Assembly (NCBI GenBank): GCA_016124585.1
Contig: WGNL01000004.1
Coordinates: 248,001-312,000, forward strand
Direction of reading: 5' to 3'
From: Bacteroidota bacterium
Lineage (GTDB): Bacteria > Bacteroidota > Bacteroidia > Chitinophagales > Saprospiraceae
Length of the DNA stretch: 64,000 nucleotides
Part shown: in pieces, positions 1 to 64,000 of the stretch
How the letters are laid out: the number at the start of each line of letters is the position of its first letter
Numbering within the stretch: the first letter of the stretch is position 1
The notes under the pieces: generated by a model
Databases searched by the model: none
Seen by the model: the letters and a program-made list of their open reading frames with translations, nothing else
Told to the model about the DNA's origin: nothing
Position numbers and translations under genes: made by a program

Positions 1-295
1 CTTGATGGATTAAAGTAAATTCTAGATCTTTTATTTGATTAAATGTTGGCCCAAACGGTACACTATCATTATCAGATACTAAATACCAAGAGCTTATTCC
101 ATTATATCGCAACCTTTCATGTCCAATATTAATTCCTAAATGTGAGAGATATATTGAAGAAAAAGTTGTACCACTCCTTCCGCAACCTATAATTACCATC
201 CCCTTTGGTTTATTAAACTTAATTAAAATATAGAAATAATAGTATTCAAATTTTCTAATAAATTTGCTTAGATATTTTTTTATCATTAACTTCAT
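1..295 (-). CDS. Sulfotransferase-like protein, partial (C-terminus beyond window)
   Basis: A reverse-strand frame opens at the ATG at 293-295 and stays open to the left edge, about 98 codons. The visible N-terminus has a basic, aromatic stretch and then the motif VIIGCGRSGTTFSS at about residues 34-47. This resembles the 5'-phosphosulfate-binding loop of PAPS-dependent sulfotransferases and matches the position of the loop in the other sulfotransferase genes of this locus. The 3'-phosphate-binding region would lie outside the window, so the assignment rests on one motif and on context. The gene follows the glycosyltransferase at 339-1346 with a gap of about 43 bases and is probably in the same transcript. 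It could be another P-loop protein; the family call is moderate. Confidence 0.6.
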   Translation of the reverse strand, partial: MKLMIKKYLSKFIRKFEYYYFYILIKFNKPKGMVIIGCGRSGTTFSSIYLSHLGINIGHERLRYNGISSWYLVSDNDSVPFGPTFNQIKDLEFTLIHQ

Positions 296-338
296 TTATT
301 TTGGCCAATTTATCCTTTACGAATTAGAATTACATGTT

Positions 339-1346
339 TTAATTTTTAGATGTATTTTTTTCGATTGTGTTGAGATATGAATTGATTATTTTGTGGATAT
401 CAAATCTATCTTCAGCAACTTGTCTTGCAGATAAGGAAAAGGACTGCCAGTTATTTTTTACATTTAATATTGCGTCAACTAATGATTTTACATCTGGAAA
501 TCCTAATTCCCATGGATCAGAACCGTAAGGCACAATAAATCCTGCATTTGGAGGAACTAATTCTTTGAGCGAGCCAGTGTCAAAACCAACAACTGGTGCG
601 CCACATGCTAATGCTTCAATTACTGTATTTGGGCATGCAGGATTAACGTCAAGTGAAAGGTAAATTGCATTTTGATAAATCAATGGTAACTTTTCTCTTG
701 AAACAACCCCCATGTACTTAATTTCTGGATTTAGTTTTTCCTTAGATAATTCATTTTCAAAATTACCGTACATAAAAATTTCAATAGTTCCTGATAATGT
801 AAGCATTAATTGATTAAGTAACTCAAGTGAGTATGGTGAGTAATCAATTGCTCCTTCAACTATTAGCAATTTAACTTTTTCTGAAATTGAGGGAAATGGC
901 TTAAATATATTTAAATTAACTCCGTTATAGATTACTGTATATGGTACCCTAGATTTAATTTTTATTTTTTTCCACCAATTTTCCACAAACTTACTTTGGA
1001 ATATTACAATATCAGCAAAAAAAGCGTATATTATAGTGCTTATTATATTTCTTGATTCTAATAATAAAATATTGCTGATACCTTTTTTTTTCTTCCAATG
1101 CAACCAATTTCGACCATCTAATCTGTATATTATAGGTATACCTTTAATCTTCAATTTTGATAACCAAAATAGTTTTTTTGTTCCGCCAATAATAAATACA
1201 ATTTCAGGATTAACTTTGTCATTTGGGTAAATAATTTGCCACCCTAATAATCTTAATTCACTTTCAAATCTTGTTTGAAAACTTCCAGGACCACCAGTCC
1301 CAGCTTTGTGAGGAAACCCAATAGTTCTTTTTTGATTCATTATCAT
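339..1346 (-). CDS. Glycosyltransferase family 4 (GT-B)
   Basis: This is a probable retaining GT-B glycosyltransferase that adds a sugar to the growing repeat unit on the cytoplasmic face. The N-terminal Rossmann half begins with a glycine-rich substrate loop (HKAGTGGPGSF). The C-terminal half holds the typical nucleotide-sugar segment NTVIEALACGAPVVGF followed by GSLKELV, the expected EX7E-type region. The length of 335 residues is on the short side for GT4. I chose the ATG at 1346 because it forms an ATGA overlap with the stop of the upstream sulfotransferase; a TTG two codons earlier and an ATG two codons later are also possible. Donor and acceptor cannot be read from the sequence. The gene is AT-rich like its neighbours. 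Confidence 0.82.
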   Translation of the reverse strand: MIMNQKRTIGFPHKAGTGGPGSFQTRFESELRLLGWQIIYPNDKVNPEIVFIIGGTKKLFWLSKLKIKGIPIIYRLDGRNWLHWKKKKGISNILLLESRNIISTIIYAFFADIVIFQSKFVENWWKKIKIKSRVPYTVIYNGVNLNIFKPFPSISEKVKLLIVEGAIDYSPYSLELLNQLMLTLSGTIEIFMYGNFENELSKEKLNPEIKYMGVVSREKLPLIYQNAIYLSLDVNPACPNTVIEALACGAPVVGFDTGSLKELVPPNAGFIVPYGSDPWELGFPDVKSLVDAILNVKNNWQSFSLSARQVAEDRFDIHKIINSYLNTIEKNTSKN

Positions 1347-2173
1347 AGCCAATAAGTTAATTTTTTTCCAATTCTCTCTTCTAAAAGTAAATTAAATGGT
1401 TTATAAAATGATTTTAATTTGTCTAGTTGTGAATTTGAAGGTAATTTATATTTATACTTTATTTTTTCACCAAAGTGTAAAAATCGTTTTAATCTTTTTG
1501 GTATGAATTTTGAAGTAATTGGATTATTAAATAGGTGCAAATAAAGCGGGTTGTTCCAAATCATAGAAGCATTTTTTGCCTCTGGCAATGTCAATAATCC
1601 ATTGTCCGGATTAATATTCAAAAAACCATACAGTTTTCTTAACTCAATTTCAGGCGATGCTATTAGTTCTTCTAATACTATTATGTGAATATTTTCTTTA
1701 AGGAAGTACCTCTCAAATTCATTAATATAATTAATGTAGGCACCCCTACTAAAATATCCTTTGCTTACTTTTCCGAATTCAGCACAAAGATACTTATCTA
1801 ATATTTCATGTTCTTTTAATGGTTCAGTTAAATGTCGTCTATTATCCCAATATTGTGAATAAGCTCTTTTAATAGGGTCACGGAGAATCATAATTATTTT
1901 TATTTGACCCAGTGTATCAAAAATTTTTTTTGCAACATTTGGAAAACACATATAGCCCGGGCTAGCTTCGCCTACAAGGTTCTGTTCATTAGTAACAGCT
2001 CTAAAAAAAGTTGAGTAATATTTTATTCCTTTTTTATAATTTTTTTCAAATGAAAAAAAATTTATTTCTTTTTTAAAAGACATATATACTTGTGGATGCT
2101 TTGAAAGAATATCGTATAAAGATCCTGTGCCAGCTTTTTGAGCACCTACAATAATAAAATTTGGTAAAGTCAT
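1343..2173 (-). CDS. PAPS-dependent sulfotransferase (Sulfotransfer_1-like)
   Basis: This is a 276-residue protein resembling heparan-type sulfotransferases. The 5'-phosphosulfate loop is at residues 10-18 (GAQKAGTGS), and the 3'-phosphate-binding segment is LRDPIKRAYSQY at about 97-108, with the expected Arg-Asp-Pro and a following Ser. A KEINFFS segment after the first helix is also typical of this family. It would move sulfate from PAPS to a hydroxyl or amine of a sugar in the cytoplasm. Its ATG overlaps the TAA of the upstream gene as TAATG, and its TGA overlaps the downstream start, indicating translational coupling. Of the sulfotransferases in this locus it has the clearest pair of cofactor motifs. 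The acceptor sugar is unknown. Confidence 0.85.
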   Translation of the reverse strand: MTLPNFIIVGAQKAGTGSLYDILSKHPQVYMSFKKEINFFSFEKNYKKGIKYYSTFFRAVTNEQNLVGEASPGYMCFPNVAKKIFDTLGQIKIIMILRDPIKRAYSQYWDNRRHLTEPLKEHEILDKYLCAEFGKVSKGYFSRGAYINYINEFERYFLKENIHIIVLEELIASPEIELRKLYGFLNINPDNGLLTLPEAKNASMIWNNPLYLHLFNNPITSKFIPKRLKRFLHFGEKIKYKYKLPSNSQLDKLKSFYKPFNLLLEERIGKKLTYWL

Positions 2174-3282
2174 TATTTGATTAAATTTATTAGTTTTGAA
2201 CTGTTAAAGAATTCAATTTCAGGCCACCTTCTTACAACTGTATTGATTATTTTCCTAAATGAATCTAAATTTTTTTTTCTATTCTTTTCACAAATATTCC
2301 CAATAAAATTAACCCTATGGGTACCTAGTATAACAATTTGATTTAATTTAAATCCACCTTCGATTCCTTTCAAAGCTAAGCTTATCCAATCCTTTCCTTG
2401 GAAAATTGATGGTTCAAAAAAGGCATTTCTTACAAGAAACTTCATTCCTGTTCTTGTTTTTTGGCCATTAAAATGCAATTCCTTTTTATATCCAATTGGT
2501 ATTGGCTGGTATTGAAGTTTAATCCCTTGCATTGCTTCTATTCCAATTTCTTGAAGTAATGGAATATATTGGTTATGCCATACATAGGCTGGGGCAATAA
2601 AAGTTGAGGAATTAAATCCAAAATATTGAAGAAAAATGTTTGCGCTGTCATTTATCCATTCAGCATGAAATTCTTTTTCATTTGGCATGTTATAAAGGTC
2701 TAGAGAAGCTTGTAAGTTTTTACGCCTTTGAACAATTTTAGCTGTGTAAGGAATGCCACAAACTCCCAAGTTAAAAGCTGCTAATAGTTCATCATTTTCA
2801 GCTTGTAATTCTTTCATCCACATTTGGGAATGTATATGTTCCCTACCATGAAGCTGTGGAAAAAAAAGACCCTTTTCAATTCCTTCTTTCCATAATTCTA
2901 GTATTCTGCCTCCTTCTGGTAAATTATTGATAGATTCATAAAAAGGTTCAAAATAAAAAGAATTGAAATCGTTTTTTTTGATACGTTCAAAATCAGGATT
3001 TGCTGTACTGACATTTGCTGTCATGACTGCAGGGTTACCATTTTTATCCTTAACTGAATTCAGTGTTTCAAACAGGGCGTTTAAATCATCAGCATTAGCA
3101 AGAGTGTCAAGTTGATTGTAAGGGTCTTTAGACACATCTGAATTTATTTTATTTAACCATTTTAGTTCGTCTTTCGATGTTGACCTCCTACAACCCCAGT
3201 CATCTGATTCAATTACCAGTATTTTTCTACCTGTTTTAAATGAACGTAGGTTAAAATATATATTGCCTAGTTTTTGTATCAA
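2173..3282 (-). CDS. Polysaccharide deacetylase-like protein
   Basis: This 369-residue protein has IESDDWG at residues 25-30 and a His cluster, LHGREHIH, at about 144-151. These resemble the acidic pair and HxxxH metal-binding motifs of the NodB/carbohydrate esterase 4 superfamily. Such enzymes remove N- or O-acetyl groups from polysaccharides, and genes of this type occur in exopolysaccharide loci. No signal peptide is visible, so it would act in the cytoplasm, or it may not be catalytic in the usual way. The reading frame has no early ATG: an in-frame stop lies just upstream and the only sensible start is TTG at 3282. The stop overlaps the next gene's ATG. The function is inferred from two motifs and context. 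Confidence 0.6.
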   Translation of the reverse strand: MIQKLGNIYFNLRSFKTGRKILVIESDDWGCRRSTSKDELKWLNKINSDVSKDPYNQLDTLANADDLNALFETLNSVKDKNGNPAVMTANVSTANPDFERIKKNDFNSFYFEPFYESINNLPEGGRILELWKEGIEKGLFFPQLHGREHIHSQMWMKELQAENDELLAAFNLGVCGIPYTAKIVQRRKNLQASLDLYNMPNEKEFHAEWINDSANIFLQYFGFNSSTFIAPAYVWHNQYIPLLQEIGIEAMQGIKLQYQPIPIGYKKELHFNGQKTRTGMKFLVRNAFFEPSIFQGKDWISLALKGIEGGFKLNQIVILGTHRVNFIGNICEKNRKKNLDSFRKIINTVVRRWPEIEFFNSSKLINLIK

Positions 3283-3291
3283 AGCACTTAA

Positions 3292-4575
3292 TTAAAATAA
3301 ATTTCCTATCGCTTGTCGAATGGATACATTAAGGTCTTCGTTAAACCATGGAACAAAAGGAACAAAAAGTAGATATACGCTCCAGTAATAAATCATCGAA
3401 GCAAGCCTGTAGATTAAAAATGGAATAGCAACGGCAAATGCTAATTGTAAAAAACGGAGTTCAAGTTTTTTGGTTAAAAATGATTTTCTATTAAAATAAC
3501 CTCGCTGCCACATTAGCATTAAAGTGCATAAAATGAACACACTTCCTACTATTCCGCTTCTGTTGGAAAGGGCGTAAATAAACCAACTTGAATTTGATAG
3601 GGCTATTGTAAGTAACCCAACAGAAAACAAACTTTTTTCTAAGTATGTCATTTTGTTGAGGTATGCCCTTGTCAATATCAATACAAATGCAATGATGGCT
3701 ATACTCCAGGATTGTAAATTCTGGATAGCCAATCTTTTATACCAAGTTGAATCACCATATTTTTCATCATTTTTTGCATTATATTCATTTAAGTCATCCA
3801 CCTCGTAGCTCTCTACTTTGCTGGCACCTACCTCAGTCTGTTGTAATTGGCGCATGGCAGCTTGTGGATTGATTATGGTTGTAATAAATGAAAGTGCGAA
3901 AATAACAGAATAGGTTATGGTTCTATTACCTGCAAATAACACAAACCAAGCTGGCATTGCCATAACTCCAAAGCCTATATGTATCAATGGTGGCACAAAC
4001 ATCAATAAAGCATACTTCTTTTTTTTAGTTTGGTAATAACTGATACAGGCATACACTAGAATCCACATTCCTGTGTATGTCCTAACCGACGAAAGAGCAT
4101 CAATATTTTTCCACATAATCAGTAGTATCGCAAATCCAAAAAATAGCTTACTAGTTTTAAATTTAGGGAAAAACTTAAATATCTTGATCATTGAACCTAC
4201 AAAAAAATACGCATAAATAAATGCTACAATAACAAAAAACAAGCCTGGTGTTTTAATAATGCTGCCCACAAAATATGAAATGATATGAATAAAAGGTTCT
4301 TCCTGTATCTCTGAATTAGCCTTTAGCATAAACATATTGACCATTTCTTGCCAAAATGTACTAAACGATAAATTGGAATAGTGAACGTGAACATTTTGTA
4401 GGTGCACGTAGCCGTCTGTGCCGTTTTCAAGTATGATGGTAGAGCCAAAGAAAGTAATAAACAATATTAATACCCATTTAATGATAAATAAATTTTTTGT
4501 CTTAGCTGCCAAATACAAACTTAAGGCAGGTGTGATAAACATCAATAAACCGTATGGCAGAACTCTTGTTTTCAA
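3292..4575 (-). CDS. EpsG/Wzy-like polysaccharide polymerase (membrane)
   Basis: This is a polytopic membrane protein of 427 residues with roughly ten hydrophobic segments and a long soluble loop around residues 235-270. The layout (GTDGYVHLQNVHVHY early, a Ser-Arg-Thr region in the middle, many aromatic helices) resembles EpsG-family and Wzy O-antigen or capsule polymerases, which join lipid-linked repeat units in the periplasm. Such proteins are poorly conserved, so the call rests mainly on topology and on being the only such protein in the locus. The start is TTG at 4575, overlapping the upstream TGA as TTGA; an ATG 11 codons later is the alternative. A short gap separates it from the deacetylase-like gene. 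Confidence 0.65.
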   Translation of the reverse strand: MKTRVLPYGLLMFITPALSLYLAAKTKNLFIIKWVLILFITFFGSTIILENGTDGYVHLQNVHVHYSNLSFSTFWQEMVNMFMLKANSEIQEEPFIHIISYFVGSIIKTPGLFFVIVAFIYAYFFVGSMIKIFKFFPKFKTSKLFFGFAILLIMWKNIDALSSVRTYTGMWILVYACISYYQTKKKKYALLMFVPPLIHIGFGVMAMPAWFVLFAGNRTITYSVIFALSFITTIINPQAAMRQLQQTEVGASKVESYEVDDLNEYNAKNDEKYGDSTWYKRLAIQNLQSWSIAIIAFVLILTRAYLNKMTYLEKSLFSVGLLTIALSNSSWFIYALSNRSGIVGSVFILCTLMLMWQRGYFNRKSFLTKKLELRFLQLAFAVAIPFLIYRLASMIYYWSVYLLFVPFVPWFNEDLNVSIRQAIGNLF

Positions 4576-5762
4576 TCAAATGCATTAAAATCACTGAACA
4601 AAGACATCCATTGAGCCCCAATTTTTTCCATAGTGAATCGGCTTGCGTTATTACATGAAGCTTCATGCATTTGATTCAATTTTTCTTGATTCTTGGTAAG
4701 CTCCAATGCTTTCATTGCCATAACATCTGTTTTAAATGGCTCACATAATACAGCATCAATATTATCATTCACTATCCAACTCACTGCGGCGTAGCTACTG
4801 AAAGCCAAGACCACGCAACCGCTGCTTTGCGCCTCTAGTATTACCATCGGAAAACCTTCATACGCAGAAGGCATCATAAAGAAGGAGGCGTTTTGGTAGT
4901 AGGGTTCAGGTTGCTGAAACCCCTCAAGTGAAATCCTTGGGATTTTTTTCTTTTGTATCTCGGCTTCTAAAGTTTTTTTATAAGGGCCATCGCCAACAAT
5001 TACGAATTCGTAATCTGGTAACATTGGGTAAAGCTGCTCCCAGAATTTAAGTAGTAAATCTGATCTTTTTTGAGTTATGTTCAGCCTGCCTACATGCAAT
5101 ATGGTTTTTTCTTTCTGATATTTAATTTTTACAATATCGTTTATTGCATTGGGTATGACCTTTACTTTCTCAGACTTATAATTGCCAATAAAATACTTCA
5201 GTTCTTCTATGTTTGATGGGGTCAAAACGACAAATAAATCATGCCTATCCAAAATTGCTTTCAAGTCCTTCGCATGTCGAAATTTATGTCTCATGGCAAT
5301 GATTTGAATGCCAAGAGGATTATTTATTAATGGTAATAAAGCCTTAGGAAGGCTTTGGCTTATTTTATCCTGAATGTTGTTCTTGAAACTGAAAAGTGAA
5401 TTGTGAAGGCACCCTATTAATTTGAATCCGATTTTAGTTTTTAGTTCAGCCAGTCTATTGCTCAATTTTTTTTCATAAGGCATTTGATTGATTACAAAGT
5501 TCGGCTTTATGGCAGTAATAATTTTTTCTAATGTATTTATGTTTTCAATATTTGAGGAATGTCCTTGCTGAAGGGCGTGATGTAGCTGACCAAACTCTAC
5601 CTCTACATGCCCTTCTTTTGCCAGAGAAAAATAGTGAACTTCCAAACCTAGATTAGAGAAGTAGTTTCCTAATTTATAGGTAACCCTTTGAACCCCTCCC
5701 TTTTCAGGATTGAAAGCAGGGGTAAACGTAAACAGTATTTTATATTTTTGAGTTAAATTCAA
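4572..5762 (-). CDS. Glycosyltransferase family 4 (GT-B)
   Basis: A 396-residue GT4-type glycosyltransferase. The N-terminal substrate domain starts with FTFTPAFNPEKGGVQRV, the usual glycine-rich loop. The C-terminal domain has ILHVGRLNITQKRSD, then FVIVGDGPYKKTLE, then PSAYEGFPMVILEAQSSG, which is the nucleotide-sugar binding region with its EX7E motif. It probably adds one sugar of the capsule repeat on the inner membrane. There is no ATG near the start of the domain, and translation most likely begins at TTG (5762), which overlaps the upstream sulfotransferase stop as TTGA. The linkage and sugar specificity are not predictable. Confidence 0.87.
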   Translation of the reverse strand: MNLTQKYKILFTFTPAFNPEKGGVQRVTYKLGNYFSNLGLEVHYFSLAKEGHVEVEFGQLHHALQQGHSSNIENINTLEKIITAIKPNFVINQMPYEKKLSNRLAELKTKIGFKLIGCLHNSLFSFKNNIQDKISQSLPKALLPLINNPLGIQIIAMRHKFRHAKDLKAILDRHDLFVVLTPSNIEELKYFIGNYKSEKVKVIPNAINDIVKIKYQKEKTILHVGRLNITQKRSDLLLKFWEQLYPMLPDYEFVIVGDGPYKKTLEAEIQKKKIPRISLEGFQQPEPYYQNASFFMMPSAYEGFPMVILEAQSSGCVVLAFSSYAAVSWIVNDNIDAVLCEPFKTDVMAMKALELTKNQEKLNQMHEASCNNASRFTMEKIGAQWMSLFSDFNAFD

Positions 5763-6463
5763 TTGTCATTGTGCTTTTTCACTAAATTCCTTGGATTGAT
5801 TTCTGTATTAAAGCGGTTTATACCTTTATGAACCCTTAGCTTTGTCAACAATTTAACTCTGGCAGTTCTAAATATTTTAGGAGTTATTCGTCGAATAATA
5901 TTTTTGATTTTATCAATTTTATTATATTTTTCCTTGCTTTTGTTGGCGTGAGGAAATTTTTTATTTGGTAATGGATGTCCTAGAAATTGGCATATAGGTT
6001 GCCAATCTGATGAAGCCGATAAATTTATTTCCAATAAATCTTTTTCCCTTCCTTTAAAATAATCCTTAACCTCTTGGTAATGTTTACGAAATACATTACA
6101 GTATAATTCTTCGTTACCCACTGGACACCCATTTCCATAGGCCCACCTTCTCATAGGAGTATCTGTTTGGCCAAAATGGCTTACCATGCTTGTTATCCAA
6201 GACTCTTCATTGCGAGAAGTAAGAATGAATTTACTTCCAGGAAATTTTTGATCAAGTTCTTTGTATAAGAATATCCAAGGAAGGTCTTGGAAAGCATCAA
6301 ATTTTTCGGCAAATCTCAAGACATATTCTTTATCTCCCTTCATTAAATATTCAGCGAGATTGGGTACTGTTGCCACTACATTATATCCCAAAATTAACAA
6401 TATTTCACCTAGTGTAGTGGTTCCCGTTCTTTGCATACCAATTACCACTACTTTATTTGTCAT
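5759..6463 (-). CDS. Sulfotransferase-family protein (Sulfotransfer_4-like), copy 1
   Basis: A 234-residue protein with the 5'-phosphosulfate-type loop VIGMQRTGTTTLGEIL near the N-terminus and FILTSRNEESWITSM at about residues 80-95, the usual position of the 3'-phosphate-binding Arg/Ser. It also has a DLPW...LYKELDQKFPGSKFIL block typical of the Sulfotransfer_4 family. It is clearly paralogous to the next gene upstream (6453-7178) along its length, including the PFPHANK-type C-terminal segment and the tail. The pair probably arose by tandem duplication and may sulfate different positions. It starts at an ATG overlapping the upstream gene's end. The activity is inferred from family membership and from PAPS genes in the same operon. 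Confidence 0.75.
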   Translation of the reverse strand: MTNKVVVIGMQRTGTTTLGEILLILGYNVVATVPNLAEYLMKGDKEYVLRFAEKFDAFQDLPWIFLYKELDQKFPGSKFILTSRNEESWITSMVSHFGQTDTPMRRWAYGNGCPVGNEELYCNVFRKHYQEVKDYFKGREKDLLEINLSASSDWQPICQFLGHPLPNKKFPHANKSKEKYNKIDKIKNIIRRITPKIFRTARVKLLTKLRVHKGINRFNTEINPRNLVKKHNDN

Positions 6464-7178
6464 TATTAAGGTATTTCATATTAATTTCATTATGAAAACG
6501 ATTTCTAAATTTCCCTTGATGTATTTTTAATTTTATCAATAAGTAAACTCTTAATTTTCTTAATAAGGCTGGAGTCATTGAACGAAGCATTGAACGAAAC
6601 TTGTCAGCATTTGTATAGCTATGCCTACCTTTGTTTACGTGTGGAAATGTTTTTGAAGGTATAGGTGCGTTCAAAAACTTACAAAGTTTTTCCCAGCTAT
6701 CCCCTTTTTGTAGGTCCATTTCCAGCAGGTCTTCAGGTCTTTCGGCAAAATAATTTCGCACGTCTTCATAATGTTTTTGAAAGCGATTTATATATATTTC
6801 TTCGTTTCCAACAAGTATGCCTTCGCCATAAATCCATTCATGCATACGGAAAAATTTGGTTCCAAAATGCTTGGTAGCACTTTTCAGCCAATTGTCTTTA
6901 TCTCTTAAGGTCAGTATAAATTTGCTGCCAGGATAAGCTTGGTCCAACTCTTTGTAAAGGACAGCCCATGGAACATCTTGCAAGGCATCAAATTTGCCGG
7001 CTTCTTTAATAGCTGATGCAGAACCACCTTCTATAAGTTCATCAGCGAAATCCAGCCTTGCCCCTAAAACTTTGTATCCAAGTTCTATCAATGCTATTCC
7101 CATTGTGGTAGTCCCAGTCTTATGCCAGCCAATACAAAATACTTTTGGTCTATTTGTCGATACTGTCTTTCTACGCAC
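6453..7178 (-). CDS. Sulfotransferase-family protein (Sulfotransfer_4-like), copy 2
   Basis: A 241-residue paralogue of the preceding entry. The loop FCIGWHKTGTTTMGIAL (about residues 15-31) and the segment FILTLRDKDNWLKSA are in register with copy 1, as is the TFPHVNK motif before a basic tail. No ATG lies upstream of the cofactor loop; the start is GTG at 7178, read within the last codons of the previous gene (GTGCGTAG overlap). It probably transfers sulfate from PAPS to a sugar of the capsule repeat. Compared with copy 1 the N-terminus is a few residues longer. Acceptor unknown. Confidence 0.75.
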   Translation of the reverse strand: MRRKTVSTNRPKVFCIGWHKTGTTTMGIALIELGYKVLGARLDFADELIEGGSASAIKEAGKFDALQDVPWAVLYKELDQAYPGSKFILTLRDKDNWLKSATKHFGTKFFRMHEWIYGEGILVGNEEIYINRFQKHYEDVRNYFAERPEDLLEMDLQKGDSWEKLCKFLNAPIPSKTFPHVNKGRHSYTNADKFRSMLRSMTPALLRKLRVYLLIKLKIHQGKFRNRFHNEINMKYLNNDK

Positions 7179-8244
7179 GATAGTTTAATTTTGAGAAGAC
7201 TTCTTTTTTTAACTGACCAATTTTTCTTTTCAATATCACTAAATCCAGCTTAAGACGAAATAAAAAATGTGTACTTTCATACATGGTTTCGATAATAACT
7301 TCCATTTGATTCTTTGAAAAAATAAAACAATCTTTGGGCATTGAATAACCATCTTTAAAAGTTTCAGGTTCATGTGGTTCAAAGCTCTCATCACTTGGTA
7401 AATATTTATTGTACAATTGCCAGATCTCAAAATAGGGTGACAAACGAGCGGACATAGTTCGAATAAAATATTCATCCAAATTTGAATTTTCTGCTTTTCT
7501 GTTTTTGGCTACTGAAATTAGCTGCTCATATACTTTTTCTCTCCAGATTGGATGATACTTCCGTATTTCTTGCAATAATAAAATTTCGCTGAAGCTCAAA
7601 GAAGGATTTACTATCTTCTGAGGTTTTTTGGTAGGAACTTGGATATTAATCCATTCTAAAAGGAATAGTTTTTCAAGATGTCCTTTTTCAGTTTTATACT
7701 TTCTTATTGTAATATTGCTATTTGTAGATGGAATAATTTCAAAAAATGATTTTAAAGCTTTAGGATACAAAAACTCGTTCTGAACCCAGTTATTGATTTC
7801 AATCATTTTCCCATTTTTGGCACGATGCTTATATAATGAGATTACTTGTTCAACTGGCTCTCTTAATACTAAGAGAATATTTAGATTTTTAAACCCTGAG
7901 CTAATTACTGCTTTTTCAAAATTGTAAAATAAATTTGAATCTGAAAACAATAGCAATAGTAGTTCATTTGATAACAATATCGACTCGCAACGAATTTTGA
8001 TGGCGGCACTCTTATGAGTTGTTAGAATTTTGATTATTGAATCAAAATCATTATTTTTTAGCGCCTCGTATAGATTCTGGGCGTTTCCATAAGAAACAAT
8101 GCCCTTCAGCATATAATCATCATGCTTTGTCCCCAATGGAAAATATACACCATTATCTACTAATACTTGAGTATTAATGGCTGCTAAACTTTGTAAGTAA
8201 GAACTACCAGTTTTTTCTGTACCTATATGTATATACAACTGCAA
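7171..8244 (-). CDS. Sulfotransferase-like protein
   Basis: A 357-residue protein beginning almost directly with the cofactor loop HIGTEKTGSSYLQSL. The segment ILLVLREPVEQVISLYKHR at about residues 125-143 supplies the Arg and Ser expected for 3'-phosphate binding. The rest is divergent from the other sulfotransferases of the locus and longer than average, with a C-terminal part ending in basic, amphipathic sequence. The start is TTG at 8244, one base after the upstream stop; no ATG could include the loop. Its place between other sulfotransferases and a glycosyltransferase supports a role in sugar sulfation. A different P-loop transferase activity is possible but less likely. Confidence 0.72.
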   Translation of the reverse strand: MQLYIHIGTEKTGSSYLQSLAAINTQVLVDNGVYFPLGTKHDDYMLKGIVSYGNAQNLYEALKNNDFDSIIKILTTHKSAAIKIRCESILLSNELLLLLFSDSNLFYNFEKAVISSGFKNLNILLVLREPVEQVISLYKHRAKNGKMIEINNWVQNEFLYPKALKSFFEIIPSTNSNITIRKYKTEKGHLEKLFLLEWINIQVPTKKPQKIVNPSLSFSEILLLQEIRKYHPIWREKVYEQLISVAKNRKAENSNLDEYFIRTMSARLSPYFEIWQLYNKYLPSDESFEPHEPETFKDGYSMPKDCFIFSKNQMEVIIETMYESTHFLFRLKLDLVILKRKIGQLKKEVFSKLNYRA

Positions 8245-8245
8245 T

Positions 8246-9145
8246 TTATAATAATATTTCCTGAATTAGCTCATTGATAAGTTTGCCATTAGGAGTTTTT
8301 GAAATTTTGTAATGAACAGTATTTATTGCTTCTTTCTGAAAAAGCTTATGGTAGTGAATATGGTGAATTTTTTTTAAGGAATACGGATAAAGCCCTTTCC
8401 ATTTTTTTGAATAACTTGTTATTGGATAATTATATTTTGGCCCCAATTGACCGATGTTAAGCTCCATTTGAGCAATAGTGGCAGACAATACAGACTGTTC
8501 AATGAAAAAATTGCCTCTAATTGGGCTTAGCCCTTCTTGCCACACATTGATAAAATTGTTTTCCCAATTTGAAAATATTTTTTTTGATTTTTTTACTAGA
8601 ACCAGACCAGAATTGTAATATTCCAATATTTGTTCTTTATCCACTGTGCATTTAACTTCTTTTCTTCTCTTTATTTTTAGCAATTTATATAATTTCTCCC
8701 AATACTCCCCTTCATTCTTTCTGAATTCTAAATCTGTACCAATATTTGAATAATCAGTTGGATTTATTTTGATATCATAATCTAAATCACAAAACAATTG
8801 TGTTGGCTCCTGCAGAAAAAGTGTGTCGCTATCTAAAAACAATAAGTATTCGGCCTTAGAGTTTTTTTCATGGTATGCACAACACAAAGGTTTGTTAGCT
8901 AAAGGGTAATTTGAGTAATTTTCGTTAATTTCTTCATTTACGTAAACTACATTGTAATTTTCAAAGAAGCGTAAAGTTTCACGCTCAGGCTTCATCTCTC
9001 TTCTGGGTGCATAACTATAGATAGGCAAGTCTTTATATTTGCCTCCAAAATTTCTGAGTGACGATATTAATAATTTCGATAAGTATTCTAATCGCCCTTT
9101 TTCAGTACAAATTATTATCTCACAATTAATCATGATTTTGCTCAT
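8246..9145 (-). CDS. Putative GT-A fold glycosyltransferase
   Basis: A 299-residue protein with a DxD-type metal and nucleotide-sugar motif, LLFLDSDTLF, at about residues 101-110. It is preceded by LANKPLCCAYH, a layout seen in GT-A enzymes of the GT8/nucleotide-diphospho-sugar transferase type. The N-terminus (INCEIIICTEKGRLEYLSKLL) fits the first beta strand of that fold. It likely contributes one sugar of the repeat unit. It is flanked by sulfotransferase genes with gaps of 1 and 35 bases. No close family is recognised, so the donor sugar stays open. Confidence 0.6.
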   Translation of the reverse strand: MSKIMINCEIIICTEKGRLEYLSKLLISSLRNFGGKYKDLPIYSYAPRREMKPERETLRFFENYNVVYVNEEINENYSNYPLANKPLCCAYHEKNSKAEYLLFLDSDTLFLQEPTQLFCDLDYDIKINPTDYSNIGTDLEFRKNEGEYWEKLYKLLKIKRRKEVKCTVDKEQILEYYNSGLVLVKKSKKIFSNWENNFINVWQEGLSPIRGNFFIEQSVLSATIAQMELNIGQLGPKYNYPITSYSKKWKGLYPYSLKKIHHIHYHKLFQKEAINTVHYKISKTPNGKLINELIQEILL

Positions 9146-9180
9146 TAATCTATTTTGTAAACAAATTTGTTTAAAACATG

Positions 9181-10113
9181 CTAAATATTATGTTTATCGC
9201 AAATTTCATAGCCAAATCTTTGAATATCTTCATTCAATATTTGTTGCAAAATTAGATTATTTTCACAGTAATAATTTGCAAGATGTTTAGCTATTATGTT
9301 TTCATTGATTGTTTTAATGCGCCTATCAATTCTTTTTGTTGGAATAAAATTTATTAATTTATGAAGAAATCTAAAAAAATAGCTGAGAATCTTTGAACTG
9401 TATGTGTCACCTAAATATGGATGTTCAGGCAATACAAATGGATTGAAATATCTCTTTAGCGTCGTTATAATTGGCTTGTAACCAGAGTTAATCTTCCCTG
9501 TTGATATTTTTTTTATATCAAGGTCAATGCCAATAAAATCTAGAATTGACTTGTTAAAAGTACTTGGAAAGTGCTTAAGTTTTTCATAAGGCAAAATGAG
9601 TACATTTTCTTTTCCAAATAAACCAATGTAATAGGTTATCAGTTTTTCATACTTTAAAAAATCCTTGTGAAATAAGTATTTATTTTTTTTCGTTTTAGGC
9701 TCTAAATAATCATCTAAAGAAACCGATCCAACAGCTTTTATGTATTGTGAATAAGAAGAGTAAGCAAAATCTTTTTGTTCTCTAATTCCAATTATTATTT
9801 TTTTATTGCCTGGGAGTTTATGAAGCCGATTGGCAATCTCTTTGGAATCTGCACCACCATTATGTGGGTCTCCAGAAAGTCTTTCATTTGATAAGACTAA
9901 AATTTTATTTTCTTTGTCAGCTTGCGCAATATATGGTTGAACAAAATTTATTCCATTAGCATCATCATATTCAAATGGGTCTGGATAAATTAGTGCATCA
10001 AAAATATCACGCTGTTTTATCCGAATGAACTTATCGAATGATTCAAAAATGTTTTTTTGAATATAGGATGTTCCTGTTTTATGATAACCAATGTGGATTA
10101 TTATGTTTGTCAA
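9181..10113 (-). CDS. Sulfotransferase-like protein
   Basis: A 310-residue protein. The cofactor loop IIIHIGYHKTGTSYIQKNI sits at the extreme N-terminus. KIIIGIREQKDFAYSSYSQYI at about residues 104-124 supplies the 3'-phosphate-binding Arg and Ser. The C-terminus is rich in Lys, Asn and Ile. The only start that keeps the loop is TTG at 10113. It is the first sulfotransferase after the ABC transporter in transcription order. The role is inferred as sulfation of a capsule sugar using PAPS from the CysNDC proteins encoded upstream in the same locus. Confidence 0.75.
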   Translation of the reverse strand: MTNIIIHIGYHKTGTSYIQKNIFESFDKFIRIKQRDIFDALIYPDPFEYDDANGINFVQPYIAQADKENKILVLSNERLSGDPHNGGADSKEIANRLHKLPGNKKIIIGIREQKDFAYSSYSQYIKAVGSVSLDDYLEPKTKKNKYLFHKDFLKYEKLITYYIGLFGKENVLILPYEKLKHFPSTFNKSILDFIGIDLDIKKISTGKINSGYKPIITTLKRYFNPFVLPEHPYLGDTYSSKILSYFFRFLHKLINFIPTKRIDRRIKTINENIIAKHLANYYCENNLILQQILNEDIQRFGYEICDKHNI

Positions 10114-10125
10114 ATTAATACCTGA

Positions 10126-11913
10126 TTATAGATTTTGTAATTCAGTCATTTTTCTAAAAGAGGATGACTCTTCCATCAATTCTGGGTAAATGCCAATTTT
10201 TTCAATTGTGCCCTTATTCATCACAACCACTTCGTCCGTGTTTTTTATTGTGGAAAGCCTATGTGCGATTATCAGTATCGTATATTCCCCTTTAAGGTTA
10301 TCTATGTTCTGTTGTATATCTCTTTCTGTAGCTGTGTCAAGGGCTGAAGTGGCTTCGTCCATTATCAATATGTCAATTTCTTTATACAATTCTCTAGCAA
10401 TAGCAATACGTTGTTTTTGCCCCCCACTTAAATTAATACCATTGGTTCCAAGTACAGTTTGTTCTTTCTCTGGAAGCTCATCAATAAAATTATTTATTGC
10501 TGCTTGTTCAATTACTTTTTTGAATCGGGTCTTGTTTTGCTCGGTGGGTTCAGCCCAAAAAGTTATATTATTGTAGATACTGTCATGGAAAATTACAGGC
10601 TCTTGTGTAATATATCCTATTCTATACTGAACAGTGTTGATGTCAATTTCTTTGTAAGGCACACCATCAATTATTATATCACCAGAGTCAGGTGATAACA
10701 AACCGGCAATAATATTCACTAAAGTGGTTTTCCCACTTCCACTTTCTCCAACAAATGCAATACTTTTATTCTTTTCAATTACCAAATCAATTTTATCCAG
10801 AATTAAGGTGTCACCATATGAAAAACTGGCATTTTTGAGCTCAATTTTTGATGTAAAACTCGCTATTTTCCTTTCACCATTCTCATTTTGATTGGATTTA
10901 AGTTCTGTAATAAAAGATTGAAGATTTTCAATGGACCCTGACACTCCGATGAAATTGTTCCATGCGTTTTGCATAGTAGTGAGAGCATTTAACGCCCTAT
11001 AGAAGAACAATAGTGAAATGAGTATTGAACCGAGGCTTGCATCAAATACTTTGACTTGTACTAGAATAACGATAACTACAATGCCTATTAGCATTGGTTC
11101 TCTAGCTGCTTCAAGGAAGCCACTTAAAATACCGATTTTTCTTCTACTTTGTTCAATAAGATAAATAGTTTTAATTAAACGTTTACTGAAATTCTTCGTC
11201 ATTCCGGTTGCCCTCAGATATTTATAGTTTCCTACATGTTGAATTACTTGCCCTTGATAAATATTTGAATTTGCTGTTAATTTCTTAGAAGCTCCTTTAG
11301 TATATTTGTAAATGAAATTATAAAGTATATTTGTTAGGGCTCCTCCAATTGACACAAGAATTGCAAACTGATAATCAATATAAAATGCAAAGCCCATATA
11401 TACAACTACAAGTACAGTGCCTTCAAAAGTACCAAAATAGGATTGATATGCTTGGGCTATTCTATCAACTTCACCAGTCATAGTATTTTGAATTCTACCA
11501 GTATCTGTAGTTACAAAATATTTGAAGGTAACCCCATTTAGTGAACGCAGCATTTGCAACCTTATTTTTCTGATAAGGGATTGCTGAAGATAAACCCTAT
11601 ACAACCTAGTTGCGTATTTGGCAAGACCCTTGCATGTAAAAAATAACAACATCACTACAAGAGTAGATGTTAGTGTCAACTCAATATGTATAGCTTTCAG
11701 TCCATCCGCAATAAATGACAGGTTACCCATTCCCGAAGCATTGGCTGGTTTATCACCATTTGCCATTTGCAAGATGGGCAAAAACATAGCAAGTCCAAAG
11801 CCGTCCATAAGACCTACCATGATTGAAATAAAAAGAGCTATCAGAATCCTATATCTCAAATAGGAGAAAAACCAATAGGAATTAGAAGCGTATTTCTTTA
11901 ACAGCCTTTTCAT
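10126..11913 (-). CDS. ABC transporter, fused membrane and ATPase domains (PglK/MsbA-like)
   Basis: A half-transporter of 595 residues. The membrane domain covers about residues 20-320 with five to six hydrophobic helices. The nucleotide-binding domain has Walker A GESGSGKTT (389-397), signature LSGGQ (495-499), Walker B ILIMDEATSALD and an H-loop His551. It would act as a homodimer. In a polysaccharide locus without a visible Wzx flippase, a role in flipping lipid-linked oligosaccharide, as for PglK, is plausible; lipid or general export is the alternative. It lies between the Wzc-like kinase and the sulfotransferase block, with small gaps on both sides. Confidence 0.85.
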   Translation of the reverse strand: MKRLLKKYASNSYWFFSYLRYRILIALFISIMVGLMDGFGLAMFLPILQMANGDKPANASGMGNLSFIADGLKAIHIELTLTSTLVVMLLFFTCKGLAKYATRLYRVYLQQSLIRKIRLQMLRSLNGVTFKYFVTTDTGRIQNTMTGEVDRIAQAYQSYFGTFEGTVLVVVYMGFAFYIDYQFAILVSIGGALTNILYNFIYKYTKGASKKLTANSNIYQGQVIQHVGNYKYLRATGMTKNFSKRLIKTIYLIEQSRRKIGILSGFLEAAREPMLIGIVVIVILVQVKVFDASLGSILISLLFFYRALNALTTMQNAWNNFIGVSGSIENLQSFITELKSNQNENGERKIASFTSKIELKNASFSYGDTLILDKIDLVIEKNKSIAFVGESGSGKTTLVNIIAGLLSPDSGDIIIDGVPYKEIDINTVQYRIGYITQEPVIFHDSIYNNITFWAEPTEQNKTRFKKVIEQAAINNFIDELPEKEQTVLGTNGINLSGGQKQRIAIARELYKEIDILIMDEATSALDTATERDIQQNIDNLKGEYTILIIAHRLSTIKNTDEVVVMNKGTIEKIGIYPELMEESSSFRKMTELQNL

Positions 11914-11929
11914 ATACTATTGATTTTGT

Positions 11930-14305
11930 TCAATTTCTTTTGCCAAATAGCTTCCATTTTTTGGTTGGTTTATCATCACTATAATAACCATAACCATAGC
12001 CGTACCCATAACCATAGCCGTACCCATACCGATTGTCTGCGTTGACACCATTAAATACGATTACTGGTTTATTTAGCTTTCCTTGTTTATATTCTTCCTC
12101 CAATGTTTCTAAGAAATTCTTTCTAGTCACTCCGTAGCGAACTACAAATATTGTTCTTGAGGCAAATTGGTTTAGTACTAATGCATCACTTACGAGACCA
12201 AGCGGGGATGTATCAATAAGGATGTAATCAAATTCACTTTTAAGTTTACCCAATAATTGTTTTAGTTTGTCATTTTGCAATAATTCTGCGGGATTTGGAG
12301 GTATAGGGCCTGTGGGGATAAAAAATAGATTTTCATTTTGATCAATTCGGTGAATGATATCATTTGAGCCACATGCTCCCACTAAATACTGACTAATACC
12401 TGTTGCGTTTTCGTCAAATTCCAAGTACTTACTTAGTTTTGGTTTTCGCAAGTCCAAGCCAATGATAATAGTTTTGTAGCCTGCAAGAGCCATACTCATT
12501 CCTAAATTAAGTGTGATGAAGCTTTTGCCTTCACCACTTACGTTTGATGTGAGTAATAATGTTTGGCATCCATCCCCAATTTTACCGTATTGAAGATTGG
12601 TGCGCAGCATTCTAAACATTTCAGCGATACCTGTGCGACTATTTGGCTTTACAACTATCTGCTCTAATTTTTTATTGAAGCCAATAGTGCCAAAAATAGG
12701 TATGCTAGTCATGTCTTTAATATCTTTCTCAGATTGAATTGTATTTTTAAGAGCATAAATTAAATAAACTACACCAGCAGGAAATGTTAGACCTGACGTA
12801 AGTGCAAATAACCAAATTAGTAAAATAGTTGGTTCTACTGGATTTTTATTTGGTACTGCGGGATCTATTAATCTTGAATTAGAGGTTGTAACTGCAAGCG
12901 ACAATGCTGTCTGCTCTCGTTTTTCTAATAGGAATAAGAACAAGCTTTCTTTTATATTTTGTTGTCTTGCTATGTCAAGATATTCTCGATGTTTTTTTGG
13001 AAGTGAGCTGATACGTCCTTTGAATTTATTTAGGTTTCGCTCAATGTTGTCAATTCTGATGCCAATATCAAGTTTTACCTGACGTATATTTTGGAGAATT
13101 GTATTTCTATAAGCATTTATTTCTTCTTCTAGTTGCCTAATGCCAGGGTGTTGTTCACCAGTTGAGCGTTGTAGGCGCTCTCTCATTAGTATTCTTTCAT
13201 TGTAATCAGCGATTTGAGATTGCAGGCTTGCTTCTTGCGTGAGGTTGGATGGTAATAATTCGTATTTATTGAGATTCTTTTGCAAATAATCTTCTATTGT
13301 TCCTAATATGATTCGATTAACCTCTTCTTGATTCAATAACTTTTCATATTCTCCAATGCTTCCAAGAAGACTTTCTGGATTTTCTGGATTATCTAAAAGT
13401 ATATCATTATTTCGCATAAAGGTTTCAACATCCTTTTCCACACCGCTAAGTTCTCCAGATAATAAATCTATCCGCTCTTCCACAAATTTTAGCGTATTTC
13501 TAGAGACGGCATTTTTGTCTTCTATGGTAGTTTCTTGATATACCTGAATCAGTGTGTTAATTAAATCTGCTGCCCTTTTTGCAACTTCATTCTTTATTCC
13601 AAGCTCCAGCACGTCGGAATATTTAGCTGCATTTTTAATGGTTAATTGGCTGATGAATTTTTTAGCAGCAGCATAAGTATCCATCACTCTTACCTCTACT
13701 GGCAAAGAGGGAAGAACAATGTTCGTGTCACGAATTAAAATAAAATTGCCTAATTTGGACTGCACTGGCAAGCCAAATTGATAAGTGATGGGCTTACTGT
13801 CATTTAACTGTAATTTGAAATGCTCCTCATCCACAATATCAATTGTGAACACCCCAGGCTTCTGAAAACCTAGAGTATCCAACATTCTAAAACTAAAAGG
13901 CATATTGTTGTAAATATCTGCCTCAGCAATCTTACCTACCTTTTTTGACACTATATTTAAGTTAAGCCGTTTTACGACTTCTTCCATGAGCGATGCAGAC
14001 TTTAGAATGACAATTTCATTTTCTAAGTTAACGGAACTGCCTTTAAAGCCAAGCTCTTGCAAAAGTGCCTCTTCTGAAAACTCACCAGAAGATTTATCAT
14101 CTTTTATCAACAATGTAGCCTTTACCTCATACTTAGGGGCTGTGTACCGTAAATACAGATATGCCAACGAAGCGCCTAAGGTTAAACCTATTACATATAA
14201 ATACCAATAGCGGAGAATATATTTGAATAAAAACTCCCTAATATCAAGAGCTTTTTCTTCCTCAAAGCTATGGTTATAATTTTCGGATGGAATTGATTGA
14301 TTCAA
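11930..14305 (-). CDS. Wzc-like polysaccharide co-polymerase / tyrosine autokinase
   Basis: A 791-residue inner-membrane protein controlling chain length and export. A first membrane helix is at about 33-52, the periplasmic Wzz-like domain with coiled coils at about 60-490, and a second helix at 493-517. The cytoplasmic BY-kinase domain has Walker A SNVSGEGKS (587-595), Walker A' IIIGLDLRKPK (613-623) and Walker B YILIDTSPLG. The C-terminus holds a Tyr-Gly repeat (about 760-775) followed by YYSDD, a typical autophosphorylated tyrosine tail, here unusually regular. The start appears to be TTG at 14305; the next Met is over 100 residues in. It pairs with the Wza-like protein encoded just upstream. 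Confidence 0.9.
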   Translation of the reverse strand: MNQSIPSENYNHSFEEEKALDIREFLFKYILRYWYLYVIGLTLGASLAYLYLRYTAPKYEVKATLLIKDDKSSGEFSEEALLQELGFKGSSVNLENEIVILKSASLMEEVVKRLNLNIVSKKVGKIAEADIYNNMPFSFRMLDTLGFQKPGVFTIDIVDEEHFKLQLNDSKPITYQFGLPVQSKLGNFILIRDTNIVLPSLPVEVRVMDTYAAAKKFISQLTIKNAAKYSDVLELGIKNEVAKRAADLINTLIQVYQETTIEDKNAVSRNTLKFVEERIDLLSGELSGVEKDVETFMRNNDILLDNPENPESLLGSIGEYEKLLNQEEVNRIILGTIEDYLQKNLNKYELLPSNLTQEASLQSQIADYNERILMRERLQRSTGEQHPGIRQLEEEINAYRNTILQNIRQVKLDIGIRIDNIERNLNKFKGRISSLPKKHREYLDIARQQNIKESLFLFLLEKREQTALSLAVTTSNSRLIDPAVPNKNPVEPTILLIWLFALTSGLTFPAGVVYLIYALKNTIQSEKDIKDMTSIPIFGTIGFNKKLEQIVVKPNSRTGIAEMFRMLRTNLQYGKIGDGCQTLLLTSNVSGEGKSFITLNLGMSMALAGYKTIIIGLDLRKPKLSKYLEFDENATGISQYLVGACGSNDIIHRIDQNENLFFIPTGPIPPNPAELLQNDKLKQLLGKLKSEFDYILIDTSPLGLVSDALVLNQFASRTIFVVRYGVTRKNFLETLEEEYKQGKLNKPVIVFNGVNADNRYGYGYGYGYGYGYGYYSDDKPTKKWKLFGKRN
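11981..12028 (-). repeat. Tyr-Gly coding repeat in the Wzc-like tail
   Basis: The end of the kinase gene is built from alternating Tyr and Gly codons, seven to eight units. At DNA level an 18-base unit (ACCATAGCCGTACCCATA on the plus strand) is repeated almost exactly. Such a tract can change length by replication slippage, which would change the number of phosphorylatable tyrosines. Confidence 0.85.
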
Positions 14306-14362
14306 TTTTTAATGGTTAGTAGTGGTGAAATAAAAATAATGAACCTATTAATAATCCTTGTT

Positions 14363-15175
14363 TCACCTTGTGAAGGCAATAATAAATGCCGTAATTGAGA
14401 TTACACTAGAGATGATAGGTAATGCTTCGAATATAGGGTCTCGAACAGTGGCAGTAGCTTCTTTTATCGGCTCAACATAAATGATATCATTTTGTTGCAA
14501 ATAGAAATATGGAGATTCAAAAACTTGTGGTGAATGAATATTTACATATCCAAACTCCCTTTTTCCATCATGTTCTCTAATAACAAGAATATTTTCACGG
14601 TTGCTGTATGGCGTCAAATCTCCGGCTTGGCCTAAAGCTTCAAGAATGGTCATTCGCTCACCTGGAACTGTTATGGTACGTGGTGCCTTTACCTCTCCTA
14701 TTACAGTAAATCTAAAGTTCATAAATCTAATAATAACAACGGGATCTTTTAGATATGGGGTCAATTTCTCAGCAATGGCAGCTTTTGCCTCGTTAACAGT
14801 CATTCCTGCAATTTTTAACCTACCAATTACAGGTAAATCAATGTTACCATCAATATCTACTAAATACCCTTGAATTGTTGGATTACCGTTTTGTGAACCA
14901 ATTTGTGAAAGGCTGGTGGTTGGAATTAAGTTGAAAGGTTCCTCCGCTTCAATATCAAGCGTCTTTATGCGGATATAAAGTGCATCATCTGGTTGTATCC
15001 GTATTCTTATTTGATTGGTAATTTCTTGATTTTGAAGTGGTACAAATTCTGATGTGTTCCTAAAATCTAATAATTGAGGATGCCTAACACAGGAACTTGA
15101 AAAAACACATACGGTCAACAATAGAGCCTTTAGCACTTGATAGATGATTTTTGGTTTAGGTTTATTGAAGACCAT
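14363..15175 (-). CDS. Wza/OPX-family polysaccharide export lipoprotein
   Basis: This is an outer-membrane polysaccharide export protein of about 270 residues. The chosen ATG at 15175 gives a compact signal peptide (basic KPKPK, hydrophobic core, then VFSSSC as a lipobox with Cys29); an upstream ATG at 15226 would add 17 residues without a signal-like character. The Poly_export segment IRIQPDDALYIRI follows. SLBB-like domains include VDIDGNIDLPVIGRLKIAGMT and FTVIGEVKAPRTITVPGERM, and a C-terminal hydrophobic segment near LPIISSVISITAFIIAF suits the short Bacteroidota OPX type. It should work with the Wzc-like kinase encoded directly downstream. Confidence 0.9.
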   Translation of the reverse strand: MVFNKPKPKIIYQVLKALLLTVCVFSSSCVRHPQLLDFRNTSEFVPLQNQEITNQIRIRIQPDDALYIRIKTLDIEAEEPFNLIPTTSLSQIGSQNGNPTIQGYLVDIDGNIDLPVIGRLKIAGMTVNEAKAAIAEKLTPYLKDPVVIIRFMNFRFTVIGEVKAPRTITVPGERMTILEALGQAGDLTPYSNRENILVIREHDGKREFGYVNIHSPQVFESPYFYLQQNDIIYVEPIKEATATVRDPIFEALPIISSVISITAFIIAFTR

Positions 15176-15284
15176 ACCTTTATTGTTTTGGATTGTGGTT
15201 TGGGTGCAAAAATCAGGATTTATCATACTATGGGCAGAAAAATAGTTAGGAAGTAAGTTTCGCTTTGTAGGTTTAATTTTAAAG

Positions 15285-16349
15285 TTAAGTTTTATTATTC
15301 AGTCTAAGGTTTTGTAAGCCTTTATGCTGAGTCTTCCGCAGAGCTTGAGTAGAAATATATGTCTGATTTTCTTTGTACCACTGGAATGCTTTTTCTAGGC
15401 CTTCCCTGATTTTCACTTTGGGTTCATACCCCAAATAATTCATGGCCTTGGAAATATCTGCGAGGCTGTGTTTTACATCGCCAGGGCGTTCTGGGCCGAA
15501 TATGGGTGCTAACTCGGAATTGGACAATTCCTTAAGGATATTGAATAATTCCAATAAGGTGGTTTGTTCCCCATTGGCAATGTTATAGACTTCATTGGAG
15601 GCTTCCTTGCGTTTGCTGAACATGGCTTTTATGTTGGCTTGAACAGCATTTTCGACATAGGTGAAATCACGGCTATGGTTGCCATCCCCATTGATGGTAG
15701 GTGGGGTATTTTCCAGCACCGCCTTCATAAACAATGGAATGACCGCTGCATAGGCGCCATTGGGGTCTTGTCGTGGCCCGAAAATATTGAAATAGCGAAG
15801 CCCGATGAAATCCACTTCATATAACCTGGCAAAAACATCGGCATATAGTTCACTGACTAATTTTGTAACGGCATAGGGAGACAAGGGCTTCCCGGTTACG
15901 TCTTCTCGCTTTGGTAAATAGGGACTGTCCCCATAAGTGGAGGAAGAGGCGGCATATACCAGCTTTTTAATTCTGGCTTCTTTGGCGGCTAAGAACATAT
16001 TGAGGGTGCCGCCAATATTGACTTCGTTGGTCGTGATAGGGTCTTTGATAGACCTTGGAACAGAGCTAAGTGCTGCTTGGTGTGATACGAAATCCATGCC
16101 TTCACATGCCCTTTTACAGGTGTCAAAATCCCGTATATCACCTTCCAGGAATTCAAACTTCGGATGTTGCCTAAAAGACTCTATATTATTTAAATGCCCA
16201 GTAGCTAAGTTATCCAATACCCTGACGATGCTTATGGATTCCATTTCAAGTAAGGTTTCCACTAGGTTTGAACCAATGAAACCTGCACCACCTGTAACTA
16301 GTATTTTGGCTGTTGGTCGTTGGCTATTGGCTGTTGGTTGATGGCTCAT
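15285..16349 (-). CDS. SDR-family NDP-sugar epimerase (WbpP/TviC-like)
   Basis: A 354-residue extended short-chain dehydrogenase. The NAD-binding motif GGAGFIG is at residues 20-26. The catalytic Tyr159 and Lys163 lie in SPYAVTKL, with SSSTYG before them and [12 protein letters not shown] after. The overall pattern, including DNLATGH and [10 protein letters not shown], resembles UDP-N-acetylglucosamine(uronic acid) 4-epimerases such as WbpP and TviC. With the dehydrogenase at 24044-25342 it could make UDP-GalNAcA. Residues 2-14 ([13 protein letters not shown]) are encoded by a period-7 DNA repeat and look like an accidental N-terminal addition; the enzyme proper starts at KILVTGG. A short gap of 97 bases precedes it. 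Confidence 0.85.
16306..16347 (+). repeat. Heptad tandem repeat island A
   Basis: Six consecutive 7-base units (TTGGCTG, TTGGTCG, TTGGCTA, TTGGCTG, TTGGTTG, ATGGCTC) with a strong TTGG phase. The island contains the first codons of the epimerase gene on the reverse strand and ends at its start codon. Confidence 0.85.
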
Positions 16350-16446
16350 ATATCTTATTAAGGAACAGTTCCTTGCCTGATGAAAAAAGTAACTGGACTC
16401 GTAGAGAAGCGGCGTTTAGGTTTCCCTTTACAGGGGCTGACCTATC

Positions 16447-17523
16447 TTACACAAAAACCTTGGAACCAGCCTGCTGATATACCAAATACCAACGCACGAA
16501 TCGGGCGATGCCTTCCCTTACTGTTGTTTTGGGTTTATAGTCAAAATCTCGCATCAAATCCGACACATCCGCATAGGTTGTTTCCACGTCTCCCGGTTGC
16601 ATTGGTAGATATTCTTTTTTTGCTTCAACGCCAAGTTCATCCTCAATAGCTGTAATAAACTCCATTAATTGGGTTGGTTCACTATTGCCAATATTATAGA
16701 CCCGGAATGGAGCAGTTGGGGAATAGGGGGAGGACGGTTTAGGGTTTTGGGTTTCAGGTTTAAGGGGGGTGGGCGAAGGAGCCAGTATCCGAACGATGCC
16801 TTCTACAATATCATCTACATAAGTGAAATCACGTGAAAGTTTACCCTCGTTGAATACTTGAATTGGTTTGCCCTCTAAAATGGCTTTTGTAAAAAGGGAA
16901 TATGCCATATCTGGGCGTCCCCAAGGGCCGTAGACTGTGAAAAAACGAAGACCGGTAGCTGGCAGGTTGAACAAATGGCTGTAGGTATGGGCCATTAGTT
17001 CATTGCTTTTTTTGGTAGCTGCGTAAAATGAAATTGGCGCATCCGTTGAATCTTCTACTTTGAAAGGCACCGACTGGGCATCACCATATACACTTGAACT
17101 GCTTGCAAAAACAAGGTGTTTAACCTCGTGATGTCGGCAGGACTCCAATATATTGAAAAAACCCACAATGTTGCTTTGAATATAAGCTTCTGGGTGCTTT
17201 ATGCTATACCTGACACCTGCCTGCGCTGCCAAGTGGCAAACCCTATCAAATTTTTGCTTGAAAAACAGGCGTTCAAGGTTAGCCGCATCTTCTATTCCCA
17301 ATTGAATAAAGGAATAATTGGGATTTTTACTGCTCACAACAGGCTCATTGTAGGCAATTTTTTGGCTTTCAATGCCAGCATCCGCCAATCGGTCCAATTT
17401 CAATTTTACGTCATAATAGTTGTTGAGATTGTCCAATCCAACAACTTCATGGCCATCTTGCACTAAGCGCTTTGCCAAATGAAAACCAATAAATCCTGCG
17501 GAGCCTGTGACAAGTATTTTCAA
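16447..17523 (-). CDS. UDP-glucuronate 4-epimerase-like SDR
   Basis: A 358-residue SDR epimerase. Motifs are TGSAGFIG at residues 6-13, DNLNNYYD at 31-38, LAAQAGVRYSI at 98-108, and Tyr167/Lys171 in SFYAATKKSNE; the segment YGPWGRPDMA is characteristic of UDP-glucuronate 4-epimerases of the LspL/Cap1J type. The product would be UDP-galacturonate for the repeat unit. Residues about 248-271 form a Pro/Ser/Thr-rich insertion encoded by a period-7 repeat, placed just before the conserved RVYNIGN strand, where relatives normally have a short loop. The start is TTG at 17523, as MKILVTG must be the beginning and no ATG is available. Confidence 0.87.
   Translation of the reverse strand: MKILVTGSAGFIGFHLAKRLVQDGHEVVGLDNLNNYYDVKLKLDRLADAGIESQKIAYNEPVVSSKNPNYSFIQLGIEDAANLERLFFKQKFDRVCHLAAQAGVRYSIKHPEAYIQSNIVGFFNILESCRHHEVKHLVFASSSSVYGDAQSVPFKVEDSTDAPISFYAATKKSNELMAHTYSHLFNLPATGLRFFTVYGPWGRPDMAYSLFTKAILEGKPIQVFNEGKLSRDFTYVDDIVEGIVRILAPSPTPLKPETQNPKPSSPYSPTAPFRVYNIGNSEPTQLMEFITAIEDELGVEAKKEYLPMQPGDVETTYADVSDLMRDFDYKPKTTVREGIARFVRWYLVYQQAGSKVFV
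16711..16782 (-). repeat. Period-7 repeat insertion inside the epimerase gene
   Basis: On the plus strand, 16741-16768 reads as four 7-base units (AGGGTTT, TGGGTTT, CAGGTTT, AAGGGGG), preceded by further G-rich units with the same spacing from about 16714. The frame is kept, and it encodes a loop rich in Pro, Ser and Thr. Confidence 0.7.
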
Positions 17524-17579
17524 AAATTAGATTGTTGGATTGTCATATTATATACCTGCTTTTCCTTACTCAACAAACT

Positions 17580-19164
<1,585 letters not shown>

Positions 19165-19165
<1 letters not shown>

Positions 19166-20307
19166 TAGGCAAAAAAAGCAGCTATCGCACTACAAATATG
19201 ATTCAATTGTATTTCATCCATTTCGGTATGGATTGGCAACGATAACACTGCATCACAAAGCATTTCAGTGACTGGGAGTTCCTCCCCGCTTTTCCAATAG
19301 GTTTTGAATGCTTGCTGTTTGTACAACGGGACAGGATAATAAATCATGCTAGGAATGGCATTTTCCTTTAGGTACTCTATCAATGCCGAACGGTCACTAG
19401 CTGGTACTTTGAGCGTATATTGGTGGAAAACATGGCTTGAGTTAGCCTGTCTTGTTGGAATAATGACCTGCGGAATTTGCGAAAATACTTTATCATAAGC
19501 AGCTGCCACGCTTTGCCTAAGGGCACAATACTCGTCCAATCGTTTCAATTTGATGCTCAAAATGGCGGCCTGAATAGAATCCAATCTGGAGTTAACCCCA
19601 AGCACATCATGGTAATAGCGCTTGTCCTGTCCATGATTGGCTATTTTCCTTATTTTTTTTGCCAATTCATCATCATTGGTCATGATAGCGCCGCCATCAC
19701 CATAGCAGCCTAAATTTTTGGAGGGGTAAAACGATGTGGTGCCAATATGGCCAATTGTTCCCGCTTTTTGTTTTTTACCTTTACCAAATACATAATCAGC
19801 CCCAATGGCCTGTGCATTGTCTTCAATCACATAGAGGCCATGTTTTTCTGCTAGGGCCATGATGGGTTCCATATCGGCACATTGCCCGAACAAATGCACT
19901 GGAACGATGGCCTTGGTCTTGGGAGTTATAGCTTTTTCTATTATTTCAGCCGTGATATTGAATGTGTCTGGTGCCACATCTACCATAACGGGAGTTAGTC
20001 TCAATAGGCCAATAACTTCAGCAGTAGCCACATAGGTAAAACTGGGTACTATAACTTCATCTCCCGGCTCTAATTCCAAGGCCATTAGCGCAATTTGGAG
20101 CGCATCGGTGCCATTGGCACATGGAATGACATGCATTACGTTTAAGTAATGTTCCAATTCGACTTGAAAGGCTTTTACCTGTGGGCCATTGATGAATTGT
20201 GTGGAAGCTATACATTCCAACACGGCAGAATCAATTTCATCCTTAATTTTGAGGTACTGACTTTTTAGGTCAACCATTTGGATGTTATGATTTACTACGG
20301 TGTTCAT
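19165..20307 (-). CDS. wlbC: DegT/DnrJ/EryC1/StrS aminotransferase (WbpE/WlbC-like)
   Basis: A PLP-dependent sugar aminotransferase of 380 residues. The PLP lysine is in [11 protein letters not shown] (Lys197 counted from the ATG at 20307). [11 protein letters not shown] and [11 protein letters not shown] are the conserved substrate and cofactor segments of the family. It would aminate the 3-keto sugar made by the WlbA-like enzyme, giving UDP-GlcNAc3NA. The order aminotransferase, acetyltransferase, oxidoreductase forms a complete module with the dehydrogenase at 24044-25342. I start at the ATG at 20307; a TTG one codon earlier is possible. Confidence 0.9.
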
Positions 20308-20316
20308 CAAATCTTG

Positions 20317-21564
20317 TCAGATTATCATCCCAGCGGCCACGGTTTCATTGGTGCCTTCATCCACCATGATTACACTACCAGTAATACGGTTTTTACTATA
20401 CGGGTCTACAAATAAAGGCTTCGTGGTGCGGATACTAATTCTTGCGATATCATTCATCTTGATATCCTTATCTTCAAGATTGCGATGCAAGGTATTTACA
20501 TCCATTTTATACTGGATTTCTTGCACTATACACCTTACGGTTTGTGTCGTATGCCGGATTTCATATTTACCACGGAGCTGCAAAGGTTTTTCATTAAACC
20601 AACATATGCGAAGGTCTATATCCTGAGTGGCATCTGGCTGATTGTTTGCTCTCACAATCATATCGCCACGACTTATGTCTATGTCATCTTTTAATAATAA
20701 TGTAACAGACATTGGGGGAAAGGCTTCTGTTATTTCACCATCAGCTGTGTCAATTTTTTCAACGGTGGATGTAAAACCAGAAGGTAGTACCATTACTTGG
20801 TCGCCTTTTCGGATAATACCACCTGCGATACGACCTGCATAACCACGATAATCATGAAAATCATCATTATATGGCCTGATCACATATTGAACTGGAAATC
20901 TTGTATCAATGAAATTATAATCGCTGCCAATATGGACGTTTTCGAGGTAATAGAGTAGGGTAGAGCCTTCATACCATTCCATATTCTCTGAACGGTCCAC
21001 TACATTGTCGCCTTTAAGTGCTGAAATAGGTATAAAGCTTACGTCTTTGACATCCAATTTTGAAGCAAAGTCCTCAAAATCTTGCCGTATATTTTCATAT
21101 ACTTCTTTGGAATAGTTTACCAAATCCATCTTATTGATACAAATGACCAAATGTGGTATTTGTAATAAAGAGGATATAATGGCGTGACGCCTAGTTTGCT
21201 CGATTACACCTTGACGGGCATCAATTAATATCAAAGCAACATTAGCAGTCGAGGAGCCAGTAACCATGTTTCTGGTATATTGGATATGACCCGGCGTATC
21301 TGCAATGATGAACTTCCGTTTGGGAGTAGCAAAATATCGATATGCGACATCAATGGTAATTCCTTGTTCTCTTTCAGCCTTCAGGCCATCCGTTAAAAGT
21401 GCAAGGTTTACTTCTTCTTCCCCTCTTTTTTCGGAGGCAGACTTAATCGCATCATATTGGTCTTCAAAGATTGATTTGCTATCATATAGCAAACGACCTA
21501 TGAGTGTACTTTTACCGTCATCAACGGAGCCTGCAGTTGAAAATCTTAATAATTCTGTGGTCAT
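20317..21564 (-). CDS. cysN: Sulfate adenylyltransferase subunit 1 (CysN)
   Basis: This is the GTPase subunit of ATP sulfurylase, 415 residues. The G1 motif GSVDDGKST is at 12-20, DTPGHIQYTRNM forms G3, and NKMD forms G4, followed by beta-barrel domains II and III. With CysD it activates sulfate to adenosine 5'-phosphosulfate. No APS kinase domain is fused to this protein; that function is the separate CysC encoded upstream. It lacks neighbouring cysH, cysI or cysJ, so its product is more likely used for sulfation than for cysteine synthesis. The start is ATG, two bases after the cysD stop. Confidence 0.95.
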   Translation of the reverse strand: MTTELLRFSTAGSVDDGKSTLIGRLLYDSKSIFEDQYDAIKSASEKRGEEEVNLALLTDGLKAEREQGITIDVAYRYFATPKRKFIIADTPGHIQYTRNMVTGSSTANVALILIDARQGVIEQTRRHAIISSLLQIPHLVICINKMDLVNYSKEVYENIRQDFEDFASKLDVKDVSFIPISALKGDNVVDRSENMEWYEGSTLLYYLENVHIGSDYNFIDTRFPVQYVIRPYNDDFHDYRGYAGRIAGGIIRKGDQVMVLPSGFTSTVEKIDTADGEITEAFPPMSVTLLLKDDIDISRGDMIVRANNQPDATQDIDLRICWFNEKPLQLRGKYEIRHTTQTVRCIVQEIQYKMDVNTLHRNLEDKDIKMNDIARISIRTTKPLFVDPYSKNRITGSVIMVDEGTNETVAAGMII

Positions 21565-21566
21565 AA

Positions 21567-22469
21567 TTAAAAATATCCGTCTTTTTTTCTGTCTTCCATG
21601 GCTGTATCAGATCGTTTATCATCTGTCCGGCCACCTCGTTCAGTTTTTCGACTAGTTGAAACTTCTTCTATGATTTCTTCAATTGTTGTTGCGGTGGATT
21701 CCCAAACACCAGTACAGGTCACATCTCCTATTGTCCGGCAGCGTACGATGCGTTCTTCCACAATTTCAGTAGGTTTTTTGGGGATATATTCTGAATCGGC
21801 CAATAAAATACCATCCCTTTCAAATACTTTTCTTTTGTGTGAAAAATAAAGGTTTGGCAGTGGCACTTTTTCAGCGGCCAGGTATTGCCAGACATCCAGT
21901 TCTGTCCAATTGCTGATTGGGAACACCCTAAAATGTTCTCCTAGATGTTTTCTTGCGTTGAAAAGATTCCAAAGTTCAGGGCGCTGGTTCTTTGGGTCCC
22001 ATTGTCCAAATTCATCACGATGGCTGAAAAATCGCTCCTTCGCCCTGGCTTTTTCCTCATCCCGTCTTGCCCCGCCGATGGCGGCATCAAATTTTCCCGT
22101 TTCCAAGGACTCTAATAGAACAGCAGTTTGTAGGAAGTTTCTACTGGCATTGAAGCCTTTCTCCTCTGTCACTTTCCCGCTATCTATTGCCTCTTGGACT
22201 GAACCGACGATAAGTCTACAGCCAAGTTCATTGGCCCAATAATCACGGTATTCAATGGTCTCAGGAAAATTATGACCGGTATCGATATGCAAAAGTGCAA
22301 ATGGCATTTTTGCAGGATAAAAAGCTTTTTTAGCTAAATATGAGACGATAATTGAGTCTTTACCACCGGAAAAAAGCAGAACTGGATTGCTGAACTGTGC
22401 TGCAACTTCCCGTAGAATAAATATTGATTCTGCTTCCAGTTCCTTTAAATGATTTAAGCGATAATTCAT
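21567..22469 (-). CDS. cysD: Sulfate adenylyltransferase subunit 2 (CysD)
   Basis: This is the catalytic adenylyltransferase subunit, 300 residues. It has the PP-loop LLFSGGKDSIIV (SGGKDS at 34-39), the LHIDTGHNFPETIEYRD segment and the NWTELDVWQYL and RCRTIGDVTCTG blocks of the PAPS reductase/CysD family. It works with CysN in the cytoplasm. The ATG overlaps the cysC stop (ATGA), indicating translational coupling of the three PAPS genes. The C-terminal tail is basic and polar, as is common in this family. Confidence 0.95.
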   Translation of the reverse strand: MNYRLNHLKELEAESIFILREVAAQFSNPVLLFSGGKDSIIVSYLAKKAFYPAKMPFALLHIDTGHNFPETIEYRDYWANELGCRLIVGSVQEAIDSGKVTEEKGFNASRNFLQTAVLLESLETGKFDAAIGGARRDEEKARAKERFFSHRDEFGQWDPKNQRPELWNLFNARKHLGEHFRVFPISNWTELDVWQYLAAEKVPLPNLYFSHKRKVFERDGILLADSEYIPKKPTEIVEERIVRCRTIGDVTCTGVWESTATTIEEIIEEVSTSRKTERGGRTDDKRSDTAMEDRKKDGYF

Positions 22470-23311
22470 GATTTAACTAAAGATTGTATTTTATTGTAAG
22501 CTTTTTCGACACAGGTGTCGATAGTTTCATTGCCAGAGTCCAATATTAAGTCAGGAGCAACTGGAGGTTCGAATGGGGAGCTAATGCCTGTGAAATCTGG
22601 GATTTCTCCTTTTCTTGCTTTTTTGTATAGCCCTTTGACATCCCTTTTTTCACAGACCTCTAAGGAGGCATTGACAAAGACTTCGAAGAAATTTTCCGCA
22701 CCAATTATGGATTTGGCATAACTGCGAATTTCTTCCGTCGGGCTGACGAAGGTGCAAATGGTAATGATTCCACTGTTCAGATATAATTTCGCAACTTCTG
22801 AAATACGGCGGATATTCTCTGTTCTATCTTCTAGGCTGAAGCCAAGGTTGTTATTGATGCCAGATCGAATATTATCCCCATCCAATACTTGTGCAAAAAA
22901 ACCATTTTCAAATAGCCTTCGCTCCAATTGAACAGCGATGGTGCTTTTACCAGAGCCTGAAAGTCCTGTCATCCAGATTACTTTGCCTTTCTGGTTCAAA
23001 AAAGATTCCCGCTCTTCCCTGCTCAATAGCCGATCGAAAACAGGGTGGATATTGGTGCTGGTTTTAGCAATTGATTTTGTACTACTCTCTGAAGCTGTCA
23101 TTGCAAGCTTAGGTTTTCCCCAATTTATTTTTTGCCAAATCCGTTCATGGAAATAGTAGAGAAATATTTTTGTAAATACTTCAATGCCACCGATTGACAA
23201 AGCTTTCAAAGGATTACCTGTGATTAAATAAGAGATAAAAGTGGTATCCAAAGTGCCCACTGCTCGCCAAGAGATACCTTTTACAACGCTTCTTGAATGT
23301 GATTCTGTCAT
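22466..23311 (-). CDS. cysC: Adenylylsulfate kinase with N-terminal DUF2061 domain (CysC)
   Basis: A 281-residue fusion. Residues 1-65 match the DUF2061 pattern (VKGISWRAVGTLDTTFISYL, then KALSIGGIEVFTKIFLYY and HERIWQ), a small membrane-associated domain. A Ser/Thr-rich linker follows. The APS kinase domain starts near 95, with Walker A GLSGSGKS (116-123), DGDNIRSG (144-151), and GLYKKARKGEIPDFTGIS in the lid. It phosphorylates APS to PAPS, the donor for the sulfotransferases of this locus. The membrane domain could place PAPS synthesis near the membrane-bound assembly machinery; this is inference. It is the first of the three sulfate genes transcribed. Confidence 0.93.
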   Translation of the reverse strand: MTESHSRSVVKGISWRAVGTLDTTFISYLITGNPLKALSIGGIEVFTKIFLYYFHERIWQKINWGKPKLAMTASESSTKSIAKTSTNIHPVFDRLLSREERESFLNQKGKVIWMTGLSGSGKSTIAVQLERRLFENGFFAQVLDGDNIRSGINNNLGFSLEDRTENIRRISEVAKLYLNSGIITICTFVSPTEEIRSYAKSIIGAENFFEVFVNASLEVCEKRDVKGLYKKARKGEIPDFTGISSPFEPPVAPDLILDSGNETIDTCVEKAYNKIQSLVKS

Positions 23312-23489
23312 CTAGTTTTAGTGATTAAGTTGCAAGGTTTTTTCATGGCTTCGCCGCTCATAGGTCGCAATGGCCCCTATCAGAAAAAAATAAACCCAAC
23401 TTGTGTACGCTCTAAAAAGCTCGTACTTATTATTCCAACACATTGTTTGTAAGCCAAACATTTATTATAATGAATTGGCTATCAGCTGC
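23312..23489 (-). promoter_or_regulatory. Leader-like gap between nusG-like gene and cysC
   Basis: This is the largest gap inside the polysaccharide operon apart from its upstream end (178 bases). On the reverse strand an imperfect hairpin with GTAC/GTAC ends spans 23405-23426, and a T-run (23384-23390) follows about 15 bases later. It is not a canonical terminator. As it directly follows an antiterminator gene, it could be a pause or attenuation site, or a secondary promoter region. Support is weak. Confidence 0.25.
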
Positions 23490-24041
23490 TTATCGCAATT
23501 TGCGCAATAACGCAACATCAACTGTCATCCTCAATGAATAGCCGATGCTTTCCAACTCGACTATTAAATGCTTTTTGCCCTGCTGCTCGACCATCCTACC
23601 TCTCAAGCCAGTCAATTTACCACCAATGACTTCCACTTCATCACCTTCTTTAATACTTCCAAGCTCAGCGACCACATCTTCCCCTTCCCCTACTATTCTT
23701 TTCAAAAGTGCTATTTGCTCTTCAGGAATCGAATAAAGGTTTCTTGCAAATCGAATGAATTTGGCCACGTTCTCCGTCTCTAACACAGGCACATATTCAC
23801 TTTTTGTGATTTTGACGAAGATATAACAGCTAATTAGCGGAATATCATGGTGCTTAATCTTTCGAGTGTAGCGTCTTGTTACCCTTTGCAGTGGCAAATA
23901 ATTTTCAATCTGCTTATTGGTCAGTAGCCTTTGCACGACCTTCTCACTTTTAGAGCGGGTATAAACGGCGAACCATTTGGCCTCCGATTCATGGAGGTGG
24001 CTTTCTACCGTTTGAATTGTTGGTTGCTTTGCTTGCGCCAT
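23490..24041 (-). CDS. NusG-like transcription antiterminator (UpxY family)
   Basis: A 183-residue NusG paralogue. The NGN domain begins at KWFAVYTRSKSEKVVQRLL and includes ENYLPLQRVTRRY; a C-terminal KOW domain includes EGDEVEVIGGKLTGLRGRM. Locus-specific NusG-like proteins (UpxY in Bacteroides) keep RNA polymerase going through long capsule operons, and that role fits this locus of more than 23 kb. I place the start at the ATG at 24041 because a strong GGAGGT lies 8 bases upstream on the reverse strand; a TTG five codons earlier would overlap the previous gene. It sits second to third in the transcript, ahead of the PAPS and sugar genes. Confidence 0.9.
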   Translation of the reverse strand: MAQAKQPTIQTVESHLHESEAKWFAVYTRSKSEKVVQRLLTNKQIENYLPLQRVTRRYTRKIKHHDIPLISCYIFVKITKSEYVPVLETENVAKFIRFARNLYSIPEEQIALLKRIVGEGEDVVAELGSIKEGDEVEVIGGKLTGLRGRMVEQQGKKHLIVELESIGYSLRMTVDVALLRKLR

Positions 24042-24043
24042 GA

Positions 24044-25342
24044 TTACAACCTCCAATAAGCAATTCCTTCTGCTGACACTTTAGCTGGGTCAAGAATTGC
24101 CTTTAAATCCATCAGAATCGGATCATTCCTCATCAATTTTTTGAAGAAGCTATAATCCACAGCCTTGTATTCATCGTGGTTAACTGCCAGTATAACGGTG
24201 TCATAGTCATTGGATGGAGAATCCATCAATGTCAGGCCATATTCATGTGCAAATTCATTGGGTGATGCATAGGGATCTACCATGTGGACATTGATGGAGT
24301 ACTGCATCAATTCACGTACTAAATCGGCAACTTTAGAATTTCTTATGTCTGAAACGTTTTCTTTGAAAGTAACACCCATGACAAGCACCTTAGCTTCAGC
24401 AGGATTTTTGCGAAGCTTGATGAGTTTTTGTACCAATCTTTTTGCGATGAAACTTGGCATGCCGTCATTGATGCGACGACCACTGAGAATGACTTGGGGT
24501 TCGTAACCCATTTGCCGGGCTTTGTGCACCAAATAATAGGGGTCAACTCCAATACAGTGTCCGCCTACTAATCCAGGAACAAATTTCAAAAAATTCCATT
24601 TCGTGCCCGCAGCTTCAAGTACCGCTTTCGTATCAATTCCCATCATATCGAAAATGATGGAAAGCTCATTCATCAGGGAAATGTTAATGTCACGCTGTGT
24701 ATTTTCGATGACTTTAGCTGCCTCTGCAACCATGATGCTGGCAGCTTTGTAAATGCCCGCTTGAATGACAGCGCCATATACTTTGGCGATTTCCTCCAAT
24801 GCACCTTCATCGTTACCAGAAACGATTTTAAGTATTTTTTCAACGGTGTGCTCCTTATCCCCTGGGTTTATTCGCTCTGGGGAATAACCAAGCTTAAAAT
24901 CATCGCCAACTTTCAACCCAGATAACTCTTCGAGAATTGGCACACAATCCTCTTCTGTGCAGCCTGGATAGACGGTGGATTCGTAAACAACGTAGTCTCC
25001 TGATTTTAGGATTTGACCAACAGTATTTGAAGCACCCAATACTGGTTTTAGGTCAGGAACATTGGCGCTATCTACTGGGGTAGGGACTGCAACAACGAAA
25101 AAATGGGCAGCCTTGAGTTCTTGAATATCGGAAGTAAAGTGGATGTCTTTGTCCACGAAAGCTTCTGGTTCGAGTTCCTTCGAGGGGTCAATGCCTTTTC
25201 GCATCATTGCCACTCTAACCTCATTGATATCGAACCCAATAACACTAAACTTTTTGGCAAAAACCAATGCCAATGGGAGGCCAACGTAGCCTAAGCCTAT
25301 CACGGCAATTTTTTTCTCTTTATTTAGTAGTTCGTTGTACAT
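24044..25342 (-). CDS. Nucleotide sugar 6-dehydrogenase, UDP-GlcNAc type (WbpA/TviB-like)
   Basis: A 432-residue UDP-sugar dehydrogenase. The Rossmann motif is GLGYVGLPLA, the substrate region YESTVYPGCTEED, and the catalytic cysteine is in GGHCIGVDPYYL (Cys263 from ATG). FDINEVRV and GVTFKENVSDIRNS are further family blocks. It most resembles the WbpA/WbpO/TviB group, which oxidises UDP-GlcNAc to UDP-GlcNAcA. That product feeds both the WlbA-B-C module and the WbpP-like epimerase of the locus. The start is the ATG at 25342, not the TTG one codon earlier. A strict substrate call (GlcNAc against ManNAc) needs comparison with characterised enzymes. Confidence 0.88.
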   Translation of the reverse strand: MYNELLNKEKKIAVIGLGYVGLPLALVFAKKFSVIGFDINEVRVAMMRKGIDPSKELEPEAFVDKDIHFTSDIQELKAAHFFVVAVPTPVDSANVPDLKPVLGASNTVGQILKSGDYVVYESTVYPGCTEEDCVPILEELSGLKVGDDFKLGYSPERINPGDKEHTVEKILKIVSGNDEGALEEIAKVYGAVIQAGIYKAASIMVAEAAKVIENTQRDINISLMNELSIIFDMMGIDTKAVLEAAGTKWNFLKFVPGLVGGHCIGVDPYYLVHKARQMGYEPQVILSGRRINDGMPSFIAKRLVQKLIKLRKNPAEAKVLVMGVTFKENVSDIRNSKVADLVRELMQYSINVHMVDPYASPNEFAHEYGLTLMDSPSNDYDTVILAVNHDEYKAVDYSFFKKLMRNDPILMDLKAILDPAKVSAEGIAYWRL

Positions 25343-25379
25343 CAATTCTTAAAATTGAATACCAAATGTTCCAATTAGC

Positions 25380-25919
25380 TTAGCCTTTGGACCAAAGTAA
25401 TAGTGATTCAGTCTCGAAATTTGAATTCAATTTGAGGCTTAAGTCAAACTCAGTTTGGCCATAAATTATGTAGCGAATTTTTCTTCTGATAAGTGCTTCC
25501 ACTCGCTCAACCACTTTCAACAAAAAGGTTTTATCAATATCACCTACGAAAACCAGGTCAATGATGGGGCTGTCATTTCCTTTGGCAAACTCGCCAACAA
25601 GAAACACTTGCTCGACATCACCCAAACGCTCAATTACGTTCAGTACGACTTGGTCAAGCCCGATGGTTTTTAGCAGAATATTATGAATTTCACGGAAGAG
25701 TGGATGGGTAGTATTGGCTCTGAACATTTTTTTGTTGCCATCAAGAAAAGAAGACAACATTCCGGCCTCTTCTAAGCGGTTCAGCTCCAATCGAATGGCA
25801 TTTGTGGATTCCCCAAATTCGGACTCCAAACTGCGGAGGTATGCAGTAGTGTTACTGTTCAAAAAAAACTTGAGCAGTAGCTTAATTCGAGTTTTTGAAG
25901 AGATTAAGGTCTCTAGCAT
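25380..25919 (-). CDS. Winged-helix regulator with C-terminal nucleotidyltransferase-like domain
   Basis: A 179-residue protein heading the polysaccharide locus. Residues about 8-70 form a winged helix (TRIKLLLKFFLN, TAYLRSLESEFGESTNAIRLELNRLEEAGML, then a wing), as in ArsR/MarR-like DNA-binding proteins. The rest (VEQVFLVGEFAKGNDSPIID and LVFVGDI) resembles a nucleotidyltransferase-like fold but lacks a clear catalytic GS-type motif, so it may be a ligand or sensing domain. It probably controls transcription of the locus. An exact TGAGTAA/TTACTCA inverted repeat lies just upstream of its ATG. The next gene follows after 37 bases. Confidence 0.75.
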   Translation of the reverse strand: MLETLISSKTRIKLLLKFFLNSNTTAYLRSLESEFGESTNAIRLELNRLEEAGMLSSFLDGNKKMFRANTTHPLFREIHNILLKTIGLDQVVLNVIERLGDVEQVFLVGEFAKGNDSPIIDLVFVGDIDKTFLLKVVERVEALIRRKIRYIIYGQTEFDLSLKLNSNFETESLLLWSKG

Positions 25920-25930
25920 TGGGAATAGTG

Positions 25931-25949
25931 TGAGTAAGATTTTTACTCA
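25931..25949. promoter_or_regulatory. Candidate operator: TGAGTAA-N5-TTACTCA
   Basis: A perfect 7-base inverted repeat with a 5-base spacer, 12 bases upstream of the winged-helix gene's ATG. A further half site, TGAGTAA, occurs at 26049-26055. Position and symmetry suit autoregulation by the adjacent winged-helix protein; this is inference. Confidence 0.5.
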
Positions 25950-25968
25950 AAATCGTACCAGTTCGGCG

Positions 25969-25976
25969 CAAAATTA
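25969..25976 (-). promoter_or_regulatory. Candidate -7 promoter element of the polysaccharide locus
   Basis: Read on the reverse strand this is TAATTTTG, which fits the Bacteroidota TAnnTTTG consensus. A -33 TTTG is not clear; the nearest match is TTGG at about 25995-25998. It lies 50 bases upstream of the first ATG, with the candidate operator between them. Confidence 0.4.
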
Positions 25977-26021
25977 GCTAGATTCTTGATATTACCAACC
26001 CGATTTTCAGATTTTTCAATT

Positions 26022-26065
26022 ACCTCATTGTTAAATTTAATATTTTTTTGAGTAACCAATGAGGT
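26022..26065. repeat. 9-base inverted repeat upstream of the locus
   Basis: ACCTCATTG at 26022-26030 and CAATGAGGT at 26057-26065 form a perfect inverted repeat around an AT-rich 26-base centre. It lies between the regulator gene and the end of the TMTC-like gene. It could be the terminator stem of the latter, though no T-run follows, or a protein-binding site. Confidence 0.4.
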
Positions 26066-26146
26066 TATAGCTTCGAAACAAATGAATTTCGAAAAATGAT
26101 ACTCTGATTGTTTAAATGGAATTTGGATGTTTTAGGCTTCAAAAAA

Positions 26147-27952
26147 CTATTTTCCAGATTTTTGTCTGTTCTCGGCAGCTTTTTCGGTGTTACCAGCCCT
26201 ATCATAACAAAGTGATAGGATGTAGTAATCATTGCCTTTTCGGTAGGATGGATGGATTTCCTCCATTGTTTCGATGCAATCCTGGTATTCAAGCATCCTG
26301 AATTGAGCATTGCCAAGGCTGGTCAGAGCAAAATAATTTCCTGGGCTTTGCTCCAATGCTTTTTTTAGCGATTCTTCCGCCTTTTTATAGTCGCCAAGGA
26401 TGATATACATATTGCCTTTGTGAATGTATCCGGTTGGGATTTTGTCATAAATTGCCAATGCGGCATCCAACTCTTTGATTGCTTTAGTAGCGTATTGTCG
26501 GGCAGCATTGGGATCTTTTTCCTGCGCCTCAATGGCTAGCCTTGCGAGTGAGCCTCCATGATTTTTTCGCATCCGGGCATTGTTTGGGGCAAGTTGAGCG
26601 TCATGTTCAAACAGGGCGAATCGGTCTTGCCAATAAGGTAAATGGCTTTCAATTTTGAAAATTGAAATTGCCCCAAGCAAAGAGACAATGGCCACAACTA
26701 TGAAATTTGATTTGAAAAAGGAGGCTGTACTTAATTTATCTTCTTGCCCTTGTTTTTTTATCAACTGTGAAATTGCCCAAGCAATGATTAGGCAAATTCC
26801 GAGCACTGGGGTAAACAAAAATCGGTCGTTGTAAACGCTAACATTAGTTATCAAGATGCTCGTAAACATTGAAACAGTAACGAAATAGTGAAGCGCACCA
26901 AAGCTGTACAATTTCTTTTTTGCGAAGCCATGAATCAATGCGACCAGCAGTCCAAGATTCCCCAAAAGTGATAGATAAACTCGCCAATCGTTCCAGTTCA
27001 CATTTGGCAAGGTACTAAGGGAGTAATCACTGATTAGCGGGTGCGGGAACAAAGTCATTAAAAGGTATTTGCCCAAAACCATGACCCCCGATGCAGTTCT
27101 CTCACCAAACCCCTGGCAAGCCAAAAGCGAGTTGTCGAGTTCTGTCAATTCTACCCCAGCGTTCAAGCCTCCAAGAATTTTCGAACGGATTGCTAAATAA
27201 ACAAGTACCACACCTAAATATGGGATAGAAGTGACAGCTATTTTGCCAATTTTTTCCTCCCTAAAAAACCAAATAATCAAGGGAATCAACGCTACCGTTG
27301 TCAAAACTTCTTCTTTTGAAAAAAGCCCCAAACTGTAAAAAATCAGGGAAAAAATGAGCGGAACCCACTTCTTTGTGTCTAGGTGTACCAGCAAAAGCCA
27401 AGCAGCAATTACAAAACCAAGAAAGCCAAGCATCGTATCCCGACTTTTGATATTGGCAATTACTTCAAGGTGAATTGGGTGCAGGACAAACAACAATGTT
27501 GCTATTATTGGGATGGCAGGGTGGTAATTGCGCAGCAATTTTGATAAAAACAGAAAAGTGAAAAATCCAATGAGCCCGTAGAAAATCAAGTTGAAAATAT
27601 GGTTGACCGTGGAATTGAGACCCCAAATACTGTATTCGAATGCTAAAGTCGTAAGCGGGATCGGTCGATAAGCCCTTGCATTCAACGATTCGTCATAACC
27701 TTGGAAATAACTCGTGCTCCATATTTTGCCTAGTCCATTCAAGCCTTCTTGCACGTACCTGTTTTCTTTAACCACTGCATCATCGTCATACACAAAGCCA
27801 TAATTAAAACTGGGACTGTACACCAACATTGCCAAAATTGCGGCAGCTCCTGCCAGCAATGCTTTCGTTCGGCTTGAAAAAAGTTCTGTAAAAGCTACGG
27901 ATGGTTTTGGTTTTACTGATTTTACTGGCGTTTGGATTTTACGCTTCGACAT
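26147..27952 (-). CDS. TMTC-like GT-C membrane protein with C-terminal TPRs
   Basis: A polytopic protein of about 601 residues. After a first membrane helix comes FVYDDDAVVKENRYV, with the acidic pair expected of GT-C mannosyltransferases, then RAYRPIPLTTLAFEYSIWGL and FVLHPIHLEVIANIKSRDT, which follow the TMTC O-mannosyltransferase pattern. About nine helices follow and the last 110 residues contain two to three tetratricopeptide repeats (for example YIHKGNMYIILGDYKKAEES). It may glycosylate exported proteins in the periplasm; this is inferred. I start at the ATG at 27952 (MSKRKIQ), because an earlier start would overlap the flavoprotein gene and add no conserved sequence. Confidence 0.72.
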   Translation of the reverse strand: MSKRKIQTPVKSVKPKPSVAFTELFSSRTKALLAGAAAILAMLVYSPSFNYGFVYDDDAVVKENRYVQEGLNGLGKIWSTSYFQGYDESLNARAYRPIPLTTLAFEYSIWGLNSTVNHIFNLIFYGLIGFFTFLFLSKLLRNYHPAIPIIATLLFVLHPIHLEVIANIKSRDTMLGFLGFVIAAWLLLVHLDTKKWVPLIFSLIFYSLGLFSKEEVLTTVALIPLIIWFFREEKIGKIAVTSIPYLGVVLVYLAIRSKILGGLNAGVELTELDNSLLACQGFGERTASGVMVLGKYLLMTLFPHPLISDYSLSTLPNVNWNDWRVYLSLLGNLGLLVALIHGFAKKKLYSFGALHYFVTVSMFTSILITNVSVYNDRFLFTPVLGICLIIAWAISQLIKKQGQEDKLSTASFFKSNFIVVAIVSLLGAISIFKIESHLPYWQDRFALFEHDAQLAPNNARMRKNHGGSLARLAIEAQEKDPNAARQYATKAIKELDAALAIYDKIPTGYIHKGNMYIILGDYKKAEESLKKALEQSPGNYFALTSLGNAQFRMLEYQDCIETMEEIHPSYRKGNDYYILSLCYDRAGNTEKAAENRQKSGK

Positions 27953-27995
27953 CGCTTTGGCTTGAATTTTTTTGAAACTTGAGGGAATTCTTGAT

Positions 27996-29555
27996 TCACT
28001 TTTGGGCAAACGCATACACAGCCCTTGCAACATTTTGGCCATCCATTGCTGCTGAAATAATTCCACCAGCATAGCCTGCGCCTTCGCCCGCAGGGAACAA
28101 ACCCTCCACTTCTACGTGCATGTAGGTTTCTTTGTTTCTTGGAATCTTGACTGGCGAACTTGTTCTGCTTTCTGTCGCTATCACATTGGCTTCTTCGGTA
28201 AAATAGCCTTTCATTTTACGACCAAACTCCAGTATCCCTTTTTTTAGTTTTCCATAAACAAAAGTGGGGAGCAGTTCATGCAGCGGTGCTTCAAATAGTC
28301 CGGGGATATAGGAACTCCCTGGAAGATTCTTCGATGTTTTGCCAGCAACGAAATCAGTCATTCTTTGCCCAGGAGCCTGTTGGCCACCATTGCCAGCATT
28401 AAATATTGTTTGTTCTACTGACTTCTGGAATTCCATCGAAGTGAAAACACCATGTTTCGAAAACGCTTGCAGGTCATCCAGCTCAATTTGTACTACGGTG
28501 CCAGAATTTGCATAGGCAGAATCCCGCCTAGACATTGACATGCCATTCACTACAATTTCACCTGGTGCGGTTGCCGCTGGGACTACCAAACCTCCCGGGC
28601 ACATGCAGAATGAAAATACACCCCGTTGCCCAACTTGGCAAGCTAACCTGTAACTGGAAGCTGGTAAATTTGCATCCCTTTCTTCTTGACCATATTGGAT
28701 TTTGTCGATTAAGGATTGCGGATGCTCCACCCTTACCCCTAAGGCAAATGGCTTTGGCTCGATATGGATATTTTTTTTGTTTAAAAGTGTATAAATATCT
28801 CTTGCAGAGTGGCCAGTTGCTAGGATGACTGCTTCGCCTCGCCGCTCCGTTTTTTCATGGACAACGACACCTTTCATTTGGTTGTTTTCAACAATAAAAT
28901 CAGTAACCAAAGAATCAAAATGTACTTCGCCACCATAATGCTGGATAGTTTCACGAATATTTGAGACGATTTGGGGAAGCTTGTTGGAGCCAATGTGAGG
29001 ATGTGCATCAACCAATATTTCTGGGTCTGCCCCGTGTTCTACGAAAAGCTTGAGGGCTTTGTAAATATCGCCTCGTTTATGGGACCGGGTGTACAGCTTG
29101 CCATCCGAATATGTGCCTGCGCCACCTTCACCGAAGCAATAATTGGAGTTGGGGTTAACAATGCCAAACTGTTGGATATCCCTGAGGTCTCTTCTACGAC
29201 TCCTGACGTCCTTTCCACGGTCAAAAATCACTGGTTTGAGTCCAAGTTCAATTAATTCGAGCGCAGCAAAATATCCAGTTGGGCCTGCTCCAACGATAAT
29301 GATTTCTGGGGCATCACTTACCTGCTTAAATTGATCAATTAGGGCAGCTTCGGGCTCTTGTTTTTCGCCAATATAAACTTCCAGTTTAAGCTGAATGAAT
29401 GGTTGGCTGCCCCTAGCATCTATCGATTTGCGCAATACAATGACTTCATCAATAGCAGATGGCTTAATTTGGCAAAGCTCGGAAGCCCTTTTGTGTATTG
29501 CTTTTTCATCAGCGGCTTCGGATGGTGATAATTTTATTTCAATAGTCTGACGCAT
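27996..29555 (-). CDS. FAD-dependent dehydrogenase (COG2509-type)
   Basis: A 519-residue flavoprotein. A roughly 80-residue N-terminal domain precedes the dinucleotide fold EIIIVGAGPTGYFAALEL (GxGxxG at 89-94). FGEGGAGTYSDGKLYTR, HIGSNKLPQIVSNIRETI and CPGGLVVPAATAPGEIVVNGMS are characteristic of the uncharacterised NAD(P)/FAD dehydrogenase family COG2509. The C-terminus GLFPAGEGAGYAGGIISAAMDG closes the FAD site. The substrate is unknown; the family is widespread and cytoplasmic. The gene is followed after 43 bases by the TMTC-like gene, with no evident functional link. Confidence 0.88.
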   Translation of the reverse strand: MRQTIEIKLSPSEAADEKAIHKRASELCQIKPSAIDEVIVLRKSIDARGSQPFIQLKLEVYIGEKQEPEAALIDQFKQVSDAPEIIIVGAGPTGYFAALELIELGLKPVIFDRGKDVRSRRRDLRDIQQFGIVNPNSNYCFGEGGAGTYSDGKLYTRSHKRGDIYKALKLFVEHGADPEILVDAHPHIGSNKLPQIVSNIRETIQHYGGEVHFDSLVTDFIVENNQMKGVVVHEKTERRGEAVILATGHSARDIYTLLNKKNIHIEPKPFALGVRVEHPQSLIDKIQYGQEERDANLPASSYRLACQVGQRGVFSFCMCPGGLVVPAATAPGEIVVNGMSMSRRDSAYANSGTVVQIELDDLQAFSKHGVFTSMEFQKSVEQTIFNAGNGGQQAPGQRMTDFVAGKTSKNLPGSSYIPGLFEAPLHELLPTFVYGKLKKGILEFGRKMKGYFTEEANVIATESRTSSPVKIPRNKETYMHVEVEGLFPAGEGAGYAGGIISAAMDGQNVARAVYAFAQK

Positions 29556-29630
29556 GGTGCGTCAAAGGTGGTGAGATATTGCGGAATTGAAAAACACTTT
29601 CAGAGTTGGTAGCATTATTAGCTTGTTGAT

Positions 29631-30065
29631 TCAGTTTTTGGGTTCATCTAATACAATCGTTTTCTCGTCCTTGATGACATATTTTTCTGGGATATAAATC
29701 TTTGTTTCAATCTCTTCGGTGCTTGTGACACCAGATTTCGAGCGTAATGTGGCACGCTTCATATCATGACTAAAAAGTCGGAGAATACCATTATTGGTTG
29801 TGTCTTCTTCAATTAAATACCGTTGGTCCTTTTCTACGAAATGCTTCAGAATAGAAGCAGAGCTATTGAAAAGCTGAATTTTTGTTTCCACCAAAATATT
29901 GTTACCCGCCCAAGGTACTAGCGTATAAGTCCCGTAGAGGTCGAATTGAACTGTAGATTTGTCATTCAATTCAAAAGTTTGGTGTATGGTTTTTTCAAGT
30001 TGACCAAAACATGTTAAAGTAAACAAAAGTAAAGTGCAAATCAGCGTTAATTGCTTGTATTTCAT
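29631..30065 (-). CDS. Secreted hypothetical protein, paralogue of the upstream gene
   Basis: A 144-residue protein with a clear signal peptide (MKYKQLTLICTLLLFTLTCFGQ). The mature part (FELNDKSTVQFDLYGTYTLVPWAGNNILVETKIQL) lines up with the neighbouring 147-residue protein in the same order: FDL, WxxN/E, then a conserved SxSILKHFVEKDQRYL segment. The beta-rich pattern recalls DUF4097-type putative adhesins, but I cannot confirm this. It is separated from its paralogue by a bidirectional hairpin, so the two are probably transcribed apart. Function unknown. Confidence 0.7.
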   Translation of the reverse strand: MKYKQLTLICTLLLFTLTCFGQLEKTIHQTFELNDKSTVQFDLYGTYTLVPWAGNNILVETKIQLFNSSASILKHFVEKDQRYLIEEDTTNNGILRLFSHDMKRATLRSKSGVTSTEEIETKIYIPEKYVIKDEKTIVLDEPKN

Positions 30066-30115
30066 TGATTGTCAATTACTTGGAAAAATGTATTTGAATT
30101 TGGTAGAATAAAAAA

Positions 30116-30155
30116 GGGTACAACGCCCTAAAAACGTCGTACCCTGTTTTTTTGT
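30116..30155 (-). terminator. Rho-independent terminator, probably bidirectional
   Basis: GGGTACAACG at 30116-30125 pairs with CGTCGTACCC at 30135-30144 with one mismatch. An A-run precedes it and a T-run follows, so it can end transcription on both strands. It directly follows the stop of the reverse-strand gene at 30167. Confidence 0.8.
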
Positions 30156-30166
30156 TTTATACAACC

Positions 30167-30610
30167 TCAAAAGGAAGATTTTGAAGTTTCATTTAATCCT
30201 ATTGAGTCAATATTTTTGGTTGAAATTTCCATGTTTTCAGGAGCGAAAACTTCGTAAGAAATTGACTCACCAAGCAACTGTCCGCTTCCCAGCTTTATTT
30301 GGCGCTCCAAACCTGGTGCTACAATACTATAAACACCATTTGCATCCTTTGTATTCAAATTATAACGTCCAGCGGTAACAAGTGATTTGAGCATTGTTTC
30401 ACTGCCATTTTGCAGGGTAATGGTCATCTGAATGCGCATTTGCGGTTCGTTCCAAGTCGTAACTTTCACATCACCATCCAAGTCTAAAAAAATAGCTGAC
30501 TGTCCGCTAAGGTTAAAAGACTTGACCAGCGTTTTTTCTGCGTGTTGCGCTTTGATGGGTGCAACTGTAAGTAAGAGCGGTAAAAGTAAGAAAGACATTC
30601 TGGTTTTCAT
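30167..30610 (-). CDS. Secreted hypothetical protein, paralogue of the downstream gene
   Basis: A 147-residue protein with a signal peptide (MKTRMSFLLLPLLLTVAPIKAQ). The mature part NLSGQSAIFLDLDGDVKVTTW and MTITLQNGSETMLKSL is related to the protein at 29631-30065. Both look like small beta-rich secreted domains of the DUF4097 kind, with low certainty. A GAGGTC-type Shine-Dalgarno sequence (AGGAGGTC) lies a few bases before the ATG on the reverse strand, stronger than is usual in this window. Role unknown; probably an extracytoplasmic protein. Confidence 0.7.
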   Translation of the reverse strand: MKTRMSFLLLPLLLTVAPIKAQHAEKTLVKSFNLSGQSAIFLDLDGDVKVTTWNEPQMRIQMTITLQNGSETMLKSLVTAGRYNLNTKDANGVYSIVAPGLERQIKLGSGQLLGESISYEVFAPENMEISTKNIDSIGLNETSKSSF

Positions 30611-30822
30611 AAGACCTCCTTTATTTTATTGGGTAAAAGTAATCAAAGTAAAAATGAAAATCAAGTGAAATTTCATTTTATGAACCAGTTTGTTCGGTTT
30701 GTGCAAATTTTTTGTCTATCCTTTGAATACTGAGTTTACAATCTCAAAATGTTTTTCAAGAGGATATTGTTCAGTATTAATGACGCAATACTTCCTCAAT
30801 TAGTTGGGCATAAATAAAAAAA

Positions 30823-30850
30823 AGCCCCTGGAAAGTGTAAACCAGGAGCT
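30823..30850 (-). terminator. Rho-independent terminator of the barrel protein gene
   Basis: On the reverse strand AGCTCCTGG and CCAGGGGCT form a 9-base stem with one G-U pair and a 10-base loop, followed by eight T. It lies 30 bases after the stop of the gene at 30881. Confidence 0.88.
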
Positions 30851-30880
30851 TAGTTTGATTTTTGTTCAACATTCCAAACT

Positions 30881-31468
30881 TTAAATCCTAACAGTGATCC
30901 CAAGATTTGCAATGGAGATTCCGTAGCCAATCTCCCCGTAAATGCTAATTCTTTTTGCAAGTTTTACAGTAGTTCCCAAAAATGCGGAATAAGTAACCTT
31001 GCCTTTTTTCTCATTTGGATCGAATGGAGTGGGCGCATCAGAAGCCCTGATAACCAAGGCTTTTGTTCCACTTTTGTATTCTTTTACATCTGCATAATTG
31101 TATCCAATCATACTGCCACCGTAGCCTTGGATTCTTTCCGTGAAATCCCTTTTCAATTCAGCACGAATCCCAAAAACACTAGTTTTGTTGGTGATGTAGG
31201 AATCAAAGCCATCAGTAAAAAGGGATGATTTTGCTTCTGTATTCGAATATCCAAAGAAAGCACCCAAGCTGAAGTTCTTTGTGACGTCAATGCCTAATTT
31301 AACAGACATCGGCAAAAACTTAGCGCCTTCTCCGGCCTTGTAGTATGTAGGGAAAAGCCCTACGCCTGTGCTAACTGTGAATCTGCTGGGGGTGGAAGAT
31401 TGTGCGTAAATGGAGGATGTGTTCGAGAGTGCCCCACAGAGAAGGAGGGCTACTAAAAGCCTTTTCAT
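30881..31468 (-). CDS. Outer-membrane beta-barrel protein
   Basis: A 195-residue protein with a signal peptide (MKRLLVALLLCGALSNTSSIYAQ). The rest alternates polar and aromatic residues in beta-strand pattern, with segments like FTVSTGVGLFPTYYKA, VKLGIDVTKNFSLGAFFGYS and ISIYGEIGYGISIANLGITVRI, ending in an amphipathic strand as expected of an outer-membrane barrel (about eight strands). It resembles OmpW/PorT-type small barrels of Bacteroidota. It is a single gene with its own terminator. Ligand or function unknown. Confidence 0.8.
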   Translation of the reverse strand: MKRLLVALLLCGALSNTSSIYAQSSTPSRFTVSTGVGLFPTYYKAGEGAKFLPMSVKLGIDVTKNFSLGAFFGYSNTEAKSSLFTDGFDSYITNKTSVFGIRAELKRDFTERIQGYGGSMIGYNYADVKEYKSGTKALVIRASDAPTPFDPNEKKGKVTYSAFLGTTVKLAKRISIYGEIGYGISIANLGITVRI

Positions 31469-31750
31469 AGTTTAAGTTTTTGTAGAAATAATAGTGGATA
31501 TTACATGAAGGAGGGAGCTTTTGCAATGGCAAGGTTCGTGCCATATCGTAAATCCTGAATATGAATCTATAAAATTTATAGTAAAAAATTGAGAAAAAAT
31601 AAGATTTTTTAAGAATTATGTTTTGAAATAGTAGAAAATGTGTGTAAAAATTAGGCGGGCCCGCTTTAGTGCAATTGAAAAAAAATTAACGGTTGGCATT
31701 TCTAGATGTCTGCTAATTGACATGTAGAGTGTTCTTTAAGATTTTAAATG
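31469..31750. other. Intergenic region, no gene recognised
   Basis: An AT-rich stretch between the barrel gene and the terminator-like hairpin of the T9SS surface protein gene. A short palindrome, CTATAAA-A-TTTATAG, lies at 31567-31581 and may belong to the promoter region of the reverse-strand barrel gene. No coding frame or RNA gene is evident. Confidence 0.5.
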
Positions 31751-31788
31751 ACAAAGCCCTTGACGACTTGAGTCGTCAAGGGCTTTGT
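31751..31788 (-). terminator. 18-base perfect inverted repeat, probable terminator
   Basis: ACAAAGCCCTTGACGACT (31751-31768) and its exact complement (31771-31788) are separated by two bases. It lies 18 bases after the stop of the 1493-residue protein gene. No long T-run follows, but the stem is very stable and would halt or stabilise the transcript end. Confidence 0.7.
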
Positions 31789-31805
31789 ACCATTGTTGAA
31801 AAGCG

Positions 31806-34800
31806 TCACCTCAATAATGTCACATCGCCTGTTTTTACAAACTTAGTTCCATCCGGTCGTTTCACAATTACTTTGTAAATGTAGACATCCGAGGCTGCTG
31901 CTTCTCCCTTTTGTTTTCCATCCCAGCCCTCGTTGCTGTTTTTTTCTTCAAAAACCTTTTGCCCCCAACGGTTCCAAATTGTCATGGATAACACTTCAAC
32001 ATTTTCACCAAGTATCGCTACCCTGAATCTTTCGTTATCATCATCGTTGTTAGGTGAAAAAACATTTGGAATGTCAAACATGGATTCCAAAACCTCGAAG
32101 GATATGAAATCTGTACTGGTGCATCCTAACGCATCGCTTACAGTTACAAAAATGGAATCCATTGGAATATTGTACAAAACAAAATTGGCAGTATCTGAGG
32201 TACTTCCATTCGTCCAAACATAACTTACAACTGGTCCCGAAACATTCGTTTCTAAGTTTAATACCGTGCCCTGATAATAAGCGCTCGTATCAGTGGGTAA
32301 AATCTCAACGGATATTGCCGGGGTTAATTCAACAGTTACATTACCAGTCAAAGTGTCGCCACAATGATTGGTATAGGTTACCAAAAATGTGTTCAACCCA
32401 ACATCCAGCATGGCATCTGACTGCTGAGAGTTGGAACCATTTGACCATTCGTAATTCCCCCCAGGTTCACCAGCATCAGCAAATAATTGGATAGAGTTCA
32501 GACCGCAAACAATTGTATCATTTGAAACAGTCAGCGTTGGGTTGTTGCTGACAGCAATCATCACTTGAAAAGTGGCTGGCGGACAAGTCCCATTATCAAC
32601 AATCACAGAATAGGTTGTGTTTTGAGCTGGATTGACAATCGGATTTGGCTCTGTGCTGTTGAAATTTGGGTCGTCAGGTGATGACCAGGTATAGTTCCAG
32701 TTCCCTTGTCCGGATTGATTCAAGCCTACGGATTCCCCTGGACAAACCACTTCAGTAGGGGCTTGAATAAATGGTTGTGGTACTACCTCAACCGAAACCG
32801 AGCCGCCAACTGGGCAGCCTTCATACTCACCAGTGACTATATAATTGGTTGATTCTGAAGGGCTTGCATTGGGATTTGGGCAGTCAGTACAGCTTAATCC
32901 ATCCGTAGGTTCCCAACTAAATTCAACTGGCACTGGTGAAGTAGCTGTCAATTGCACAGCACTGCCTTGGCATATCACAGGTTGGTCAGGGGTAACTTGT
33001 ATCGATGAGGCGCTGATTACTGTAACGGTAGCCGAATCAATTGCACTGCAAAAACCATTGGTAGAAGACCGGTAGTAGGTAGTCGTTTCAATGGGTTGAA
33101 CGACCATATTGTAAAACGAGTCTGGTGTTAATTGCCCATCACCCATCCACTGGAATTCAATGAGGGAGAAATCGCCGGGTTCATAAATGGGTGATGTAAG
33201 TAGAACCTGCTCACCTTGGCAAATTGTAGTATCTGATGGCAAAATTGATAGATTCCAGGGCAAGGAGTCTACACCTATATACATGGTATCAAATCGGATG
33301 CAACCAGCTGTCTCAACACTTGCAATATAGCTAGTGGCTGTTTGTGGCGTAGCCACAACATTGAGGCCTGTATTGACATCGAGCGAGCCATCGTTGGGCG
33401 TCCAAGTCACATTTGTGCCAACTGGAACAACAGTAGCAGAAATCGGCACACTCACCCCTTTACAAATTGGAATTGTATCTGCCGCTAGAATATCAATTGA
33501 AATTGGCGTAACTGTAACATTTACTGATTCTTGAACTTCACACCCAATACGGGTGGCTGTCAGCGTGTAGCTGGTGGTCTGGGTTGGTGTCGAAACCGGG
33601 TTAGCAATATTGGCATTGCTTAAATCTATAGATGGTGTCCACTGATACACTACACCAGGCTCAGGTGTGGTATTTCCTAGAACCAGAGATTGTCCTTGAC
33701 AAATTAATGTATCGTTAGCGGTATTCAATATTGGCAAAGCAGATACAGTGACAGTTAAACTATCAAATGAAGACAATGGACAAACCCCATTGTTTGCAGT
33801 CAAATAATATGTCGTTGTTTCAGTTGGTGTCACACTTGGGTCTGAGGACGATGAAACAAAACCAACAGGGTCTGATGCCCATGCATAGGTAACCCCAGGA
33901 GATGCTGGGCCTCCTAGATTGACGGTTTCACCAAGACAAATGCTTTGGTCATCACTGATTTGAAAACTAGGGGCAGCACTTGGCAAGACCGTTAAAATCA
34001 TTTCATCATTAAACGAACAAGTTGGGCCTGTCACTGTCACTTGCAAAGCAAACGTACCTGCTTGGGTGGCAGTGACGACTGGATCGGGGCAATCATTGCA
34101 ACTTAAAAATCCTTGTGGGGCATTCCAGGCATAATCCACATTGGCAAAATTGGATCCTGCTACAATCTGAATATCCTCACCTAAGCAAACAGTAACATCT
34201 GGTCCAGCATCTACCTGCAACAGACCAACTTCTATGTCCAATGTATCTGCATTGCAAAGACTATTGATGGCAACGTGGTAGGTGGTCGTTTGGGAAACAG
34301 TCGCAACTGGATTTGGACAATAAACACAACTTAAACCATCCGCCGGAAACCACTGATAAACTTCGCCTCCTGTGGCTAACAATTGGGCTGATTCTCCAGG
34401 GCAAAGCGCTGTGTCCTGCGACACGGCGAAATTGTTGCCATCGTTGTCGAGGACACCTGGACTTGTATTGCCAAAATCTATGGACACAGCACCACTTGTT
34501 ATCTGCCCCCCCCAATCATTTATCAAGACCACATAATATTCACCAGTTAGTACTGGAATGGTTGAGACAAAATCGTCTCCAATTGCAGTTTCACATGTAT
34601 CTGTAACCGGAGTATTCAGGATTGGGTGAATATCCGCCAGTCCAGTTGGGTCAGCGCCAGCGGCATAGGAGCTGCGAATCGGCTGGTTTTGAAAAGCAAA
34701 ATCACACAGGTCATCCACATTGGTGACTGGGCCCCAAACTTCAAAATCTATATCAGAAGCTTCGGCTGGATTGGTTGCCTGCATGGTAAACCCAAAATTT

Positions 34801-36287
34801 CCATCTTCTTGTGCTTGGAAAAAGAACCAAGTAAAATTGGGTGTGAAAAATCCCCAACAACCGTCGTTGACGCCATCCTGAATTACACTAGCATCACCTT
34901 GCCCTGGTGCCACACTTACGATGGCAGGCAAATCCCCACAGCCGTTTAGCCCAATGGCATCTTCACATGCTGCCGCTGAGGGCAGAACAATTGGACATGT
35001 AACTTGAGTAACTTCAATATTGAAAGGGGTGCATGAATTGGGATTGTCCACTACAATGTAGTAGGTGCCGGGTAACTCCAAAAACGCACCGTTGATACTT
35101 GGGTTTGCCTGACCGCTGTTGCCTCCAACAATGGCGATGCAATCATTGGCCATATTTGGACAATTGTCAAAAATGCCGACAGCAGTGGCATTGTTGGTAC
35201 CTGTCAGATTTACCCCAATGCATTCATCTCCGGGTGAAGTATAAGTAAATACAACGTCTTCCCCTTGAAGCCAATCGTTGTCATTACAAGGGCTATTGTT
35301 GACGGCATTTGCGGCATTGCAGGTTGTCAAATCATTGGCTACGTAAGGTAAGCTACCAATGACGGTGGGGTTTGCACAGGTACTAGGTGGTGGAACCGTG
35401 CAAGTATCCGGTGAGCATTGCCAAGTCAATTCAAACCCAGTATCGTTGATAGAACCGTCTGAAGTAAATTGGAACGTGACACATTGACCGTAAACTTGAA
35501 GTTGAACATTGGAGCCAAATCCGTTCAAACTGGTGAGCATGGGGGCATTGGTGTCATCACCGATAAAAATGTTGAGATAATCAAAATCCTCTTCGGTGGA
35601 AAACTCTTGAATATCAACAAAAATACATTGGGTGAAATCCTGTGGACAAACTGTAAAGCTGTTATTCTCGCCACTTGAGTAATCTCCTGTTGGGCCACCG
35701 GAATCGTACAAGGTTCCAGCACAAGCTGATGTGAATGTCTCGTCGCCCATATTGAATATCGGTATGTATTCGGCAATGCAGAACACAAAATCACCCCAAT
35801 TGGGAGAACCAGTAGCTGACCAATCATTTACCCTGATAAAATAAGGTAGCCCAGGGGTTAGTCCAAGCAGATCAATTTCGACCAAATCTTCTCCAAACGC
35901 TGAAGTGGCACAATTCAATTCTTGTAATCCATCCAATTCACAATCTCCCCTGTAAATCGCCATTTGTGGCTGATGGATTGTTCCATTTGGGCCATCCACC
36001 CCTGTTACAGTAATCGTAAAATCAACTACACTTCCATCTGGTGGCACAGTGAACATAAACCACACATCCCGGTCGATTATCCCGTTGGTATAGCAACTTG
36101 GGATATTGTCAGATGGTGATGAAAAAACGACAGACTGGGTTGCATTTACGTTATTGAACGTGTCCAGGATGGGGCAAATAGGAGCGATGCCAAAATCAAT
36201 AATTCCAGCACAATCATCATTTGCTGGTTGGGCAAAAGCGTAAGTGAAAGAGAAAAGTAATACAAAGAGGGTCAACGATTTTTTCAT
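31806..36287 (-). CDS. T9SS type B surface protein with Ig/PKD-like repeats
   Basis: A 1493-residue secreted protein. A signal peptide (MKKSLTLFVLLFSFTYAFA) is followed by a CUB-like region (NNSFTVCPQDFTQCIFVDI to DTGFELTWQC, about residues 195-290) and bacterial pre-peptidase-like segments. About nine Ig/PKD-like repeats then run from residue 640 to 1390, several with paired cysteines (GLSCVYCPNP, FLSCNDCPDP, GLSCTDCPNP). The C-terminus, from IPNVFSPNNDDDNERFRV to VKTGDVTLLR, is the gliding-motility-associated (type B) sorting domain. It should be exported by the type IX system and attached to the surface, perhaps as an adhesin or a structural protein. Confidence 0.92.
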   Translation of the reverse strand: MKKSLTLFVLLFSFTYAFAQPANDDCAGIIDFGIAPICPILDTFNNVNATQSVVFSSPSDNIPSCYTNGIIDRDVWFMFTVPPDGSVVDFTITVTGVDGPNGTIHQPQMAIYRGDCELDGLQELNCATSAFGEDLVEIDLLGLTPGLPYFIRVNDWSATGSPNWGDFVFCIAEYIPIFNMGDETFTSACAGTLYDSGGPTGDYSSGENNSFTVCPQDFTQCIFVDIQEFSTEEDFDYLNIFIGDDTNAPMLTSLNGFGSNVQLQVYGQCVTFQFTSDGSINDTGFELTWQCSPDTCTVPPPSTCANPTVIGSLPYVANDLTTCNAANAVNNSPCNDNDWLQGEDVVFTYTSPGDECIGVNLTGTNNATAVGIFDNCPNMANDCIAIVGGNSGQANPSINGAFLELPGTYYIVVDNPNSCTPFNIEVTQVTCPIVLPSAAACEDAIGLNGCGDLPAIVSVAPGQGDASVIQDGVNDGCWGFFTPNFTWFFFQAQEDGNFGFTMQATNPAEASDIDFEVWGPVTNVDDLCDFAFQNQPIRSSYAAGADPTGLADIHPILNTPVTDTCETAIGDDFVSTIPVLTGEYYVVLINDWGGQITSGAVSIDFGNTSPGVLDNDGNNFAVSQDTALCPGESAQLLATGGEVYQWFPADGLSCVYCPNPVATVSQTTTYHVAINSLCNADTLDIEVGLLQVDAGPDVTVCLGEDIQIVAGSNFANVDYAWNAPQGFLSCNDCPDPVVTATQAGTFALQVTVTGPTCSFNDEMILTVLPSAAPSFQISDDQSICLGETVNLGGPASPGVTYAWASDPVGFVSSSSDPSVTPTETTTYYLTANNGVCPLSSFDSLTVTVSALPILNTANDTLICQGQSLVLGNTTPEPGVVYQWTPSIDLSNANIANPVSTPTQTTSYTLTATRIGCEVQESVNVTVTPISIDILAADTIPICKGVSVPISATVVPVGTNVTWTPNDGSLDVNTGLNVVATPQTATSYIASVETAGCIRFDTMYIGVDSLPWNLSILPSDTTICQGEQVLLTSPIYEPGDFSLIEFQWMGDGQLTPDSFYNMVVQPIETTTYYRSSTNGFCSAIDSATVTVISASSIQVTPDQPVICQGSAVQLTATSPVPVEFSWEPTDGLSCTDCPNPNASPSESTNYIVTGEYEGCPVGGSVSVEVVPQPFIQAPTEVVCPGESVGLNQSGQGNWNYTWSSPDDPNFNSTEPNPIVNPAQNTTYSVIVDNGTCPPATFQVMIAVSNNPTLTVSNDTIVCGLNSIQLFADAGEPGGNYEWSNGSNSQQSDAMLDVGLNTFLVTYTNHCGDTLTGNVTVELTPAISVEILPTDTSAYYQGTVLNLETNVSGPVVSYVWTNGSTSDTANFVLYNIPMDSIFVTVSDALGCTSTDFISFEVLESMFDIPNVFSPNNDDDNERFRVAILGENVEVLSMTIWNRWGQKVFEEKNSNEGWDGKQKGEAAASDVYIYKVIVKRPDGTKFVKTGDVTLLR

Positions 36288-36478
36288 GCTTGTTGCTAGA
36301 ATTTATAGAATGGTGTTGGAAAAAGGATGATCGCAAAAACGGATGTGGGCTGGATTGAGTTGGCCAAAAATAGGCATGTTTTTCAGATTTTCTGGATGCC
36401 GAAGTTAAAAATTGCCATTTGGGGGACATTCCCAATTTTTGGCCTTCCTTTGCTCTGCCGTTTCATAAACTTCCTGTC

Positions 36479-37249
36479 ATGTTTTTTATCCTGTCAAAAA
36501 TCCTGTTCATTTTCATCCAGCCCATCAACTGGGTCATTGGATTGATGGTATTTGCACTTTTTACCAAAAAGGAGATATGGAAAAAACGGGCATTGATATT
36601 GGCGACCATCTTTGCAATTTTTTTTACGAACCGTCTGATTTTCAACCAGTTCGCCAAAATGTGGGAACTAAAGACCATCACTGCTGACCAAATCCTGCAA
36701 CCCTATGATATTGGAATTCTGCTCGGAGGCTACTCCAACAGCCAAATCCGTCCGAACCACGATCGCTTCAATTTCAGCACCCGTGCTAACCGCTTTTTGA
36801 ATGCCTTTGAACTATACAAAACTGGAAAGGTGCGGCGACTACTGCTGACGGGTGGTTCTGGCGACATTCTACAAAAGAACCCGAGCGAAGCCGTCGAAAT
36901 GCAAAAATTTTTGATTCGCCTTGGAGTTCCTGAGCATGATATCATCGTGGAAGGCATGTCGAGGAACACATGGGAAAACGCTGTTTTTACAAAGCAAATC
37001 CTTGAGGGAGAATATCCCAATGCAAGGTGCCTGCTTATCACTTCGGCTTGGCATATGCGCCGCTCGATTGCTTGCTATCGCAAAGCTGAGGTCAAATTCA
37101 CCCCATTTAGCGTTGATTTTGTGTCAGAAAGGGACCGGTGGGCACCAGAAAACAGCATTATTCCTGACAGGATGGGATTTTATCTTTGGGAAATGCTTAT
37201 TAAGGAGTGGGTGGGATGCGTGATGTACAAGTTGCAAGGATACAATTAA
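36479..37249 (+). CDS. YdcF/ElyC-like protein (DUF218)
   Basis: About 256 residues from the ATG at 36479. Two N-terminal hydrophobic helices (FFILSKILFIFIQPINWVIGL and the following one near residue 40) anchor it in the inner membrane. The DUF218 domain has DIGILLGGYSN, LFELYKTGKVRRLLLTGGSG-like order, SRNTWENAV and LLITSAWHMRRSIACYRKA, as in YdcF, SanA and ElyC. These proteins act in envelope integrity, but the reaction is not known. An earlier in-frame ATG at 36419 adds a non-conserved segment and is not preferred. It is divergent from the T9SS gene. Confidence 0.87.
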   Translation: MFFILSKILFIFIQPINWVIGLMVFALFTKKEIWKKRALILATIFAIFFTNRLIFNQFAKMWELKTITADQILQPYDIGILLGGYSNSQIRPNHDRFNFSTRANRFLNAFELYKTGKVRRLLLTGGSGDILQKNPSEAVEMQKFLIRLGVPEHDIIVEGMSRNTWENAVFTKQILEGEYPNARCLLITSAWHMRRSIACYRKAEVKFTPFSVDFVSERDRWAPENSIIPDRMGFYLWEMLIKEWVGCVMYKLQGYN

Positions 37250-37255
37250 GCGGGG

Positions 37256-37403
37256 CAGTAACACGGTCTGCTTGACCATGCTTCAGAAATACCTTAACAC
37301 AATTCAACTTTAGTCTCTGCGCTTCTAATGTAAGTAGGTAAGTGATTTCGGGGAGTCACTCAGTTTTCAGTTGTAAAGCACGGTCTGGCAGACCGTGTTA
37401 CTG
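37256..37403. repeat. 16-base inverted repeats bounding a 148-base element
   Basis: CAGTAACACGGTCTGC at 37256-37271 and its exact complement at 37388-37403 face each other. The right arm overlaps a local palindrome (CGGTCTG-G-CAGACCG) and contains the stop codon of the truncated hemoglobin gene. There is no coding frame inside. It looks like a small dispersed repeat or miniature element; no target duplication was identified. Confidence 0.65.
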
Positions 37404-37805
37404 ACGATTTTCAACAATTTTCAAAAAAAGAAACGATGCCATTTTCCTTGCAATCATCTTTGCCCGCTCTGCCGTCTCCCCTGAAAAGTGTTCGTCAATT
37501 GTTTCCAACCAAAGATTTATCCAAAGACCGAAATGGTTCATGCTCAAAGTATTACCTAGAATTTCATCCAATTTTTGATGGGCAATCTTAGGGTCGCCAG
37601 TGAATTTAGTTTTTACGAAGAAGAACAAATTGCCTTCCCAGAAATCCGTCAGCTTCTCCAGATGCGGTTCCCAATCATAGATGGAATTATTGAAAATTGG
37701 CCCCAACACCTCATCCTGTCGTATTTTTTCATAAAATGACCGGACGAGCAAAGAAACATCTTCTCGTGTTTCAATATCCACTCGCATTTTAACTGGTGCA
37801 ATCAT
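37398..37805 (-). CDS. Group III truncated hemoglobin
   Basis: A 135-residue 2-on-2 globin. DVSLLVRSFYEKIRQDEVLGPIFN forms helices A-B, with the usual Phe-Tyr pair. HLEKLTDFWEGNLFF covers helix E, and the proximal His is in SMNHFGLWINLW, followed by ERAKMIARKMASF. Group III proteins bind oxygen or NO; the physiological role is often detoxification, not visible here. The stop codon lies inside the 16-base inverted repeat described at 37256-37403. The start codon and upstream region lie in a heptad repeat. Confidence 0.88.
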   Translation of the reverse strand: MIAPVKMRVDIETREDVSLLVRSFYEKIRQDEVLGPIFNNSIYDWEPHLEKLTDFWEGNLFFFVKTKFTGDPKIAHQKLDEILGNTLSMNHFGLWINLWLETIDEHFSGETAERAKMIARKMASFLFLKIVENRQ

Positions 37806-37838
37806 TTTCCATTCTCAATTTTCCATTTTCAATTAAAA
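37804..37838 (+). repeat. Heptad tandem repeat island C
   Basis: Five 7-base units (ATTTTCC, ATTCTCA, ATTTTCC, ATTTTCA, ATTAAAA). The island spans the short gap between the hemoglobin start codon and the end of maf, touching both genes. Confidence 0.75.
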
Positions 37839-38408
37839 CGCTTCCAACTCCCGAAACACCGACTCCATTGGCAAACCCATAATATTAGAAAACGTGCCTT
37901 CAATTTTGGAAACCTTGCAAAGCCCAATCCACTCCTGCACGGCATAGGCTCCAGCCTTATCATAGGGTTTATAGGTCTCAATGTAGTATTTGATTTCTTC
38001 TTCAGAAAGTAGTTGGAAATGCACGTGCGCTACTTCTGAAAACACCCGTTTTTTTGTATTTGATAAAAAACAGACACCCGTAATCACTCGGTGAACTTTT
38101 CCAGATAGCTCCCTTAAAATCTGGGCAGCGTCCTCAAAGTCTATTGGCTTGCCGTAAATTTTTTCATCCAAAATCACCACGGAATCCGCAGAAAGCAGGA
38201 TTTCATCATCAGAAGCTAAGAAGTCAGCACAGGCCATCGCTTTCTTTTCCGCAAGGTAGGGTGCCACATCATCAGCGTGCATGTCGGCTGGGAAAACCTC
38301 TTCCACCTCTTTGGTTTTTACGGTAAAATGAAACCCCGCCTGCGTCAACAACTGACTCCGGCGGGGTGACTTGGAGGCGAGAATGATTTTTTTATCGAAG
38401 ATTTTCAT
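37833..38408 (-). CDS. maf: Maf-family nucleotide pyrophosphatase
   Basis: A 191-residue protein with the complete Maf pattern: ILASKSPRRSQLLTQAGF at the N-terminus, LLSADSVVILDEKIYGKP in the middle and YKPYDKAGAYAVQEWIG towards the end. Maf proteins hydrolyse non-canonical or excess nucleoside triphosphates (dTTP/UTP type) and thereby limit misincorporation. It follows a long hairpin and precedes the hemoglobin gene by 27 bases, so the two may be co-transcribed. It starts at ATG. Confidence 0.93.
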   Translation of the reverse strand: MKIFDKKIILASKSPRRSQLLTQAGFHFTVKTKEVEEVFPADMHADDVAPYLAEKKAMACADFLASDDEILLSADSVVILDEKIYGKPIDFEDAAQILRELSGKVHRVITGVCFLSNTKKRVFSEVAHVHFQLLSEEEIKYYIETYKPYDKAGAYAVQEWIGLCKVSKIEGTFSNIMGLPMESVFRELEAF

Positions 38409-38420
38409 GCTGTAAAAATA

Positions 38421-38493
38421 GTCATTTGGACATTAGACATTGGTCATTTATTAACTCCCAATGACCAATGTCTAATGTCGCAAAGCAAATGAC
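38421..38493. repeat. Long inverted repeat with period-7 arms
   Basis: A perfect 20-base inverted repeat (38429-38448 and 38460-38479, 11-base loop) is extended by GTCATTTG and CAAATGAC, giving a stem of 28 pairs with a 6-base bulge. The right arm reads as CCAATGA, CCAATGT, CTAATGT, again period 7. It separates the alpha-2-macroglobulin-like gene from maf and could end transcription on the reverse strand. Confidence 0.8.
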
Positions 38494-41400
38494 TACTCCA
38501 CCTTCAACCGAATTCCCGCCGAATGACTGGTAAACTCAGGCGCATACATGCACTGAACAGTGGTAATGCCATTGGAGAAATCACCGTTGTAAGTGACCCG
38601 AAGTGGATATTCGAAAACATGGGTTCCCTTCGGCAACCAACTAAAAAAGAAATTCGTGGCAGCATCCCTTGTGCTTTCGTAGTATCCAAGTCCGCCCTGC
38701 CATTTATAGCTGCTTAGCACGTTGATAGGCTCAAAACTGCTGGCCCGCATGTCCTTCATGTGGACATATTCCATGTCACGGTCAACTCGAAGTTCAATGC
38801 GTACCTTCACTTTATCGCCGACTTTCAATTTTGCACCTTCCGCAATGGGTTTCAGCACTTCGCCCTTGTCCGAGTTTTGCACCAAAAGCAACTGCTTTTT
38901 GATAGTAAGCGGTGTTTCTTCGAAGGTTTTGATTTTATCCAATTGCTCGAAATACTGCCAGTACAGCGCTCCCCAAGCCACCACTTTGTTCGGGTTGGTG
39001 ACAGTTACATTGGCCATATCCTTGGTTACCTTATCGCCATCGAAGCGGAGTTTGAAATAACCTGTACCTGCTTCCGCTCCTTTTTGCGCTTGAGCAATGG
39101 CAGCACTACGTTCAGCGGCTTTAGGTGAGTTTTTATCTCCAAAATTGATGGTCACAGGCTGGTCTTCCAGCAGCCAATTGTCGCCAGAAGTAAGCAGGGC
39201 ATACACCGCAGCGGCTGTGGCTTTCGTCGTTTTCCAGTGGTTGGTCTGTTTGTTTTTCAACAACCAAACCTTCAGGTCATCCACTGACTTCGAATCGGCA
39301 GCCACATCGTTGAACACTTCAATCATCAGTGCCTGTGTCTCAATGGGCGCTTGGTACCACCACCAACCGGAAGTGTATTTCCAGTACATGCCCAGTTCAT
39401 CGTTGTTCAAAGAGCGCTCTTTCAATGACTTGGCGATTTTCTGCGCCGTGGCAGTTTTGCCATTTCTGTCCAATGAAAGTGCCAACATGCCTTCGCTGTA
39501 AAAGCCCTTGTTCAGCCAATATTTCTCCGCCTGACCGATGTAGAAGGCATGAACCGTGGCGACTTTCTGCTCCAACGAAATTGGCTGTTTCACCTTGAAA
39601 TTACCGCCCGTGTTCGCTTGGGCTGAATTGTTTTCAAGGAAAAACGAGCGGGCATACAAGTAGTGAATAACCATGTAGTTCAAATGGTCGTCTTCCCATT
39701 TAGCATCTCCTTTTTTCACTTGGCGCTCCAATTCCTCGTACTGTTCCACTATCCGGGCATCGCAGTAGCGCACGGCGGACTCGACCATTTGGCGGGTGGT
39801 TGCATTGCCCATCACATCCTGCACACCGAGACGCTGCAAATGCCCAAGTCCCTCCACGATATACTGCGTGATGTACCAATTATCCCGGTCGCCGGGGAAC
39901 CAGCCCCATCCGCCGTTGCTGAGTTGGCGCTCTTGCAGTTTTTTCAAGGCTGCTTCCTGTTCGAATGCCATTCGGTTCAAGTCGAAAAGCAGGGCGATAT
40001 TCTGCTTCTGTTGCTCCTCACTTTGGGCATTCAAAACCCAAGGCGTTTCTTCCAACAAGGCGGTTTTCAACTCTTGATTTTTGCTCAAATTCGACTTCAA
40101 GGCATCAGGTTCGTAATTGCGCCAGCGCTCAAAAATCGTCTTGATTTTCGGATGCGAATTGGCGACCGAAGTGGCCAAGCTGTTGGCGTAGTAGCGGCTG
40201 AAAATCTGCTCGTTGCACTCGTAAGGGTACTCCATCAGGTACGGCAGCGCCTGAACGGCGTACCAAGCTGGGTTTTGGGTAAATTCCAGCGTCATGCCCT
40301 CGTGGCGCAAGGTATTCGAGTTGTTGTTTTTCAAAGAATTCAAGGTGAAATTCTTCGTTTCCCCGCCCCGAACTGGCAACGGCAAAGTCTCCGTCACCAA
40401 CATTCGATTGGAAAGCACGGGGGCTGCGCTGCGCTCTGCATCTGAGAATGCACCTGCCGAAGCAATCACTGTGTGCTCGATGACAGGGACATCGGCCACA
40501 TCCGGCACTTTGAAGCGCCAAGCCAAGCGGCGGCTCTCGCCCGGTTTCAAATCCCGCAGCGGTTGCGCAGCGAGAATGGCTGCCATTGCTGGGTTCGTGC
40601 CATTCAATGGGAAAACCTCGTCGCCAGTCAGGGCATTTTTAAGTTCAAGTTTGTACTCGCCGTTCAGCGTTTCCTTGCTCAGGTTAACCACTTTGGCAGT
40701 GAATTCGATTTCGTCGTATTCCCTGAAAAACCTTGGTGGGTTGGGGACTACCATCAAATCTTTTTGTGTCACGATTTCCTTTGAAGTCGTACCGACCTCA
40801 AGGTCTTGTGTGGTGGCCAAGCTGAGGAATTTCCATTTCGTCAATGCCTCGTTCATCGTGAACTTGATGACCACATTGCCTTCGGCATCCGTCATCAGGT
40901 TTGGATAGAAAAAAACGGTTTCGTTCAAGTTCGTGCGAACTTTGACTTGGGAGAGGTCGGTGGCGGGCTTTGACTCTTCCTTTTCTTCAATTCCTTGTTT
41001 TGGAGGCAAATCCCCTTGTGGCCTAACGCCATCTATATAGTAATCTTTTCCCGATGTACGTGAACCTCTGACATTTAGACTTTGCTCTTCTGCTGCATCC
41101 ATTGTGGGAGCAGGTGCAGCTTCCATCATCACAACCCCATCATCCATATCCCTGCTTCTAGCTGCTGATTTATACATTCGACCACCATAGGCGTAGCCAT
41201 AATCATACATTCCCCAATTGAACCAGTTCAAACCCCTGTACTGCCGATAATCGCTATCAGGATTGTTTGAATAATTGTAGGCCAATTGATTAGCCTGTTC
41301 CATTTGGAAGCCTGAGGAATTGTAGCGAATCCTTGACCAAGTCGTTGGCCAGACATTTAGTCCCCAACTGTTGGCGGCAAAGGCATCCAAGGAAGCATCG

Positions 41401-44400
41401 TACATGCCTGCGACCATCTCTGCCGCTACTTTATCGCCTTTCGGACCTTTAATTTTTACTACCCATTCTTCTTGCTGACCGGGAAGGAGTTTGTCCCGGA
41501 AAGTGCCGTACTCAATGGTCATATCCTTGTTGCTCCACGGCACGTTGATGACGCCTTGGCTGTTCGTACTGCGGTTTTGCAAGGCCCAAGAGTAGGCATA
41601 GCTGACATTGCCACGGTATTCTTCGGCAATTTGGAACTGCTCACCTTGCAAGTCCTTCACGTTAAGCCATTTACGGCGGAGCATTTTACCATCCTTTTCA
41701 ATTTCAAGGAGGACGTTCAATGACCTTTCGGTTGTTCCAAACCATAGGTTAGCAGTCTGTCCAGGCTCGAAGGCGCCCCTGACCCCTGAAGGGGAACCAG
41801 TTAGCAAATGAAGGGATTGAGTCGGGACGGGTAGTTTTTTCTCCCCCAAATCATAAGCGCTGAAGTATTTCTTCACTTCAATTTTCTCCCCAAACTTGTC
41901 CTGCGTGGAGACAGTCACGACGTACCAGCCAGCGTTAATTTTAGTTTTTGGTAAAATAACTTCCTTCGACTTCTCCGTATCCCAGTTTTCTTCGAAAACA
42001 GTTCGCTCCACTTGCCAATTCTGCGGCTCGTTTTCATTGCTGTAGGCAAACTGCGGAAATACTTTTTTGAATTCCGCTTCCGTCAAAACCTGACGGTCGG
42101 GCTGCGGCCAATAGCGTTCGAGGTAGGTATGGTTGGGCGATTTCAACAATTCCAATTTCAGATTTCCCTTGGCTGGCTCGAATTGGCCATTCAGATTTTG
42201 CGTGAGCAAATCAAATTTCTTCAACGAATCAAGGTTCAGACTGGTATTCTCCAAAGATTGACCACATGCTGAAACGTCCACTTTCATCGAAATATAGCCG
42301 ACAGAAACGGAAGTCTCATTGCTTTGTGTTTCACCCGTGATGTCGGTCACATCGGCGTACACTGTGTAGTAAAACTCAGGTTTTTGTTCCTTCGAAATGC
42401 TGCGGTCGGGTAGGGCGGTGAACTTAATTTTGAATTTGCCCTCGGCATCGGTCGTGGCTTCACCGTTGGTGATTTCCATGCTCTCGCTCCGAATCGGGTA
42501 CCAGCGGAAATACCACCAAGGCAACCAAGGATAGCGGACTTCCCGTACCACTCGGTAGCTGACTTTAGCCCCGTCAATATTGTTGCCAGCGTAGGCAATG
42601 GCCTTGCCATCCACGGTCACTTCTTCGTTCAGGCGGTAGCTGCCTTTCACAGGTTCAAAGCTTACTTCGAACTTTGGCCGCTTGTATTCCTCCACTCGGA
42701 AGGACTGGGATTGCCCGCCAATACTGGCTTGGATTTGCATTTGCCCCAACAAACCAGTACGTGGAGCCGTGAACTGACCGCTGAAAGTGCCGTAGTCATT
42801 CGTCCGCAATTTCAAATCGTTGACCTTCTGGTAATTGGCATCGAGGAAAGTAACGGTCACTTCCCGGTTTTTGATAACGGTGGGCATCCGTTTTTCATCG
42901 TAACGCAGGCTGATACCTTTAAAATAAACGGTTTGGCCGGGGCGATAAATAGCCCGGTCGAGAAAGAACTGCGTGCCCTCGTAAGGCTTGGGGTCGTTCC
43001 GGTAATTGCTGACGTAAAAATTGGCGTCCGTATCCAAAGTATCCTTGCCAGTACACAGCACGAGTTTCAAGTTCCGTTCGTCCCTTTCCGTCACGTCAAT
43101 ATTCACGAAACCGTCGGCATTGGTTTCCTGTGTCCCTTTCTTTTTCCAATCGTATCGACGGGTCAGCGCATTGTATTTATTGACGAAGACATCCACTTTC
43201 ACCCCTTTCAGCGGTTGGCCGCTTTCCCGGTCGAAAACCACGGCGTTGGTCATGCCGTTGTCGCCTTGGCGCTGCCAAAGCCCCAACTTGGAAACATGCG
43301 TGACGGCGTAAGCAACCGCATTGGATTTTGCTTCAAAAGCATCATTGTCAGCCACCAACACGGCATAAGTGCCAAGCGGCAATTCCTCGATTTTTATTTC
43401 AACGGCATGTTGCCTAAAGTCGCCATCATCAGGCAGCTTGACTGACCAGGTTTTTACCGATGGCCAGTTTTTCAGCATGTTCAGAATCTTGACATTGGAC
43501 TCTGGTTCATACTTGGCCTTCTCCAATTCGTCCCTGCGCTTGTCGTCCAGCCGGATGATTTTTAGGTGAACGGTTGGAGTGTTTTTGTAATCAACCTTTG
43601 CCAAAAAGGGCTGGCCGGGCAGGTTCACCTGCTCCAAGGTAAGGGTCAAAGAACGGGCGTCAATACTGGCCTTCAAGCCTGCGCATTGTTTGTCTCCAAA
43701 ACTACCTGCATAGGTACGCATGGCTTCAGAGCAGAGTTCGCTGGCTTTTTTGTAGTACCATTTGCGCTCGTCCTTGTCCTCTTTGCCGAGTGGCGGCGCT
43801 TGGTATTCGCCTGCCTTGTTGAAATAATAACTGGCCAATTGGAACATCACTTCTGCTTCACCCGGATTGCCTTTGTATTGGCTACGAAGGTTTTCAAGGG
43901 CGGCCAAATAGGCGGCGTCCTTGGTGTCCTGCACACTATTACTATAGACAAAACTGAGGCGCTTCAAATCGGCGTCGAGCAGGGAGGGCGAGAATTTGAC
44001 TTTTTCAGATAAACGGAAACGCAACAAATCCTGGAACAAGAGCAGGGTTTGCAGTTTTTGCGATGCCGTATCCTGCGTCTCGATTTTCCAGTTCACAAAC
44101 TCGGCGGCTGGCGCAAACGCCTTGGCATCATCAATATAAAACTTGTAGGCTGGCTGCGTGAGGTAGCTGCGCTCGTTCATGAAATAATCAATGGCACGGT
44201 GCGCCAAGAAATCGAAAAGGGTAGGGCGGAGACCCTCGTCGTTGCGGCCGTCCGTCAGCAGAATCTTGAAATCGCCGAGGTCGGTGGTTTTCAACCGATT
44301 GTCTGTGAGACTGGCTTTGTAGAGAAAGGCCGAGCGGTCAGACAACTGTTCGATGCTCCAGGTCTTAAAATCTTTGGGCTTGAATTCCACAGTCGCAGTG

Positions 44401-44903
44401 CGGTTCTGGAAACGCCAAAGGTTTTGGTTGAGGTAATTGGCGTACATCTCCGCCAGTATGGACTGGAGGATGGGCTTCACGGGGTATTCCGCCTTCGTCG
44501 CCTCTTCTTCCAAACGATTGATGGCCATGGCAAGACCTTCTTCCTCCAATTGGCTTTGGTATTTCCCCCGATAAATCAAGGCTTTCACGGTCTGCGCTGC
44601 ATTGTTTTCCAAGCGGGCACTGGTGAGCAGCAGCTCCGTCTTTTCCAAGGCGGTCTTTGGAAGTCCCTGCTGTTCGAGGGAATCAATTTCACGCCAAGCG
44701 GCGTCGTAATCGTAGGTCATGGTGAGTGGTGAATAGTGATTGGTGATTGGTTGGGACTCAAAGGTAGCTTTAGGGTAAAATGCCTCGAATAGTTCCTGAA
44801 AATTAGCATTGGGTAATATCGTAAAACTAGTCAAAAAGCCTCCCAGGCAAATCAAAATTGCCAGCTTGATTTTCTTGTTTTGAAAAACTGCAAAATGGTT
44901 CAT
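38493..44903 (-). CDS. Alpha-2-macroglobulin-like protein (large, MG2 type)
   Basis: A 2136-residue envelope protein. An N-terminal signal or anchor (KIKLAILICLGGFLTSFTIL) is followed by a helical N-terminal region, MG-type beta domains (FFLDRAIYRPGQTVYFKGISL is the MG2 hallmark), the A2M block near LTKWKFLSLATTQDLEVG, and the terpenoid-like toroid with the thioester motif Cys1563-Asn-Glu-Gln1566. The C-terminus resembles the receptor-binding domain. Bacterial relatives trap proteases in the periplasm. About residues 1275-1292 (RGSRTSGKDYYIDGV) resemble a TonB receptor plug motif inserted before the A2M block. Residues 48-60 are encoded by a heptad repeat. Confidence 0.9.
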   Translation of the reverse strand: MNHFAVFQNKKIKLAILICLGGFLTSFTILPNANFQELFEAFYPKATFESQPITNHYSPLTMTYDYDAAWREIDSLEQQGLPKTALEKTELLLTSARLENNAAQTVKALIYRGKYQSQLEEEGLAMAINRLEEEATKAEYPVKPILQSILAEMYANYLNQNLWRFQNRTATVEFKPKDFKTWSIEQLSDRSAFLYKASLTDNRLKTTDLGDFKILLTDGRNDEGLRPTLFDFLAHRAIDYFMNERSYLTQPAYKFYIDDAKAFAPAAEFVNWKIETQDTASQKLQTLLLFQDLLRFRLSEKVKFSPSLLDADLKRLSFVYSNSVQDTKDAAYLAALENLRSQYKGNPGEAEVMFQLASYYFNKAGEYQAPPLGKEDKDERKWYYKKASELCSEAMRTYAGSFGDKQCAGLKASIDARSLTLTLEQVNLPGQPFLAKVDYKNTPTVHLKIIRLDDKRRDELEKAKYEPESNVKILNMLKNWPSVKTWSVKLPDDGDFRQHAVEIKIEELPLGTYAVLVADNDAFEAKSNAVAYAVTHVSKLGLWQRQGDNGMTNAVVFDRESGQPLKGVKVDVFVNKYNALTRRYDWKKKGTQETNADGFVNIDVTERDERNLKLVLCTGKDTLDTDANFYVSNYRNDPKPYEGTQFFLDRAIYRPGQTVYFKGISLRYDEKRMPTVIKNREVTVTFLDANYQKVNDLKLRTNDYGTFSGQFTAPRTGLLGQMQIQASIGGQSQSFRVEEYKRPKFEVSFEPVKGSYRLNEEVTVDGKAIAYAGNNIDGAKVSYRVVREVRYPWLPWWYFRWYPIRSESMEITNGEATTDAEGKFKIKFTALPDRSISKEQKPEFYYTVYADVTDITGETQSNETSVSVGYISMKVDVSACGQSLENTSLNLDSLKKFDLLTQNLNGQFEPAKGNLKLELLKSPNHTYLERYWPQPDRQVLTEAEFKKVFPQFAYSNENEPQNWQVERTVFEENWDTEKSKEVILPKTKINAGWYVVTVSTQDKFGEKIEVKKYFSAYDLGEKKLPVPTQSLHLLTGSPSGVRGAFEPGQTANLWFGTTERSLNVLLEIEKDGKMLRRKWLNVKDLQGEQFQIAEEYRGNVSYAYSWALQNRSTNSQGVINVPWSNKDMTIEYGTFRDKLLPGQQEEWVVKIKGPKGDKVAAEMVAGMYDASLDAFAANSWGLNVWPTTWSRIRYNSSGFQMEQANQLAYNYSNNPDSDYRQYRGLNWFNWGMYDYGYAYGGRMYKSAARSRDMDDGVVMMEAAPAPTMDAAEEQSLNVRGSRTSGKDYYIDGVRPQGDLPPKQGIEEKEESKPATDLSQVKVRTNLNETVFFYPNLMTDAEGNVVIKFTMNEALTKWKFLSLATTQDLEVGTTSKEIVTQKDLMVVPNPPRFFREYDEIEFTAKVVNLSKETLNGEYKLELKNALTGDEVFPLNGTNPAMAAILAAQPLRDLKPGESRRLAWRFKVPDVADVPVIEHTVIASAGAFSDAERSAAPVLSNRMLVTETLPLPVRGGETKNFTLNSLKNNNSNTLRHEGMTLEFTQNPAWYAVQALPYLMEYPYECNEQIFSRYYANSLATSVANSHPKIKTIFERWRNYEPDALKSNLSKNQELKTALLEETPWVLNAQSEEQQKQNIALLFDLNRMAFEQEAALKKLQERQLSNGGWGWFPGDRDNWYITQYIVEGLGHLQRLGVQDVMGNATTRQMVESAVRYCDARIVEQYEELERQVKKGDAKWEDDHLNYMVIHYLYARSFFLENNSAQANTGGNFKVKQPISLEQKVATVHAFYIGQAEKYWLNKGFYSEGMLALSLDRNGKTATAQKIAKSLKERSLNNDELGMYWKYTSGWWWYQAPIETQALMIEVFNDVAADSKSVDDLKVWLLKNKQTNHWKTTKATAAAVYALLTSGDNWLLEDQPVTINFGDKNSPKAAERSAAIAQAQKGAEAGTGYFKLRFDGDKVTKDMANVTVTNPNKVVAWGALYWQYFEQLDKIKTFEETPLTIKKQLLLVQNSDKGEVLKPIAEGAKLKVGDKVKVRIELRVDRDMEYVHMKDMRASSFEPINVLSSYKWQGGLGYYESTRDAATNFFFSWLPKGTHVFEYPLRVTYNGDFSNGITTVQCMYAPEFTSHSAGIRLKVE
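44721..44755 (+). repeat. Heptad tandem repeat island D
   Basis: Five 7-base units (GGTGAGT, GGTGAAT, AGTGATT, GGTGATT, GGTTGGG). On the reverse strand it encodes the short linker QPITNHYSPLT between the signal region and the first domain of the alpha-2-macroglobulin-like protein. Confidence 0.8.
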
Positions 44904-45291
44904 ACGGTTGAAATTTGGTGAAAGCTAACTAGAATGTAGCTTTTGTTAGCGATTGATTTTCAGGTAATTGGATGTGATGCACTATCTGCGAAATTAGCTT
45001 TTTTACAGAGGTTCCAGTACGGTTATTTCATTACAAGCCAACGGCTCAACTACCTAACTTGTTTTTAGATGCGAACCAAAATGGCAATAACACAAATTGG
45101 ATTGATTTTTTTTGTTCAAGCTTCTTGTAATTGATAATAATATACTCATTTGAAATTTTCCCCCAATTTTATTACAAAAAGAGTAAGTAAAGAATGAATT
45201 TTAGGTGTGGAGTAAGCCGAATTTTTTATTGCCCAAATTTTTATGTTGAAATTTTATACCTCCCCGTTATCTTGCCCCGAAATTTAGCAAA
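44904..45291. other. Divergent intergenic region
   Basis: 388 bases between the divergently transcribed alpha-2-macroglobulin-like and rhamnosidase genes. It is AT-rich and must hold both promoters. I see no full TTTG/TAnnTTTG pair; TTATCTTGCC near 45270 is a weak -7 candidate for the rhamnosidase. No RNA gene or open frame is apparent. Confidence 0.5.
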
Positions 45292-48021
45292 ATGAAAAAA
45301 CAACTTACAACCACTTTGGCATTTTGCCTGCTGTCTTTTGTCTCCTTTTCACAACTTTCAATAAAAAATCCAAGAATTGAGAATCGGACAAATCCGATTG
45401 GTATAGACGAGGTCAAACCACGATTCAGTTGGATTTTGGATGCTGCAGAACGAAGAAATGTGATGCAGACTGCTTATGAAATTAAGGTTGGAACCGAAAT
45501 TGGCGAGGTGAAACGTGGTAAAAACCTAGTTTGGAACAGTGGAAGAGTCAAATCATCAACCTCAATTTTGGTTCCTTACAATGGGCCCGCTTTGAAGCCT
45601 GGCACTCGCTATTTTTGGCAGGTCCGGGTATGGGACAACGCCGGACAAGTATCAGTCTGGAGCGAGGTAGCTTTTTGGCAGACTGGGTTACTGGATGTCG
45701 GTAATTGGAAGGCAGACTGGATAGGCATCAACCATTTGGAAGATTCATTGAAGTGGCCTTCCCCTATTTTTCGAAAAGAATTCTCTGCTAGAAAAAATAT
45801 CAAAATGGCCACAGCCTACATCAGTGCCCGTGGTCTTTACGAAGCTCAGATTAATGGCCAAAGGGTAGGGGATGCTTATCTGACCCCAGGTTGGACAGCT
45901 TATCAAAAGCGTATTCAATATCAAGTTTATGATGTAACTAATCTTTTGAAACCGGGTGAAAATGCAATTGGGGTCACTTTGGGTAGTGGGTGGTTTAGAA
46001 GCTACCTGGCTTGGAGTAATAACCGTGAAACATACGGAAAAGAACTTTCTCTACTTCTACAAATGGATATTGAATATGAGGATGGAACACACGAACTAGT
46101 ACTCTCAGACGGTTCTTGGCGGCATTCCACTGGCGGCATTCTTGACTCGGAGATTTATCATGGGGAAACGATAGATGCACGACTGGAGCAAAAAGGCTGG
46201 ACTATGACTGGTTTCAAAGACAATAATTGGGAACCTGTGAAAGTCGTAGAGTCACCAAAAGCTACCATTGTAGCGACCTACAACGAGCCAATTCGCAAGC
46301 AGGAACGCTTCACACCTCAGCGGATTTTTACAACTCCGAAAGGTGAACGAATCATTGATTTTGGTCAAAACTTAGTCGGATGGGTGGAGGTGAAAGCAAG
46401 GGGTGCATCTGGCAGCAAAATTCAAATGGTTCATGCGGAGGTTTTGGACAAATTTGGAAATTTTTACACTGAGAACCTACGGGTTGCAAAGCAAACATGC
46501 ACCTATACTTTAGCGGGAACAGGCGGGGTGGAGTTTTTTGAACCGCATTTTACCTTCCAAGGATTTCGCTACGTGCAAGTAGTTGACTTTCCGGGCGAAT
46601 TGGCCGCTGATAATTTCACTGCTGTTGCGCTCTATTCTGATATGCCTAAAACAGGCAATTTTACCAGTTCCAACCCGCTGGTAAATCAATTGCAGCACAA
46701 TATACAATGGGGTCAGCGGGGGAATTTCCTAGATGTGCCAACCGATTGCCCACAACGTGACGAACGACTCGGTTGGACAGGGGATGCACAAGCATTTGCC
46801 CGAACTGCTGCTTTCAATCATGAAGTCCACGCCTTTTACATGAAATGGCTGAAGGATGTGGCACTTGACCAGCGCCCTGATGGAAGCGTTCCTTTCGTTG
46901 TTCCTAATGTGCTTGGTGATGGCGCTTGTGGTTCTGCTGGTTGGGCAGATGTAGCGACTATCCTACCATGGGATGTTTACATTGCCTACGGCGACCAGCG
47001 AGTACTCGAAAATCAGTACACAAGCATGAAGGCTTGGGTGGATTACATGACTGCACAAAGCGAGGGCGATGACCTGTGGAATTCGGGCTTTTTGTTTGGT
47101 GACTGGCTTTTTTACTCAGAAAACAACGACAATATTGGAAACTCTGCGGTGACTTACAAACCATTTATCCAGCAGTGTTTTTGGGCGCATAGCACTCAAT
47201 TGCTCATCAATGCTGCCAATGTTTTGGGCAAGAAAACAGATGTGACAAAATACACGGCATTGCTACAACGCATCAAATCCGCTTTCAACCGGGAATATGT
47301 GACACCCAACGGAGCCTTGGTTTCAGCCACACAAACGGCATACGTATTGGCGCTTAATTTTGACATGCTTCCAGAGAATTTAAGGGAGCAAGCGGCACAG
47401 CGACTTGTTGACAATATCCGCAGTTACAATACCCATCTTACGACTGGCTTTCTTGGCACACCTTATCTGTGCCACGTACTCACCAGATTTGGCCATGATG
47501 ATGTTGCTTACGAACTTTTCCTTCGGGAAAAATACCCTTCTTGGTTGTACCCTGTGACGATGGGTGCCACCACGATTTGGGAGCGCTGGGATGGCATTCG
47601 GCCCGATAGCACCTTTGAGGAAGCAAGTATGAATTCCTTCAACCACTACGCATACGGTGCCATCGGCGATTGGATGTACCGCTCAGTAGCAGGTTTGAAC
47701 ACTGAAGAACAAGCGCCTGGCTATAAGCAAATTCTGATAAAACCACATATTGGTGCCAGCATGACAGAAGCATCGGCAGATTTGATGACGCCCTACGGAA
47801 GACTGGCTTCAGGATGGAAAACTGAGCCGGGATTCTCCTACTTGCATGTGGAAATTCCTGCAAATACAACAGCAACCATCTATGTTCCATCTGATAATTT
47901 GGAAATTATTCGGGAGGGAAGCTTGCCGATTAGTGCTGGGAATTTCCAGTTTGGAAAGGCTGAAACAGGTTACACTGTCCTAAAAGATGTTGGGTCGGGC
48001 ATTTATGATTTTTCATTCTAG
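45292..48021 (+). CDS. Alpha-L-rhamnosidase (GH78)
   Basis: A 909-residue secreted glycoside hydrolase. A signal peptide (MKKQLTTTLAFCLLSFVSFSQ) is followed by the N-terminal Fn3-like domain (IENRTNPIGIDEVKPRFSW), the Bac_rhamnosid_N domain (ATAYISARGLYEAQINGQRVGDAY contains it), and the catalytic (alpha/alpha)6 barrel. The barrel's DCPQRDERLGWTGD (about 485-498) carries the general acid region, and GATTIWERWDG is near the second catalytic Glu. It releases terminal alpha-L-rhamnose from glycans, probably in the periplasm; no T9SS sorting domain is present. It converges with the DUF692 gene, with 9 bases between them. Confidence 0.93.
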   Translation: MKKQLTTTLAFCLLSFVSFSQLSIKNPRIENRTNPIGIDEVKPRFSWILDAAERRNVMQTAYEIKVGTEIGEVKRGKNLVWNSGRVKSSTSILVPYNGPALKPGTRYFWQVRVWDNAGQVSVWSEVAFWQTGLLDVGNWKADWIGINHLEDSLKWPSPIFRKEFSARKNIKMATAYISARGLYEAQINGQRVGDAYLTPGWTAYQKRIQYQVYDVTNLLKPGENAIGVTLGSGWFRSYLAWSNNRETYGKELSLLLQMDIEYEDGTHELVLSDGSWRHSTGGILDSEIYHGETIDARLEQKGWTMTGFKDNNWEPVKVVESPKATIVATYNEPIRKQERFTPQRIFTTPKGERIIDFGQNLVGWVEVKARGASGSKIQMVHAEVLDKFGNFYTENLRVAKQTCTYTLAGTGGVEFFEPHFTFQGFRYVQVVDFPGELAADNFTAVALYSDMPKTGNFTSSNPLVNQLQHNIQWGQRGNFLDVPTDCPQRDERLGWTGDAQAFARTAAFNHEVHAFYMKWLKDVALDQRPDGSVPFVVPNVLGDGACGSAGWADVATILPWDVYIAYGDQRVLENQYTSMKAWVDYMTAQSEGDDLWNSGFLFGDWLFYSENNDNIGNSAVTYKPFIQQCFWAHSTQLLINAANVLGKKTDVTKYTALLQRIKSAFNREYVTPNGALVSATQTAYVLALNFDMLPENLREQAAQRLVDNIRSYNTHLTTGFLGTPYLCHVLTRFGHDDVAYELFLREKYPSWLYPVTMGATTIWERWDGIRPDSTFEEASMNSFNHYAYGAIGDWMYRSVAGLNTEEQAPGYKQILIKPHIGASMTEASADLMTPYGRLASGWKTEPGFSYLHVEIPANTTATIYVPSDNLEIIREGSLPISAGNFQFGKAETGYTVLKDVGSGIYDFSF

Positions 48022-48030
48022 GTCTGAAAA

Positions 48031-49155
48031 TTAGACGAACCCATGCTTCCACTTTTGAGCAATGACCATTGCTGTTTCAAGCATGGTGGGTTCCCAATTT
48101 TCAACCTTCCAATCACTGTTGGCTAAGCTCGAATTGGCCAACAATTGGCGTGTTGTTTCAAAGTTTGGACTTGTTTCCAAAATTTGGGATAGTTCGTTTT
48201 GCTGGTAAGCTAAAAATTCATTTTCGAGCGGCTCCCCTAAAATCCTAGCTGCATTTGGTGAAAAATCATTTTGCTGAGTAAAATTTCCAGGAGTTTCATG
48301 CTGAATTATGGAAGACATCTTCAAAAAGTCAGCTTGAAATTGGGCTTTCTCCGCATCGCCTCCAAGTGCATTCCCCAACTGTTCCATCACAACAAATTTT
48401 AAATTTGGGCATCGTGAAAGACTGGACTCAAGCATTTTAAAAACTGTTTCTGGAACCTGGCTGTCGTGGGTATCACGCCTAATTTTTTTATTGGAGACAA
48501 TGTTTGAGGCTTCCCAACTCCCACCAGAAATATGGATTTCCCTGACTCGCTCCAATGGGTACAATGCCATCAATTCTTCAAAGTCAACTTCAAAATTGTG
48601 CATTTGGCAAAACAGGTTGTGGAGGTCAAGAATGATAAATCCATTGACGGGCTCTACCAGTTTAGACAAAAAATCACCATGCTTTTTCACTTCATCTAAA
48701 CTGTACGAAAAAGCAAGGTTTTCAAGTCCTACTGGACATTGGCAAGCATCCTGAATTCGAAAAAGACGGTCAACACCAATTGAAAGTGTCGAAGCATTGT
48801 ATGGGATTCCAATTGGGGCACCTTTATGAAAATCTTCCCCAGTCATAAATCCAAAATGCTCTGAAACATGGTCAAACTGGTAAGTCTTTGAAAATTGGCG
48901 GAGCTGAGATAGCCAGTTTTCTTGCTCTGGCCTCCATTTACCTGAGAAAATGGAGAAATAAACCCCGTGGCCAATCAGCCTACTGGCCTTTCCATAAGTG
49001 AAAACCAATTCTTGGAACCATTCTGGAATTTCACGAACCTTGAAAAGTGCATCAAATGACCACTCCAACCCTTCAACGTTACCAGACTCTAACAGGGGGA
49101 GTGCTGCTAGAAGTGTGTTCCTGTCCAAATTGCAAGCAATGGAGGCGAAAGGCAT
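48031..49155 (-). CDS. DUF692/MNIO enzyme, putative RiPP-modifying iron oxygenase
   Basis: A 374-residue protein. Residues 1-285 follow the DUF692 TIM-barrel pattern with all the expected metal ligands: GHGVYFS (His63), HVSEH (Glu99, His100), GLENLAF (Glu145), LDLHNLF (Asp177, His179), EIHISGG (His208), DTHDSQV (Asp228, His230) and MEQLGN (Glu258). This multinuclear non-heme iron family modifies cysteines of ribosomal peptides, as in methanobactin, 3-thiaglutamate and chryseobasin synthesis. About 90 further residues (FSPNAARILG... to QKWKHGFV) form a helical C-terminal extension that may be a fused partner domain. The peptide encoded 75 bases upstream is the obvious substrate. Confidence 0.88.
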   Translation of the reverse strand: MPFASIACNLDRNTLLAALPLLESGNVEGLEWSFDALFKVREIPEWFQELVFTYGKASRLIGHGVYFSIFSGKWRPEQENWLSQLRQFSKTYQFDHVSEHFGFMTGEDFHKGAPIGIPYNASTLSIGVDRLFRIQDACQCPVGLENLAFSYSLDEVKKHGDFLSKLVEPVNGFIILDLHNLFCQMHNFEVDFEELMALYPLERVREIHISGGSWEASNIVSNKKIRRDTHDSQVPETVFKMLESSLSRCPNLKFVVMEQLGNALGGDAEKAQFQADFLKMSSIIQHETPGNFTQQNDFSPNAARILGEPLENEFLAYQQNELSQILETSPNFETTRQLLANSSLANSDWKVENWEPTMLETAMVIAQKWKHGFV

Positions 49156-49184
49156 AATGTCTATGGTGTTTCAGAAGGTAGGGA

Positions 49185-49222
49185 TTAGCGGGTTTCAGCC
49201 AATTTTTCTCAAAACCCGCTAA
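49185..49222 (-). promoter_or_regulatory. Stem-loop between precursor and MNIO genes
   Basis: TTAGCGGGTTT (49185-49195) and its exact complement (49212-49222) form an 11-base stem with a 16-base loop, 9 bases after the precursor stop. No T-run follows on the reverse strand, so partial termination or 3' end protection of the precursor message is more likely than full termination. Confidence 0.65.
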
Positions 49223-49230
49223 ACTTTGAA

Positions 49231-49473
49231 TTACCCCATTCCACAAGCAGGGCAATCACCACAAGTAGGAGGAGTTGTTTCACCTCCATTTTTTTGTTCA
49301 TTAGTGCCTTGGTTGTCGGTTGAAGTTCTATCAGTTGGTTCGACTTGCTCTTGGGTATCTTGTTTTGGGAGGTCAGTTTTTTCGATTTGGTCAACCAAGC
49401 CGCAAGAGGTAGATGTAGTGCCGAGCGTTACACCCACTACTATAGCTTGAAGCAATGATTTTGAAATTTTCAT
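49231..49473 (-). CDS. Putative RiPP precursor, chryseobasin-like, CxxCxxC core
   Basis: An 80-residue peptide. Residues 1-23 are a signal-like hydrophobic segment (SLLQAIVVGVTLG) ending in STSC24, a possible lipobox. The middle (25-66) is polar, rich in Thr, Gln, Asp and Glu, and probably disordered. The C-terminus is TCGDCPACGMG, with Cys71, Cys74 and Cys77 evenly spaced by two residues. Small peptides with this build and a CPACGMG-like end are found beside DUF692 enzymes in Bacteroidota; I recall them as chryseobasin-related. The adjacent gene on the same strand is a DUF692 enzyme. The peptide would be modified at the cysteines and exported or lipid-anchored. Confidence 0.82.
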   Translation of the reverse strand: MKISKSLLQAIVVGVTLGTTSTSCGLVDQIEKTDLPKQDTQEQVEPTDRTSTDNQGTNEQKNGGETTPPTCGDCPACGMG

Positions 49474-49580
49474 GATGGTAAGATATTGAAGGTGAATAAA
49501 TCTAATAAAAGTCTAGACACCTAAGATAAACGCAATGGTTGGGAATACTAGCTTTTAAACTATTTATCAGCGGAATTTGC

Positions 49581-50444
49581 CTACCAAATGACATGAAAAT
49601 GGTCGTCGTGCCTGGCAGCCTTACAGCCTTGAAAACGTATTTTGTCAATTTTATCTAACCCAAGTCTGGTTTTCAAATGTGGCTCCAACAGTATTTTGTG
49701 AACTGATTTTTGGTTTGAAAATAATTGGATAAGTTCGGCTGTTCTGGTTTCATCCAATTTGTAGCTTTCTTCTTTGTAAAAATGTTTTGTAACCCTCATC
49801 TCGAAACTTCGCAAAAAATTGCCGCATTTTTCTTCCATATCAACTTCTCCTTGTAAAGGTTTTGCGCTAGCTCCATACGCTAATGTAGTGGGAGCGCCAT
49901 TCATTGGATTACCTGATTTTACATCCAACCAATCAAACGCCATGTCCACTGTTGTTCCATTCCTATGTGTAAAATGTGGCTCCAAAGGATATCCATTGAA
50001 AAAAGGAAAATTGGCATCTAGATAATACGTCTTGGTTCCAGGAAACCTAATGGCCATTTGATTAGCCACTTTTTCGCAGCTTTCTTTAACAGCTGGGCGA
50101 ACATAATGATGATTTAACAAGCAAAAATAGAGCACATTATGTGGTTTGAGGTTTGAATCACTAAAGATTGGAAGCGGTACACGTCCACATTGCCATTTAG
50201 CTAGTGGGGGCACAATATATAGGCTTACCAAGCAATAAATGCAAGTAAAACTTGTAATACCAACAAGTCGATATTCCCATTTTGGTACAAATTTCCCTTT
50301 TAGCCACTGGTAAAATGGCAAAAATGCCAACCAAATTAGGCCACCAACCTGTGTAAAAAGTGTAAATACAACGATTATTATCAAATTTTTAATAAATCTC
50401 CCCATTTTGCACGATTCTTGAACTGCTGTTTTAACCCCCAGCAT
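49581..50444 (-). CDS. Membrane-anchored LAS-type metallopeptidase-like protein
   Basis: A 287-residue protein. Two N-terminal membrane helices (about 17-45 and 60-80) are followed by a domain with THRNGTTVDMAFDW (His160, Asp167) and, at the very end, RHDDHFHVIW (His279, His282 and His284). This is the zinc site layout of LAS enzymes (MepA, D-Ala-D-Ala dipeptidases, M15/M74), which cut peptidoglycan peptides. It could act on the cell wall. It is encoded 107 bases upstream of the candidate RiPP precursor on the same strand, so a role in peptide maturation is possible but only suggested by position. Confidence 0.65.
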   Translation of the reverse strand: MLGVKTAVQESCKMGRFIKNLIIIVVFTLFTQVGGLIWLAFLPFYQWLKGKFVPKWEYRLVGITSFTCIYCLVSLYIVPPLAKWQCGRVPLPIFSDSNLKPHNVLYFCLLNHHYVRPAVKESCEKVANQMAIRFPGTKTYYLDANFPFFNGYPLEPHFTHRNGTTVDMAFDWLDVKSGNPMNGAPTTLAYGASAKPLQGEVDMEEKCGNFLRSFEMRVTKHFYKEESYKLDETRTAELIQLFSNQKSVHKILLEPHLKTRLGLDKIDKIRFQGCKAARHDDHFHVIW

Positions 50445-50488
50445 GTGATTAATTAATAAGAAACACTCCCTACGAAATTTATTGGAAA

Positions 50489-53455
50489 ATGAGATTCACT
50501 CACCTACTAATGACAGGTACACTGTTCATTATGACCCTACCGTTGTTTGGCCAGCACCAATATTGGCAGATTTTGGACGAAAGTAAAATTGTTAACCGTT
50601 CCGACGAACGATGGATTGTGCCAAAAAAGTATGGCACACTAAGCCTTGACGTTCAAAAATTCAGTAACTTTTTAGCAGACGTACCACTTCGATTTAACGA
50701 AAACCATGCTTCAAAGCTTATTGAATTACCAATGCCCAATGGAGATTTTGAGCATTATGAAATTGTAGAGGCACCCATTATGCATCCAAGGCTTGCTTCT
50801 AAGTTCCCCATGATTCGTTGTTTCACAGGCCAAGGCGTGGAAGACAAAGGGGCTTTGGTCTACTTGGACATCACTCAAAAAGGTGTTCATGCAATGATTC
50901 TCAAGCAAGGAGAAACTTTTTACATTGACCCCTATTTCGCTAATGAAAATGAGACATATATTGCCTATAAAAAAGTAGATTTTATTAAAGAAAATAAGAC
51001 TGCTCTGCAATGCTTAGAAGATGATTCCGTATTGCCACAGGCTTCAAACAATATGGCTCCTGCTGAGCGAATAGCAGGTGTCAACCTCCGTACTTTTGAC
51101 TTGGCAATAGCTGCTGCTGGAGAATATACGCAATTTCACGGAGGAACCGTGGCTGATGGTTTGGCAGCAATCGTTACAGCCGTAAATCGGGTGCGTGGAA
51201 TATACGAAACAGAGTTGGCAATTAGCTTTGAATTAGTGGCTGACAATAATCTGTTAATTTATACGAACCCAAGTACAGACCCATATTCTTCCCCACCTAC
51301 ATTGGCAGAAAATCAATCTAATATTGATGCAGTTATAGGTAATGCTAATTATGACTTAGGTCATGTCGTAGGTATTGGCACTGGTGGGATTGCCACACTA
51401 AATTCTACTTGTATTAATTCCAGTAAGGCTCGTGGTATGACCGCATTAGATTCACCCGTTGGCGATCCATTTTACATTGATTTTTTAGCGCATGAAATTG
51501 GTCATCAATTTGGAGCACACCATACTTTTAACGGTGATGAAAGTAATTGTGGCAGTGCAGGCACATACCCAAGCTCTGCATTTGAACCGGGCAGCGGCTC
51601 AACTATTATGGCATACGCCGGCATTTGTGGGTCGCAAAATTTACAGATAAATAGCCATGCATATTTTCATAGGATCAGTTTGGACGAAATCACTAAATTT
51701 GTTGATGTAACAATAGTAGATATTCCAGGCTGTGAAACAGTTACCGCAACTGGGAATAATTGCCCAGTTATTGATGCTGACCCAGATGGGATGGATGGAA
51801 AATACATCCCCATAAGTACACCATTTGAGCTAACAGCTAATGCTACAGACCCAGATGGAGACCCTATTGTCTATAATTGGGAGCAAATGGATTTGGGGGA
51901 TCCGGGTACACCATCACCAAGTGAATCTGGCCCGATTCTTAGGTCTTACCCGCCAAGTGCATCACCTACCCGAAATTTTCCTTTATTGAATGCCATTTTG
52001 GACAATACAACGATTTATGGGGAATTTTTACCCTCTATATCCAGAACGCTTAAATTTATAGCAACAGCACGTGATAATAACATTAATGGCGGGGGCAATG
52101 CATCCGATTCAATTATGCTAAATGTCACAAATTCTGCAGGCCCATTTTCTATCTTGAATTTTAACTCAACAGCCATTGTCAGTGGTACTATATTCTTGCA
52201 ATGGAATGTAGCAAATACTACCGATGCTCCTGTAAATTGCGCTAATGTTGATATTCTTTTGTCGTATGATGGAGGCCAAACTTTTAGTTTATTGGTAGGC
52301 AATACGCCTAATGATGGTAATGAATTAGTTACTTTGCCAAATATTGCTACAGGTCAGGCTAGGATAAAAGTAAAATGTGCTGATAACGTATTTTTTGATA
52401 TCAATAATGCCGATTTAAGGATTGCCCCATCAGATGCTAGCTGTTCTGAGAAAATAACTTCAGGTAGTTTCTCTTCTAGCACTGGTTGGACGGAAACCTC
52501 TACCAATTATGGTTATGTGATTAGTAATTGGGGGCTTTATCACAAAGCTGATGGCAGCGCTTGGCTTGGATATGCTGATGACGAAGTTTCCACTATTTCC
52601 CAAACAATAACAATTCCTTCAGCCGCACATTTTGCCTCTTTGGAATATTGGTATAAACTGGAGGCTACTGATTGTGGCAATGATATTTTTAGGGTAAAAA
52701 TCAATGGAGTTGTAGTTAAAAATTATACGTTATGCAATGATCCGGCTACTGGAAGTTGGGTTCGTCAGCTTATTGATTTAAGTGGTTACAAAGGTACATC
52801 TCCTACGATTATGTTTGAAGTAATAAATAACTCGAATAGCCCAACTGATGTAATCATTGATGATGTTTCAGTTTACGTATGTGAAGGTGGCTCATTTTCA
52901 CCGCTTCCAGTGGAACTTATGGAATTTGAGGCAAAACCTGTTGAAAATATGGCCAAACTTCATTGGTCAACTGCAAGCGAGACAGATAATCGTGGTTTTG
53001 ATGTAGAAATGCAAAATGAATATGGTGATTACCAGACCCTTGGTTTTGTGCCGGGTAAGGGTACTTCTAATGAAATCAGCAATTATTATTTTGAAGTGCC
53101 AGGGTTAAAGCCAGGGACTTATTATTTCCGTTTGCGTCAGAAAAATGAAAATGGTCAAGAGGAATTCAGTCCAATTAGGAGTGTTCAAATAAGTGGTATT
53201 ACAAAGGTTGAAGTATCTCCAAATCCAGTTTCTGACGTTGCATTTTTCGAAGTAACGCTTGAAAAGCCTTCCTTGGTCCATTTGCAAATTCTTGATGGAT
53301 TAGGTAGGGTAGTAGGCACTGTTACAAATGATGAATTTGGTTCAGGGAATTTTGATTTGGCTTATAATGTTTCTCAATTGACCAATGGAATTTATTATTA
53401 TCATATGGTCACTGGAAATACTGACACAAATGGTCGATTTATAGTCAACAAATAA
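50489..53455 (+). CDS. Secreted reprolysin-like metalloprotease with T9SS type A domain
   Basis: A 988-residue protein. A signal peptide (MRFTHLLMTGTLFIMTLPLFGQ) and a propeptide of about 180 residues precede the catalytic domain. The catalytic domain has HEIGHQFGAHH starting at His335 (HExxHxxGxxH) and the Met-turn STIMAYAGIC with Met374, as in M12B-type metzincins. Beta-sandwich domains follow (PKD-like DPDGDPIVYNWEQ, then a jelly-roll near 650-800). The C-terminus (VSPNPVSDVAFFEVTL to NGRFIVNK) is the type A sorting signal of the type IX system. It should be released or attached at the surface and degrade protein. A strong terminator follows. Confidence 0.93.
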   Translation: MRFTHLLMTGTLFIMTLPLFGQHQYWQILDESKIVNRSDERWIVPKKYGTLSLDVQKFSNFLADVPLRFNENHASKLIELPMPNGDFEHYEIVEAPIMHPRLASKFPMIRCFTGQGVEDKGALVYLDITQKGVHAMILKQGETFYIDPYFANENETYIAYKKVDFIKENKTALQCLEDDSVLPQASNNMAPAERIAGVNLRTFDLAIAAAGEYTQFHGGTVADGLAAIVTAVNRVRGIYETELAISFELVADNNLLIYTNPSTDPYSSPPTLAENQSNIDAVIGNANYDLGHVVGIGTGGIATLNSTCINSSKARGMTALDSPVGDPFYIDFLAHEIGHQFGAHHTFNGDESNCGSAGTYPSSAFEPGSGSTIMAYAGICGSQNLQINSHAYFHRISLDEITKFVDVTIVDIPGCETVTATGNNCPVIDADPDGMDGKYIPISTPFELTANATDPDGDPIVYNWEQMDLGDPGTPSPSESGPILRSYPPSASPTRNFPLLNAILDNTTIYGEFLPSISRTLKFIATARDNNINGGGNASDSIMLNVTNSAGPFSILNFNSTAIVSGTIFLQWNVANTTDAPVNCANVDILLSYDGGQTFSLLVGNTPNDGNELVTLPNIATGQARIKVKCADNVFFDINNADLRIAPSDASCSEKITSGSFSSSTGWTETSTNYGYVISNWGLYHKADGSAWLGYADDEVSTISQTITIPSAAHFASLEYWYKLEATDCGNDIFRVKINGVVVKNYTLCNDPATGSWVRQLIDLSGYKGTSPTIMFEVINNSNSPTDVIIDDVSVYVCEGGSFSPLPVELMEFEAKPVENMAKLHWSTASETDNRGFDVEMQNEYGDYQTLGFVPGKGTSNEISNYYFEVPGLKPGTYYFRLRQKNENGQEEFSPIRSVQISGITKVEVSPNPVSDVAFFEVTLEKPSLVHLQILDGLGRVVGTVTNDEFGSGNFDLAYNVSQLTNGIYYYHMVTGNTDTNGRFIVNK

Positions 53456-53481
53456 CTTATTTCATAAGTGCTTAAAAATGG

Positions 53482-53515
53482 AAGCCCATAGGATTCAAAT
53501 ACTATGGGCTTTTTA
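53482..53515 (+). terminator. Rho-independent terminator of the metalloprotease gene
   Basis: AAGCCCATAG (53482-53491) and CTATGGGCTT (53502-53511) form a perfect 10-base stem with a 10-base loop, followed by a T-rich tail. It lies 26 bases after the stop codon. Confidence 0.92.
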
Positions 53516-53629
53516 TTTTGATAAAAATCACTTTAAAGAATGATAAATGACATGCAGGGTGGATACTCTGTTTCAGAAATTTGAGACAGAAAGAGGCAGT
53601 AAATAATTCTTCACTTAAATTGAACTGTC

Positions 53630-54535
53630 ATGTCATTTGAAACCTCCACTTCGATGATTGAATATGGGATGCTTTCCATCCTTGTCATTTCTGGGATAAT
53701 AATTCTGGTACTAAAATCCCACTTCAGGAATCTTGAAAAATTAAACTTAACCGAGAAATACAAAAATTGGAAATGGAGTTCACCAGCCGAAGCAAGGACG
53801 AAATATCCTGAACTTGATGTTTTCAAAATCAGTGGTTCATTGAGGATTTATGGAGTAATGGTGGCACTCATAATGATGATTTTTGCCTTTAGTTGGACCA
53901 ATTATGATAAAAAAGTCGATGTCAGCAATCTATTGGGAACCCTAGACGAGGTTATAGAAATGGAAACACCTCGCACTGCTGAACCGCCGCCGCCGCCACC
54001 TCCACCCCCACAAGTTGTACAAATATTAGCTACTGATTTGCCTGATATCGAAACTAGGGTTTTTGAGGATCAAAGTATTGATGAGCAAACTGCTATTGAA
54101 CCGCCAATTATTATTAGACGTGAGACACAGGCTGCACCGCCTCCACCACCGCCGCCGCCTCCACCAGAGCCGAAAGAGCAGGAAATTTTTAAGGTAGTGG
54201 AAGATGCACCGATTTTTAGTGGTTGTGAGGAAGTATTAGATAAAGCAGAGCGGCAAAAATGTGCAGAAACTAAGTTGCTGGAATTCATTTACAGCAAAAT
54301 AAGCTATCCTCCAATGGCCCGTGAAAATGGCGTCGAAGGTATGGTTTACATTCAATTTGTTGTTGAAACCGATGGAAGTATCAGCAAATCCAATATTATC
54401 CGTGACATTGGGGGAGGATGCGGAGACGAAGCTTTGCGAGTTGTCAATATGATGCCAAATTGGAATCCTGGCAAACAACGTGGAGTTCCGGTTAGGGTTA
54501 TGTTTACACTTCCAGTAAAATTCGATTTGAAATAA
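53630..54535 (+). CDS. tonB: TonB-family energy transducer
   Basis: A 301-residue inner-membrane protein with two hydrophobic helices (about 12-28 and 72-89). Two long proline tracts at 119-127 and 170-179 span the periplasm, and a C-terminal TonB domain has SYPPMARENGVEGMVYIQFVVETDGSI and MPNWNPGKQRGVPVRVMFTLPVKF. It transmits proton-motive energy to TonB-dependent receptors. A short cysteine-containing segment (FSGCEEVLDKAERQKCAE) before the domain is the form usual in Bacteroidota. It is a single gene ended by a bidirectional terminator. The partner ExbB/ExbD genes are not in the window. Confidence 0.92.
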   Translation: MSFETSTSMIEYGMLSILVISGIIILVLKSHFRNLEKLNLTEKYKNWKWSSPAEARTKYPELDVFKISGSLRIYGVMVALIMMIFAFSWTNYDKKVDVSNLLGTLDEVIEMETPRTAEPPPPPPPPPQVVQILATDLPDIETRVFEDQSIDEQTAIEPPIIIRRETQAAPPPPPPPPPPEPKEQEIFKVVEDAPIFSGCEEVLDKAERQKCAETKLLEFIYSKISYPPMARENGVEGMVYIQFVVETDGSISKSNIIRDIGGGCGDEALRVVNMMPNWNPGKQRGVPVRVMFTLPVKFDLK

Positions 54536-54562
54536 CCTTTTGCTATTCCATAAAAATAGCAC

Positions 54563-54607
54563 AGCCTAAACAGGGTTTTGCAAGCAATGCGAATCCCTGT
54601 TTAGGCT
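54563..54607. terminator. Bidirectional terminator between tonB and the DUF5995-like gene
   Basis: AGCCTAAACAGGG (54563-54575) and its exact complement (54595-54607) form a 13-base stem with a 19-base loop. It sits between convergent genes, 27 bases after the tonB stop. Confidence 0.85.
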
Positions 54608-54628
54608 ATTATTGAATTGTAGAGTTTA

Positions 54629-55378
54629 TCATGAAGCCAATAGCTTCAATACTTTACCCATATCTTTTACTTCAAACCATTTTGCAAAACGCACAACTGC
54701 ACCAAAAAATACGCCTGGATTGGTTATCAATTTATTTAAAACCGCAACATAACCATCCAATTCCTTTATTTCCAACTCACGCTCCACAGGGGAAAGCAGT
54801 GCTAAACGGTTGGCAGCCTTCCAGGCATTGTTACGGGCTTTGACTAGGCTGAAAGCTGCAAATCTTTCATCATTTCGCTTTCCAAACCAATCGAGAAGGA
54901 AAAGCAAGGGTGATATTTTGCTGAGTTGATCTTGTAGCGTGTCAATTTTCGCAGCCAATAATTCATTGATTTTATTGAAGTCTGCTTCTAAACTTGGCAA
55001 ATCTTCAGGTTCAACTGTGGTTGCGGCAGCGATTCCAAGGTCCAGATTTATATGGGCGTTCATGCCCATCAAGAGGTGCTGGAGCACTAGCAAATCAAAT
55101 CGCATGGCCGCATTGAAAGTAGTCTGCCAAGCTTGCGTGCAATGTTGTGAAGCACGGTAGGCATCATGTGCATAGAGGTAGCGGTTGGCAAAAATTACAT
55201 CAAGGCGCTCCATTCTTGGGCCATCGTCAAAAGCATTCAGCAAAATTCCATCTCGTACCGTACGGGTAACGTCAAGGTAAACCAAGGCGAAAATGCCCAA
55301 CGGGTCGCTTCGCAATTGGGTATCGGCTGCAATTTTTTCCAGCCTAACAATTACTTCATCAATAGTTTTAGCAGGCAT
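54629..55378 (-). CDS. DUF5995-like protein
   Basis: About 249 residues, all-helical by composition and without signal peptide. IFANRYLYAHDAYRASQHCTQAW and HLLMGMNAHINLDLGIAAA carry conserved His residues at a spacing that recalls the DUF5995 family (a HHxN/metal-like pattern), whose function is unknown. The ATG at 55378 (MPAKTIDE) is preferred over one at 55408, because the shorter form starts at the conserved helix. It is divergent from the PgpH gene. I recognise no pathway link. Confidence 0.6.
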   Translation of the reverse strand: MPAKTIDEVIVRLEKIAADTQLRSDPLGIFALVYLDVTRTVRDGILLNAFDDGPRMERLDVIFANRYLYAHDAYRASQHCTQAWQTTFNAAMRFDLLVLQHLLMGMNAHINLDLGIAAATTVEPEDLPSLEADFNKINELLAAKIDTLQDQLSKISPLLFLLDWFGKRNDERFAAFSLVKARNNAWKAANRLALLSPVERELEIKELDGYVAVLNKLITNPGVFFGAVVRFAKWFEVKDMGKVLKLLAS

Positions 55379-55522
55379 GTTGGTGTGTTTCAGTTGATTT
55401 CTCGACAAAGAAATGAATTATTCGGGGTAAACAATCGGAATCTGCTCCAGATTCGGTGTTTTGTAGCTGACTCCAGAATTGGCTTTATATTCACGGCTAA
55501 ATCAAGCGGGACTTCAGCATTT

Positions 55523-57589
55523 ATGAACAAAAAATTTCAGACGGTTTACAAGAGATTTAAACAACTCGTCAATATCGGGACAGTGGTTGCTGTGGCCTTG
55601 TTGATCAGCCTTTTATACCCTAACAATGTAAAATTCAAGTATGAATTTCACAGAGGGCAAGCTTGGCCGTACGAGGATTTGACAGCCCCATTCGACTTTG
55701 CCATTAAAAAGTCCAGCGATGAAGTTGAAAAAGATAAGGCGCTGATAATGAATGAGTTTTGGCCTTATTACAATCAAAATGACGACCTGGCCAATGCTAA
55801 AATTAAGGATTTTGAGGCGGCGTTGAGTGCTTGGTGGATAGACGCAACTGCCTTTCATGAGCCAGGCCTTCAGCTGGAGACGGTTAAGAAAAAAGGGCGT
55901 GAAATTCTGGAGAAGATTTATGCAAAAGGCATTATCAAGCTTTCACCAGAACATGCCTCTGTAGATGAAAATTTTGTAATAAACGTTGTACACGGCAACA
56001 CATTTTCCCAAAGAACCCGCTCCGGTTTTTATCTCCCAGAACAGGCCGATGCTGCCTTATCACTCAGTTTTTCAAAAGTAAAACCGAGTCTGCCACCTGC
56101 CATTTTGCCAATTCTCGAAGCCGCATTATCCCCTAACATCACCTTTGATGAAAACAGGACCCAAACTATGCTGCATGAAGCTTTGAGTGAGGTTTCACCA
56201 ACGAGGGGCTTGGTAAGCCACGGGGATATCATTGTGAAAAAAGGGAATTTGGTCACAGATGATGTCTATGAAAAATTGGTTTCGTTCCGGGAAAAGTATG
56301 AATCCGATATTAGTTCAAAAAAATCTGCACTTACCGTTTATTTCGGCTATTTGTTGCTTACTGGTTTGATTTTGGCGGCGTTTCTGATGTACGTAAATAC
56401 CTATCGGCGGGAAATACTTTCAAGCTGGAATCACCTGGCATTCGTGATGGTTTGGCTGCTTGGCTTCAGTTACCTGACTTTTTTGGTAGAGCGCACTGAA
56501 GTGCTCAGCATTTATGTGATTCCGTACTGTGTTGTGCCAATTGTTGTGCGCCATTTTTTCACTTACCGACTGGCGTTTTTCACCCATGTAGTTGTCGTTT
56601 TGATTGCTGGTTTTTTGACTGCAGAAGGCCATCAGTTTTTGTTCACTCAAATTGTAGCTGGTGTAGTGGCTGTTCTCGCTGTGGCAGATGCGAGGGACTG
56701 GACTAAATTTTTTAGGTCAGTGGTTGCAATTTTGCTGGCATATTCGCTTTCACACCTCGGGATGTCACTTATCGAAGAGGGTAGTTTCAAGGGGATTGAT
56801 TGGCCAATGTTGGGGTGGTTGGCTTTCAATGGATTTTTGACGCTAGTGGCTTTTCCACTAATTCCGTTGGCAGAAAGGGTTTTTGGCTTTACCTCTTCCA
56901 TTTCCTTGGTAGAGCTTTCGGATATGAACAAGCCATTGCTGAGAGAGTTGGCGATGCGGGCCCCTGGTACTTTCCAACACTCACTGCAAGTGGGGAATCT
57001 TGCTGAAGCGGCTGCCAATGAAATAGGCGCTGACCCTTTGCTTGTGCGGGTTGGAGCATTGTACCACGACATTGGAAAAATGAAAAATCCGGAGTATTTT
57101 ATTGAAAATCAATCTGGGTTCAGCCCACATGATTTGGTCGATCGGTTGGAAAGTGCAAGAATTATTATTGAGCACGTTACCGAAGGGGAGAAAATGGCTA
57201 AAAAAAGTGGCTTGCCGAACTTGGTCACTCGTTTTATCATCACACACCACGGCACAACAAAGGTGGAATATTTTTACAAAAACTATTTGCAAGAAAACCC
57301 AGGTGTAGAGGTGGATGTGGCACTTTTCAGGTATCCTGGTCCTCTGCCAAACACTAAAGAAGAAGCAATTTTGATGCTTGCGGATTCAATTGAAGCCACC
57401 TCAAGGTCGCTCAAGGACCCAACCGGGCAGGATATTGATAAACTAGTAGATAAAATCCTGAAAAGCAAAGTTGAACAGGGTCAATTGCTTGAGTCCAAGT
57501 TGACATTTGGTGAAATGGAGACTTGTCGTGCTGTATTTTGTATGATGTTACGCAGTATCTACCATGTGCGTATGGAATACCCTGAGTAG
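55523..57589 (+). CDS. pgpH: PgpH-type HDIG membrane phosphodiesterase
   Basis: About 688 residues from the ATG at 55523. An N-terminal membrane helix is followed by the periplasmic 7TM-HDED domain (about 40-270, YEFHRGQAWPYEDLTAPFDF). Seven membrane helices run at about 275-470. The cytoplasmic HD domain has FQHSLQVGNLAEAAA, YHDIGKMKNPEYF (His515-Asp516) and FIITHHGTTKVEYFY. PgpH proteins hydrolyse cyclic di-AMP. An open frame extends upstream to 55166, but that part opposes the DUF5995-like gene and has no domain character. The gene is convergent with the barrel gene downstream. Confidence 0.92.
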   Translation: MNKKFQTVYKRFKQLVNIGTVVAVALLISLLYPNNVKFKYEFHRGQAWPYEDLTAPFDFAIKKSSDEVEKDKALIMNEFWPYYNQNDDLANAKIKDFEAALSAWWIDATAFHEPGLQLETVKKKGREILEKIYAKGIIKLSPEHASVDENFVINVVHGNTFSQRTRSGFYLPEQADAALSLSFSKVKPSLPPAILPILEAALSPNITFDENRTQTMLHEALSEVSPTRGLVSHGDIIVKKGNLVTDDVYEKLVSFREKYESDISSKKSALTVYFGYLLLTGLILAAFLMYVNTYRREILSSWNHLAFVMVWLLGFSYLTFLVERTEVLSIYVIPYCVVPIVVRHFFTYRLAFFTHVVVVLIAGFLTAEGHQFLFTQIVAGVVAVLAVADARDWTKFFRSVVAILLAYSLSHLGMSLIEEGSFKGIDWPMLGWLAFNGFLTLVAFPLIPLAERVFGFTSSISLVELSDMNKPLLRELAMRAPGTFQHSLQVGNLAEAAANEIGADPLLVRVGALYHDIGKMKNPEYFIENQSGFSPHDLVDRLESARIIIEHVTEGEKMAKKSGLPNLVTRFIITHHGTTKVEYFYKNYLQENPGVEVDVALFRYPGPLPNTKEEAILMLADSIEATSRSLKDPTGQDIDKLVDKILKSKVEQGQLLESKLTFGEMETCRAVFCMMLRSIYHVRMEYPE

Positions 57590-57613
57590 CGTTGCCTAAG
57601 TTCGTAGAAGTCT

Positions 57614-58300
57614 TTAAAACCCTACGCCAACTATCAATCCAATTGCAAGATTTCTGGCTTCAAATGCCGAGTCGCCATCGCTAATGTTAGGTCTGCCATT
57701 GAATGCTCGTAGTGCAGCCTGTAGCTGCATCCCATCTGCCGTTTTATAGCTCATTCCAATGCCTGCAACCAGTGAGTGGTCAATATTCTTGTATGCTTCT
57801 GGCATCAATAAAATTATCGTTTGGGTCGGAGTGACTACTCTGATTTCATTCGGAAAACGGTCGGTATGGTGTACCAAATAACTGAATGCATAACCAATAT
57901 GGATGTGCATTTTGAAGTCGCCACCTGCCGAAAGCTGAAGCATTATTGGGAGTTGCAGGTAGTCAAAATTATCTTTGATGGAATAGTCTGGCAAGGGGTT
58001 CCCATTGCCATCAGAGAGCGGCAGCCCAGATTTACCGCCCTTGCGGTCAAAGTTGAATTCCGTGCGCAGACCAACATTTTCTGCAAAGTTCCAAGTGAAG
58101 TAACCTCCAGCAGTGAAGCCAGTTTTAAAGGTGTAAGGGTCGATGTTCACATCAATGGGAAGAGCGTAGCGAGGCTCTAATCGTAGCTTAGTGAAACTCG
58201 GTCCTGCATAAATGCCATAATTAGTTTTTTGGGCGATAACTGCAAATGATAAAACAAGAAAAATGGCAGTAACGAAATACTGTTTAAAGTTGAAAATCAT
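57614..58300 (-). CDS. Outer-membrane beta-barrel protein (PorT-like)
   Basis: About 228 residues from the ATG at 58300, which gives a clean signal peptide (MIFNFKQYFVTAIFLVLSFA, VIAQ). The rest has alternating strands such as YGIYAGPSFTKLRLEPR, GFTAGGYFTWNFAENVGLRTE and FDYLQLPIMLQLSAGGDFKMHIH, the usual PorT/OMP_b-brl_2 pattern, and ends in a hydrophobic strand (AIGLIVGVGF). A longer frame to 58387 adds residues without signal features. A role in transport or structure is possible; no partner is evident. It is followed by no clear terminator. Confidence 0.82.
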   Translation of the reverse strand: MIFNFKQYFVTAIFLVLSFAVIAQKTNYGIYAGPSFTKLRLEPRYALPIDVNIDPYTFKTGFTAGGYFTWNFAENVGLRTEFNFDRKGGKSGLPLSDGNGNPLPDYSIKDNFDYLQLPIMLQLSAGGDFKMHIHIGYAFSYLVHHTDRFPNEIRVVTPTQTIILLMPEAYKNIDHSLVAGIGMSYKTADGMQLQAALRAFNGRPNISDGDSAFEARNLAIGLIVGVGF

Positions 58301-58393
58301 TTTCGTTTTTTTTACAAATGTAATTGCTGCAATCATATTTACCGTTGCAACTAAATTTTTAGATTGAATTTGACCAGTAGGCGTCAATTGATT

Positions 58394-59431
58394 TCAATCA
58401 CATCCGCCTTCCAACACCCGCATTTCCACACGGCGATTCATCGCCTGTTCTGCTTCTGTGCTTGCGTGCGGGAACCTCATTTCATGGTTACCATAACCTT
58501 TCCAGCTTATTCTTTCGGCTGGGATGCCATTTTCAAGTAGGTAATTGTAAACGGTTTTTGCACGGTCTTGCGAGAGTTTAAATTCCCAAGCGCTTTCCGA
58601 AACAGGTGGGTTATTCGGTAAATTTACATGGCCAGCAATTTCAATTTTCATAGCTGGGTTTTGTCGCAGGAACCGCAGTATTTTGGGCAATTCAGGCTTA
58701 GAGCTCTCTAATATTATAGGTTGATTGCCCACAAAATACAGGTTTTCAATATCCAGAATGGCACCTTGTTCTGCAGGTTTTAATGACAAGGAAACTTTAG
58801 GCATGTTGAGCATAGCTTTCACCATTTCTGTTTTCGAAAAATGACAATTGGCAAAAGCATCAATACCAACCACTGTACCTGCTAAAACTGTAGTCTTAAA
58901 ACGACCATCCGGGCCTGTTCGTAGGGAGTCGATAGAAGTTTTACTTCTAAAAATAATATCTGCGACTAGCGGCTTACCTGTCTTTTCATCAGTCACAGTT
59001 CCTTCAATGATAACCATCGATTTATTGAGCAAAACCTCAATTGTTGCTCTTCGATTTTGTTGCCGACCATCTTCTGTGGAGTTGTCACTGATTGGCTTTT
59101 TTTCACCAAAATGCTCAGTACTAATTTGTGTAGCAGCAATGCCGTTTTTGACCAGATAATCTTTTACGGATTGTGCTCTCCTTTCTGATAGCCTCATATT
59201 ATTTGCCAATGTGCCAATCGAGTCTGTGTGAGCCGTAATTTTTAGTTTGAAATTTTCTTTGTCTTTGATGAAGTTGAGAATATTCCCTAATGAGGAATCT
59301 GCTTCAGGACGAATATCATATTTGCCAAATTCGAAATAGATTTCAGTTGAAAAGGCAGGGTTTGCTGTAGTTTGTGCAATGCATAATTGAAGCAAAATAA
59401 GTTGGAGCACTGTGATAGCTATTAGTTTCAT
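58394..59431 (-). CDS. OmpA-family protein with two OmpA-like domains
   Basis: About 345 residues from the ATG at 59431, which starts a good signal peptide (MKLIAITVLQLILLQLCIAQ). The first OmpA-like domain (IYFEFGKYDIRPEADSSL to QQNRRATIEVLL) has the peptidoglycan-binding TAHTDSIGT and LSERRAQSVKDYL blocks. A carboxypeptidase-regulatory-like beta domain follows (GTVTDEKTGKPLVADI). The second OmpA domain (LEGGCD end) has AGHVNLPNN, where the expected Asp of the motif is altered, KLSQDRAKTVYNYL and MNRRVEMRVL. It likely tethers the outer membrane to peptidoglycan. The double domain is unusual but known. Confidence 0.87.
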   Translation of the reverse strand: MKLIAITVLQLILLQLCIAQTTANPAFSTEIYFEFGKYDIRPEADSSLGNILNFIKDKENFKLKITAHTDSIGTLANNMRLSERRAQSVKDYLVKNGIAATQISTEHFGEKKPISDNSTEDGRQQNRRATIEVLLNKSMVIIEGTVTDEKTGKPLVADIIFRSKTSIDSLRTGPDGRFKTTVLAGTVVGIDAFANCHFSKTEMVKAMLNMPKVSLSLKPAEQGAILDIENLYFVGNQPIILESSKPELPKILRFLRQNPAMKIEIAGHVNLPNNPPVSESAWEFKLSQDRAKTVYNYLLENGIPAERISWKGYGNHEMRFPHASTEAEQAMNRRVEMRVLEGGCD

Positions 59432-59595
59432 ATCGACCGTTTTGAGTTGAACGCAAATTTTGAACATTGGCACATAAAAGTATAAAAAGTAATTTTTCTT
59501 GCTCCAGCAATATGTGATTTGACATGATTGAAATTATTCAATATTTCCTAAGTAGCACACTTAAAACAACAGCAACTTAGCAGCTAAAATTTGCG

Positions 59596-59603
59596 TACAT
59601 TTG
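59596..59603 (+). promoter_or_regulatory. Candidate -7 promoter element of lepA
   Basis: TACATTTG matches the Bacteroidota TAnnTTTG consensus exactly. The start codon lies 78 bases downstream. No convincing -33 TTTG is seen about 20 bases upstream, so the call is moderate. Confidence 0.45.
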
Positions 59604-59681
59604 CGCCCATTTTGAACGAATAATGATTTGATGGATTTTACAGAAATTTGTCAAATCAAAATGTTTCCCGCTGTATTTTTT

Positions 59682-61472
59682 ATGAAAAACATCCGCAATT
59701 TCTGCGTTATCGCTCATATTGACCACGGTAAAAGCACACTTTCCGACCGTTTGTTGGAGACTACAAAAACAATTGCTGCCCGTGACATGAAGGCTCAAGC
59801 TCTTGACAGCATGGACCTTGAACGTGAGCGTGGCATCACCATTAAGAGCCACGCCATCCAGCTCTATCACAAACACACCGATGGCGAGATTTACACGCTA
59901 AACTTGATTGATACACCGGGCCACGTTGATTTTTCTTATGAGGTGAGCCGTTCCATTGCAGCATGTGAAGGAGCCTTGCTGCTTGTTGATGCGACACAAG
60001 GGATTCAAGCGCAGACAATTTCAAATCTTTACCTTGCCATTGACCACGACCTTGAAATCATCCCCATCATCAATAAAATTGACATGCCCAATGCCATGAT
60101 AGATGAGGTGATGGACCAAATCATTGAATTGGTGGGTGTGAAAAAGGAGGATATTGTTTTGGCAAGTGGCAAGACTGGTGAAGGGGTTGAAGATTTGTTG
60201 ACGGCAATCGTGGAGAGAATTCCAGCACCAAAAGGAGACCCAGAGGCGCCCCTGCAAGCCTTAATTTTTGACTCAGTCTTCAATTCTTTCCGTGGGGTGA
60301 TTGCCTACTACAAAATTGTGAATGGCACCCTCAAAAAAGGGGATAAAATTCGTTTTTTCCATACTGAGAAAGAGTACAATGCTGATGAGGTAGGCATTCT
60401 GCAATTAAACATGATTGCGAAGCAAGAAATGAAGGCAGGTGATGTTGGTTATGTCATTACCGGCATCAAAGTTTCCAAAGAAATTAAGGTCGGTGATACA
60501 ATCACACACCACGCAACCCCATGCCTTGAGCCAATCCACGGTTTCGAGGAGGTCAAGCCAATGGTATTTGCAGGGGTCTATCCAATTGAAAATGAAGACT
60601 TTGAAGACCTAAGGGAAAGTTTGGAAAAGTTGCAACTAAACGATAGTTCCTTGACATTCGAACCTGAAAGTTCGGCTGCTTTAGGTTTCGGTTTTCGTTG
60701 TGGGTTTCTTGGCATGCTTCACCTTGAAATCATTCAGGAACGTCTTAGCCGGGAGTACGACATGGAAGTCATTACGACCATTCCGAACGTATCGTACTAT
60801 GCCTACACGACTAAAAAAGAGATGATTTTCCTTCGCACACCAGTTGACTTCCCAGACCCTACTCAACTCGATTACGTGGAGGAACCTTATATCGCTGCAC
60901 AAATTATCACTAAACCAGAGTACATTGGAGCCATCATGACGCTTTGTTTGGATAAACGTGCCATTTTCAAAAATCAAAGCTATTTAACTCCGACTCGAGT
61001 AGAAATGTCATTGGAACTCCCTCTTGCGGAAATTGTCTTTGACTTTTATGATCGCCTAAAGTCTATCAGCCGAGGTTACGCTTCATTTGACTATCATCCA
61101 ATCGGCTATCGGGAAGGAGACCTGGTTAAGGTGGACATCAAATTAAATTCTGAGCCTGTGGATGCCCTTTCTGCTTTGGTACACAAGGATAAAGCCTATG
61201 CTTTTGGCAGGAGGATTTGTGAAAAGTTAAAAGAATTGCTGCCAAAACAACAGTTTGTCATCGCTATTCAGGCAGCAATTGGTGCTAAAATCATTGCTCG
61301 GGAAACCATTTCCGCAATGCGTAAAGATGTTACAGCCAAATGTTATGGTGGAGATATAAGCAGGAAACGTAAACTGCTAGAGAAACAGAAAAAAGGCAAG
61401 AAGAAGATGCGACAAATAGGGAATGTTGAAGTGCCACAGAAAGCTTTTATTGAAGTCTTGAAATTGGATTAA
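59682..61472 (+). CDS. lepA: Elongation factor 4 (LepA)
   Basis: A translational GTPase of 596 residues from the ATG at 59682 ([19 protein letters not shown]). G1 is [10 protein letters not shown]3 is DTPGHVDF and G4 is NKID. The EF4-specific C-terminal domain ends with [25 protein letters not shown] and [13 protein letters not shown]. It promotes back-translocation or ribosome biogenesis. The length is typical for the family, and an in-frame upstream extension from 59628 is not conserved. It is a single housekeeping gene between the OmpA gene and the repeat protein. Confidence 0.97.
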
Positions 61473-62023
61473 AGTTTTGTAGCTAAGTGCCCTAATTTTT
61501 AATCTATTTTTAATTGACTCGCAAATTTCAAGTTTGCTCAAGCTTTGTTTGTCTTGTTTGCAAAGATGCTTAATAAAAATTTGCACAAAGACATTTGGCC
61601 ATTCAATAATGTTTTTTGATTTTTGCTCTGACATGGTAACTAAACAATCTTGATACAATTGCCAACAACAAACATTCAATTTGGCATACCTTTAGTTCAA
61701 CTTTCCAGCAAACCAACAAATACTCCAACTTGCTAAAGCGCTTTTCAGCGCAATCACTAATTAGGAAAACATCAAAATTCATCATTGTGGATAGGCAATG
61801 GTGTAGTTGTTCGGTTTGTAATTGTATCCCAAATAGGAACATATTCAAACTGTAGATTCAATTTGTGAATGCATTCATTCACATTGTATTCTTTTATTTA
61901 AAATTGATGTTCGTTATCTGGCTGATGTCGGCTTAGCGTAAAATTCTTAAAGTTTGGTGCAAATATTTACCTAATACCTAAAGAAGTTTCCACCTGAGAG
62001 GACATGGCTGCAAATTACTGTCC
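61473..62023. other. Intergenic region before the repeat protein
   Basis: 551 bases without a supported gene. It is AT-rich and contains an inverted repeat at 61864-61883 (listed separately). It probably carries the end of the lepA transcript and the promoter of the gene starting at 62024. No terminator hairpin with T-run is seen after lepA, and no RNA gene was recognised. Confidence 0.5.
61864..61883. promoter_or_regulatory. Candidate operator TGTGAATG-N4-CATTCACA
   Basis: A perfect 8-base inverted repeat with a 4-base spacer, about 140 bases before the first ATG of the repeat protein. Its geometry fits a dimeric regulator, which cannot be named. Confidence 0.4.
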
Positions 62024-64000
62024 ATGAGAAAATTAGCTTGTTTAGAGAAGACAAATTTCCAGAACTCACTTCAATTTGAGAAGGAAACTATCTTATTCCG
62101 ACATTTCCTTGATTTTTTTTGCACAAACACTGAATCACGTTTATTTCTAAATCTTGTGCCAAAGATTTTGATTTTAGGGTTCATATCCATCCATTCAAAC
62201 AATATTTTAGCAGCTACTAAAACTACTGCCGCCAGCGGGAACTGGAGCTCCACTACAACATGGGGTGGTACCTTGCCAGTTGCTGGTGACGATATTATTG
62301 TTGGAAATGGGCACACTTTAACAGTAGATGGTAATTACACCTGCAATTCCTTATCATTTACTGCACCCACTAGTGGCACTGGTGCTGGCACATTAACGGT
62401 AAATAGTTCACAAACTTTAACAATAACAACTGGGCTTTACGCACCTGGAACAGGCATTAGTATAAAAGTAACAGGAAATTATCTTGTATCTGGTGCTGGA
62501 ACAATTAATTGTTCCACACTTGATGTAGGAAATTCAGCATCTCCAAGTGGAAGTGGCAACACAGTTATTACACTCAGTTCGACAATTAGCAACCTGAATG
62601 TTGCCAATAATTTGACGATGCAAGCGACTTATAATTCAGGAGGTAGTAAAGTAAATGACCCTTCCCTTGATATACAATCAGGTGTTGCCACAATAGGTGG
62701 AAATATAGTGATTACCACTGTCAACGCTGCAAATGTTGTTTTAATATTAATGAACAATGGAGCTCAAACTGGCTCATTTGTTTTGAATGGAAGCTTGCCA
62801 TTTTCAATAAGTGGTGTAGGTTCGGTTTTAACCACCTTTAACGGCACCGCTGCTAAAGTGACTTACAACAATGCTGGCGCACAAACAGTTAGGCCTACCA
62901 CTTACACTAACCTCACCCTTGCTGGTGGAGGGACAAAAACTACAACTGGCATAACTGTCAATGGCGTCTTATCAATTGAGGGCACCGCAACCTTATCGGC
63001 AGCGCCAACATATGGTGCAGCAGCAACATTGCAATACAATACCTCAGTAAATAGGGTTTCGTCAGTGGCCTGGATTACACCATTTGCTGCTACTGGTGGG
63101 GTAATAATTGCAAATACAGGCGAGATCACTACGGATGGAGCTAAGGTTTTAGGAACCAATGTGCCGCTCACCATAAACTCGGGAGCAAAACTGAATACTT
63201 CTACAAGTAATTTTGGCCTTACTTTCAATGGCAATTTTGTCAATAATGGAACGCTAACTGCAAATGCTTCGAATATAACAATTGCTGGTACTGCTGCCAC
63301 TCAAAGTATTGGTGGTTTTTCAACTTCAGGCACTGTCTCACTGACCAAAACTTCAGGTACAGCGACTGCTACTGGTGATTTTACAGGAGGGGGGCTTGTG
63401 ATAAATGGAACCGGTGGAACGCTCAACCTTGGCACAAACAGGAGCCACTATTTTTCAGGCAACTGGACAAGAACAGCGGGGACACTAAACGGTGGCACAG
63501 GCACTACATTAGTAATTGGTGGGTCGGCAGTTGGCACCACAAGTTCTTTTACTGCTGGTACGGGTACAGTAAATTATATTGGTGCAGGAAGTCAAAATGT
63601 AGCTGGTGTGACCTATAATAGTTTACAAGTAAATGGTAATGGAACAAGTACAGCTTTGGGCAATATTGTTGCGGCAAGTATAAGTTCTGCTGGCACTAAT
63701 ACATTGAATATGGCTGGATTCCAATTGTCTGGATTTTCTAGTGCTATAAATGTGGGAGGCATAATTCGTACACAAAACTTGTCTGCCACACCAATACCTT
63801 CTGGATTGAGTTGGGGAGGTTTAATTCAGTATGATGCAACGACTGGTGGACAAACAATTGTGACAGGGAGCTATTCCAGTTTGACAAGTGGAGGAACTAG
63901 TGGTACTAACACTTTGGCTGGCGATGTTTCAGTGAATAATACCTTGTCAATTGCAGCGGGAACAACTTTGGCATTCGGTACAGGAACTGCCAGAACATTA
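62024..64000 (+). CDS. Beta-repeat surface protein, partial (3' end beyond window)
   Basis: A forward frame opens at ATG 62024 and has no stop through the right edge, about 659 codons. A hydrophobic segment (LVPKILILGFISIHS) precedes a likely signal cleavage near ILAATK; a GTG at 62156 is an alternative start that would give a shorter, more usual signal peptide. The mature part is rich in Gly, Thr, Asn, Ser and Ala, with short repeats such as NWSSTTTWGG, GNGHTLTVDGNYT and several GGT/NNGT turns. This suggests a parallel beta-helix surface protein of the type seen in Bacteroidota adhesins. A T9SS domain would be expected beyond the window; it is not seen. Confidence 0.78.
   Translation, partial: MRKLACLEKTNFQNSLQFEKETILFRHFLDFFCTNTESRLFLNLVPKILILGFISIHSNNILAATKTTAASGNWSSTTTWGGTLPVAGDDIIVGNGHTLTVDGNYTCNSLSFTAPTSGTGAGTLTVNSSQTLTITTGLYAPGTGISIKVTGNYLVSGAGTINCSTLDVGNSASPSGSGNTVITLSSTISNLNVANNLTMQATYNSGGSKVNDPSLDIQSGVATIGGNIVITTVNAANVVLILMNNGAQTGSFVLNGSLPFSISGVGSVLTTFNGTAAKVTYNNAGAQTVRPTTYTNLTLAGGGTKTTTGITVNGVLSIEGTATLSAAPTYGAAATLQYNTSVNRVSSVAWITPFAATGGVIIANTGEITTDGAKVLGTNVPLTINSGAKLNTSTSNFGLTFNGNFVNNGTLTANASNITIAGTAATQSIGGFSTSGTVSLTKTSGTATATGDFTGGGLVINGTGGTLNLGTNRSHYFSGNWTRTAGTLNGGTGTTLVIGGSAVGTTSSFTAGTGTVNYIGAGSQNVAGVTYNSLQVNGNGTSTALGNIVAASISSAGTNTLNMAGFQLSGFSSAINVGGIIRTQNLSATPIPSGLSWGGLIQYDATTGGQTIVTGSYSSLTSGGTSGTNTLAGDVSVNNTLSIAAGTTLAFGTGTARTL

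Follow-up and report, generated by a model that had tools for sequence, protein, structure and literature searches.

Within the 64,000-nucleotide stretch analysed here (the window), two adjacent genes on the minus strand most probably form a RiPP-lipoprotein cassette of the DybA/DybH type (DAG-RiPP), a reading to which we give a probability of about 0.87. They encode a lipoprotein-like precursor peptide and an MNIO (DUF692) enzyme of the ChrH subfamily (Table 1). We assign the system to an already described kind, since the peptide scores above the cutoff of the model NF050125 (ChrA_rel_RiPP) and the arrangement matches DybA/DybH. DAG-RiPPs are described for Bacteroidota in PMC12636315 (2025) as a lipobox precursor ending in CPxCGxG together with a partnerless ChrH-type MNIO, and the features found in the window are a ChrH-subfamily barrel with a helical domain, the metal ligands, the CPxCGxG end, the lipobox and the two-gene cluster.

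An earlier note on this DNA had placed a peptide gene 75 nt ahead of a DUF692 gene and read the pair as an MNIO-modified RiPP related to chryseobasin. The gene order and the spacing hold, and at the level of sequence the relationship is upheld by the matches to NF050125 and PF05114 and by the likeness to DAG-RiPPs. The system had also been called unusually small. It is indeed a minimal cluster of two genes, but such a size is normal for the DybA/DybH subfamily, because PMC12636315 describes the clusters of non-Chryseobacterium Bacteroidota as minimally consisting of precursor and MNIO. PADLOC matched neither the peptide nor the enzyme, and a search of the genome contigs with the enzyme returned one relative.

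Table 1. Features of the cassette and of the adjoining gene (window coordinates)
Feature	Position	Strand	Description
Precursor peptide gene	49231..49473	-	80 aa; ORF call; above NF050125 cutoff
MNIO (DUF692), ChrH subfamily	48031..49155	-	374 aa; TIM barrel and C-terminal helices 313-328, 332-340, 356-368
Signal peptide and lipobox MKISKSLLQAIVVGVTLGTTSTSC	49402..49473	-	Signal type with family-wide sequence conservation; 61 aligned signals
CPACGMG tail codons, predicted MNIO modification site	49234..49254	-	Chemistry as described in PMC12636315
75-nt intergenic stretch between precursor and enzyme, hairpin, possible attenuator	49156..49230	-	Folding compared with shuffles
M74-like gene	49581-50444	-	Hydrophobic N-terminal part; weak Peptidase_M74 match below cutoff; C-terminal HDDHFHV stretch

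The precursor peptide

The window peptide is composed of a signal (residues 1-24), an acidic tether (25-73) and the tail CPACGMG (74-80). Its cysteines stand at positions 24, 71, 74 and 77, and it ends in CGDCPACGMG. Its lipoprotein-like character, already recognized from the sequence, is supported by a PS00013-like pattern that ends the signal at the lipobox Cys24. A family search against MNIO precursors, which had been suggested as a check, gave a full-length match to NF050125 (3e-13, 50.3 bits, cutoff 40). This model already covers the window peptide, and no difference from it was detected. No bufferin or EGKCG-type precursor match was obtained for the peptide with the NCBIfam and Pfam models.

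Cys71, Cys74 and Cys77 had been regarded as an evenly spaced core. This view needs correction, as the conserved motif of the family is the last seven residues, CPACGMG, with Cys74 and Cys77. The third cysteine, Cys71, is an additional residue typical of the lineage and lies outside the predicted modified core. The exact tail CPACGMG occurs in 37 of 66 family precursors, selected by a CxxCGxG end or by CPxCG near the end. The lipobox cysteine is absent from three of these 66, and the strict lipobox pattern misses ten.

Other substrates were sought in the window's genome, where the CPxCGxG-stop pattern matched the window peptide only (one match). A looser tail pattern gave nine matches, compared with two in the control, and among these nine only the window peptide and an 84-residue ORF (L140), which has no lipobox-like signal, are open frames from a start codon. 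Elsewhere, paralogous precursors ending in CxxCGRG stand beside a CxxCGMG or CxxCGLG precursor (L196, L199, L202, L205, L207, L060, L061 and L092); their tails read CITCGRG, CPPCGRG, CIACGRG, CPLCGRG or CLDCGRG, and several are without a lipobox.

The enzyme

The enzyme matches PF05114 (MbnB_TglH_ChrH) with 1.1e-31 and 110.5 bits (cutoff 25), and its best NCBIfam match is MNIO_ChrH (1.1e-116). As the latter score of 389.9 bits lies below the equivalog cutoff of 600 for NF050165, the enzyme is not a strict ChrH equivalog. It also stays below the cutoffs for BufB (93.8 of 310) and HvfB (79.4 of 360).

The iron-ligand positions are H63, H100, E145, D177, N180, H208, D228, H230 and E258. They were placed by alignment to TglH with the ligands named in PMC10880893, except that the TglH alignment does not reach H63 and H100, which were located by an alignment to 3bww and by the HG and SEH motifs. 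The expectation of a full set of metal ligands was thus correct, with nine of nine TglH ligand positions present, and none of them varies among the 55 sequences of the alignment, which include that of the window.

In PMC12636315 a C-terminal helical bundle is described as a feature of the ChrH subfamily. The AlphaFold model of the enzyme, based on 50 sequences, has a mean pLDDT of 92.6 and displays a barrel and, on its C-terminal side, three helices; in this region W349, W354, M358, I365 and W369 are invariant among the 50 sequences. The best PDB matches to the model are TglH, a DUF692 protein and MbnB, with chains of 253 to 296 residues.

Distribution and co-occurrence

The window's family, with Lewinella, is what we take to be Saprospiraceae-type in the usage of GTDB; in the NCBI taxonomy, Lewinella is assigned to Lewinellaceae. 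Among 398 genomes of this family, 67 gave some enzyme match and 57 a match at E 1e-90 or better; the co-occurrence count excludes the ten genomes with weaker matches, in which the enzyme is fragmentary or a remote MNIO. The precursor model matched at E 0.001 in 57 genomes, in 48 of them above its cutoff. Enzyme and precursor were found together in 56 of the 58 genomes that have either, and since 56 genomes of the same family have both, the pairing is not due to chance.

The two exceptions differ in kind. In G315 only the enzyme was reported (L092), and two CxxCGxG peptides that escaped the precursor model adjoin it. G149 gave two weak precursor matches with the same signal type and with tails devoid of the motif, and the enzyme search had no match there. 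The earlier note had named homologous peptides that occur without the enzyme and without cysteine conservation as evidence that would speak against its reading; this was the case in only one of the 57 precursor-positive genomes, namely G149. The two G149 peptides (L128, 5086-5286 and 5434-5655, both on the minus strand) are tandem orphan lipoprotein-like peptides with MRISK or MRILK.. signals and Gly-rich tails without CPxCGxG, and they may once have been precursors, or may be substrates for a different system.

At 55 of 58 enzyme loci (window included), a complete C-x2-CG-x-G precursor lies upstream of the enzyme, the nearest within 632 nt; the spacer is under 40 nt at 38 of the 55 loci, and two precursors are present at nine. 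As to the three remaining loci, L073 has a partial precursor at a contig edge, at L093 the contig breaks off within the enzyme, and at L050 the precursor of the genome sits on another contig (L135). CAACGMG-ending precursors on a contig other than that of the enzyme were observed in two genomes, G274 and G414 (L133, 532-789, and L135, 7550-7738, both minus strand), and these peptides are possible substrates in trans.

Genomic neighbourhood

From 58 loci, some of them on short contigs, 616 neighbouring ORFs (at least 70 aa long and no farther than 8 kb away) were clustered, and the clusters were compared by recurrence, without annotation. The most widespread cluster other than the precursor was seen at 7 of the 58 loci, where it stands at scattered positions. 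For this reason, the context gave no functional clue.

In the congener G006 the rhamnosidase gene and the M74-like gene, which flank the window pair, overlap with no pair between them, and the congener G008 has retained the genes on the other side of the pair but lacks the pair itself. As the flanking genes are directly adjacent in G006, we regard the pair as a self-contained cassette, apparently acquired or lost in one piece. Enzyme remnants for which no precursor was found nearby are present in G067, G071, G387 and G785, the one of G387 at a contig end. By locus, the remnants or fragments of the enzyme with no precursor found nearby are L136, L137, L138, L139 and L208 (L138 at a contig end), which suggests cassette decay. 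A cassette that is widespread (57 of 398 family genomes) and for which an empty site exists in a congener offers natural presence/absence pairs for the study of function.

The M74-like gene was considered as a third member of the operon and rejected, as it stands in G006, G008 and G009, where no enzyme match was found; fragments of it occur in the congeners G005 and G012. Because it is present in congeners with no enzyme match, and because its Pfam match is below the cutoff, we treat it as an upstream neighbour only. Two other proteins are encoded farther out. One is a Reprolysin-like metallopeptidase with a secretion-system sorting tail (Por_Secre_tail; 50489-53455, plus strand), the other a bacterial alpha-2-macroglobulin-type protein of 2136 residues (A2M, MG2, bMG10; 38493-44903, minus strand).

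Proposed maturation

The closest described systems are DybA/DybH of Dyadobacter crusticola, ChsA/ChsH and HymA/HymH, which share with the window the upstream lipobox precursor, the partnerless MNIO with its C-terminal helical domain, the CPACGMG-type tail and the minimal cluster. The likeness to DybH is drawn from described features and family models. DybA has three cysteines, whereas the window peptide has four, the additional Cys71 and the acidic tether being its own. According to PMC12636315, DybH alone generates a product lighter by 4 Da, in which a macrocycle and a hydantoin are formed and a single thiol stays free. For recognition by DybH the seven-residue tail is sufficient, and a lipobox-form precursor expressed with its signal in E. 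coli becomes triacylated. DybA, ChsA and HymA, the non-Chryseobacterium Bacteroidota homologues tested there, all gave -4 Da.

From these characterised homologues we infer reaction, product and lipidation in the window system as follows. The MNIO would act in the cytosol without a partner protein, recognize the C-terminal CPACGMG and remove four hydrogens. Cys74 would thereby be joined to the beta carbon of the former Cys77 to give a macrocycle, a hydantoin would be closed over the Gly-Met-Gly end, and one thiol would stay free. Export would follow, then diacylation of Cys24 and cleavage by signal peptidase II, so that the lipidated cysteine could anchor the peptide in a membrane and the acidic tether, roughly 49 residues long, would present the modified tip. 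What the tip does there is left as an open question in PMC12636315; our guess is that the displayed tip binds a metal, a thiol partner or a ligand in the envelope. The copper or thiol-metal chemistry that had been expected from the sequence has found no support, as the characterised product of such a tail is a macrocycle with a hydantoin and a single free thiol, and no report of its binding metal was found in the Results and Discussion of PMC12636315.

Cysteines in the tether

The tether was compared across the families. For the window's family, 63 lipobox precursors were used; three precursors without lipobox cysteine were left out and L133 and L135 added, the starts of L071 and L089 were re-chosen, and the lipobox of L090 was moved to the second cysteine. 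At least one extra tether cysteine (1 to 4) is present in 60 of the 63, so that cysteine accounts for 108 of 2197 tether residues, and the tethers are acidic, with 26.7% D+E and 7.8% K+R. CxxxC occurs in 32 of the 63 precursors. The pattern CxxxC-x-[IVL]-[DN]-H is found in 16 of them (14 loci), its CxxC form in none, and a looser form (C-x2/3-C with His within five residues) in 21. The window peptide, with Cys71 as its one extra cysteine, contains neither this pattern nor the looser form.

In an order-level sister family, represented by 24 lipobox precursors (L102, near-identical to L203, was skipped, and L208 has no precursor), only 3 of 761 tether residues are cysteines, with 17.3% D+E and 17.5% K+R. 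By reading, a true extra cysteine is present in 1 of the 24; the automated count gave 3, two of which (L196 and L197) result from a misplaced lipobox. The chr-type genus gave 50 strong matches, of which 30 were evaluated. All 30 precursors lack cysteine outside the tail, 29 have a signal end resembling AxAQ or AxGQ instead of a lipobox, and the tether holds 30.1% K+R and 6.9% D+E. We infer that this genus is Chryseobacterium; its locus L130 has chr genes. A tree of 84 enzymes computed with a quick method has a weak backbone, 32 of its 81 inner branches being under 80. In this tree the enzymes of the sister family appear nested among those of the window's family, and 9 changes are required to account for the extra-cysteine label.

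The main text of PMC12636315 contains no mention of Saprospir, Lewinella, Haliscomenobacter or an extra or fourth cysteine, and no description of family-specific extra tether cysteines was found in the literature on DAG-RiPPs, DybH, chryseobasin, CPACGMG, or Saprospir with DUF692. The cysteine-bearing acidic tether of the window's family may therefore be new, and the window adds a member with such a tether from a bacterial family absent from that main text. It also leads to a testable hypothesis, in which tether thiols work together with the free thiol of the macrocycle. A bolder proposal, which we hold to be unlikely, makes the lipopeptides of the window's family a distinct subclass with a functionally active tether, in which the one to four tether cysteines (arranged as CxxxC-x-[IVL]-[DN]-H in a quarter of the peptides) and the free thiol form a membrane-anchored metal site or a redox (disulfide) pair, and the conserved signal is a second recognition element for the MNIO.

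Alternative explanations

The lipopeptide could buffer copper or another metal in the manner of bufferins and oxazolins. Some of these are likewise lipidated MNIO products, and the extra cysteines, together with the CxxxC-x-[IVL]-[DN]-H pattern seen in relatives of the window peptide, could bind metal. However, bufferins and oxazolins (BufABC, HvfABC) have their own precursor and core motif, a DUF2063-type partner and thiooxazole or oxazolone groups, as described in PMC12452194, whereas the window peptide matches NF050125 and no bufferin model, and Pfam gave no DUF2063 match among the 12 neighbour proteins scanned. Moreover, no metal-handling family recurs in the neighbourhood (58 loci, clusters unannotated), and PMC12636315 describes the product of the homologue as free of aromatic heterocycle absorbance. 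We consider metal buffering improbable on this basis, but it concerns the role only, and the main chemistry is compatible with it.

A variant chemistry restricted to this lineage would affect the product itself. Cys71 lies three residues ahead of Cys74, and 11 of the 63 family lipobox precursors have a cysteine within five residues before the tail, so that the MNIO might engage Cys71, Cys74 and Cys77 and form a different cross-link or a second heterocycle. Yet the extra cysteines are found at widely differing positions, whereas the seven-residue tail hardly changes, the ligand positions of the active site are unchanged, and the tail alone suffices for DybH as described in PMC12636315; such a reaction is thus very unlikely to be realized here.

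Very unlikely, too, is S-methylated chryseobasin itself, the +10 Da product of ChrH and ChrI, which are encoded in a cluster with ChrE and ChrP (PMC10214503). The chryseobasin system shares the CPACGMG tail and the MNIO subfamily with the window, but its precursor has a signal without lipobox and a basic, cysteine-free tether instead of a lipobox and an acidic one, the window enzyme is below the ChrH cutoff, DybA, ChsA and HymA gave -4 Da, and none of Anthrone_oxy (ChrI), epimerase or M42 peptidase was detected by Pfam among 12 neighbour proteins scanned (36.4-61.5 kb), while Anthrone_oxy, ribulose-phosphate epimerase and M42 peptidase genes all lie near the enzyme at the chr-type locus L130.

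Signal peptide and spacer

Some observations fit less well with the DAG-RiPP reading, namely the enzyme score below the ChrH equivalog cutoff, the fourth cysteine, the family precursors that lack a lipobox, and the conservation of the signal. In the aligned signals, K2, S4, K5, L7, L8, A10 and G14 (window numbering) are each conserved in 49-60 of 61 sequences, one of which (L071) was aligned from a wrong start. The mean pairwise identity is 0.548 for the signals and 0.558 for the enzymes (1703 pairs), a comparison of these two sets only. That the two values are so close may suggest that the signal does more than direct export, which recognition by the tail alone would not predict. Preliminary results mentioned in PMC12452194 suggest that the signal of a bufferin is part of the recognition sequence.

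The spacer between the two genes can fold, but since several long spacers have no hairpin and 38 of 55 spacers are under 40 nt, the hairpin is not a family feature; at the 17 loci with spacers of at least 45 nt, that of the window among them, strong hairpins are present in some cases and absent in several. In the window, the 75-nt spacer would fold into a hairpin with 14 base pairs and a single bulge (-16.5 kcal/mol, z -2.16; 5 of 200 shuffled sequences fold equally well). The spacer of the nearest relative, L037, differs in sequence and reaches -18.6 kcal/mol (z -4.95).
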